Assembly (NCBI GenBank): GCA_008933015.1
Contig: WBXH01000008.1
Span: forward strand, 1 to 37,105
Length of the DNA stretch: 37,105 nt
Direction: 5' to 3'
DNA from: Verrucomicrobiota bacterium
GTDB taxonomy: Bacteria > Verrucomicrobiota > Verrucomicrobiia > Chthoniobacterales > UBA6821
The notes beneath the pieces were generated by a model. That model saw nothing but the letters and a program-made list of their open reading frames with translations. It was not told the DNA's origin and ran no database searches. The position numbers and the translations under genes were made by a program. Shown here one piece after another: positions 1-37,105 of this stretch. Every line of letters starts with the position of its first letter. Positions within the stretch are counted from its first letter, which is position 1.

Positions 1-579
1 CACGGGGAATTTGTCTTTGCTTCAGGAGCCCTGAAGTCCCTTGCGACTTCAATGATGAAGATTGCCAATGACCTCCGCTGGTTGGCATCCGGTCCCCGTT
101 GTGGTCTGGGTGAGATTTCCCTCCCTGAGAACGAACCTGGTTCCTCTATCATGCCGGGCAAGGTTAACCCGACACAATGTGAGGCTGTCACGATGATCGC
201 TGTGCAGGTGATGGGGAATGATTCGGCCATCGGTATTGCCGCATCTCAGGGTAACTTTGAGCTGAATGTGTTCAAACCAGTCATCATTCACAACTTTCTC
301 CATTCCGTCCGTTTGCTCTCAGATGCCTGCCATTCCTTCACTGAACACTGTATCGTCGGCATTGAGGTCAATCGAGAGACTATTGCCGGCTATGTGGAGA
401 ATTCCCTGATGCTTGTGACGGCTCTGAATCCACACATTGGATATGATAAAGCCGCACAGATTGCAAAGAAGGCCCATAAGGAGAAGAGCAGTTTGAAAGA
501 TGCAGCCGTTACCTTAGGGTACCTGACTCCGGAACAATTTGACCAATGGGTTGTGGCGGCCTCCATGACCCATTCCTAG
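1..579 (+). CDS. fumC: Fumarate hydratase class II, C-terminal part (5' end outside window)
   Basis: Fumarase interconverts fumarate and malate in the cytosolic TCA cycle. The reading frame is open from base 1, so the gene starts upstream and only about 192 C-terminal residues are present. The fumarase/aspartase superfamily signature [11 protein letters not shown] lies near residue 50 of the visible part, and its flexible loop serine belongs to the active site. The following ECA-like stretch ([17 protein letters not shown]) and the C-terminal helical domain fit FumC better than aspartase or argininosuccinate lyase. The gene ends in TAG and converges on the next gene across 48 bp. Aspartate ammonia-lyase is the main alternative and is less likely. 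Confidence 0.9.
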
Positions 580-627
580 CCTCGTTAAAATCCTCCCCCG
601 TATCAACCCGGGATGATTCAGGACCAT

Positions 628-1527
628 TTAAACACTCCACCGATAACTCGTCCCGCAGGGAATCCGCTTACCATCCAATGTTCCCTCTAGGCCGAGGTTG
701 ATCGCGTCACAGGAGCCTCCGATGCGTTCCAATCTTTTACTGATGACTGCTTCCGGTGTTCCTCCTGCAAATGAGTCAATTGCTGAACCGTAGGTGTTTA
801 GAAGCAGAAAAAGAGGTTGGTCGGAGAGAACTTCTTGCGCGGCGTCGAGAAGGTAGGGGAGATGTTCAGAAAGCTTCCAGAGTTCACCTTTTTTACCACG
901 CCCAAAGGTAGGAGGGTCCATGATAATCCCGTCGTAGCGATTGCCCCGTCGGATTTCCCGCTGCAGGAAGGTGAGGGCATCCTCGACGATGTAATGGATC
1001 GGTTGTCCGCCGAGGCCTGAAATCCGTGCGTTTTCGGAGCACCAGAAGACCATGGCGCGCGCAGAATCGACATGTGTCACCGAGGCGCCTGCTGCACCAG
1101 CGGCAAGAGTTGCTCCACCGGTATAACCAAAAAGATTCAGAACTTTCGGGATATTATTGCGATGCTCACTGCCACTGATAAGATCAGTAATCCAGTCCCA
1201 GTTCGTGGCCTGTTCAGGAAAGAGACCGAGATGCTTGGATTTTGTCGGCTTGATCAGGAAGGAGAGTGATCCTCGATTCACGATGCAGGGATCGGGGATT
1301 GGAGTCTTCCATGACCAAGTTCCTCCCGTAGCAAGATCTCCGGAATAGCAGCCATCATGCGGAGGCAAAATTCCCGCATTCTGCCATGGCCATTTGGCTT
1401 CTGACTCGGGGCGTAGAATGGTAGCACCGTTCCAGCGCTCAAGGCGCTGTCCATACCCCGAGGCTAGAAGCTCATATCCCTTCCAAGATCGCTCTTCCGA
1501 TGTGTTCTTATCTTGAGGGGAACTCAT
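628..1527 (-). CDS. Class I SAM-dependent methyltransferase, RlmI/RlmK-like (23S rRNA m5C/m7G type)
   Basis: This 299-residue protein looks like a SAM-dependent RNA methyltransferase of the RlmI/RlmK(RlmL C-terminal) group. Visible signs are the SAM-binding motif NLFGYTGGATLAAGAAGA with a following acidic VDSA (motif II), and the catalytic-type motif DPPTFGRG near residue 204. It lacks the N-terminal PUA domain of RlmI, so the rRNA target is inferred only at family level. The ATG at 1527 is chosen because the N-terminus before WKGYELLASGYGQRLERW is short and family-like. It runs convergently to fumC and has no obvious operon partner. Confidence 0.75.
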   Translation of the reverse strand: MSSPQDKNTSEERSWKGYELLASGYGQRLERWNGATILRPESEAKWPWQNAGILPPHDGCYSGDLATGGTWSWKTPIPDPCIVNRGSLSFLIKPTKSKHLGLFPEQATNWDWITDLISGSEHRNNIPKVLNLFGYTGGATLAAGAAGASVTHVDSARAMVFWCSENARISGLGGQPIHYIVEDALTFLQREIRRGNRYDGIIMDPPTFGRGKKGELWKLSEHLPYLLDAAQEVLSDQPLFLLLNTYGSAIDSFAGGTPEAVISKRLERIGGSCDAINLGLEGTLDGKRIPCGTSYRWSV

Positions 1528-1572
1528 AATGATACAGATTGCTCACCCGCGATAATCTGATGCGGATACCTG

Positions 1573-1598
1573 ATAAAAAAGAGCAACACATCGTGCTG
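1573..1598 (-). terminator. Possible intrinsic terminator of the Nramp operon
   Basis: Read on the minus strand, a short imperfect stem (AGCAC pairing with GTTGCT, one bulged T) is followed directly by a run of six T. It lies just past the stop of the 74-residue membrane protein, where the transporter operon should end. The stem is weak, so this is tentative. Confidence 0.4.
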
Positions 1599-1612
1599 AA
1601 ATAAGGCGAAGT

Positions 1613-1837
1613 TTAGAATTTTGCGTGAAATGCGCTCCAGACCTGGTAGCCGATCAGAAAGATCATGAGGAGAACATAGAGGCGCAAGATCCAGAGCAGC
1701 GCCAAGGTGGTGGCCCCTAGTTTACGACGACCGAATAGAGGTTTCGTTGAAGCCAGCTGATCGGGCTCCAGGACTTCATGAATCCAAGCGTAATTGGCAT
1801 GTGATGATGTCATCGAGGTGGAGTCCGTGTTTTTCAT
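1613..1837 (-). CDS. Small single-pass membrane protein coupled to the Nramp transporter
   Basis: This 74-residue protein has no recognised family. It has a hydrophilic N-terminal half and one predicted transmembrane helix at about residues 41-64 (TLALLWILRLYVLLMIFLIGY), followed by a short tail. Positive charges (GRRK) precede the helix, suggesting an N-in topology. Its ATG overlaps the stop codon of the upstream transporter gene in an ATGA arrangement (bases 1834-1837), the typical sign of translational coupling. Inference: it could be an accessory or stabilising subunit of the transporter. No enzymatic motif is visible. Confidence 0.65.
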   Translation of the reverse strand: MKNTDSTSMTSSHANYAWIHEVLEPDQLASTKPLFGRRKLGATTLALLWILRLYVLLMIFLIGYQVWSAFHAKF

Positions 1838-3204
1838 GAAGTGGTAAGTAGGTGAGGAAAGATGGTCAGAATTCCATAAGCCAGTCCGGCAAGGATCAGA
1901 AAGATGGTGACGCCGATTCCAAAGACGTTTCCTAGGATTCGGTTGGCATGCTGACCCATGATCTCCTTGTCATTGACCAGTAGGAGCAAGAAAACGATCG
2001 CAGGAGGCATTGCAAGGACGGCGATGACATTCACGATGAGCGTGATAAAAACGAGAGGTGCATTTGGGATCAGCACGAGAAGTGCCGCGATGCCAGCCGC
2101 GGCAAAGAGGAAGGCGTAGAATGGTATATTCTCCTTCATCGGGCTGTTGATGCTGGCGGATCGTCCCGAGACTTCACCGAAAGCATAAGCTGAGGAGAGA
2201 GAAATGGTGAGGGCCGCCACGATGCCCGCCTCAAAGAGGCCGAGGGCGAAGAGACTGGCACCGATATTTCCGACATGTGGAATGAGGGCTTTGGCAAAAT
2301 CAGCACCTTGAAAGTTCGAGGCATCCACGTGGTGAGTGAAGAGCGGAACGGTTGCAAGCAAGGTGGCACTGGCTGCAACGGCGGCAAGAAGAGCCCCAAG
2401 AGCTGTGTCGACCCGTCCATGAGTGATGTCCTTAGGTGTGAGTCCTTTGTCAACAACGGCGCTCTGCTGGAAGAATAGCATCCAGGGGGTAACAGTGGCT
2501 CCTATATTTGACATGATGAGAAGCATGAATGCAGCATTCACACCACCGGGAAGAGGTCCCCAGGTGAAGAAGGCCTTCACGACATCAGAGGCGACGGGAT
2601 GTGCCATGACAGCCACGGGAATGAAGATCAGATTGAAGATGGCAAAGCTTAGGACAATTCGCTCCCAGGTCCAGTATCGCTGGGTCGCCACCGCAGCGAC
2701 AATCAGGAGAAAAGCACCCAAGACCGATACCGCAGCGGGGACGTGGAAGAATCCCAAACCGGCGCGAATCGCAATGAACTCCGTGACCAGGGTGAGTAAA
2801 TTTCCAAAGACGAGGTCGCCCATGGCAAACCATCCCCAGAATTTTCCGAACCGCTCATTGATCAGCTCCGCATGTCCCTTCTTGGTGACTGCTCCCAATC
2901 GCACAGTCATCTCCTGTACCACATAGGCCATTGCGAAGGTCAGTAAAATGAATGGCAGGAAGAATCCGATCCCGTAGGACGCTCCCGTTGTGGCATAGGA
3001 AATCATACTAGGACCGTCGTTCTCGCCGAGCATGACCAAGATGCCCGGGCCAAGGAGGACCCAGAAGAGCCTCATGGGTCTTCGTTCCTCACGATGACGC
3101 TTTACATGACGTCTATCTTCAGCGCGCTTGATATCTTCCTGACTTACTCGCGCTGCCTTTGATAAATTCAAGGCTGAGTCGTCCCGTTCATTCATTCCCC
3201 TCAT
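1834..3204 (-). CDS. mntH: Nramp-family divalent metal ion transporter (MntH-like)
   Basis: A 456-residue polytopic membrane protein (about eleven hydrophobic helices) of the Nramp family, importing divalent metal such as Mn2+ across the inner membrane. The first helix carries GPGILVMLGENDGPS where canonical Nramp has GPGxxxxxxxxDPGN. Helix 6 has GATVTPW in place of GATVMPH, so the metal-binding Met is replaced by Thr (about residue 239). Such replacements occur in a divergent Nramp subgroup that includes Mg2+ transporters, so the metal is uncertain. The divergent neighbour is MntR-like, which favours manganese. The open frame extends to a TTG at 3231, but that TTG overlaps the putative operator and predicted transcript start, so ATG 3204 (or 3195) is preferred. 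The N-terminus is highly basic. Confidence 0.85.
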   Translation of the reverse strand: MRGMNERDDSALNLSKAARVSQEDIKRAEDRRHVKRHREERRPMRLFWVLLGPGILVMLGENDGPSMISYATTGASYGIGFFLPFILLTFAMAYVVQEMTVRLGAVTKKGHAELINERFGKFWGWFAMGDLVFGNLLTLVTEFIAIRAGLGFFHVPAAVSVLGAFLLIVAAVATQRYWTWERIVLSFAIFNLIFIPVAVMAHPVASDVVKAFFTWGPLPGGVNAAFMLLIMSNIGATVTPWMLFFQQSAVVDKGLTPKDITHGRVDTALGALLAAVAASATLLATVPLFTHHVDASNFQGADFAKALIPHVGNIGASLFALGLFEAGIVAALTISLSSAYAFGEVSGRSASINSPMKENIPFYAFLFAAAGIAALLVLIPNAPLVFITLIVNVIAVLAMPPAIVFLLLLVNDKEIMGQHANRILGNVFGIGVTIFLILAGLAYGILTIFPHLLTTS

Positions 3205-3216
3205 TGAGTGTGAAAC

Positions 3217-3230
3217 TGACCGCGCGGTCA
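3217..3230. promoter_or_regulatory. 14-bp perfect palindrome, candidate MntR operator
   Basis: TGACCGCGCGGTCA is a perfect palindrome lying between the predicted -10 box and the preferred ATG (3204) of the Nramp gene. It begins about five bases after the -10, so a bound repressor would block the transcript start. The adjacent divergent gene encodes a MntR-type regulator, the natural candidate ligand. It differs from the E. coli MntR box, so the assignment is inference. Confidence 0.45.
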
Positions 3231-3235
3231 ATTGG

Positions 3236-3270
3236 ATTGTAGCCCATACTACAAAATACCCCCAAGGCTA
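3236..3270 (-). promoter_or_regulatory. Putative promoter of the Nramp operon with flanking TAGCC/GGCTA repeats
   Basis: On the minus strand, TTGGGG (plus-strand 3260-3265) and TACAAT (3236-3241) are separated by 18 bases. The -10 matches consensus at five of six positions and the -35 is weak. An inverted repeat TAGCC (3240-3244) and GGCTA (3266-3270) brackets the promoter. The half-site AAGGCTAT resembles the right arm of the E. coli MntR box, making it a second operator candidate. A symmetrical T7A7 tract (3274-3287) follows further upstream. Confidence 0.4.
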
Positions 3271-3403
3271 TACTTTTTTTAAAAAAAGCTCCGCGACTGA
3301 GCAAAATTCCGGTAATTCCATCAAGGACCAGTGGTTTAATTTTTTGAAGCATCCTAAAACCAATATCTTGCTGCCGGAAAACGAGGTGTCTCCTTCGTCC
3401 ACC

Positions 3404-3814
3404 ATGGAACACAGCGCCGCTTACCAGCGATTGACTCGGGAACAACATGCTCAGGAACGAGCTCAAGATTATGTCGAGGCAATTGCCGACCTGATCCAAC
3501 TCCGGGGTGAAGCACGCGCCGTTGATCTGGCAAGGAGTCTCGGGGTGACTCATGTGACCGTAATCAGCACGGTCGAAAGACTCATGCGTGATGGATTGGT
3601 TACCACGGAACCGTACCGATCGATTTTTTTAACCAAGAAGGGAAAGCTTCTGGCCGCTCAAGTGAAGAAACGACATGAAACAGTGATAGCTTTTTTGGAG
3701 GCGCTTGGTATTTCCCGCAGCGTGGCTCGAGCGGATGCGGAGGGAATTGAGCATCACGTCAGCGAGGAGACATTGGCGGCTTTTGAAAGATTTCTTGGAC
3801 TTGGAACTTCTTAA
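3404..3814 (+). CDS. mntR: MntR-type manganese-responsive transcriptional regulator (DtxR/MntR family)
   Basis: From ATG 3404 this is a 136-residue metalloregulator. An N-terminal winged helix-turn-helix (RAVDLARSLGVTHVTVISTVERL) is followed by the conserved dimerisation/metal-binding part, with GIEHHVSEETLAAFERF closely matching the C-terminus of E. coli MntR. The two His and nearby Glu of this motif are the expected metal ligands. The SH3-like domain of DtxR is absent, as in MntR. An upstream in-frame TTG at 3344 would add 20 unconserved residues; ATG 3404 or GTG 3386 is more plausible. It is divergent from the Nramp gene and probably represses it when Mn2+ is sufficient. Confidence 0.88.
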   Translation: MEHSAAYQRLTREQHAQERAQDYVEAIADLIQLRGEARAVDLARSLGVTHVTVISTVERLMRDGLVTTEPYRSIFLTKKGKLLAAQVKKRHETVIAFLEALGISRSVARADAEGIEHHVSEETLAAFERFLGLGTS

Positions 3815-3893
3815 CTAATGACGATAATCCTTTATTATCTGTTTTCTTCTTGAATAGAAGTGATGCTTTTTCTAGCTATTGATTTTCACGCAC

Positions 3894-4262
3894 ATGTCCA
3901 CTTTCAAGCAATTGGCATCCAAACTTGGCATCTCCGATAGGCAGTTGAGGCGGTATGCTGAGGCGGGTAAGATCACTGGGGTTTATACTACGAAAGGTGG
4001 ACACTGGCGGTTACGCGGACAATTGACTGATACCCGTGTTGAGCGTGCCCGCAAAGTCCTCAGGTTAACCCCATTGATTGCTCAAAATCGAAGGAAGCAA
4101 CATTTCAAGAGGGCTAATGTGTTGATCAAGGATGTTCAAAAACAGTGGAAGCAGACGTTTGAGCCTCCTAAAAAGAAAATTGCTAAAACAAGTAGTCTTA
4201 AATCTGGAAAAAATACTTCTGCTGATGGTGCCGTTCAAGGTGATCTGTTTTCACAATGGTGA
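3894..4262 (+). CDS. Small MerR-like winged-helix DNA-binding protein, orphan
   Basis: A 122-residue protein with an N-terminal MerR/excisionase-type helix-turn-helix: FKQLASKLGISDRQLRRYAEAGKI, then the wing TTKGGHWRLRG (residues about 4-43). The rest is lysine-rich and lacks an effector-binding or recombinase domain. It may be a nucleoid-like or excisionase-like regulator; the target is unknown. ATG 3894 is chosen over the upstream TTG at 3879 because the HTH begins at once after it. The gene and its flanks are visibly more AT-rich than neighbouring genes, which could reflect acquisition by transfer. It has no operon partner. Confidence 0.65.
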   Translation: MSTFKQLASKLGISDRQLRRYAEAGKITGVYTTKGGHWRLRGQLTDTRVERARKVLRLTPLIAQNRRKQHFKRANVLIKDVQKQWKQTFEPPKKKIAKTSSLKSGKNTSADGAVQGDLFSQW

Positions 4263-4375
4263 AATTAGTGACGAGACGTGTGCTTGAATAATGTACGGTT
4301 TTAAGTATCGGTAAGAGTAGCGCATTTTATGTTTTGTTCCCTTTTTTTGTAGTTTTCTTGCATACTTTTTACATA

Positions 4376-4392
4376 TTGGCCTAAAAGTTGCT
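4376..4392 (+). promoter_or_regulatory. Putative sigma-54 (-24/-12) promoter of rpoN
   Basis: TTGGC at 4376-4380 and TTGCT at 4388-4392 give GG (4378-4379) and GC (4390-4391) exactly ten bases apart, the defining spacing of sigma-54 promoters. Nine of the ten bases in the two core blocks match the YTGGC...TTGCW consensus or better. Transcription would start near 4403, just ahead of rpoN. A weaker sigma-70-like pair (TTGCAT 4358-4363, TAAAAG 4382-4387) overlaps it. This is a motif match only. Confidence 0.5.
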
Positions 4393-4426
4393 TGCAAATT
4401 TCTAGTGCGAGCCTTCCTCTTGAGGA

Positions 4427-5836
4427 ATGGCTGGAATGGAACTCATTGCAGGTATTGCTCAACAGCAGTCCCTCTCGCCACAGATGCAGCAGAGTCTGCA
4501 ACTGCTCCAGACACCTGTTGCGGAACTACGGCAGTTGGTCGCCGCTGAAATGGCTTCCAACCCTGTGCTGGAGGAGGTAACGCAGGCCCTAGAAAAGACG
4601 GAATCCCAGGAATTTGATGAGAACCCCGACAGTGATAACCTACGGGATCTTCGCATCTCCTCCTTGCAGGAAGAATGGCGGGATTACATGCCCCAAGCTG
4701 CATCCAATTCTTCAGGTTCATTTACCAAAGACGACGAGGATCGAAGGCGTTATCTTTTTGATTCCCAGGTTTCACGCGCTACTCTTCGTGAGGCAGTAAT
4801 TGCCCAAGCAGCTGGATTCCCGGAGAGTGAACGTGATTTGGTGGAAGCGATAGCTGGCAACCTCGATCATGATGGTTATCTTAGGATTCTCCCCGGTGAT
4901 TTGGCTGCGACCATCAATGTGCCCGAGCACGAACTGGAAACGGTGCTTCAAAAAATCAAACAATTTGAACCTCCCGGAATCGCAGCTTTTGATCTGACTG
5001 AATGCCTTTGCCTGCAGCTTTCAAGAAGGGGTGAGGGGAATGGCCTTGCAGCCAGAATACTCAGGCATCATCTGCAGCAACTTGCCCGTCACCGGTTTGA
5101 GGAAATCGCAAAGGAAATCAGGGTGCCCCTTGCCGATGTCGCAGCTGCTGCACGGCATATCGCGACGCTTGAGCCCAAACCCGGTCGCCCCTTTGCCGAG
5201 GCTGATGAGCAGGGAGTCATCCCTGACCTTATCGTTATTCCTGAAGGTGATGGATTTGTCGTCCGTCTGAACGAGGACGATCTCCCGAGGTTAAGGATCA
5301 GTAGTGAGTATAAGGACATGCTGGCCGGTCGTGGTGAAAATGAGGAATTACTTCTTTACCTCCGTGACAAGATCAGGGGGGCTCGGGTTTTTCTTCGCAG
5401 CCTCCAACAACGCCAGCAGACCCTGCTAGCCATCGGCAACCAGATTGTCGAAAGGCAGGAGGAATTCTTTCATCGGGGAGCTGAAGCTCTTCGTCCGCTT
5501 ATCATGGCCCAGATTGCGGATGCCGTAGGTCTTCATGTCACGACCATCAGCAGGGCAGTTTCAGGAAAATACATGGAAACACCGCAAGGGTTATTTGAAA
5601 TGAGGTATTTCTTCACTCCAGGTTTTCAGAATTCAGACGGAACTTCCGTCAGCAATGAAATGGTCAAGGAGGCAATTCGTGATCTGGTTGAACGGGAGAA
5701 GTCAAAAATGCCCCTAAGTGATCAGGATATCGTAACGAGACTTTCCGAAAGGGGACTTAAGGTGGCGCGACGCACGATTGCGAAATACCGTGAGCAACTC
5801 GGCATTCTTCCAAGTCATCTCCGTAAATCCTACTGA
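4427..5836 (+). CDS. rpoN: RNA polymerase sigma-54 factor RpoN
   Basis: Sigma-54 directs RNA polymerase to -24/-12 promoters and needs an enhancer-binding ATPase to open them. The protein (469 residues) shows region I (QQQSLSPQMQQSLQLLQTPVAELRQLV), the core-binding domain after an acidic linker, the helix-turn-helix (DAVGLHVTTISRAVSGKYMETPQG), and the C-terminal RpoN box ARRTIAKYRE (about residues 447-456). A second ATG at 4436 has better spacing (ten bases) from the GAGG at 4422-4425 and may be the true start. Mrp follows after 11 bp, so the two are probably cotranscribed. No bEBP partner is seen in the window. Confidence 0.95.
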   Translation: MAGMELIAGIAQQQSLSPQMQQSLQLLQTPVAELRQLVAAEMASNPVLEEVTQALEKTESQEFDENPDSDNLRDLRISSLQEEWRDYMPQAASNSSGSFTKDDEDRRRYLFDSQVSRATLREAVIAQAAGFPESERDLVEAIAGNLDHDGYLRILPGDLAATINVPEHELETVLQKIKQFEPPGIAAFDLTECLCLQLSRRGEGNGLAARILRHHLQQLARHRFEEIAKEIRVPLADVAAAARHIATLEPKPGRPFAEADEQGVIPDLIVIPEGDGFVVRLNEDDLPRLRISSEYKDMLAGRGENEELLLYLRDKIRGARVFLRSLQQRQQTLLAIGNQIVERQEEFFHRGAEALRPLIMAQIADAVGLHVTTISRAVSGKYMETPQGLFEMRYFFTPGFQNSDGTSVSNEMVKEAIRDLVEREKSKMPLSDQDIVTRLSERGLKVARRTIAKYREQLGILPSHLRKSY

Positions 5837-5847
5837 TACAACAAATC

Positions 5848-6885
5848 ATGAAAAACACCCTTTCAGAACACGAAATCAGGGAGGCCCTTTCCAATGTTCC
5901 CTATCCCGGATTCACTCGTGATATTGTTTCCTTTGGAATCGTCCGAGGAATTACCCTTGGGCGGGAGATAGTGATCCAGCTCGTTATTTCGACAAACGAT
6001 ACTGGCGTGGCGACGGAATTGAGGAATCGCGTCTTGAAGAAGCTCTCATCCCTTCCGGGAAATCTGCCATCCCGTGTCCTTGTCGACGTCCAGGTTCCGG
6101 TTCAATCAGCACCTCAGGGTGCTGTACCCATCGCTGGTGTGCGTCATGTCATTGCGATTGCTAGCGGTAAGGGTGGAGTCGGCAAATCAACCGTCTCGGT
6201 GAATCTGGCTGCAGCTCTCTCCCGGGAAGGACTCTCGGTTGGATTGTGCGATTGCGATCTCTATGGACCAAGCGTTGCCCTCATGTGCGGCGCCAAAGAA
6301 CGTCCTTCTGCAGACGAGCGAGGAATGATTCTTCCTCCTGAACATCATGGTCTGAAAATCATGTCCATGGGACTTCTTTTGGAGGACGACTCCCCAGCCG
6401 TTTTACGGGGTCCGATGGTGACCCGCTACACTCAGCAGTTTCTCCGCAACGTCGACTGGGGAAGCCTCGATGTGCTCCTTCTTGACCTTCCGCCGGGCAC
6501 GGGTGACATCCAGTTAACGATTGTCCAGACGGTTGCGTTAACGGGGGTGGTCGTTGTTACAACTCCCCAGGAAGTCGCCCTCATTGATGCCCGGAAAGCC
6601 GTCTCCATGTTTCAGAAAACAAATGTCCCCATCCTTGGAATCCTTGAAAATATGTCTTATTTCCAAGTCCCGGGCCATGAGACAAGGCATGAAATATTCG
6701 GTTCGGGCGGGGGAGTCGCGGAAGCCTTACGCCTTGGAGTTCCCTACTTGGGTGGGTTGCCGCTGGAGCCCATACTTAGGATTGCTTCTGATAATGGAAC
6801 ACCCTTGGTCGTGTCTGAACCCGAGATGCCAATTTCGCTGTTGATCCGTGAAGCCGCACGCTGCTTGTTACCCGTGATCAAATAA
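5848..6885 (+). CDS. mrp: Mrp/NBP35 (ApbC)-family P-loop ATPase, iron-sulfur carrier type, lacking CPxC
   Basis: Family members carry and transfer [4Fe-4S] clusters to apoproteins in the cytosol. An N-terminal MIP18/DUF59 domain (about residues 4-85) is followed by the deviant Walker A SGKGGVGKST (106-115), LCDCDLYGPS, and the LLDLPPGTGD motif. The C-terminal part has NMSYF...IFGSGGG and IPL-like PLEPILR motifs. The paired cysteines that normally sit between NMSYF and IFG (CPxC) are replaced by V274-P-G-H277. Those cysteines bridge the cluster in the dimer, so either cluster binding is different or the protein has another role. The gene lies 11 bp after rpoN. Confidence 0.88.
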   Translation: MKNTLSEHEIREALSNVPYPGFTRDIVSFGIVRGITLGREIVIQLVISTNDTGVATELRNRVLKKLSSLPGNLPSRVLVDVQVPVQSAPQGAVPIAGVRHVIAIASGKGGVGKSTVSVNLAAALSREGLSVGLCDCDLYGPSVALMCGAKERPSADERGMILPPEHHGLKIMSMGLLLEDDSPAVLRGPMVTRYTQQFLRNVDWGSLDVLLLDLPPGTGDIQLTIVQTVALTGVVVVTTPQEVALIDARKAVSMFQKTNVPILGILENMSYFQVPGHETRHEIFGSGGGVAEALRLGVPYLGGLPLEPILRIASDNGTPLVVSEPEMPISLLIREAARCLLPVIK

Positions 6886-6927
6886 CCCCTCAGTCCCTAA
6901 CAACGAGGCTGAGACCCTGATCATTGC

Positions 6928-7956
6928 CTACGGGGCTTGTGAGACTACCCCTCGGTTTTCCAGGATACGGAAGGCACTCTTGGCTGCACCCAGGAGTGCC
7001 GTTTCGTCGTTGAGAACCACTTTAATAGGCATTGTTTCCAAGAGAGGACGTAGTCTTCCCTTATTGAGGAAACTTTCCAAGAATAAGGGACGGCGGAGCA
7101 AGTCAATGATTTTAGGGGGAATTCCGCCACCCAAGAAGACTCCTCCGGTTGCCATGGTTTTTAACGCCATATTGGAGCACTCAGCTCCGAGTGCCTGCAC
7201 GAAGAGATCCATCGCCATTTGACAGAGGGAAGAGGAGCCGTCCGCCGCATGCCTGTCGATTACGGCAGCAGCATCTTCTCTCTTCATACTCTCCGCAATT
7301 TCCTCCTTTTCGACTCCCCGACCAGTGTCGCGGAGGAATCGATAAATGTTTGCAATACCCATGCCCGAGACCACACGTTCAAAACTGACACGCCCGTACT
7401 CCCTCCTCAGATATGTCAGAAGATCGTGCTGGAGTTCATCGGTTGGTGCAAAGTCGGCGTGGCCCCCCTCGCATGCCCAAGCGGTGTGACGAAAACCATC
7501 CCAGAAAAGGCCGGCTTCACCAAGGCCTGTTCCCGGGGCTATGACACACTGATTCCCAACTGTTGATCCAGAACCAACTTGAAGCGTGGCGAGGTCACTC
7601 TCTTGAAGGGCCGAGAGGCCGTAGGCCGTCGATTCCAAATCGTTGAGAACCGAAACGTGTGGGATGCCAAGAAGCTTCGGAAGAGCCTTGATTTCAATGT
7701 TCCATCCAAGATTACTGGCCTTGACCATGCCACCAACATTTGGTCCTGGTACGCCGAATGCCGCTGCCATCAGGGGAGCTTCCACTGGAATTCCTTTCAG
7801 GAAAAGATGGACCATTTCCTCGATCGAACTGTGGTCCGCACTTCGGAACTTGGCAGAATCAACCCTCTCCATTTCCTGAGCGCCACGAAAGATGGCAACG
7901 CGGAAATTTGTCCCCCCGAGATCTCCAGCGAGAATCAACGGGGGCTCATTTTTCAT
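6928..7956 (-). CDS. glk: Glucokinase (bacterial Glk family)
   Basis: Glucokinase phosphorylates glucose with ATP to glucose 6-phosphate in the cytosol. From ATG 7956 the protein has 342 residues. It carries the ATP phosphate-binding motif AGDLGGTNFR (about 10-19), the sugar-binding region SNLGWNI...VLNDLESTAYG with its catalytic Asp, the second phosphate motif APGTGLGEAG, and CEGGHADFAP. This pattern is the Glk (PF02685) family rather than ROK, as the zinc-binding CxCGxxGC motif is absent. An upstream GTG (8004) would add 16 unlike residues. It converges with mrp; serA lies immediately upstream on the same strand, 53 bp from this ATG, so cotranscription is likely. Confidence 0.92.
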   Translation of the reverse strand: MKNEPPLILAGDLGGTNFRVAIFRGAQEMERVDSAKFRSADHSSIEEMVHLFLKGIPVEAPLMAAAFGVPGPNVGGMVKASNLGWNIEIKALPKLLGIPHVSVLNDLESTAYGLSALQESDLATLQVGSGSTVGNQCVIAPGTGLGEAGLFWDGFRHTAWACEGGHADFAPTDELQHDLLTYLRREYGRVSFERVVSGMGIANIYRFLRDTGRGVEKEEIAESMKREDAAAVIDRHAADGSSSLCQMAMDLFVQALGAECSNMALKTMATGGVFLGGGIPPKIIDLLRRPLFLESFLNKGRLRPLLETMPIKVVLNDETALLGAAKSAFRILENRGVVSQAP

Positions 7957-8009
7957 CCTGTGTAAGTCTCTTTTCCTATGCGGCGAATGAGGTGGCAGTA
8001 CCACCGAAA

Positions 8010-9605
8010 CTAGAGACGAATCACTCGAGCCGACGAGATGTCAGCATCAGAGGTTACCTTTGCAAGGAGTGCCTCATCGGGAGCAGAATCAAGATTCAGG
8101 AGGGTCAGAGCCTGCCCGCCGACTTCGTTTCTGCTAAGCGACATGCCCGCTATGTTGACTTTATTCCCCCCGAGCAGGGTGCCAAGATGTCCGACGATTC
8201 CCGGACGATCGCGGTTCTCAAGAAGGAGTAATGTTCCCGAAGGGATTCCCTCAACGAAACGACCATTGACTGTCACGACACGAGGCTTGGAGCCGTAAAG
8301 TGTTCCCCCTACTGATGCTGACACCCCATCCATCTCGATGATCGCCTCGATAAGATCGGTGAACTCAGTGGTTTCACTCTGGCGTGTCTCGACGACTTCC
8401 AGACCAAGATTACGGAGGATTGCTGGGGCATTGACTTGGTTGACCTCTTCACCATGAATGTGACGGAGGAAGCCTGTGACCAATGCCCTGGTGACTGCTG
8501 TGAGATCGAGATCAACGAGTCTTCCACTGTATCGGATTGAGAGTTTTTCAGCCCGCTTTGGTGCAATCTGTGCGAGAAACAGGCCCAACTTACTACCAAG
8601 TTCGATCCAAGGACCAAGCGTGGAAAGGGTCTTGGCATCGATGTTCGGCATGTTGACGGAATTACGGATCTCGCCCTGCAAGAGGGTGGCGCGGACAGCC
8701 TCGGCGATCTCGATTCCTACCAACTCCTGTGCTTCCGCAGTGGAGGCGCCAAGATGGGGTGTCAGAACGAGCGTGTCGATGGAGCGATGAGGCCAGTCTG
8801 CTGTCGGAGGCTCAACCTCAAAGACATCAAGCGCAGCTCCTGCGATCTGGCCGCTACGAAGGCCCTCTGCGAGGACGTTCTCGTCGATGAGACCACCGCG
8901 TGCGCAATTCACGATGCGGACACCTTTTTTTAAGAGGGGCAATTGCTTGGCACCAATCATGTGCATTGTTTCATCCGTCAGCGGCATATGAACGGTTATG
9001 AAGTCGGCGAGGGGAAGAATGTCATCAATCTTTTCCACCACTTCCACTTGGAGTGATTTTGCCTTGCTGGCTGAAATGTAGGGATCATATGCCAGTACCT
9101 TCATGCCGAAGGCGATGGCCCGACGTGCCACTTCAGTGCCGATACGACCCATGCCAAGGATTGCGAGAGTTTTGTCGTAAAGTTCTACTCCCTCGAACTT
9201 CTTACGATCCCATCGTCCCTCCTTCATGCTGGCATTGGCTTGGGGAATATTGCGTGCTACAGAGAGCATCAGCGAGAAGGCGTGCTCGGCCGTGGAGATC
9301 GTGTTGCCGCCTGGTGCATTCATGACAATGACTCCGTGCTTCGTGGCAGCCTCCACGTCGACATTGTCGATTCCCACGCCTGCACGTCCCACTACTTTGA
9401 GATTTTTGGCTGCGGCAAAAACCGCAGGTGTAACCTTAGTCTGACTCCTCACGACGAGACCTGCAAATTCAGGGATAATCTGGATCAACTCGTCTTCCTT
9501 CAGGCCTGTCTTGACAACCACCTCAACAACACCACCTTCTGCAAGGGCTTCAACTCCGCGGCTGGAAATTGGATCTGCGACAAAAACTTTTGGAACCTTA
9601 TTCAT
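8010..9605 (-). CDS. serA: D-3-phosphoglycerate dehydrogenase (long, ACT-domain type)
   Basis: SerA oxidises 3-phosphoglycerate to 3-phosphohydroxypyruvate with NAD+, the first step of serine synthesis. The 531-residue length fits the type with an inserted ASB domain and a C-terminal ACT domain. The NAD-binding glycine motif GMGRIG is at 151-156. The catalytic Arg (NCARGGLID) and His (TPHLGAST) motifs are present, with VVGRAGVGIDNVD before them. The C-terminal LLLLENRDRPGIVGHLGTLL is the ACT domain, so allosteric regulation by serine is possible. The frame continues to a TTG at 9707, but ATG 9605 gives the usual N-terminus KVFVADPIS. Confidence 0.95.
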   Translation of the reverse strand: MNKVPKVFVADPISSRGVEALAEGGVVEVVVKTGLKEDELIQIIPEFAGLVVRSQTKVTPAVFAAAKNLKVVGRAGVGIDNVDVEAATKHGVIVMNAPGGNTISTAEHAFSLMLSVARNIPQANASMKEGRWDRKKFEGVELYDKTLAILGMGRIGTEVARRAIAFGMKVLAYDPYISASKAKSLQVEVVEKIDDILPLADFITVHMPLTDETMHMIGAKQLPLLKKGVRIVNCARGGLIDENVLAEGLRSGQIAGAALDVFEVEPPTADWPHRSIDTLVLTPHLGASTAEAQELVGIEIAEAVRATLLQGEIRNSVNMPNIDAKTLSTLGPWIELGSKLGLFLAQIAPKRAEKLSIRYSGRLVDLDLTAVTRALVTGFLRHIHGEEVNQVNAPAILRNLGLEVVETRQSETTEFTDLIEAIIEMDGVSASVGGTLYGSKPRVVTVNGRFVEGIPSGTLLLLENRDRPGIVGHLGTLLGGNKVNIAGMSLSRNEVGGQALTLLNLDSAPDEALLAKVTSDADISSARVIRL

Positions 9606-9677
9606 GATGGAATGTTGATAATTGTGTGAGTTGGGTGTTGGACCGAACGTTGCTGGAATGGCTGACTCAGAATTAAG

Positions 9678-9707
9678 AACATAGGTTTTACTAGTTGGAG
9701 TGGCCAA
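9678..9707 (-). promoter_or_regulatory. Candidate serA promoter
   Basis: Minus strand: TTGGCC (plus-strand 9702-9707) and TATGTT (9678-9683), spaced 18 bases, lie upstream of the serA ATG at 9605 in a divergent 198-bp intergenic region. Each box matches four of six consensus positions. Confidence 0.3.
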
Positions 9708-9747
9708 CAGGAAAGAGGAAACAAATAAATCTCGTCATCTGCAGGAT

Positions 9748-9776
9748 TTGACCTATCCAAACTGATATCAGATCAT
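9748..9776 (+). promoter_or_regulatory. Candidate promoter of the TPR-like membrane protein gene
   Basis: TTGACC (9748-9753) and GATCAT (9771-9776) are 17 bases apart, 27 bases before ATG 9804. The palindrome TGATATCA (9763-9770) sits in the spacer. A motif match only. Confidence 0.35.
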
Positions 9777-9803
9777 TCGATTTCCTGCTCCCAATTGAAC
9801 ACC

Positions 9804-10964
9804 ATGCAAGAAAATTTATCTTCCACTGACGGCACATCTCAACATCGCCCGTCTGAATTGTCTTCGGAGCGTGGACATACTCCTGAAAAAACATCGGTCA
9901 CGGTGGAGGTGGATGATGCACCGGTATTGGCATCATCAACACAACAAGGGACGCTTTCCTCCGACGTCCCTCGTAGGCGTCGTCGCTCAAGTTCCGAAAG
10001 ACATAAGAACCGAAACAGGACAAAAACATCCGGCAATGCTAGGGAGAGTAGAAAAAAGCAACGTGCCCGAACACGATTTATTCTTCTTACCATTCTTTTT
10101 ATCATTGCCGTGACTGCGTCGCTAGTAATCGGTTTCCTGATCGGCCAACAATCAAAAAAGCGTGAGACCACTGCAAAGATCAGCAATCTGTTGGAAGTCA
10201 TCCCGACATCTGAATCGTTGAGCCAGCTTGATGGGGGTTTTGAGGCTTTGAGGAGAGGGGATGCCCGCAAGGCGATGCTGGATTTTCAAAGTGCCCAAAG
10301 ACTACAGCCATTGTTCGGACTCGACTATTTGGTAGCCGAAGCAGCATTTCTCTCCGATGAGCCATCTTTGGCGCATGACGCCGCAGAGCGTGCCGTGACC
10401 AAGAATGAAATGAGCGCAGAGGCACTTGTCCTAATGGATTTGATTAATTTCAATAAGGAAAAAGCATCCTCTGATGGTGCACCCCGGTTTGCGACACCTT
10501 TTGCATCCTTGGAAAACACTTTACGTAAATATGCGGCCTCACACCCCGCTGATTCAAAAATTTATTATCTTTGGGGCGATTTGCTGGGCTCTCAAGGCTC
10601 CTACAAGAGCGCAATGGACATGTATCACCGTGGTGCCATTCGTGCCGACTCTCTCGCGGATTATTCCGTATTGACCTCTAAGGAGGCTCTAGCGCGGCTC
10701 CAAAGTGAGCCAGACAAATCGCTTCACTCCCTTTCGGAAATTACTGCCATGTCGGGAGAGCAATCGGTGGAGGCTGCCTTCGGTGCTATGCAGCAAAAAA
10801 ACTTTTCGGATGCCCTTCAGTTTTTGGATAGGGCAAAAGATTCCTTCACACCGGAAGTGTTTAGGGAGATTTTGAAGGATCACTCATTTGACCCCTACAG
10901 ATCAAACCCACAACTCAAGGATTTTTTTAAAAAAGAGTCAGAAGTCAAAGCACCCCTTCGCTAA
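9804..10964 (+). CDS. Membrane-anchored protein with TPR-like periplasmic domain, unknown function
   Basis: A 386-residue protein not recognised at family level. The first ~90 residues are polar and then strongly basic (Arg/Lys/Ser-rich, about residues 50-95). One transmembrane helix follows at about 95-118 (ILLTILFIIAVTASLVIGFLIG). The remaining ~270 residues are helical with TPR-like pairs, e.g. GFEALRRGDARKAMLDFQSAQRLQP and WGDLLGSQGSYKSAMDMYHRGA. The topology is N-in with the repeat domain probably in the periplasm, suggesting a scaffold role. ATG 9804 is preferred to the TTG at 9795. It is followed by 130 bp and the ATP synthase operon, so it is probably transcribed separately. Confidence 0.7.
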   Translation: MQENLSSTDGTSQHRPSELSSERGHTPEKTSVTVEVDDAPVLASSTQQGTLSSDVPRRRRRSSSERHKNRNRTKTSGNARESRKKQRARTRFILLTILFIIAVTASLVIGFLIGQQSKKRETTAKISNLLEVIPTSESLSQLDGGFEALRRGDARKAMLDFQSAQRLQPLFGLDYLVAEAAFLSDEPSLAHDAAERAVTKNEMSAEALVLMDLINFNKEKASSDGAPRFATPFASLENTLRKYAASHPADSKIYYLWGDLLGSQGSYKSAMDMYHRGAIRADSLADYSVLTSKEALARLQSEPDKSLHSLSEITAMSGEQSVEAAFGAMQQKNFSDALQFLDRAKDSFTPEVFREILKDHSFDPYRSNPQLKDFFKKESEVKAPLR

Positions 10965-11042
10965 GGATCTAATCTAATGGTGCTTACAAGAGGAATGTAT
11001 GACTTGATTTTTTTGAATAATCCCCCCCTGCGAAAATGGCGC

Positions 11043-11071
11043 TTGCAAGCTCTCTGATTGTTCTTTTTGAT
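11043..11071 (+). promoter_or_regulatory. Candidate promoter of the ATP synthase operon
   Basis: TTGCAA (11043-11048) and TTTGAT (11066-11071) are 17 bases apart and 23 bases upstream of the atpB ATG. Each box matches four of six consensus bases. A C7 run (11022-11028) and the palindrome GCTTGCAAGC (11041-11050) also lie in this 130-bp gap. Tentative. Confidence 0.35.
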
Positions 11072-11094
11072 CCATCTCTCATTTTCTAGTTTTC

Positions 11095-11946
11095 ATGCCC
11101 TTTCCTCACATCTTGATAGCAAGCGCAGAACTTTCTGCAGAGACTCCCGAGTTTTTAACCAACTCGTTTTTGTCATGGTTGACGAATTCGATTCTCGTGA
11201 CTGCTCTCGTCTTGGGTGGCATCGTCTGGATGGTTCGCTCCTGTACACGCAAAATCGAATTGATTCCAGGGTCTGGACAAAACTTTCTTGAGGCGTTGGT
11301 CGAGGGTTTCTATGGAGCTGTGGAGGGCATCCTTGGCGATAAAATGACAAAGAGGTCATTTGGCCTTCTTGGTACTCTCTTTATTTTCATTCTTATCTCG
11401 AATTGGTTCGGTCTTCTGCCCGGAGTTGGTTCGATCGGGTGGGGTGTCAAGGATGGTTTTCTATCCTTGAGCACACTTCAGACACCTCTTCTGCGTCCGG
11501 GCACCGCCGACATGAATATGACAATCGCCATGTCTGTTGTCTCCATGGTGCTCTGGTTTTACTGGACCATGCAGGTCACCGGTCCAGTCGCCTTCATTAA
11601 GGAACTCTTCGGGGTGAAGGGAGGGATGACTGGTCCGATTCTTTTCCTGTTGGTCCCGCTCTTTCTTTTTGTAGGCGTTCTTGAAGTCGTCTCCATCCTT
11701 GTTCGTCCCGTTTCTCTTTCCTTACGACTCTACGGTAATATCTTCGCAGGAGAGAACATGCTAGCGACCATGATCAATATCGGACACCTCTTTCACTGTC
11801 CCCAGTGGCTGACTTCCGTACTGAGTTGCATCGTACCGGTACCCTTCTATTTTCTGGAGTTGCTCATCGGTTTCCTTCAAGCCATGGTTTTCACACTTCT
11901 CGTCCTCGTTTACCTCCAACTTTCTACAACGCACGAGGAACACTGA
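11095..11946 (+). CDS. atpB: ATP synthase F0 subunit a
   Basis: Subunit a is the membrane stator subunit with the half-channels for protons. The 283-residue protein has multiple membrane helices and the family hallmark SLRLYGNIFAGE with the essential Arg at about residue 211. NWFGLLPG near residue 103 is also typical. It is the first gene of the F-type operon; no atpI/atpZ precedes it. The ATG at 11095 has no Shine-Dalgarno sequence before it. A signal-like N-terminus is not clear. The next gene, atpE, starts 89 bp downstream. Confidence 0.95.
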   Translation: MPFPHILIASAELSAETPEFLTNSFLSWLTNSILVTALVLGGIVWMVRSCTRKIELIPGSGQNFLEALVEGFYGAVEGILGDKMTKRSFGLLGTLFIFILISNWFGLLPGVGSIGWGVKDGFLSLSTLQTPLLRPGTADMNMTIAMSVVSMVLWFYWTMQVTGPVAFIKELFGVKGGMTGPILFLLVPLFLFVGVLEVVSILVRPVSLSLRLYGNIFAGENMLATMINIGHLFHCPQWLTSVLSCIVPVPFYFLELLIGFLQAMVFTLLVLVYLQLSTTHEEH

Positions 11947-12035
11947 TTAGATTTTTCAAAGACTTTTGACCATTGGGACCATGCGGGACGTGGACAAGGG
12001 TCGGAAACAACACAAACCAACATACACACACGTAC

Positions 12036-12275
12036 ATGCTAACCACAATCATCGCTGAAGCCGTTACCACGGCAGGAGTGACCGGAAGTTTCACTCTTGG
12101 TGTCGCCGGCGCAGGATCCGCAATCGGCATCGGTCTCATCGGAGCCCGCATGGTCGAGGCTATCGGCCGCAATCCCGGAACTCTCCCCAAAGTTCTCATG
12201 ATCGGCATTCTAACCATCGCGTTAGCTGAGGCTATTGCGATCTTCGGATTGATCTTCGCCTTCCAGGGCCGTTAA
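12036..12275 (+). CDS. atpE: ATP synthase F0 subunit c
   Basis: A 79-residue two-helix proteolipid that forms the rotor ring. Helix 1 carries the glycine/alanine packing motif (GVAGAGSAIGIGLIGA), the polar loop has RNPG, and helix 2 carries the ion-binding carboxylate E65 in LAEAIAIFG. The Glu is followed by Ala, without the Ser/Thr and Gln ligands seen in Na+-binding c subunits, so a proton-coupled ring is expected. The frame is open to ATG 11973, but those extra residues do not resemble subunit c; ATG 12036 is preferred. Its leader is rich in CA with no Shine-Dalgarno sequence. Confidence 0.95.
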   Translation: MLTTIIAEAVTTAGVTGSFTLGVAGAGSAIGIGLIGARMVEAIGRNPGTLPKVLMIGILTIALAEAIAIFGLIFAFQGR

Positions 12276-12293
12276 GAAAAAGTCCTTTGCCTA

Positions 12294-12323
12294 GGGGTGC
12301 CTTTCCTCAAAGGGAGGCACCCC
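12294..12323 (+). other. Intercistronic hairpin between atpE and atpF
   Basis: GGGGTGCCT (12294-12302) pairs perfectly with AGGCACCCC (12315-12323), a 9-bp GC-rich stem with a 12-base loop. No T-run follows, so it is not a classical terminator. Its place, directly after the gene whose product is needed in the most copies, suggests an mRNA stabiliser or a partial-termination or processing site. Confidence 0.6.
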
Positions 12324-12374
12324 GAAGCAGCTTACCGCCAGTTTTCGCTTTAACCCAAGAGAGTCACCCAGCAG

Positions 12375-12878
12375 ATGTTTATTGAAATCCTAAGCAAATT
12401 CGGAGTTGATTGGCCGCACTTCATTGCCCAGTTGGTCCTCTTTCTCATCGTTTACTTCGTCCTCAACAAGTACGCCTTCGCTCCTTTGCTTAAGATCCTT
12501 GAGGAGCGTCGCAAGCGCATTGAGGAAGGGCAACTGAACGCCGAGAAGATCAAGATGCAGTTGGCTGAGGCCGAACTCCGGTACCAAGAGGTTCTTCGCA
12601 AGGCTAACGACGATGCTCATCATCTTGTCGAGGAATCCCGAAAAAACAACGAGGCCTTTTCCCAGCGGGAGATGGAAAGAGCTATGAAGGAGTCGGCAGC
12701 CATTGTGGAGCGAGCGCGTCACGAGATAACATCCGAGCGCAATCGCATGGTGGACGAGGTGAAGAGAGAGATGGTTTCTCTTGTCGTCAGGACCACGGCC
12801 CAGGTAGCTGGCAAAATTCTTTCACCCGAAGACCAGAAGCGTCTCAGCGAGGAAGCCTCCAAGGAGCTTTCATCCTAG
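12375..12878 (+). CDS. atpF: ATP synthase F0 subunit b
   Basis: Subunit b is the peripheral stalk linking F0 to F1. The 167-residue protein has one N-terminal membrane helix (FIAQLVLFLIVYFVLNKYAFAPL, about residues 16-38), followed by a long charged helical region with LKILEERRKRIEEGQ that would form a coiled-coil dimer. The C-terminus (VRTTAQVAGKILSPEDQKRLSEEA) is typical and contacts subunit delta. Only one b-type gene is present, so a homodimer is expected. It follows atpE after 99 bp that contain a hairpin. Confidence 0.93.
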   Translation: MFIEILSKFGVDWPHFIAQLVLFLIVYFVLNKYAFAPLLKILEERRKRIEEGQLNAEKIKMQLAEAELRYQEVLRKANDDAHHLVEESRKNNEAFSQREMERAMKESAAIVERARHEITSERNRMVDEVKREMVSLVVRTTAQVAGKILSPEDQKRLSEEASKELSS

Positions 12879-12910
12879 GTTTCACCGAGAATTTGTATTA
12901 TTGAACCACG

Positions 12911-13300
12911 ATGCAGATCCCGAAGGAAGCAAAACGCCAAGCACGAGAACTCTTCGAGTCTTCCCTTGATGATTCTGGCCGTCCAGATCATGGCAAAGTG
13001 CTTTCCATCGCAGATCTTGTGACAAAAGCATCACCGCGTCACTCCGTTCAGATTCTTAGAGAGTTCGCGCGCCTGATCCGACTAGAGACGGCCAAGCATC
13101 ACGCCGTGATAGAGAGTGCTGCAACCCTTGACCCTGCCACGCGTGACTCAATCCTGAAGTCTCTCCAAGCCAGGGATGGTGGGGCGGTTACAATCGATGT
13201 CAAGGTCGACCCCTCACTGATTGGCGGTGCGCGCATCCGACTTGGAAGTGAAGTCTGGGATGCCTCTGTGCTATCACGTCTCAACGCCCTGAGTTCTTAA
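12911..13300 (+). CDS. atpH: ATP synthase F1 subunit delta, short form
   Basis: Subunit delta joins the peripheral stalk to the top of F1. The C-terminal hallmark VDPSLIGGARIRLGSEVWDASVLSRL is clear, but the protein has only 129 residues against roughly 175-185 in most bacteria. The N-terminus (AKRQARELFESSL) resembles the first helix of the usual six-helix domain. About 50 residues of that bundle appear to be missing before ILREFARLIRLE. The frame shows no frameshift and synteny (b-delta-alpha) is intact, so it is probably a functional compact form. The start ATG 12911 has no upstream in-frame alternative that restores the missing part. Confidence 0.82.
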   Translation: MQIPKEAKRQARELFESSLDDSGRPDHGKVLSIADLVTKASPRHSVQILREFARLIRLETAKHHAVIESAATLDPATRDSILKSLQARDGGAVTIDVKVDPSLIGGARIRLGSEVWDASVLSRLNALSS

Positions 13301-13353
13301 TCAACGCCATTTCCTGATAACAGTTACCAATCACCTTTCAAAACACACAAACC

Positions 13354-14889
13354 ATGAGCAACCTCCTGCAAGAACTTGAAGCAAAAATCAGCGGTCTATC
13401 CAATGCGACAGCCGCAAAATCCAATGTTGGAACAGTCCGTGAGATCGGTGACGGTGTCGCCCGCATCGAGGGGCTTGGCGGCGTCATGCTCAATGAGATG
13501 CTTGAGTTTCCGGGAGGAATCTATGGCCTCGCGCTGAACCTTGAGGAAACCGAGGTCGGCGCAATTATTCTGGGTGATTACACGTCGATTTCCGAGGGTG
13601 ACGAGGTGAAGACCACCGGCCGACTCCTCGAAGTTCCGGTCGGCAAGGAACTCCTTGGTCGCGTGGTTGATTCACTCGGACAACCCATCGATGGAAAGGG
13701 ACCAATTCAGTCAAAATCTTTCTATCCTGTTGAAAAAATAGCTCCCGGCATCATCAAGCGCCAGAGCGTCAGTCAACCTCTCAGCACGGGTATCATGTCC
13801 GTCGATGCGATGATTCCCATCGGCAGGGGGCAACGCGAGCTCATCATCGGTGATCGTGCCACCGGCAAGACAACCATTGCGATCGACACGATTATCAATC
13901 AGGCGAACATTAACCGCGCCGGTGAGTCGTCTGGCAATCCCTCCTTCCGTCCCGTCTACAGCATCTATGTCGGTGTTGGTCAGAAGAACGCCAACATTGC
14001 CCGGGTTGTTGACACGCTCTCCTCCCACGATGCTCTCAAGTATACGATCATTGTCTCGGCTCCCGCATCCGACAGCGCCACAAACCAGTACCTTGCCCCC
14101 TTCTCGGGAGCGGCAATGGGTGAGTGGTTCATGGACAACGGCATGGATGCACTGATTGTTTTTGATGATCTCTCCAAGCATGCAGTGGCATATCGCCAGA
14201 TCTCCCTTCTTCTCAAGCGCCCCTCGGGTCGTGAGGCTTATCCCGGCGATGTGTTCTATCTCCACAGCCGCCTTCTTGAGCGTTCCGCCCGTCTCAGTGA
14301 AAAGGCAGGTAATGGATCCCTCACAGCCCTTCCTATCATCGAGACCCAGGCCGGAGATGTCTCGGCCTACATTCCTACAAACGTCATCTCTATCACGGAT
14401 GGCCAGATTTACCTTGAGACTGATCTGTTCTATCAGGGCATTCGTCCTGCCATTTCGGTGGGTCTCTCCGTCTCCCGAGTCGGTTCGGCTGCACAGATCA
14501 AGGCAACCAAACAGGTGGCTGGAAAACTCAAGGGTGATCTTGCGCAGTTCCGTGAGCTTGCGGCATTCGCCCAGTTTGGCAGTGATCTTGATGCCCGGAC
14601 CAAGTCTCAACTGGATCGTGGAGGCCGGATCGTGGAACTCTTTAAGCAGCACCAGTACAACCCTATTTCCGTGGAGCTTCAGGTAGCCATTCTATGGGCT
14701 ATGCAGAAGGGTTATTTTGATGCGATTCCAGTTGAGCGTGTGAAGGATTTCCAGAACCAACTTACCGAGTTTATGAAAACCCGTAAGGAGCCCGTACTTG
14801 AGAGCATTCATAACAAGGGTGCCATCGATGCCGATATTGAGAAGGCACTCACTGCAGCCGTTGACGAGTTCAAGGTCATCTTCCGCTAA
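13354..14889 (+). CDS. atpA: ATP synthase F1 subunit alpha
   Basis: Non-catalytic nucleotide-binding subunit of F1. The 511-residue length is usual. Walker [10 protein letters not shown] lies at about 166-174, with the beta-barrel N-terminus [17 protein letters not shown] and the segment [15 protein letters not shown] that carries the conserved Arg (arginine finger) contacting the beta active site. It has the A/C-rich leader AAAACACACAAACC before the ATG and no Shine-Dalgarno sequence. C-ending codons are frequent, as expected of a highly expressed gene. Confidence 0.97.
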
Positions 14890-14930
14890 CCACTCGGTCA
14901 TTTCGCCAGCACAACGCATACGAGTAGCTC

Positions 14931-15806
14931 ATGGCTAATACCCGCGACATCCGCCGACGCATCAAGTCGGTCAAGAACACTGCCCAGATCACAAAGGCAA
15001 TGCAGATGGTCGCCGCATCCAAGATGCGCAAGGCTCAACAGGCTGCACTCGCCGGACATCCCTACTCTCAGATCCTCAATCGTGTACTTGTTTCCTTGCG
15101 CGATATGGTGAGTGCGGATTCCCATCCGTTACTGGAGGTTCGCCCCGTAAAAAAAACGCTGGTCCTTCTTGTTACCTCCGACAAGGGTCTCTGCGGTGCG
15201 CTCAACACTAACGTGCTTCGTGAGGCAGCGCAACTCGACCAGGGAAACACGCTTTTTGTAGCCTCTGGAAAAAAGGGGGCTTCTTTCCTTGCGAGAACTG
15301 GGCGCAAAATGATCGCTGATTTTGCCCTTCCGGATAATCCAACCTTTCTGCAAACCAAGGCGATATCCAGGTTTTGTCTAGAGAAGTTTCTTTCCGGTGA
15401 GGTCGATCGTGTGAATGTGCTCTACCCCAAGTTTGTGAACACATTGGTTCAGAAGCCCCAACTTGTCACCCTTCTGCCCATCACTGACGAGAAGGCTGAG
15501 GGTGTCTCTCCGACTGGTGCTGAAATTGCTGGTTCAGAGGCAACGGGAGCCCAGTTCTTGTTTGAACCGGATGCGGACGAGGTCCTGAACTCGGTTCTTC
15601 CTTACTACTTCCACTTCGAGGTGTTCCAGATGATCCTTGATGCCCGTGCCTCCGAACAGAGCGCCCGTATGGTTGCGATGAAGAGCGCAACGGACAATGC
15701 GAAGGGTCTCGTGAAGGATCTCACCCTGGAGTATAACAAGGCCCGTCAGGCCAGTATCACGACCGAACTCCTTGAAATCACAACGGCCCAGATGGCCCTT
15801 GCATAA
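14931..15806 (+). CDS. atpG: ATP synthase F1 subunit gamma
   Basis: Central rotor shaft of F1. The 291-residue protein starts with RDIRRRIKSVKNTAQITKAMQMVAASKMRKAQ, the conserved N-terminal coiled-coil helix, and ends with the matching C-terminal helix (MKSATDNAKGLVKDLTLEYNKARQASITTELLEI). The middle Rossmann-like domain has LLVTSDKGLCGALN. Size and both helices are normal; no sign of damage. It lies 41 bp after atpA. Confidence 0.96.
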   Translation: MANTRDIRRRIKSVKNTAQITKAMQMVAASKMRKAQQAALAGHPYSQILNRVLVSLRDMVSADSHPLLEVRPVKKTLVLLVTSDKGLCGALNTNVLREAAQLDQGNTLFVASGKKGASFLARTGRKMIADFALPDNPTFLQTKAISRFCLEKFLSGEVDRVNVLYPKFVNTLVQKPQLVTLLPITDEKAEGVSPTGAEIAGSEATGAQFLFEPDADEVLNSVLPYYFHFEVFQMILDARASEQSARMVAMKSATDNAKGLVKDLTLEYNKARQASITTELLEITTAQMALA

Positions 15807-15858
15807 AAATAATCATCCGACTTTCAGATTTCCTATCAACTCTTTTAAAATCGAATAA

Positions 15859-17355
<1,497 letters not shown>

Positions 17356-17766
17356 ATGAACTCACTCCAACTCGAGATAGTCACGCCGGAAGCTCGCGTT
17401 TTCAACGGAAGCGCGCTGATGGTTGTAGCTCCCGGGTCGGAGGGTGGGCTGGGGATCCTGCCTGATCATATGCCTCTGATGACGGAAATTCACCCCGGGG
17501 AGGTTTTGGTGACCACAGCGGAGGGCGATCTTTCCTTTGCCGTGGGCGGAGGCTTCCTCGAGATCCTACCAGATCGTGTTTCCATTTTGACAGACATGGC
17601 GGTTGTTGAGGGCGAGATTGACGAGAAGGCTGCCGAGGAAGCGGTTGCACGAGCCGAAAAGGAGTTGCGTGAAACGGCGCTTTCGGGCGAAGAGCATGCA
17701 ACAGTCCAAGCCTCATTACTACGCTCTCTCGCTAAGCTTCATGTGAAGCGCCGTATCCATCGGTAA
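17356..17766 (+). CDS. atpC: ATP synthase F1 subunit epsilon
   Basis: Regulatory subunit on the rotor that can inhibit ATP hydrolysis. The 136-residue protein has the N-terminal beta-sandwich signature LEIVTPEARVFNGSALMVVAPGSEGGLGILPDHMPLM, and a C-terminal two-helix domain beginning near residue 86 (IDEKAAEEAVARAEKELRE). Its ATG abuts the atpD stop codon, indicating coupled translation. It is the last recognisable ATP synthase gene; the next gene follows after only 18 bp and may be in the same transcript. Confidence 0.94.
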   Translation: MNSLQLEIVTPEARVFNGSALMVVAPGSEGGLGILPDHMPLMTEIHPGEVLVTTAEGDLSFAVGGGFLEILPDRVSILTDMAVVEGEIDEKAAEEAVARAEKELRETALSGEEHATVQASLLRSLAKLHVKRRIHR

Positions 17767-17784
17767 GTTCGGTAACAAGGGCTT

Positions 17785-18429
17785 ATGGATGATGCCCCGC
17801 TTGTTTTTGCGAATCGTGTCCTGCTAAAGAAGTGTCTCGATTCGGGGCGCCTGCTGATAGGTCAGGTCTTGCTCGGAACGGACTATTCGCTTCGTCATGC
17901 CGATGATGCGGATCGTTATGATCTGACACCCTACTCGGTCTCATCCGGTGCGCGTCTAATAGCCCGTTATGATGATGAAGGGAACTTTCGCCCTCTTAAG
18001 ACGGCACCAAACCTTCGGCGAGGATGGCTGATCAGGGCCGCTTCCCTGGAGGAGATGGAACTCGCTCTGGAGCATCTTTATCCATCGGCACTCGGATTAT
18101 GGAATGCTTTCCTGACAAAGAATCTCCATGCCACGAGTATGCGGGAAACGCTAGACCGGCAGACCGGCATGTACCGCATCACCCAACTTCTTACCCCGCT
18201 CCAAGCAGGTGAACTAGTCGCCCGTTGCTGTCGTTCCGATGGAGGATGCCTGCGCTCGATTCTTTGGGGTCTTGCTCCGGCCGAACCGATCACATCACTC
18301 CCCGAATCCAAGCTGTCGCTTGAATCGCTACCCGCCGGGAGAATACCCCTGATTTGCCGCGAATTGTGCAATCTGGTCGTTGCAGCAGCTCGCCCCATCG
18401 CGAAGGGCAACCTTCCGAAAAAAGAGTAG
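17785..18429 (+). CDS. Probable DR2241-like [4Fe-4S]-binding protein
   Basis: A 214-residue protein with five clustered cysteines: C148, C149 and C155 in ARCCRSDGGCLRSILW, and C191 and C195 in PLICRELCNLVVAAAR. This spacing and the surrounding residues resemble the Fe-S domain of the Deinococcus DR2241 family, where that domain is joined to a CbiX-like chelatase domain. Here only the Fe-S part and an N-terminal segment exist. Family identification is from memory of motifs and not confirmed. It starts 18 bp after atpC and ends 7 bp before the amidohydrolase ATG, so it is part of a tight gene run. The specific substrate is unknown. Confidence 0.6.
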   Translation: MDDAPLVFANRVLLKKCLDSGRLLIGQVLLGTDYSLRHADDADRYDLTPYSVSSGARLIARYDDEGNFRPLKTAPNLRRGWLIRAASLEEMELALEHLYPSALGLWNAFLTKNLHATSMRETLDRQTGMYRITQLLTPLQAGELVARCCRSDGGCLRSILWGLAPAEPITSLPESKLSLESLPAGRIPLICRELCNLVVAAARPIAKGNLPKKE

Positions 18430-18436
18430 AATCGAA

Positions 18437-19678
18437 ATGTCCGCCCCAGTTGCCACGCGCCTCTACAGGGGAAGGTGTCTCCTGCCCATGACTGGTTCGG
18501 CCATCGATGACGGCGGTTTGGCGGTTCGTGGGAGCGAGGTCATATCCGTCGGTTCTTGGCGTGAATTAACGACCGAGCACTTCGGGGCAGTCAAAGAAGA
18601 CCTTGGCGAAGTCATCATCATGCCGGGCCTTATCAATGCCCACTGCCACCTTGATTACACCATAATGAGAGGGGCACTGTTCGGAGACGGAGCCTTCTCG
18701 GCATGGATTCAGAGGCTCAACGCCATGAGGAGATCGCTCGATCAGAGTGATTATCTAGATTCCATCGCTCTGGGGTTGAGTGAATTACAAAAGTGGGGAT
18801 GTACCACGGTCTTGAATATTGAGTCGTTCCCTGAACTGTTTCCCTTTCTTCCCGAATCCAGGATCAGGGTCTGGTGGTTTCTTGAAGTGATGGATGTTCG
18901 GAGCAGATTGAATTCCGCGGAAGCCCTCGCCGGGGCCATACACTTCTTTGAAAAGGCGGGGGAGAGCAGGGGAGGGTTTGGCATTTCCCCCCATGCACCT
19001 TATACGGTTTCCCGTGATCTCTATGAATTGTCAGCCCTGTACGCTTATAAATACAGGATCCCGCTCTGTACGCATCTGGCGGAATCAATGGAAGAGACGG
19101 AGATGTTTGTCCGTGGAGAGGGCCCCCTTTATGAGTTCCTCCGATCGATCGGGCGGCAGATGGATGATTGCCGGGGCCTCACTCCGATCCGAATGCTGCT
19201 CGGTTCTCCGTTGCTTCCGAAAGGTAGTATTCTTGTTCACATGAACCACCTTGGGGCGGGAGATCGGGAACTTCTCAAGGCATTGGCCGGACATTATCAC
19301 GTGGTTCATTGTCCCAGAACCCATGCATTTTTTCATCGCGAGCCCTTTGAACTGAGATTCTTTCAGGAGTCTAGAATCCCCCTTCTTCTAGGCACCGACA
19401 GCCTGGCAAGCAATGAGGACCTCAACATGTTCGCCGAGATGAGGGCCATGTCGGACGCCTTTCCTGAACTTGATCCGGCCGAACTCATGCTGATGGCAAC
19501 CAAGAATCCCGCCGCTGCAATAGGTCGTGCTGGAAGATTGGGGGAGCTCTCGCCCGGGACCATTGCCGATTTTATCGCGGTTCGAGATCAAGGAGGGGTG
19601 GGGAGCCCCTGCGAGCGAGCACTCGCCAATACCCTGCCTCCGCAGGTATGGATTTCAGGTCACCATGAAGAAGTCTAA
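18437..19678 (+). CDS. Amidohydrolase-superfamily deaminase/chlorohydrolase (MqnX/TrzA-like)
   Basis: A 413-residue metal-dependent hydrolase. It shows NAHCHLDYT (HxH metal ligands), CTHLAES with the third His and a catalytic-type Glu, VHCPRTHAFF, and LGTDSLASNEDL with the final Asp. This pattern is the TrzA/AtzA/cytosine-deaminase-like group that includes aminodeoxyfutalosine deaminase (menaquinone synthesis). The exact substrate cannot be read from sequence. ATG 18437 is chosen because it follows the previous stop by 7 bp and begins just before RLYRGRCLLPMTG; an overlapping upstream start at 18380 is unlikely. The next gene overlaps its 3' end by 14 bp. Confidence 0.8.
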   Translation: MSAPVATRLYRGRCLLPMTGSAIDDGGLAVRGSEVISVGSWRELTTEHFGAVKEDLGEVIIMPGLINAHCHLDYTIMRGALFGDGAFSAWIQRLNAMRRSLDQSDYLDSIALGLSELQKWGCTTVLNIESFPELFPFLPESRIRVWWFLEVMDVRSRLNSAEALAGAIHFFEKAGESRGGFGISPHAPYTVSRDLYELSALYAYKYRIPLCTHLAESMEETEMFVRGEGPLYEFLRSIGRQMDDCRGLTPIRMLLGSPLLPKGSILVHMNHLGAGDRELLKALAGHYHVVHCPRTHAFFHREPFELRFFQESRIPLLLGTDSLASNEDLNMFAEMRAMSDAFPELDPAELMLMATKNPAAAIGRAGRLGELSPGTIADFIAVRDQGGVGSPCERALANTLPPQVWISGHHEEV

Positions 19679-21608
19679 GCAATCCAAGCAACTACCCGGA
19701 TCTCCTACTTGGCTTCTTCCTGCCTGCGTTGCCGTTCTGATCGGATGCGTGGCATTAGTTTTCTGCCAGGTCCTCTTCTTCCAATTTCTTCCTTTCTGGG
19801 ACGATGACACCAATATTCACCGGAATCCTCTCTACTCTCCGCTCTCTTGGGAAAGTGTCGGGATTTTTTGGAAGGGACCTTTTCAGCAACTTTATATTCC
19901 CGTTACCTACACGACTTGGGCGGCTCTTGTTGCCTTTTCCAGAGTGATCGCCGGCACCGGTATTTCAGTGGGTCCAATCAACCCCGTCCTCTTCCACGGG
20001 GCCAACCTTACGACCCACCTGCTTTCTGCATGGATGGTGTTTCTAATCCTTCGGATGCTCTTTTTCGCAAAGTACGGGAAAACATCCCTCTCTCCGGATC
20101 GGATTCTGTATGCCTCTCTTGCAGGCGCATTATTCTTTGCCCTGCATCCGATCCAAGTGGAATCTGTCTCTTGGGTCTCCGGCCTTAGAGACTTGTTGGG
20201 GGGGGGCTTTTCGTTGACGGCCATTGCCCTTTTTCTTGGATGGCTGGATTCTCCACCCAAAGCGCCTGCAAGATGGATGAAGTTTGCCGCGGCTACTCTT
20301 TTCCTACTGCTGGCATTCGGTTCCAAGCCCGGGAGTGTTGTGACTCCTGGATTGGCGCTCCTCTGCGGAGGGTGGTTGCTCATGATGCAGAGGCGCCGGT
20401 TGACTCCGCTGTTTTACCTCCTGCCTTGGTTTGTTCTTTCCTTCATGACGGTGGTGATGACATCGAAGTCCCAACCTGCCGCTGAGCTTGCACGTTCATT
20501 GGTTCCACTCTGGGCAAGGCCACTTGTGGCATGTGATGCCATTGCATTTTATCTAGGGAAAATCTTCTGGCCTTCAAATCTCTGCGCCGACTACGGGCGA
20601 TCCCCGAACTCACTCATGGATTCGGGTTTGCTTTTCTGGACTTGGGTGATTCCAATTCTGTTGGCGTCCATTCTCCTCTGCTTTCGGAGGCTTCGGATTT
20701 ATCTTTTTCCGCTAGCCATTCTCGTGCTGGGAGTTCTTCCGACGCTGGGATTGATTCCCTTTAACTTTCAGGTCGTTTCAACGGTGAGTGACCACTATCT
20801 CTACCTAGCCATGTTGGGACCGGCTCTGGCTTTTGCCATGGTGATCTGTCAGTCTCCCGTGCGCTTAGCGCAGGCGATTGCGCTGGTATTGCTCCCTGCC
20901 ATGGTTGTGCTGACCCTTCTTCAACTCCCTCAGTGGGCCAAGGGCGAGGCTTTTTTCCCGGCGACATTGGAACACAATCCCACCAGTTGGAAATCCCGGC
21001 ATAATTATGCCTGCACGCTCGATGCACAGGGCAAATTGCCCGAAGCGCTGAAGGAATTTGAAGAAGCGATCAGTCTCCGCCCAACGAATGCCGAGGCACG
21101 CAATGACATGGCTCTCACACTCTTGAAAATGGGGCGGCGTCAAGACGCGATTATGGAGTTTCAACGCTCACTGCAGATCCGTGCAACGAGTGGCGCAGCC
21201 AGGAATCTTGCGGCGGTGCTTTTGCTGTCTGGTGATCCCTCGCAGGCCGCGAAAGTTTACCGATTTGCCATGCAGATTGACCCGGGTGATCTGCAGAACG
21301 TAAGGTCGCTTGCTTGGTTACTGGCAACCCACCCCGATGACAGCGTTAGGAATGGGCAGGAAGCCGTACTTCTCTCTCAGCAGATTGTTTCTGCAACGAA
21401 CGGTCAGGTTCCGCTTTTTCTTCTGACGCTGAGTGCGGCGCTTGCTGAAACAGGCAACTTCCCCCAAGCGGAGCAGTTTGCCATTCAGGCCAGTGAAGCC
21501 TACAGGAACTCGGGAGATCCGCGCATGGCCACTATGGTGAGTCAAAAGATCCTTCCCGCCTTGAGGAATAGGCAGGGTATCAGGGACAATCCTGCCCAAG
21601 TTCAATAG
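19665..21608 (+). CDS. Polytopic membrane glycosyltransferase-like (GT-C/TMTC type) protein with C-terminal TPRs
   Basis: A 647-residue protein with about ten hydrophobic helices in the first ~430 residues, then a soluble TPR region. The first extracytoplasmic loop has FWDDDTNIHRNP, the acidic pair typical of GT-C transferases. ALHPIQVESVSWVSGLRDLL matches the HP..xExVxWxxGxxD motif of the TMTC/O-mannosyltransferase-like group. TPRs such as HNYACTLDAQGKLPEALKEFEEAISLRP follow. It may glycosylate proteins or lipids from a polyprenyl donor in the periplasm. A run of nine G lies inside the reading frame (20198-20206). ATG 19665 overlaps the previous gene by 14 bp; the longer frame from 19527 is not supported. 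Confidence 0.78.
   Translation: MKKSKQSKQLPGSPTWLLPACVAVLIGCVALVFCQVLFFQFLPFWDDDTNIHRNPLYSPLSWESVGIFWKGPFQQLYIPVTYTTWAALVAFSRVIAGTGISVGPINPVLFHGANLTTHLLSAWMVFLILRMLFFAKYGKTSLSPDRILYASLAGALFFALHPIQVESVSWVSGLRDLLGGGFSLTAIALFLGWLDSPPKAPARWMKFAAATLFLLLAFGSKPGSVVTPGLALLCGGWLLMMQRRRLTPLFYLLPWFVLSFMTVVMTSKSQPAAELARSLVPLWARPLVACDAIAFYLGKIFWPSNLCADYGRSPNSLMDSGLLFWTWVIPILLASILLCFRRLRIYLFPLAILVLGVLPTLGLIPFNFQVVSTVSDHYLYLAMLGPALAFAMVICQSPVRLAQAIALVLLPAMVVLTLLQLPQWAKGEAFFPATLEHNPTSWKSRHNYACTLDAQGKLPEALKEFEEAISLRPTNAEARNDMALTLLKMGRRQDAIMEFQRSLQIRATSGAARNLAAVLLLSGDPSQAAKVYRFAMQIDPGDLQNVRSLAWLLATHPDDSVRNGQEAVLLSQQIVSATNGQVPLFLLTLSAALAETGNFPQAEQFAIQASEAYRNSGDPRMATMVSQKILPALRNRQGIRDNPAQVQ
20198..20206 (+). repeat. 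Poly-G tract (G9) inside the GT-C gene
   Basis: Nine consecutive G encode part of LLGGGF in the membrane domain of the glycosyltransferase-like gene. Tracts of this length are prone to slippage, and a one-base change would shift the frame. It could be a phase-variation switch or a sequencing trouble spot. Confidence 0.8.
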
Positions 21609-21705
21609 GGCTGATCTGACTGAACGATACATCGGTGCTGATTCAGGTTAGAATCATCTTCATGGTTTTTCTTGATCTTGTATTCCCGAGGAGGAAACCT
21701 CACGC

Positions 21706-22443
21706 ATGACTAATCCGAACCTACGAAATTCCGGGAGAAATCCTGACATGATCAGGGAGATCACGTTTCAAAAGGGCATTGCTCCGCAGGCATCAGGCTC
21801 CGTTCTTGTCTCCTTTGGAAAGACGCAGGTCCTCTGCGCTGCAAGCATCGAGGAGGGGGTGCCCCGCTGGATGAAGGAGCAGGGTGTCACCGGTGGGTGG
21901 TTGACCGCGGAGTACTCGATGCTTCCCTACTCGACCTCTCCCCGCAAATCCCGAGACAGCACGCGGGGGAAGATTGATGGACGTTCCACAGAGATCCAAC
22001 GCCTTATCGGTCGTTCACTCCGTGCTGGTATCGATCTTGAGTTGCTGGGAACCCGCACCCTTTGGGTCGACTGCGATGTCCTTCAGGCTGACGGGGGAAC
22101 AAGGACCGCCGCCATCACTGGGGCCAGCGTCGCCATTGCCCTTGCTTGCAATCGCCTTATCGAGGAGGGAAAGCTCACCAAGTCCCCGGTCTTACGTCAG
22201 ATAGCAGCTGTCAGTGTGGGGGTGGTTGATTCAAGGGTTCTTTTGGACCTGGATTACCTTGAGGACAGGGATGCGGAAGTGGATCTGAATCTTGTCATGA
22301 CAGGCGATCTGGAGTTTATAGAACTCCAAGCCTCTGGGGAGGAGAGCGTATTCGGGAACGAACAGCTCGTTGAAATGCTTGATTATGGCCGCAAGGGCAT
22401 CCGCTCACTCATCGCAAAACAGTCCGAAGTACTGGGCATCTAA
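21706..22443 (+). CDS. rph: Ribonuclease PH
   Basis: RNase PH trims tRNA 3' ends by phosphorolysis in the cytosol. The 245-residue length is typical. Visible family motifs are the N-terminal GSVLVSFGKTQVLCAASIEEGVPRW, the phosphate-binding SRDSTRGKIDGRSTEIQRLIGRSLRA stretch, and WVDCDVLQADGGTRTAAITGA. The start ATG 21706 follows a good Shine-Dalgarno sequence (GAGGAGGAAA), unlike the ATP synthase genes. It is 73 bp ahead of rpmB and probably part of the same translation-related cluster. Confidence 0.95.
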   Translation: MTNPNLRNSGRNPDMIREITFQKGIAPQASGSVLVSFGKTQVLCAASIEEGVPRWMKEQGVTGGWLTAEYSMLPYSTSPRKSRDSTRGKIDGRSTEIQRLIGRSLRAGIDLELLGTRTLWVDCDVLQADGGTRTAAITGASVAIALACNRLIEEGKLTKSPVLRQIAAVSVGVVDSRVLLDLDYLEDRDAEVDLNLVMTGDLEFIELQASGEESVFGNEQLVEMLDYGRKGIRSLIAKQSEVLGI

Positions 22444-22515
22444 GGGCAATCTATCCAAAAAATCTTGACCTTCTCTTTTATCACTGGCTAAATCCAAATC
22501 TAATTTATTTTTATT

Positions 22516-22779
22516 ATGTCCAGAAAGTGCTCCATTACAGGTTCCCAGCCCACACGCGGTTCCAAAATCCACCGACGCGGTCTTGCCAAGAAGAAAGGTG
22601 GTATCGGCATGCACGTCACCGCCGTGACGCCCCGTTATTTCGTTCCTAATCTCAAGACCAAAAGAATCTGGGTTCCCGAACTGAAAAAGTTTGTCACCGT
22701 TAAGGTCACAGCCCGTGCATTGAAAACAATTTCGAAGAATGGGGCGCACGCCACGCTCTCGAAAGCCGGCCTCATTTAA
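22516..22779 (+). CDS. rpmB: Large-subunit ribosomal protein L28
   Basis: An 87-residue basic ribosomal protein of the 50S subunit. MSRKCSITGSQPTRGSKI matches the L28 start (CxxTGxxP, with the GN element changed to RGS), and the central IWVPELKKFVTVKVTARALKTISKNG is characteristic. Only one cysteine is present, so this is the zinc-free form. The ATG lies after an AT-rich leader with no Shine-Dalgarno sequence. A 6-bp GC-rich hairpin (22766-22787) spans its stop codon. Confidence 0.93.
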   Translation: MSRKCSITGSQPTRGSKIHRRGLAKKKGGIGMHVTAVTPRYFVPNLKTKRIWVPELKKFVTVKVTARALKTISKNGAHATLSKAGLI

Positions 22780-22787
22780 TCGGCCGG
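22766..22787 (+). other. Hairpin spanning the rpmB stop codon
   Basis: CCGGCC (22766-22771) pairs with GGCCGG (22782-22787) around a 10-base loop that holds the stop codon. No T-run follows, so it is not a terminator; it may shape processing between rpmB and the next small gene, or be chance. Confidence 0.35.
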
Positions 22788-22823
22788 ATAACAACCCCCA
22801 ACCAAACAAAGGAAAAAAACATT

Positions 22824-23027
22824 ATGGCATTCAGCGTTGTCAGCAAAAAAAGCGGGAAAACTTATTTTCTTCATCATCGCCTCCAGGAGCTTCGTGGTGG
22901 CCAGAAGGTGACTCTTTATTATTTTGGCGGTGAGGCCAAGGAAGGTGCATTAGATGCTCTTCCCGCCGGTTACGAGATCTCCGAGAACGAGCGTACCGGT
23001 CTCCCTCTTCTCAAGAAGAAGAAGTAG
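22824..23027 (+). CDS. Small conserved protein of unknown function downstream of rpmB
   Basis: A 67-residue protein beginning MAFSVVSKKSGKTYFLHHR, with the block LRGGQKVTLYYFGGEAKEGALDALPAGYEISENERTGLP and a C-terminal KKKK tail. It resembles a family of short uncharacterised proteins seen widely in bacteria; I know no function for it. It is not ribosomal L33, in spite of its position and lysine tail: none of the L33 motifs are there. An AAGGAAAAAA tract precedes the ATG. It is cotranscribed with rpmB (44 bp apart) and a strong terminator follows, so it is likely expressed at high level. Confidence 0.8.
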   Translation: MAFSVVSKKSGKTYFLHHRLQELRGGQKVTLYYFGGEAKEGALDALPAGYEISENERTGLPLLKKKK

Positions 23028-23057
23028 TCGTCACTGCAACATTTCCTTCCCGAGGAG

Positions 23058-23093
23058 ACGGGCGCCGATAATTCCGGCGTCCGTTTTTTTTTT
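23058..23093 (+). terminator. Strong intrinsic terminator of the rph-rpmB cluster
   Basis: ACGGGCGCCG (23058-23067) pairs with CGGCGTCCGT (23075-23084), with one G-T wobble, and leads straight into a run of ten T (23084-23093). This is a textbook rho-independent terminator 30 bp after the small protein gene. Confidence 0.88.
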
Positions 23094-23155
23094 GCTGCTA
23101 CCAAGCTCATGAAGGGTAATTGACCGACACCTCTTGAGCGTCTAAAAAGAAAGTA

Positions 23156-24019
23156 ATGAGTATCGATAGTCACTACGCGCATCCTGAAGTGTTGGTAACA
23201 ACCTCTTGGGTTTCAGATCATCTCAAGGATGAAAATCTTCTCCTCATCGAGAGCAATGAGGACATCCTCCTTTATGAAATGGGTCACTTGCCTGGGGCCG
23301 TTCACATCGACTGGCGCCGCGACTTACAGGATCAGACAGTCCGTGACTATATTCAGCCGTCGGATTTTGCATCCCTCTGTTCGAGGAATGGGATCACTCC
23401 GGATACCACCTGTGTTTTCTACGGTGACAAGTCGAATTGGTGGTCATGCTACGCCCTTTGGGTCTTCCGGCTTTTCGGTCATGAAAAGGTAATGATCATG
23501 GATGGTGGACGCGACAAATGGATCGCTGAGGGTCGTCCACTAACCCGTGAGGTGCCTCATCCTGCCCCCTCGCGCTACCCAGTCCCATCGATGCGCCGTG
23601 ATGCCGAAATCCGCGCCTTTTATGAGGACGCTCTTGCCCAAAGCCGCTCCTCACGCACGCTCATTGATGTGAGATCCCCCGATGAGTTCAAGGGCTTGGT
23701 TACCCATATGCCTGAGTATCCCCAAGAGGGGGTGTTGCGTGGCGGACACATCCCCGGAGCGCACAGCATCCCCTGGAAACAGGCGGTGAACAAAGATTCC
23801 ACCTTCAAGAGCGAAGCCGATTTGCGAAAGATCTACCTAGAGGACCTTGGGCTTGACCCCAATGACGACATCATTGCCTATTGCCGTATCGGTGAACGTT
23901 CCAGTCATACGTGGTTTGTGCTCAATTACCTTCTTGGATTCAAAAACGTCCGCAATTACGACGGCTCCTGGACCGAGTGGGGCAATCGCGTCGGGGCACC
24001 GATTGAGAAATCAAGTTGA
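23156..24019 (+). CDS. Thiosulfate sulfurtransferase (tandem rhodanese)
   Basis: Transfers the sulfane sulfur of thiosulfate to an acceptor via a cysteine persulfide. The 287-residue protein has two rhodanese domains. The N-terminal one (about 9-135, [11 protein letters not shown]...[15 protein letters not shown]) lacks the active Cys; the C-terminal one has the active loop CRIGERS with C243, followed by [10 protein letters not shown]. This loop matches actinobacterial CysA-type thiosulfate sulfurtransferases. Its stop codon overlaps the SufE-like ATG by one base (TGATG), so the two are translationally coupled, suggesting a sulfur-transfer pair. Confidence 0.92.
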
Positions 24020-24498
24020 TGGCCTATCCTCCTAAATTAGAGGCCATTATCTCCCTGTTCGGAGCCCTCTCTGAACCGGAACGAAGAGAGACATTGATCT
24101 CCTACGCCGAGCAGTCACGGTTTCAGGAACCAAAGGAGGGAGAGAAATTTGAATTGGAGGACATTCGCAAGGATCAGGAGTGCACGGATACCGTTGCTGT
24201 TTATCTCCGCGTCGACCCTGATGGGGGTTCCCATTTTCGGGTGACGCTCGGTCCGCAGGTACAGACACTCACGCGCTCGATGAGCTCCATCTTGTGCAAG
24301 GGATTGGATGGAGTAACTCCCGAGCAAGTTCTCGAAGTTCCTGCCGACTTTGTTCCCAAGATCGTGGGAGCCGAGTTGGTCAGGGTTCGTAGCCAGACAG
24401 TGTACTATCTGCTCACCCGCATGAAGGGGGTTGCCAAGGTCTGGTTGCAACGTCAGCGCTCCGAGGGGCTGGCGAGCGAAGATTCATCCTCCGAATAG
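24019..24498 (+). CDS. sufE: SufE-family sulfur acceptor protein
   Basis: SufE proteins take sulfur from a cysteine desulfurase and deliver it for Fe-S cluster assembly. The 159-residue protein has the SufE-like layout: helices LEAIISLFGALSEPERRETLISYA, then the active-site type Cys C55 in KDQECTDTVAVYLRV, then a region corresponding to the desulfurase-binding end. The usual GCQSxVW around the Cys is altered to ECTDTVAVY, so it is a divergent member. No SufS lies adjacent, but a class V aminotransferase occurs near the end of the window. It is coupled to the rhodanese upstream. ATG 24019 is preferred to the TTG three bases earlier. Confidence 0.8.
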   Translation: MAYPPKLEAIISLFGALSEPERRETLISYAEQSRFQEPKEGEKFELEDIRKDQECTDTVAVYLRVDPDGGSHFRVTLGPQVQTLTRSMSSILCKGLDGVTPEQVLEVPADFVPKIVGAELVRVRSQTVYYLLTRMKGVAKVWLQRQRSEGLASEDSSSE

Positions 24499-24508
24499 TC
24501 AGCCCACA

Positions 24509-25603
24509 GTGGCCCGTTGTTTCATTTTCAAACCCGACGGGATCGGGGATTTTTTTCTCTCCACTGGAGTCATCCGTCTCCTGGCAGGGGAGTTTGGTGA
24601 AGAAAACCTGACGGTCGCCGTGCTTCCCGCGTTGAGATCGGTTGTCACCGGGCAGTTTCCGAAAGCATCGGTCGTTCTGCTGCCCATGGAAAAAAAGCGG
24701 GTGATCCTCAATGTGTTTGTCGCCAATTGCCTACGATGTTTTCCATCTTGGCTCAAGCTCATCAAGATGAGGCCCGACGACGTCATTTGCCTGAGGCATA
24801 TGCGGGATTACCTCCAGAATGTCCTCTTTTACTCTGTCCGCTCCCGTAGGAGGTTTGTTTCAGAAAATCTTTTACTCGGCAACGGTCGCCCGGTGCGTCG
24901 CTGGACCGAGGCGATGTTTATAAGCATCTTTTCCCCCACGGTCATCCGTTACCCCAAGGCCGATGGGCATGCCAAACGGGAGATGGGATTGCCGACCGAA
25001 TTGGAAGCGAACCGCCTTCTCGTGAGCTCTCTTCTCAAAAGGGATGTGAATGTGGAGGAGATCTTGCCCAAGCTTTTTCCGGTTAAAAAGATTGGAGGGG
25101 AGGGGGCGTTCTGGATATGCGCTCCCTTTTCAAGTGATCCGGGAAAGGATTTCCCGACGGAGCGCTGGGTTGAACTTCTGGCTTCCCTGAAGCCAAACGA
25201 AAGACCCAAGGAATTGATCTTAACCGGCTCCGCAGGACAGGCCTCGAGATTGGAGGGTTTCCGTGCCCTGATTCACTCCGTGATGCCGGAACTTGGAAAC
25301 TCCACCAGAGTAGCGATTCCCCCATCGCTGCAGGACTTCATCGATCTTCTTGCAGGGGCCGAATGCGTGCTGACCATCGACACCGCCGCTTCCCATGCAG
25401 CCATTGCGCTTGATCGAAGGACATTGGTCCTTTTTTCAGGTCAGCATTCCGGAATGTTCGCCCCATGGGTCAGCAGTCCATGGCAGCACTGGATGTTTTC
25501 CTCGAAGTCCTCACATGAAGACGCGTGGCATGCCAGCCTTGGTAATGCAGCGATTCTAGCCGCGCTCAGAACCATCTTAGGGCTAAAGGCCCCGGATCGA
25601 TGA
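24509..25603 (+). CDS. Family 9 glycosyltransferase (ADP-heptose:LPS heptosyltransferase-like)
   Basis: A 364-residue cytosolic transferase. It begins FIFKPDGIGDFFLSTGVIRLL, matching the GDxxLxTPxxxxL start of GT9 enzymes, and has a C-terminal nucleotide-sugar domain with PFSSDPGKDFPTERWVELL and the donor-binding TIDTAASHAAIAL (DTxxxHxA). GT9 enzymes add heptose or related sugars to lipopolysaccharide core; the donor here is inferred. The start is probably GTG 24509; the longer frame from 24431 overlaps sufE and adds unrelated residues. It lies 10 bp after sufE. Confidence 0.85.
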   Translation: MARCFIFKPDGIGDFFLSTGVIRLLAGEFGEENLTVAVLPALRSVVTGQFPKASVVLLPMEKKRVILNVFVANCLRCFPSWLKLIKMRPDDVICLRHMRDYLQNVLFYSVRSRRRFVSENLLLGNGRPVRRWTEAMFISIFSPTVIRYPKADGHAKREMGLPTELEANRLLVSSLLKRDVNVEEILPKLFPVKKIGGEGAFWICAPFSSDPGKDFPTERWVELLASLKPNERPKELILTGSAGQASRLEGFRALIHSVMPELGNSTRVAIPPSLQDFIDLLAGAECVLTIDTAASHAAIALDRRTLVLFSGQHSGMFAPWVSSPWQHWMFSSKSSHEDAWHASLGNAAILAALRTILGLKAPDR

Positions 25604-25632
25604 AGTAAAAACCTAAAGCTGCTCATCAGCTT
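25604..25632 (-). terminator. Possible terminator of the tRNA-Asn gene
   Basis: Read on the minus strand, AAGCTG and CAGCTT (plus-strand 25616-25632) form a 6-bp stem with a 5-base loop, followed by a T-rich stretch ending in T5. It lies 44 bp past the tRNA 3' end. Confidence 0.45.
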
Positions 25633-25675
25633 CGGTACGAAAAGTATCACTCGCGGCACTAGCCGGATTTTCCAA

Positions 25676-25750
25676 TGGCTCCAGCGGTAGGATTTGAACC
25701 TACGACCAATCGATTAACAGTCGACCGCTCTACCGCTGAGCTACGCTGGA
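25676..25750 (-). tRNA. tRNA-Asn (anticodon GTT)
   Basis: A 75-base cloverleaf reads on the minus strand. The acceptor stem TCCAGCG pairs with CGCTGGA, the D arm is GCTC-AGCGGTA-GAGC, the anticodon stem is GTCGA/TCGAT with loop CTGTTAA, so the anticodon is GTT (Asn). The variable loop is TGGTC, and the T arm is GTAGG-TTCAAAT-CCTAC. The 3' CCA is encoded (discriminator G). All stems pair fully apart from one G-T at the top of the anticodon stem. Confidence 0.97.
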
Positions 25751-25927
25751 ATAATGGAGGCATTAATCAACACCTCCCCGCTCTTCTCTGCAATCAAAAA
25801 TTCACTTCTGATGGCGAGGATGGCCCCGTGCAGGAATCTCTTTTGACTACGTTTTTTATCCTCTTGTGTGAAGTGTCTGATTTCCTTCTTTCCGATTCCC
25901 TTCATTTTTGGTTTCTTGCTGTATTCC
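25751..25927. other. Intergenic region between tRNA-Asn and nuoE
   Basis: The wider stretch 25604-25927 holds no protein gene; tRNA-Asn fills its middle. The remaining 177 bp must contain divergent promoters for the tRNA and nuoE. A -35-like TTGACT lies at 25843-25848 but no convincing -10 follows. A GGAGG/CCTCC inverted repeat (25756-25777) sits next to the tRNA 5' end. Confidence 0.5.
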
Positions 25928-26464
25928 ATGGATAAGCACGTTGCACTCACATCGGTTTCCGAACAGGCAAATCAGATTCCTGCTGACCTCCTTCTCAGGA
26001 TCGATGAAGCGGTCACCCATTATCCCGTCTCCAAGAGGAGCGCCTCGCTCCCTCTCCTTCATCTCTGGCAGAACCAGTTTGGTTTTATCGATGACAGCGG
26101 TGTGAACTGGATCGCCAAGCGCCTTGAACTTGAGCCGATCAACATCCTCGAACTTGTTACCTTTTACCCTTGGTTTCGTCAGCAGGCGGCCGGAAAGGTT
26201 TGCATCCGGGTCTGCCGCACACTTTCCTGCGCTTTGGCGGGTAGCTTCGAGGTCCGCGATGCCTTCTGTAAGGCGGTCGGAATCGACCCAAAGGCAGAGT
26301 CCCACGGCCATACCCCGCCTGTCAGCCCCGACGGCAAGTTCAGCGTTGAGTTTGTCGAGTGCCTAGCCAGTTGCGGATCTGCACCGGTGGCATTGATCAA
26401 TGACGATCTTGCCGAGGACATAACCCCCGAGGGGACAGCAGCGATCCTGAGCCAATACAACTGA
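25928..26464 (+). CDS. nuoE: NADH-quinone oxidoreductase subunit E (24 kDa, [2Fe-2S])
   Basis: NuoE belongs to the NADH-oxidising module of respiratory complex I. The 178-residue protein carries the thioredoxin-like [2Fe-2S] ligands as CRTLSC and CLASC, spaced as in the family, with NILELVTFYPWF before them. ATG 25928 gives the usual helical N-terminus; a start at 25868 would add a hydrophobic stretch not found in NuoE. nuoF follows after 24 bp. NuoG and other complex I genes are absent downstream. Confidence 0.93.
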   Translation: MDKHVALTSVSEQANQIPADLLLRIDEAVTHYPVSKRSASLPLLHLWQNQFGFIDDSGVNWIAKRLELEPINILELVTFYPWFRQQAAGKVCIRVCRTLSCALAGSFEVRDAFCKAVGIDPKAESHGHTPPVSPDGKFSVEFVECLASCGSAPVALINDDLAEDITPEGTAAILSQYN

Positions 26465-26488
26465 TCCCTTCCGGAGGAAACACACACC

Positions 26489-27829
26489 ATGAAATCACTT
26501 CTGCTTCCACCACATCCGAAGGAGCGCCGCATCGTTTTCAAGAACGCCTGGACCAAGGGCTACACCCCTGACATCGACTGCTACATTAAGGAAGGCGGGT
26601 ATGAGGAGCTGAAGAAGGCCATTGGGATGAAACCCGTTGAGATCATTGACGAGGTCAAGAAATCCAATCTTCGTGGTCGCGGTGGCGCAGCCTTTCCTTG
26701 CGGTGTGAAGTGGGGGTTCATCCGCCACGATGACGGCAAGCCCCACTACATCACTTGTAACGGTGATGAATCCGAGCCCGGCACCTTCAAGGACCGCTAC
26801 ATCCTGCACAACGACCCTCATCAGTTGATTGAGGGGATGGCCATCGCGGCTTTTGCTCTGAATGTCCACCTTGCCTACATCTACATCCGCTGCGAGTTTC
26901 CCAAGGCCGCAGGGATCGTCACGAAGGCGATCGAGGAGGCGAAGGCCATGGGTTTCCTTGGAAAGAATATCCTAGGGAGCGGTTTCGACCTAGAGATCTT
27001 CGTTCATCAGGGGGCTGGTGCCTACATTTGCGGAGAAGAGACGAGCCTGATCGAGTCGATCGAGGGGAAGCGCCCCTATCCGCGCATCAAGCCTCCTTAC
27101 TTCCCCGCCGTCCTCGGTCTCTACATGTCGCCGACGATCGTGAACAATGTCGAGACCTTCTGTCACGTGAAGCAGATCTTCAAGCTCGGCAGCGAAGAGT
27201 ATGCAAAAATGGGCACTCCGGGCGACGGAGGCACCCGTGTCATGTGCGTCTCGGGTGACGTCATGCGCCCCGGTCCCTACGAGATTCCGGTCGGTGGAGT
27301 GACGATGGGTGAACTCATCAACGACGTCTGCGGAGGATTGAAACCCGGGCGTACTCTCAAGGCGATCATTCCCGGGGGGAGTTCTTCCAAGATCATGCGC
27401 GCTGGGGAAGTTTATAAAATCAAGGTGAAGGGACCTGACGGCGAGATGATCGACAAGGAAGTGCCCCTGCTTGATCTCCCAATGGATGCCGCTTCACTGG
27501 CTGCCGCCGGGACGATGATCGGTAGCGGCGGAGTGATTGTCATGGATGATTCGCGTAGCATGCTCTGGGCCTTGAATAATCTGAATACCTTCTACGCTCA
27601 CGAGAGTTGCGGTCAGTGTACCCCGTGCCGTGAGGGTGTCCTCTGGATCGACAAGATGACCACCCGCATGGTGAACGGTGAGGGCATCGCCCAGGATCCT
27701 ATCACTCTCAAGAATGTCGCCGACAACATTGCCGGTCGCACTGTTTGCGCCTTCGGTGAGGCCGCCTCCTGGCCCGTCCAGAGCTTCCTCCAGAAGTTCC
27801 CCGAAGAATTTCAGGTTCCAGCCAAGTAA
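26489..27829 (+). CDS. nuoF: NADH-quinone oxidoreductase subunit F (51 kDa, FMN, [4Fe-4S])
   Basis: NuoF oxidises NADH via FMN and passes electrons to Fe-S clusters. The 446-residue protein has the NADH/FMN glycine motif RGRGGAAFPCGVKW, the FMN-region NGDESEPGTFKDRYI, YICGEETSLIESIEG, and the [4Fe-4S] ligands ESCGQCTPCREG plus the fourth Cys in GRTVCAFGEA. The motif change GAGFPTG to GAAFPCG is a small departure from the classic sequence. A clear Shine-Dalgarno (GGAGG) precedes an ACACACACC leader. It forms a pair with nuoE and is followed by a DUF423 gene rather than nuoG. Confidence 0.96.
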   Translation: MKSLLLPPHPKERRIVFKNAWTKGYTPDIDCYIKEGGYEELKKAIGMKPVEIIDEVKKSNLRGRGGAAFPCGVKWGFIRHDDGKPHYITCNGDESEPGTFKDRYILHNDPHQLIEGMAIAAFALNVHLAYIYIRCEFPKAAGIVTKAIEEAKAMGFLGKNILGSGFDLEIFVHQGAGAYICGEETSLIESIEGKRPYPRIKPPYFPAVLGLYMSPTIVNNVETFCHVKQIFKLGSEEYAKMGTPGDGGTRVMCVSGDVMRPGPYEIPVGGVTMGELINDVCGGLKPGRTLKAIIPGGSSSKIMRAGEVYKIKVKGPDGEMIDKEVPLLDLPMDAASLAAAGTMIGSGGVIVMDDSRSMLWALNNLNTFYAHESCGQCTPCREGVLWIDKMTTRMVNGEGIAQDPITLKNVADNIAGRTVCAFGEAASWPVQSFLQKFPEEFQVPAK

Positions 27830-27841
27830 TCCCCAGTCGCA

Positions 27842-28201
27842 ATGGAACGCCGCACCGCACTCAAGGTGACCGGTGTGACAGGCTTTCTAGGCGTAGCTCT
27901 AGGGGCTTTTGGAGCTCATTCCCTCAAGGGAGTTCTCGAGGTGAACCATACACGCGAGATCTGGAGCACGGCCGTGCTCTATCATTTGGTCCACGTGCCT
28001 GTCCTTCTCTGGTTGATCCGAGGTGCTGCTGTTCCTGCAATCACTTTTTTGGCATTCACCGGAGGGATGATGCTTTTCTCAGGGAGTCTTTACGCCATTG
28101 CCATCACCGGCATCACGTGGCTGGGGGCAGTTACTCCTGTTGGAGGACTCCTTTTAATGACCGGTTGGGGCATGATTGTGCTCTCCGCCCACCGTTCCTA
28201 A
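27842..28201 (+). CDS. DUF423 (YgdD-like) inner-membrane protein
   Basis: A 119-residue membrane protein with four predicted helices. The DUF423 signatures are visible: LGVALGAFGAHSLK near the start, then IWSTAVLYHLVHVPVLLW, GMMLFSGSLYAIAITG and the final LTPVGG-like TPVGGLLLMTGW. No biochemical function is established for the family. It begins 12 bp after nuoF, so it is probably cotranscribed with nuoEF; this may be chance rather than a functional link. Confidence 0.9.
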   Translation: MERRTALKVTGVTGFLGVALGAFGAHSLKGVLEVNHTREIWSTAVLYHLVHVPVLLWLIRGAAVPAITFLAFTGGMMLFSGSLYAIAITGITWLGAVTPVGGLLLMTGWGMIVLSAHRS

Positions 28202-28214
28202 TCCTAACCTGCTG

Positions 28215-28634
28215 ATGAATGCCATAACTGAGAGTTTCATTGTGTCGACTAGGGGGAAGGGGACCTATGCAATCACAGCAGATGTGGAGGAGATACTTGT
28301 CCGTAGTGGGATCAAGACCGGGATCGTCACCATCTTTATCCAGCACACCAGTGCCAGCCTCGTCATCTACGAGAATGCCGATCCCACGGCAAGGGCCGAC
28401 CTGCACTGTTTTTTTGAGGAACTGGTTCCCGAAGATTACCCGGGGCTGATTCATACGGCTGAGGGGCCGGATGATTCCACCAGCCATTTAAAGATGGTCC
28501 TCACTCGGACAAGCGAGTCTGTTCCCGTGGCTTCCGGCAGATTGCAGCTCGGTGTCTGGCAGGGCATCTATCTCTTCGAACACCGCAACGCTCCCCATCG
28601 GAGATCCGTCGTGGTGAGCCTGCTTGGCAACTAG
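28215..28634 (+). CDS. yjbQ: YjbQ/UPF0047 family protein
   Basis: A 139-residue protein of the UPF0047 family. The signature GIVTIFIQHTSASLVIYENADP, and SHLKMVLTRTSESVPVASGRLQLGVWQGIYLFEHRNAPHRR at the C-terminus, are unmistakable. Members form trimers and some show weak thiamine phosphate synthase activity; the physiological role is unsettled. The upstream frame open from 28176 overlaps the previous gene; ATG 28215 gives the family start. Its TAG stop shares the palindrome CTAG with the convergent SpmAB stop (28631-28634). Confidence 0.92.
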   Translation: MNAITESFIVSTRGKGTYAITADVEEILVRSGIKTGIVTIFIQHTSASLVIYENADPTARADLHCFFEELVPEDYPGLIHTAEGPDDSTSHLKMVLTRTSESVPVASGRLQLGVWQGIYLFEHRNAPHRRSVVVSLLGN

Positions 28635-29923
28635 CTTTTAAAAACCAGTCGGCAAATGACGAGTGAGGCGGCGACTCCAGCGGTATCCGCAAGTAGTCCG
28701 GCTGCCAGGGCATGCCGCCCGCGGCGTATCCCCACGGATCCGAAGTAAACGGCCAGCACATAGAGGGTAGTCTCCGTTCCTCCCAAGATGGTTCCAGCCA
28801 ATTGGGCGGCGTAGCTGTTGGGACCGCAGGCCTTCACAATCTCGGCAAAGAGTCCCGTGGCAGCGCTTCCGCTGAGTGGTCGGACCAACACAAGCGGTAG
28901 CACCTGCGCAGGCATTCCGATCAGATCTAGCAATGGAGCGAGCAATCGGCTCATTATATCGATACCGCCGGCCGCACGGAAGATGCCGACGGCCACGAGG
29001 ATTGCCACGAGGTAGGGGAAGATCCGTAAGGCGACCTGGATCCCTTCCTTGGCTCCCTCAATGAACTCCTCATAGACTGCGACTCCACGGAGAGAGGCAT
29101 AGAGGGGAAAGAACCCTATCAAGAAGGGAATCGCCACAAGTGAGAGTGACTGGATGATCGAGATAGGTAGCGCTATCTCGGTTGATCTCGTGGCGACATG
29201 ATGCCAGATGCAGACGAAAAAAATGGCGGGGTAAAGAGTGAGCAAAAGCCTCTGCCAGTGAGCAAGCGATGGAAGAGTCGTGACAACTTCCTCCTCGGTT
29301 TTCACCGAGGGAGTGACTACGTGATGTGGGAGGTGACTCAGGGCAAAGAAGGGGAGTCGTTGTAGGAGTTTCACCGCGATGATGGCCGTCATGAAGGAGC
29401 AGGCCGTGGCTACCAACGCCGTTCCGATGATTGACGTGGGATGGATCGCCCCGGCGGCGGCAAGTACCCCCACGGCCGTGGCTGGGATCAACTGAACGGA
29501 GCTGGTATTGATGGCCAGAAAGGTGCACATCGCGTTCGTGGCGGTACCGGGGCGTGGATTGAGGGATTCCAGCCCCTGCATCGCCCTGAGGCCGAGCGGG
29601 GTGGCGGCATTGCCCAGACCGAGCATGTTGGCCGCCATGTTCATCACCATGGCCCCCATGGCCGGGTGGTCGGCGGGAACATCGGGGAAAAGGCGGATTA
29701 AAACGGGACGGAGAAAAGTGGCTAGTTTTTCCACGGCACCTGATTTCTCGGCCAGTCGCATAATGCCGAGCCAGAGAGCCATAATAGCCCCTAGGGGGAG
29801 CGCAATGGTCATCAGGGAGGCCTTGCAGGCCTCAAAGGTTGCCGTTGTGACCGCATCCATCTTTCCGGTGACGGCGCCGAGCACGACCCCGATGAGGATA
29901 AGCCCGAGCCATATGTAATTCAT
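28631..29923 (-). CDS. SpmA-SpmB fusion (nucleoside-recognition/Gate-domain membrane protein)
   Basis: A 430-residue polytopic protein. The N-terminal half (about 1-200) resembles spore maturation protein SpmA, with GAMVMNMAANMLGLGNAATPLGLRAMQ and NPxPGTATNAMCTFLAINTSSVQLIP. After a polar linker (about 200-225) the C-terminal half resembles SpmB, with EGAKEGIQVALRIFPYLVAILVAVGIFRAAGG, LVRPLSGSAATGL and GGTETTLYVLAVYFG. Both are Gate domains. In spore formers they are separate genes for spore-core dehydration; in Gram-negative bacteria the role is unknown and transport is likely. ATG 29923 is preferred to the GTG preceding it. Confidence 0.9.
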   Translation of the reverse strand: MNYIWLGLILIGVVLGAVTGKMDAVTTATFEACKASLMTIALPLGAIMALWLGIMRLAEKSGAVEKLATFLRPVLIRLFPDVPADHPAMGAMVMNMAANMLGLGNAATPLGLRAMQGLESLNPRPGTATNAMCTFLAINTSSVQLIPATAVGVLAAAGAIHPTSIIGTALVATACSFMTAIIAVKLLQRLPFFALSHLPHHVVTPSVKTEEEVVTTLPSLAHWQRLLLTLYPAIFFVCIWHHVATRSTEIALPISIIQSLSLVAIPFLIGFFPLYASLRGVAVYEEFIEGAKEGIQVALRIFPYLVAILVAVGIFRAAGGIDIMSRLLAPLLDLIGMPAQVLPLVLVRPLSGSAATGLFAEIVKACGPNSYAAQLAGTILGGTETTLYVLAVYFGSVGIRRGRHALAAGLLADTAGVAASLVICRLVFKS

Positions 29924-30005
29924 CACCCGCCAGTTCTAGTGGATGCAGGGGCACGGTAAGAAGAAAATTGAGTCCCAAAAAACAAGTTTTCCCGTGGCAG
30001 GATCG

Positions 30006-30017
30006 ACCCGATCGGGT
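30006..30017. promoter_or_regulatory. 12-bp palindrome upstream of dcd
   Basis: ACCCGATCGGGT is a perfect palindrome 11 bp ahead of the dcd ATG, in the 105-bp divergent region with the SpmAB gene. It may be an operator, or a small hairpin in the dcd leader. A split form of the same arms (CCCGATC / GATCGGG) occurs at 33882-33899. Confidence 0.35.
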
Positions 30018-30028
30018 AAAAGAGTGTC

Positions 30029-30595
30029 ATGTCTGTATGTTCTGATCGTTGGATTCGCAAGATGGCCCTTGAAAAGGGGATGATTGAACCTTTTGTCGAA
30101 CGCCAGGTTCGCTCTGATGATGATCGGCGCATCATCAGTTACGGACTCTCCAGCTACGGCTACGACCTACGTGTGGCCGATGAGTTCAAGGTCTTCACCA
30201 ATGTTTTCAGCGCGATGGTTGATCCGAAAGAATTCGACGAGAAGTCCTTCGTCGATCTTAAGACCGATGTCTGTGTGGTCCCTCCCAATTCATTTGCCCT
30301 TGCCCGAAGTGTGGAATATTTCCGAATACCTCGCGAGGTGCTTACGATCTGCGTCGGGAAGTCGACCTATGCCCGCTGTGGAATCATCGTGAACGTCACT
30401 CCGTTTGAGCCCGAGTGGGAGGGACATGTCACCCTTGAAATCTCCAACACGACTCCTCTCCCTGCAAAGATCTACGCTAACGAGGGACTAGCCCAGGTGG
30501 TCTTCTTTGAAGCCAATGATCCCTGTGAAATCAGTTATGCCGACCGGGCCGGTAAGTACATGAAGCAGCGGGGCATCACTGTGCCGAGGATGTGA
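30029..30595 (+). CDS. dcd: dCTP deaminase
   Basis: Deaminates dCTP to dUTP, the first step towards dTTP. The 188-residue length matches the family. Motifs visible are [16 protein letters not shown], the substrate-binding [13 protein letters not shown]-like segment ([14 protein letters not shown]), and [18 protein letters not shown], which includes the catalytic Glu. The ATG at 30029 is not preceded by a clear Shine-Dalgarno sequence. It is monocistronic apart from a possible short downstream ORF, and it converges with murA. Confidence 0.95.
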
Positions 30596-30617
30596 TCCGC
30601 CCAAAGGAGGTGCGGAT
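30595..30617 (+). other. Hairpin with exposed Shine-Dalgarno after dcd
   Basis: ATCCGC (30595-30600) pairs with GCGGAT (30612-30617) around a loop holding AAAGGAGGT, a near-perfect ribosome-binding sequence. The dcd stop (30593-30595) overlaps its base. It has no T-run, so it is a poor terminator. An ATG (30616) overlaps its 3' arm, five bases after GGAGG. Confidence 0.45.
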
Positions 30618-30732
30618 GATTTCCGCGGGTAAGGGAAGCCTTAGGATTTCACCCGCTCGATATGAGCCCCAAGGGCATTCAGCTTTTCATCAATCGCCTC
30701 GTAACCGCGGTCGATATGGTAGACGCGGTTGA
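30616..30732 (+). CDS. Possible 38-codon small ORF, antisense to murA 3' end
   Basis: A short reading frame starts with ATG five bases after AAAGGAGG, the best Shine-Dalgarno seen near dcd, and ends at TGA 30730-30732. The predicted peptide is basic (MISAGKGSLRISPARYEP...) with no known motif. It lies mostly antisense to the last part of murA, whose coding constraints could produce the frame by chance, so expression is unproven. Confidence 0.2.
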   Translation: MISAGKGSLRISPARYEPQGHSAFHQSPRNRGRYGRRG

Positions 30733-31900
30733 TCTCGGTGATCCCATCGGCCGGAAGAGCAGCAAGCACAAGGGCCGCAGATGCCCGCAGATCACTGGCC
30801 ATAACAGGAGCTCCACTGAGGCGTTCCACCCCGTGAATGGTAGCCCGGTGATTATTCAGATCGATTGAGGCGCCCATTCTTTTAAGCTCCGAAACATGCA
30901 TGAAGCGCTGGGGAAAGACCGTCTCAGTCACCACGCTGGTACCGTCCATCGTGGCTAGCATGGCGCAGAATTGCGCCTGCATATCCGTGGGAAAGCCGGG
31001 ATAGGGAAGTGTCTCGATGTGGAGAGGTCTGCGGGAGCCGTTCGGTGAAATGGTGACGCTGTCGCTGGTGTGCGAGAGTTCAAATCCGGCATTCTTGAGC
31101 GCCGTGATCACTGCTCCAAGATGCTTGGGCTCGGTTCTTGTGACGGTAACACGGTTCCCGGCAATGGCTCCTGCTACAAGGAACGTCCCCGCTTCGATCC
31201 TGTCGGGAATCACGGTGTGATTTGCCCCATGCAGCTCCGGAACTCCCTCGATCTGAATATGCTGGGTTCCGGCGCCTGAGATCTTTGCCCCCATGGCGAT
31301 GAGGAAATTGGCAAGATCAATAACCTCGGGTTCCTCAGCAGCCCCTTCAATATCGGTGGTTCCCTCGGCGAGAACGGAAGCCATCATGATGTTTCCTGTG
31401 CCAAGAACGGTCGGTCCATGGCGCCCCCTAAGATTGATGCGGGCCCCTTGAAGCTTCTTGGCCTCAAGGAGGATGTCGCCTCCCTTGACCATCACCGTGG
31501 CACCGAGTGCCTCGAATCCTTTCAGGTGAAGGTCGATCGGTCGGTCGCCGATGACACAACCACCGGGAAGGGAAACCTTTGCTGCTTTTTCGCGACCTAG
31601 CAGGGGACCGAGGACGCAGACCGAGGCCCTCATCTTCCTGACGATCTCATAGGGAGCTTCCGTAAGGATCTTCTCCGCACGGATCTGAACCACGCCGCTG
31701 GCCCGCTCCACTTCGCAACCGAGCCTCCCTAGAATGGTCAGCATGTAATGGATGTCGCTCAGGTCGGGCACACGGTCGATGACGCACTTTCCCTTGGTTA
31801 GAAGCGTGGCCGCAAGGATCGGCAAGGCGGAGTTTTTCGAGCCACCAATGCGGACAGCGCCTTCGAGTCGCACTCCACCATGAACGAGAATCTTATCCAT
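30641..31900 (-). CDS. murA: UDP-N-acetylglucosamine 1-carboxyvinyltransferase
   Basis: MurA transfers enolpyruvate from PEP to UDP-GlcNAc, the first committed step of peptidoglycan synthesis in the cytosol. The 419-residue length is typical. The substrate-binding K22-N23 pair (SKNSALPILAA) and the active-site Cys in LPGGCVIGDRPIDLH, which falls exactly at residue 115, are present, so fosfomycin should bind. FPTDMQAQF is also conserved. A good AAGGAG precedes the ATG. It is the last gene of the rpmE-prfA-prmC-murA run, 19 bp after prmC. Confidence 0.97.
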   Translation of the reverse strand: MDKILVHGGVRLEGAVRIGGSKNSALPILAATLLTKGKCVIDRVPDLSDIHYMLTILGRLGCEVERASGVVQIRAEKILTEAPYEIVRKMRASVCVLGPLLGREKAAKVSLPGGCVIGDRPIDLHLKGFEALGATVMVKGGDILLEAKKLQGARINLRGRHGPTVLGTGNIMMASVLAEGTTDIEGAAEEPEVIDLANFLIAMGAKISGAGTQHIQIEGVPELHGANHTVIPDRIEAGTFLVAGAIAGNRVTVTRTEPKHLGAVITALKNAGFELSHTSDSVTISPNGSRRPLHIETLPYPGFPTDMQAQFCAMLATMDGTSVVTETVFPQRFMHVSELKRMGASIDLNNHRATIHGVERLSGAPVMASDLRASAALVLAALPADGITEINRVYHIDRGYEAIDEKLNALGAHIERVKS

Positions 31901-31919
31901 ATTCTTAAACGTAATCTCC

Positions 31920-32777
31920 TTATCGGGTACCTTTCACGGCTTCTATAAATCGGGGGATTCCTTGGTAATCGGGGAGAGCCGCAATGTCCCGATAATTATA
32001 CCCTGAAAGCATATTCATCACCTCGATGGACTGATCGATTCCGATCTCGAGAAGTAGTCGACCTCCGGGTGCGAGGTGATCCATGGCAAGAGGAGCAAGT
32101 CTCACGATGAGGTCGAGGCCATGGATCCCACCGTCCAGAGCTAAGATCGGGTCCTGAAGGACCTCCCGGCTCAGCGTTGGAATCTCGGTTGAGGGGATGT
32201 AGGGAAGGTTGGCCGTGATCAGATCGAATCCTCCGTTCCCAAGAAGGCTGCTTGGGATCAGGTCGGCTTCCAGAAAGGTGACCCGATCCACTCCCAGCAA
32301 CTCCCCATTCTCCCGAGCCAGTGCGACCGCTTCGGGAGAGATGTCCGTTGCCCATATTGTCGCCTCGGGGCTTTCCAGTGCGAGGGTGATGGGAATGACG
32401 CCGCTTCCTGTGGCCACATCGAGTACGCGATTGAGGGCTGGGTAGGTCAGGGCCCGCTCGATCAGTTGCTCGGTCTCGGGCCTTGGAATAAGTGCACGCG
32501 GGTCGCTCTTGAAGAGACGTCCGCAGAATTCCACTGATCCAAGAAGATGCTGCATGGGAATTCCTGCACCTCGTTTGCGGATGAGATCACGCAGAGGGCT
32601 TCGCTCCTCTTCGCCAAGGGCCCGGTCGAACTGAAGGTAGAGATCGAGGCGCTTGATCCCGAGGACATGGGCTAGGAGATGTTCCGCATTCAGGCGGGCC
32701 TGATCGACTCCCTGCTTGTTCAGGAATTCAGTGGCTCCCTTGAGAACATCCACCAACTGCATGGACGTCGTCGACAT
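31920..32777 (-). CDS. prmC: Peptide chain release factor N5-glutamine methyltransferase
   Basis: PrmC methylates the Gln of the GGQ motif in RF1/RF2 with SAM. The 285-residue protein has an N-terminal helical domain with IPMQHLLGSVEFCGRLFK and the catalytic domain with LIPRPETEQL and VATGSGVIPI (SAM binding). The usual catalytic NPPY is NLPY here (N190-L-P-Y193), so the first Pro is Leu; the Asn that contacts the substrate Gln is kept. It lies 2 bp after prfA, the gene of its substrate, in the classic arrangement. Confidence 0.93.
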   Translation of the reverse strand: MSTTSMQLVDVLKGATEFLNKQGVDQARLNAEHLLAHVLGIKRLDLYLQFDRALGEEERSPLRDLIRKRGAGIPMQHLLGSVEFCGRLFKSDPRALIPRPETEQLIERALTYPALNRVLDVATGSGVIPITLALESPEATIWATDISPEAVALARENGELLGVDRVTFLEADLIPSSLLGNGGFDLITANLPYIPSTEIPTLSREVLQDPILALDGGIHGLDLIVRLAPLAMDHLAPGGRLLLEIGIDQSIEVMNMLSGYNYRDIAALPDYQGIPRFIEAVKGTR

Positions 32778-32779
32778 GG

Positions 32780-33862
32780 TTATCCGGAGACGGACTCCTC
32801 GAGTCGTTGCTGGGTATCGGCGGCTTCAATGGAGGCTATGAGGTCGGCGATCTCACCCTCCATGACACGGTCAAGATTGTAGAGAGTCACGCCGATACGA
32901 TGCTCGGTGAGACGGTTCTGCGGGAAGTTATAGGTCCGGATTTTCTCCTCACGACCGCCGGATCCGATTTGGCTCTTGCGGTGTGCCGCGTATTTCTGGG
33001 CCTCTTCGTCCCGTTTCTCCTCCAAGAGTCGTGATCGGAGAATGGTCAGGGCCTTCTCCTTGTTCTTCTGCTGGCTGCGCCCATCCTGACAGCGGACGAT
33101 CTTGCCTGTCGGGATATGCATGACCTGCACAGCCGAGTCAGTGGTGTTGACACCCTGACCTCCGGGACCACCGGCCCTACAGACCTCGATGCGCAGATCC
33201 TGCGGACGCAGTTCAATGTCGACCTCCTCGGCCTCGGGGAGAACGGCGACCGTAGCCGTGGAAGTGTGGATACGGCCCTGGGCCTCCGTGGCCGGAACAC
33301 GCTGCACGCGATGGACACCGCTCTCGTAGCGGAGTCTGCGAAAGACATCGTCGCCGAAGACCTGGAAGATGACTTCCTTGAATCCTCCCGCATCATTGGG
33401 GCTGGCCTCGATCATTTCGGTACGGAGACCGGCCATCTCGGCGTAGCGGGTATACATCCTGTAGAGATCTCCCGCGAAGATGGCGGCTTCTGAGCCTCCC
33501 GTGCCTGCACGGATTTCCACGATGGCATCGCGATCGTCATCCGGTTGGGGAGGGAGGAGTGAAAGGAGGACCGCCTGTTCCAGCTTTGGAATCTTGACAT
33601 TGATCTCGCCGATCTCGGCCTTGGCTAATTCGGCCATCTCCTCGTCGCCACCATCCACGAGTTCCTGATTCTCTCCCAACTGGGATCTCAGGGTCTCCAG
33701 TTGGTCCCACGTGGTGATGAGTTCCTTGACCCTGGCATGTTCCTTCAGGACCTCACGGGCCTTCTTGGCGTCATCGAAGAGAGCGGGATTGGTGATCGCA
33801 AGTTCGAGTTCCTCAAAGCGCTGACGACGCTTAGCAATCAGCGGTTTGAAATCAAGATTCAT
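32780..33862 (-). CDS. prfA: Peptide chain release factor 1
   Basis: RF1 reads UAA and UAG and triggers peptide release. The 360-residue length is typical. The stop-codon-reading tripeptide PAT (about 190-192, in VQRVPATEAQGRIHTST) identifies RF1 rather than RF2 (SPF). The catalytic GGQ is at 234-236 in AGGPGGQGVNTTDSAVQ. PrmC methylates its Gln and is encoded just downstream. Three tandem hairpins lie in the 105-bp leader between rpmE and this gene. Confidence 0.97.
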   Translation of the reverse strand: MNLDFKPLIAKRRQRFEELELAITNPALFDDAKKAREVLKEHARVKELITTWDQLETLRSQLGENQELVDGGDEEMAELAKAEIGEINVKIPKLEQAVLLSLLPPQPDDDRDAIVEIRAGTGGSEAAIFAGDLYRMYTRYAEMAGLRTEMIEASPNDAGGFKEVIFQVFGDDVFRRLRYESGVHRVQRVPATEAQGRIHTSTATVAVLPEAEEVDIELRPQDLRIEVCRAGGPGGQGVNTTDSAVQVMHIPTGKIVRCQDGRSQQKNKEKALTILRSRLLEEKRDEEAQKYAAHRKSQIGSGGREEKIRTYNFPQNRLTEHRIGVTLYNLDRVMEGEIADLIASIEAADTQQRLEESVSG

Positions 33863-33880
33863 GGCGTCTCTACCGTTTAA

Positions 33881-33959
33881 CCCCGATCATGGGATCGGGG
33901 GGAGCCGCCCGGCATCGGATAAGCCCGATGCCAATCGTCCTCCCGACACACGGTCGGGA
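33881..33959 (-). repeat. Three tandem hairpins between rpmE and prfA
   Basis: Three perfect stems stand in a row: CCCCGATC/GATCGGGG (33881-33900, 4-base loop), GGCATCGG/CCGATGCC (33911-33932, 6-base loop) and TCCCGAC/GTCGGGA (33941-33959, 5-base loop). Arms share CCGA(T)-type cores. No T-run is near, so they are not simple terminators. They sit in the transcript after rpmE and before prfA, and could tune processing, stability or partial termination. Confidence 0.6.
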
Positions 33960-33967
33960 AGTGGTAC

Positions 33968-34210
33968 CTAGGCCTTTTTCGTCAACGACGGCTTGGTCGC
34001 ACGCGTTGCGCGAACGTTGCCGTAGCGGCGGGTGAACTTCTCGATACGGCCAGCCGTGTCGATGAACTTCTGCTCGCCGGTGAAGTAGGGATGGCAGGAA
34101 GAGCAGATACCGATCTTGATATTCTCGCGGGTGGAGCGCGTCTGGTAGGCAGCACCGCAGGCGCAGATGATCGTTGTCGGGTTATAGTTGGGATGAAGAC
34201 CGTCTTTCAT
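33968..34210 (-). CDS. rpmE: Large-subunit ribosomal protein L31 (zinc-binding type)
   Basis: An 80-residue 50S ribosomal protein. MKDGLHPNYNPTTIICACG and the C-terminal CSSCHPYFTGEQKFIDTAGRIEKFTRRYG are unmistakable L31 motifs. The CxC and CxxC cysteines form the zinc ribbon, so this is the zinc-containing form. The C-terminal tail is longer and basic. It is the first gene of the rpmE-prfA-prmC-murA run. Divergent and upstream of it, the 194 bp to the AhbAB-like gene contain only a small inverted repeat (34383-34395) and no gene. Confidence 0.96.
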   Translation of the reverse strand: MKDGLHPNYNPTTIICACGAAYQTRSTRENIKIGICSSCHPYFTGEQKFIDTAGRIEKFTRRYGNVRATRATKPSLTKKA

Positions 34211-34404
34211 AAGAGTCAGATAGAATGCAGGAAGGTGAGTCGGGAGGCAAATAAAAAGGATAAGGAGGAGAGCGTTGAATCCAAAAATCGCACAGGTCAG
34301 GAGGTTGGCAACAATTGGGCCTTGGGAGCCTAAAGAACCCTGGTTAATGTGTTAAAAGAGTTAAAATGATGAAAAGTTATAACGTTGATCCAACGCATTC
34401 CCCG

Positions 34405-35505
34405 TTATTCAGGATTCATTGTTTTTAACCACTGCCTGTAGATCACGGGGGAAATCTCGGACGGCTTGATCTCGCTCCGCCCCCCCCAGAAGACATTGGT
34501 ATAGAGGAGAGGGATCCCGGCCTCCTGAAGGTGGCTGTCCATGGCCGCCTTGTGCTCAAGCACTCGCTCCTTATCGGTTCCGTGGGCCACACCCATGATG
34601 TTCACATTGTTGAATTCCGGCCCCCCCTCGCGCCAGTAGCAGTGGGTCATGATGTCGTGACGTCCGATTTCCGCACCCGCCTCCGCCTCTCGGCCAGCCG
34701 GTACCGCCCAGTGGAAGAGGGCATTGAAGCGCGTGACGCGCACACCGGTCGACGAGGGCTTCACATGCTCCAGAAAGGTGGAGAAGCGCCCCAGTAATTT
34801 TCGCTCAAGAAAGGATCTGGCCACCGAATAGAACTCGTCAGGCGAAACGCCCGCCGCCTCGGCCCGCCTCAGCCAGGGAAAGGAAGTGATCTCATCAGGG
34901 GCGAACTCGCGCTTGAGTTCCAGAAGAACGCGCCATTCCAGATTGCTCAGATGAACAACAGCTGGAGTCATCATGGTCGCCGGTGCCTCGGAGCGCTCAC
35001 CTGGCTGCGAACTCTTCCTACGGACATGACCGACGCCGAGAGTGAAGATCCCCTTCGCCTGCATCATGCGGTAGGAGTCGGCTCCGATCCTTCGCGCAAG
35101 CAGTTCGCAATGGTCGGTGAGAGAGAATCCCGCAGGTACTTTGAGGGTCGTCCAGAGGCGGAAGGCTCCTCCCTGGATACGGGCATCCGTGGAGCGAACA
35201 ACAACATGGCCGGAGAAGGGATCCTCCTTAAAGAGGAAATCAAAGGCGGCTTCGAGTTTCTCCTCGGGCACACGCCAAGCGACCAGCCCCCCCTCGGCGA
35301 GATTATTGGTAATAAGAGTCTGCCGGACACGACGGATTGTGCCAGCCTCAAGCATCGCACGAATACGGTGCAACACCATCTCCAGAGATTGACCGGAACG
35401 CTCCGCCACGATGGCGAACGGATCCTCATGGAAACCCTCGATCTTGTCCTCGGAGATCGCAAGGATGGAGGCATTGACCGGATCGTTGTGCTCGGTGGGA
35501 ATCAT
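34405..35505 (-). CDS. Fused AhbA/AhbB (NirD/L-like) siroheme-decarboxylase-type protein, Lrp/AsnC fold
   Basis: A 366-residue protein made of two similar halves. Each half has a winged helix-turn-helix followed by an AsnC-like beta domain: the first has IRRVRQTLITNNLAEGGLVAWRVP (about 57-80), the second LGRFSTFLEHVKPSSTGVRVTRFNALFHWAVP. The C-terminal half has a THCYWREGGPEFNNVNIMGVAHG motif, equivalent to the SHCYxR...N.F.MVHG of AhbB. AhbA/B and NirDLGH decarboxylate siroheme in alternative heme or heme d1 synthesis. A plain Lrp-type regulator is the alternative. The gene holds three G runs (8, 7 and 7) on its coding strand. No other heme gene is nearby. Confidence 0.7.
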   Translation of the reverse strand: MIPTEHNDPVNASILAISEDKIEGFHEDPFAIVAERSGQSLEMVLHRIRAMLEAGTIRRVRQTLITNNLAEGGLVAWRVPEEKLEAAFDFLFKEDPFSGHVVVRSTDARIQGGAFRLWTTLKVPAGFSLTDHCELLARRIGADSYRMMQAKGIFTLGVGHVRRKSSQPGERSEAPATMMTPAVVHLSNLEWRVLLELKREFAPDEITSFPWLRRAEAAGVSPDEFYSVARSFLERKLLGRFSTFLEHVKPSSTGVRVTRFNALFHWAVPAGREAEAGAEIGRHDIMTHCYWREGGPEFNNVNIMGVAHGTDKERVLEHKAAMDSHLQEAGIPLLYTNVFWGGRSEIKPSEISPVIYRQWLKTMNPE

Positions 35506-35570
35506 TGGGAGAAAAAGCTGATAGCGGTTTAGGCTGAAGAATGAAGGTCTAGGCTAATGGTTTACTGTTA

Positions 35571-36731
35571 TTAGCCCTTGATCGCTTCCGAGAGAATCTC
35601 GATCACACGGTCGATCTCGGCGGCGGTATTGTAAAAATGAGGGCTAAATCGAAGCCAGAATCCGTGATCACGCGTCTTCCTGTAGGAGGCAGAGATGGAC
35701 GCCTTCTGGAGGTCTGCATAGAGATTGGCGGGATCCTTCGAGGGATGACGTGTGGTCAGGATGCCAGAGCGGAGCGGTTCATGACTCATTGGTGAGAGAA
35801 ACTCGAAGCCATGCCTAGCAAGTCCTGATTCCAACTGGTCCCGTCGCTCAAGAATCAACGATGAGACCGTCTCGAGACCCTGCTCGGCAATCAGGTTGAT
35901 CGAAGCCCTCATCCCGTAGATCCCAGCGACATTCAGCACACCTGGTTCATAACGCCTTCCCCCTTCCTCAAACTCGATCACCGGTTGGGCCAGAAAGTCG
36001 GGTGACTTGATATTCCAGGATCCGAGCAGGGTGGGGCGGCATTCTGCAAAGCGATCCTTGGACACATAGACAATCCCTGCGGCAAGAGGTCCCAGGAGCC
36101 ACTTGTGAGCATCGGCTGAGAGGAAATCGACATGTTCCACCGGCGTGGGGAAGGCCCCCAGTGTCTGAATCGCATCGAGTGAAAAAAGAATCCCCTTCTC
36201 CTTGAGCATGCTGCCGATCGCCGTGATATCGATCCGCCATCCGGTCTGGAAGTGACAGGAGGCCAAGGCCACGAGACGGGTGGAGGGAGTCAAGGATGCC
36301 TCCACATCGGCCATGGTGATTTTTCCAAGCAGTTCTGTTTTGAGCCATTTGACAACGACCCCACGGTGCTGAAGATTCAGCCACGGGTAGACATTGGCCG
36401 GATAATCGTCGGCGTATACCACCACCTCATCTCCCACTTTCCAGTCGATCCCGTTGGCAAATAGGCTGATTCCGAGCGAGGTCGGCCCCAGCAGGGCAAT
36501 CTCGTCAGCCTCAGCCCCGATCAGAGCAGCAGCATCCCTTCGTGTCAGGCTGATCTCCTTGAGAACCCCGTCGAACTCCTGCTGATCCTGTGAGCTTGAA
36601 TCGATATACTCCTTCATCGCCCGGGCCGAACTGGCTGGGAGCGCCGTGACTCCCGCATGCCCAAGGAAGATCCGCTTTCTGGCGACGGGAAAGGACTCGA
36701 GGCGATCGCTCCGGCCTGCGGAAAGGTTCAT
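35571..36731 (-). CDS. Class V PLP-dependent aminotransferase (cysteine-desulfurase/isopenicillin-epimerase-like)
   Basis: A 386-residue fold-type I PLP enzyme. The Schiff-base lysine lies in SADAHKWLLGPLAAGI, preceded by the cofactor-binding Asp in LFSLDAIQTLGA and ALASCHFQTGWR. Phe/His/Gly near LGPTSLGISLFA contact the phosphate. It lacks a clear mobile-loop Cys typical of NifS/SufS, so it may be an aminotransferase or a lyase rather than a desulfurase; the substrate is unknown. Its ATG overlaps the stop of the RelE-like gene by one base (TAATG), implying cotranslation. Confidence 0.82.
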   Translation of the reverse strand: MNLSAGRSDRLESFPVARKRIFLGHAGVTALPASSARAMKEYIDSSSQDQQEFDGVLKEISLTRRDAAALIGAEADEIALLGPTSLGISLFANGIDWKVGDEVVVYADDYPANVYPWLNLQHRGVVVKWLKTELLGKITMADVEASLTPSTRLVALASCHFQTGWRIDITAIGSMLKEKGILFSLDAIQTLGAFPTPVEHVDFLSADAHKWLLGPLAAGIVYVSKDRFAECRPTLLGSWNIKSPDFLAQPVIEFEEGGRRYEPGVLNVAGIYGMRASINLIAEQGLETVSSLILERRDQLESGLARHGFEFLSPMSHEPLRSGILTTRHPSKDPANLYADLQKASISASYRKTRDHGFWLRFSPHFYNTAAEIDRVIEILSEAIKG

Positions 36732-37105
36732 TAGCGAGTCTCCTGCGCGGGTGCCGGTTCGTGGAGCATTTTCCAGAATTGGTCGGTATTCTCCATGCCG
36801 TCTGTCTGATCGTCATCGGTCATCGGAAGCTTCGACCGGAAAAGGAAATCCCGAATCGTGTTCTTATGGAGGACGCGGTGGATGAGGATCCCTTCGGCAT
36901 GACGCTCAAAGTAGATGCGGTGATCGCTGCTGCGGAATCTGTGGAGCGTCCGCCCGTCGCGCTGGATCTTGCTGAAGCTCTCTCCTTCCAGAGAGTTGAG
37001 ATCGTCCGGCATGACCTGGAACTCGGAGAGTAGGTCGAGTTGGAGATCTTTCGGGAGGGCGCTCATTTCCGCCGCACTGATGGGATTGAAGATGACTTGG
37101 AACAC
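36731..37105 (-). CDS. RelE/ParE-superfamily-like protein (possibly cut by window edge)
   Basis: A 124-codon frame open to the last base of the window. The first codon in view is GTG at the edge, which may be a start or an internal codon. The core GESFSKIQRDGRTLHRFRSSDHRIYFERHAEGILIHRVLHKNTIRDFLFRSKLP has the beta-strand and basic pattern of RelE/ParE toxins (RxxxxxxYRIxFxx...I.HVxHKxxxY). No antitoxin gene is in the window, and the single-base overlap with an aminotransferase gene and the acidic tail suggest a housekeeping member rather than an active toxin. Function unknown. Confidence 0.65.
   Translation of the reverse strand: MFQVIFNPISAAEMSALPKDLQLDLLSEFQVMPDDLNSLEGESFSKIQRDGRTLHRFRSSDHRIYFERHAEGILIHRVLHKNTIRDFLFRSKLPMTDDDQTDGMENTDQFWKMLHEPAPAQETR

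Follow-up and report, generated by a model that had tools for sequence, protein, structure and literature searches.

The protein encoded at positions 34405–35505 of the window, the whole stretch of 37,105 nucleotides analysed here, is very probably a single-chain siroheme decarboxylase acting in a siroheme-to-heme b route that ends in ChdC and replaces HemE, HemN, HemY and HemH. Gene content, co-distribution, one operon, the fold of the protein and a motif were observed and form the basis of this assignment, from which we infer the substrate, the product and the order of the steps. The features of the window are as follows.

34405–35505, minus strand: fused NirDL/AhbA-AhbB-like siroheme decarboxylase homologue, 366 amino acids, ATG start (Pfam, NCBIfam, structure model)
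34630–34644, minus strand: HXYXR motif of the C-terminal half (H288-C-Y290-W-R292), aligned with H261/Y263/R265 of 4ch7
35194–35208, minus strand: degenerate counterpart in the N-terminal half, HXVXR (H100-V-V102-V-R104), which aligns with H93/Y95/R97 of 4ch7
35571–36731, minus strand: class V aminotransferase/cysteine-desulfurase-like neighbour (Pfam, NCBIfam), probably outside the system
17785–18429, plus strand: DR2241-like Fe-S protein, 214 amino acids (PF18069 and PF18009), candidate accessory of the same pathway
18380–19678, plus strand: amidohydrolase directly behind the DR2241-like gene, a pair that recurs in related families

Domains, fold and active site of the window protein

The Pfam family PF17805 (AsnC_trans_reg2) matches two stretches of the 366-residue protein (3.5e-18; 66 bits, cut-off 27), and PF22451 (NirdL-like_HTH) matches it once (1.1e-6; 28.5 bits, cut-off 27). 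Residues 25–158 match the NCBIfam AhbA model with 48.3 bits, below its cut-off of 140, and residues 206–335 score best with the AhbB model at 82.3 bits, below its cut-off of 125, so that these models would not name the window protein. Both models match all 38 members of the family alignment (A2) at 1e-5 or better. The best solved structure by sequence is the fused NirDL of Hydrogenobacter thermophilus (2.3e-14; source organism as given in PMC4835899).

A structure model of the window protein was built from the same 38 sequences (mean pLDDT 86, pTM 0.78). In the model each half consists of helices followed by a four-strand domain, and the tandem halves, each with a helix-turn-helix-like segment and an AsnC-like domain, form one barrel, as is characteristic of the superfamily. 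Superposition on NirDL entry 4ch7 gives a Z score of 26.3 over 301 residues (3.4 Å, 24% identity). The two NirDL entries score 26.3 and 25.9 over approximately 300 residues, all other chains score 9.1 or less, an AhbB chain scores 8.6, and Foldseek agrees with NirDL as the match. Chains titled as Lrp/FFRP regulators are also listed, well below NirDL, with Z scores of at most 8.7 (75 residues) or 8.5 (146 residues). An initial sequence-only reading had proposed a single-chain AhbA-AhbB (NirDL)-like protein, with an Lrp regulator as the alternative; the Pfam matches, the NCBIfam matches of the two halves and a structural similarity to NirDL far above that to any Lrp regulator bear this proposal out. 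Its description of each half as a winged helix plus an AsnC-like domain is in line with the helical segment and four-strand domain of each half in the model and, for the AsnC-like domain, with the two PF17805 matches; the helical family PF22451 was recognised in one place.

The HXYXR motif is complete in the C-terminal half (H288, Y290, R292), and the N-terminal half keeps the histidine and arginine with valine in place of tyrosine (H100, V102, R104); all six residues are invariant in the 38 sequences. The siroheme decarboxylase motif previously written as HCY...VAHG corresponds to H288-C-Y290-W-R292...H308-G309 and stood up to this comparison, H308 and G309 being invariant in the 38 sequences as well. 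A conserved HXYXR motif was described by Palmer et al. (2014), and the R102A substitution in Desulfovibrio desulfuricans AhbB abolished activity (PMC4145669). Siroheme decarboxylases are also described as having a histidine on strand 2 in both barrel halves (PMC4835899). In the model H100 lies in strand 98–103 and H288 in strand 288–295, and these are probably the two histidines described elsewhere as essential. The NirDL-like protein is very conserved; at locus L020 its identity to the window protein is 69.6%, compared with 64.8% for PrfA.

The window protein resembles NirDL of H. thermophilus (4ch7, 4czc) in being a single chain of two similar halves with a shared fold over about 300 residues, and in retaining both strand-2 histidines and the C-terminal HXYXR. 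It differs from 4ch7 in its low identity (24%), in the change of the N-terminal HXYXR to HXVXR, in seven residues inserted ahead of strand 3 in the N-terminal half of the barrel, and in a C-terminal segment, FWGGRSEIKPSEISP, that is invariant in its family (38 sequences).

Heme genes in the genomes of Chthoniobacterales

Of the 97 genomes examined from the order, 73 have a NirDL-like match, far more than chance would give, among them the window's own genome (G000), which is 84.7% complete. The matches are mostly full-length open frames with 61–96% identity; a few are split or cut by contig ends, and G063 was counted as positive from a fragment of 45 residues at the end of a contig. A pattern search for relatives returned at least 582 hits, of which at least 554 were confirmed and the best 80 kept; among these 80, Haloferula luteola and Akkermansiaceae MAGs carry a homologue (65–67%). 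Chthoniobacter flavus Ellin428 has one as well (L102:10001–11089). No match to the NirDL-like protein was found on plasmids.

ChdC (PF06778 over the cut-off) is present in 73 of the 97 genomes. PF06778, the Pfam family of ChdC, also includes chlorite dismutases; the G000 protein scores 238 bits with the NCBIfam heme synthase model, below its cut-off of 253. Associations with NirDL were evaluated over the 97 genomes by permuting NirDL labels inside genera in 20,000 runs. NirDL and ChdC occur together in 69 genomes, NirDL only in 4, ChdC only in 4 and neither in 20 (Fisher 3e-13), a degree of association reached in none of the shuffles. For AKR, scored present at E 1e-40 or better, the corresponding counts are 58, 15, 2 and 22, reached in 2 of 20,000 shuffles. 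For DR2241 they are 68, 5, 11 and 13 (Fisher 2e-6), reached in 7,500 shuffles; a strict tie of DR2241 to NirDL was therefore rejected, the association being present overall but not significant within genera. The control, sulfite/nitrite reductase, shows no association (54, 19, 19 and 5; 10,860 shuffles). These numbers are indicative, because only five genera are mixed (g1, g2, g8, g17 and g22), the presence and absence sets were set by hand from search tables, and absences in draft genomes may be gaps.

The classical genes alternate with this set. HemH (ferrochelatase) is present in 14 of the 97 genomes, and HemE-type URO-D above 360 bits in the same 14 (counting G003, where HemE is split over two contigs). 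We take the remaining URO-D hits, the highest of which has 302 bits (G095), to be paralogues. Several URO-D-like matches each occur in G031, G032, G049, G052 and G095, which have no HemH, and are probably not HemE; five of those in G095 lie on one contig. In the window's genus, 11 genomes have NirDL and ChdC and no HemE or HemH, and 5 show the reverse; neither HemH nor HemE-type URO-D was matched in G000 or its 10 NirDL-bearing congeners. Across the order, no HemH match was found in 69 of the 73 NirDL-bearing genomes. NirDL and HemH occur together in 4 (G023, G029, G048 and G091, with both gene sets), NirDL only in 69, HemH only in 10 and neither in 14, an exclusion reached in 5 of 20,000 within-genus shuffles. 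Four of the 14 genomes with neither (G020, G021, G044 and G084) have ChdC, so that their lack of NirDL and HemH perhaps reflects assembly gaps. In G014 (L155) HemE and HemH are clustered with HemN-type, amine-oxidase (HemY-like), ResB, CcsA, HemA, HemC and SUMT/HemD genes.

The siroheme branch is represented by SUMT, with one match over the cut-off in G000 (4.6e-85) and matches over the cut-off in 90 of the 97 genomes, and by a CbiX/SirB-type chelatase of predicted iron specificity in 95 of 97, G000 included. A complete classical pathway without siroheme genes, which would have spoken against the sequence-only reading, was thus not found in G000: HemE and HemH are absent, and SUMT and CbiX are present. 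For a Met8/CysG-type precorrin-2 dehydrogenase, the best listed PF13241 match across the 97 genomes is 31.5 bits. In G000, in the symbiont Xiphinematobacter (G028) and in its sister G038, all PF13241 matches were checked (three, two and two, respectively); each proved to be HemA, MurD-like or S-adenosylhomocysteine hydrolase, none being of the Met8/SirC type.

The absence of a classical AhbC from G000 (best match 8.7e-5) had not been foreseen. None of the 97 genomes exceeds the AhbC cut-off, and G028 and G038 have no match at 1e-3. AhbC-like proteins above 300 bits, a threshold chosen in this analysis (weaker matches of 120 bits in G069, 99.5 in G043 and 77 in G086 were not counted), occur in 12 of the 97 genomes, all NirDL-bearing; 61 of the 73 NirDL-bearing genomes are thus without one. 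The AhbC/NirJ1-like loci are L111–L116 and L158:7022–9228, most with an adjacent second radical SAM gene. The NirDL-bearing genomes of at least 90% completeness that lack ChdC (G052, G087 and G095) each have an AhbC-like protein and an adjacent second radical SAM gene. Both AKR and DR2241 are absent from 4 of the 73 NirDL-bearing genomes: G052, G082 and G095, which have AhbC-like proteins, and G006 (87% complete). This pattern fits replacement of AhbC by AKR and/or DR2241, with few independent cases. Residues 256, 259 and 337 of the NirDL-like protein, conserved elsewhere, are changed in G052 and G095, but these belong to one genus and the changes are not evidence that the protein is altered where AhbC is present.

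On contig C298 of G090 (L145), ResB, CcsA, NirDL, ChdC, AKR, HemC and SUMT/HemD lie on one strand; this genome has 9% contamination, and further copies of NirDL, ChdC and AKR lie elsewhere in it, so the contig may derive from another, related organism. Among 80 loci, the commonest neighbour clusters of the NirDL gene (31, 30, 30, 28, 25 and 23 loci) include no heme-like gene and by inspection resemble NadC, a HAD hydrolase, BirA, a 5'-3' exonuclease, a GYF-like and a TrpD-like protein. The class V aminotransferase, earlier taken as a hint of pathway context, adjoins the NirDL gene in 10 of 30 loci (1.5 kb flanks), all from the window's genus. The adjacency is therefore real in the window and its genus, and the aminotransferase was rejected as a conserved partner because it is not a neighbour outside that genus. 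A small protein at 36731–37105 of the window (minus strand), RelE/ParE-like by inspection and without a Pfam match, likewise adjoins NirDL, both in the window's genus and in g2.

The DR2241-like Fe-S protein earlier recognised in the window is confirmed by PF18009 and PF18069, approximately 16 kb from the NirDL gene, and four cysteines are conserved in the 6 sequences compared. It matches residues 294–462 of the 474 of Deinococcus radiodurans DR2241 (2jh3). The CbiX and DR2241 parts are one gene in 2jh3 and two genes in Chthoniobacterales, where relatives encode CbiX beside the DR2241-like gene. We take 2jh3, an entry titled otherwise, to be DR2241, with the CbiX part in front. The DR2241-amidohydrolase pair (window 17785–19678) is seen from the window to Xiphinematobacter. 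AKR is divergent from CbiX-DR2241-amidohydrolase in G029, G040 and G048, which belong to other families, and lies near DR2241 by coordinates in further genomes. The control genome of Deinobacterium chartae matches ChdC, DR2241-type Fer4_23, CbiX, SUMT and COX1, with no HemE or HemH match, which over these genes is the same signature as in the NirDL-bearing Verrucomicrobia.

The proposed route and competing readings

In the proposed route, uroporphyrinogen III would be converted to precorrin-2 by SUMT fused to HemD, and precorrin-2 to siroheme with the CbiX-type chelatase. The NirDL-like protein would then convert siroheme to 12,18-didecarboxysiroheme, removing CO2 from the ring C and D acetates inside the barrel of its two AsnC-like domains. 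By homology, the C-terminal His-Tyr-Arg would make up the complete active site, and a second His/Arg set, lacking the tyrosine, would come from the N-terminal half. Removal of the ring A and B acetates would give coproheme, with AKR as the leading candidate, perhaps together with the DR2241-like Fe-S protein, and ChdC would convert coproheme to heme b, its described role in heme synthesis (PMC7242693). The lack of an AhbC-like protein in 61 of the 73 NirDL-bearing genomes, and of a precorrin-2 dehydrogenase in G000, G028 and G038, leaves gaps in this route. We suggest tentatively, as an idea with slightly less than an even chance, that aerobic Verrucomicrobia use a new non-radical-SAM system in place of AhbC to take off the ring A and B acetates, and that this is most likely AKR, possibly helped by the DR2241-type protein. 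AKR keeps the Asp-Tyr-Lys-His residues of its family. It was not detected in 10 of the 61 NirDL-bearing genomes without an AhbC-like protein, and had no hit in G000, perhaps through incompleteness. AKR is unlikely to be a general precorrin-2 dehydrogenase, because genomes with HemH only and NIR_SIR are without it.

Xiphinematobacter (CP012665; 915,884 bp) keeps HemA, HemC, SUMT/HemD, CbiX, DR2241, NirDL, AKR, ChdC and COX1, with a class III aminotransferase read as HemL, and has no match at 1e-3 to HemE, HemH, NIR_SIR or AhbC-type proteins. Between G028 and G038 the dN/dS (NG86) is 0.10 for NirDL, 0.09 for AKR, 0.15 for ChdC and 0.08 for both the SUMT and the HemD domain, with DNA ligase (0.16) as a yardstick; the gene set is under purifying selection in these 0.9-Mb symbionts. 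Given no NIR_SIR and a single SUMT-profile match, the retention of SUMT is best explained by siroheme as a heme precursor. The same observations weigh against a reading, in itself unlikely, in which uroporphyrin III would receive its iron from CbiX and lose all four acetate carboxyls through the NirDL-like protein, directly giving coproheme for conversion to heme by ChdC; heme synthesis would then have no need of SUMT, precorrin-2 dehydrogenase or AhbC. Such a route would account for the missing AhbC and Met8 together, and NirDL was crystallised with an iron-uroporphyrin III analogue (4czc, entry title). However, it leaves SUMT conserved in closed symbiont genomes that lack a NIR_SIR match and, with one SUMT-profile match each, have no cobalamin-type methylases, and the 12 genomes with AhbC-like proteins carry the same NirDL-like protein.

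The siroheme-to-heme b route was also weighed against heme import. COX1 is present in 45 of 47 chosen genomes, Chthoniobacter flavus and H. luteola included (no hit in G095 or in the incomplete G000), and indicates that most of these organisms need heme. Five genomes, G039, G045, G047, G073 and G092 (family f13, genus g8), have COX1 and no match to NirDL, ChdC or HemH, and uptake or another heme source therefore probably exists in the order. It is nevertheless quite improbable that the species with NirDL and without HemH import heme and that the cluster is a remnant or serves siroheme only: the whole set is under purifying selection in 0.9-Mb symbionts without NIR_SIR, and ChdC would be left without a substrate.

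The sequence-only reading had hinted at an alternative heme or heme d1-like pathway. A siroheme-based route is supported, with heme b a more probable product than heme d1 because ChdC accompanies NirDL and because NirDL belongs, at one locus, to an operon of heme and cytochrome c genes. Didecarboxysiroheme is also a heme d1 precursor (PMC7242693). In G061 (L158), the one such genome scanned in this way, the AhbC-like protein fits the NirJ1 model (495 bits) slightly better than the AhbC model (465 bits), both under the cut-off; the protein beside it exceeds the TIGR04053 cut-off and also resembles AhbD. A pathway to heme d1 or another siroheme-derived cofactor instead of heme b is nonetheless very unlikely, considering that 61 of the 73 NirDL-bearing genomes have no AhbC/NirJ-type protein above 300 bits, that NirDL is tightly linked to ChdC and shares a locus with cytochrome c assembly genes, and that most genomes searched for COX1 have it and so need heme, the NirDL-bearing ones mostly without HemE and HemH. 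That the protein is a heme- or siroheme-sensing Lrp/AsnC regulator of heme genes is hardly credible: both halves have helical N-terminal segments, one recognised as NirDL-like HTH, and AhbA/B shares the Lrp/AsnC architecture, with DNA binding not excluded by its authors (PMC4145669), but the fold is far closer to NirDL than to any regulator, the catalytic His-Tyr-Arg is invariant, and in the window's genus absence of the gene coincides with the other heme gene set.

Known systems and biological meaning

The window protein shares its predicted reaction with AhbA/AhbB of Desulfovibrio and Methanosarcina, and each of its halves matches the corresponding NCBIfam model; it differs in being fused and under the cut-offs, and in occurring mostly in genomes without an AhbC-like protein. 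In Haloferax volcanii a hybrid route has been described, with AhbA, AhbB and AhbC followed by ChdC/PitA in air and by AhbD without air (PMC5746218, PMC8305020), and the route proposed here likewise joins a siroheme branch to ChdC. In our control genome searches a DR2241-type Fer4_23 domain and CbiX were matched in Haloferax as well. Haloferax is described as having AhbC and a SirC dehydrogenase, whereas most NirDL-bearing Chthoniobacterales have no AhbC-like protein above 300 bits, and the three genomes checked for a Met8/SirC type yielded none.

The siroheme-based heme route has been described for archaea and sulfate reducers (PMC11306076), and a 2021 paper calls it specific to archaea (PMC8529089). 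By titles and the beginnings of abstracts, no report of the route in Verrucomicrobia was found in the open-access literature searched, nor was an Ahb/ChdC form without AhbC found in print there. The Ahb-to-ChdC hybrid is thus already known in haloarchaea, and the form without AhbC appears to be new.

According to Brown et al. (2015; PMC4607532), Xiphinematobacter seems enriched in heme biosynthesis yet lacks hemD, hemE, hemY and hemH; hemD, hemY and hemH are unannotated in C. flavus too, and diverged analogs could exist. The gene set described here answers this gap: HemD occurs as a fusion with SUMT, and the other missing enzymes have NirDL, CbiX and ChdC in their place. A siroheme route with one undiscovered step would explain heme synthesis in the nematode symbiont in the absence of the usual enzymes, and a short list of genes is left for that missing tetrapyrrole step. 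The finding would extend the siroheme heme route from archaea and sulfate reducers into Verrucomicrobia, where both heme routes alternate inside single genera. If the ring A and B acetates are indeed removed without AhbC, the route would represent a fourth arrangement of heme biosynthesis, used by free-living Verrucomicrobia and a nematode symbiont, and perhaps by Deinococcota.
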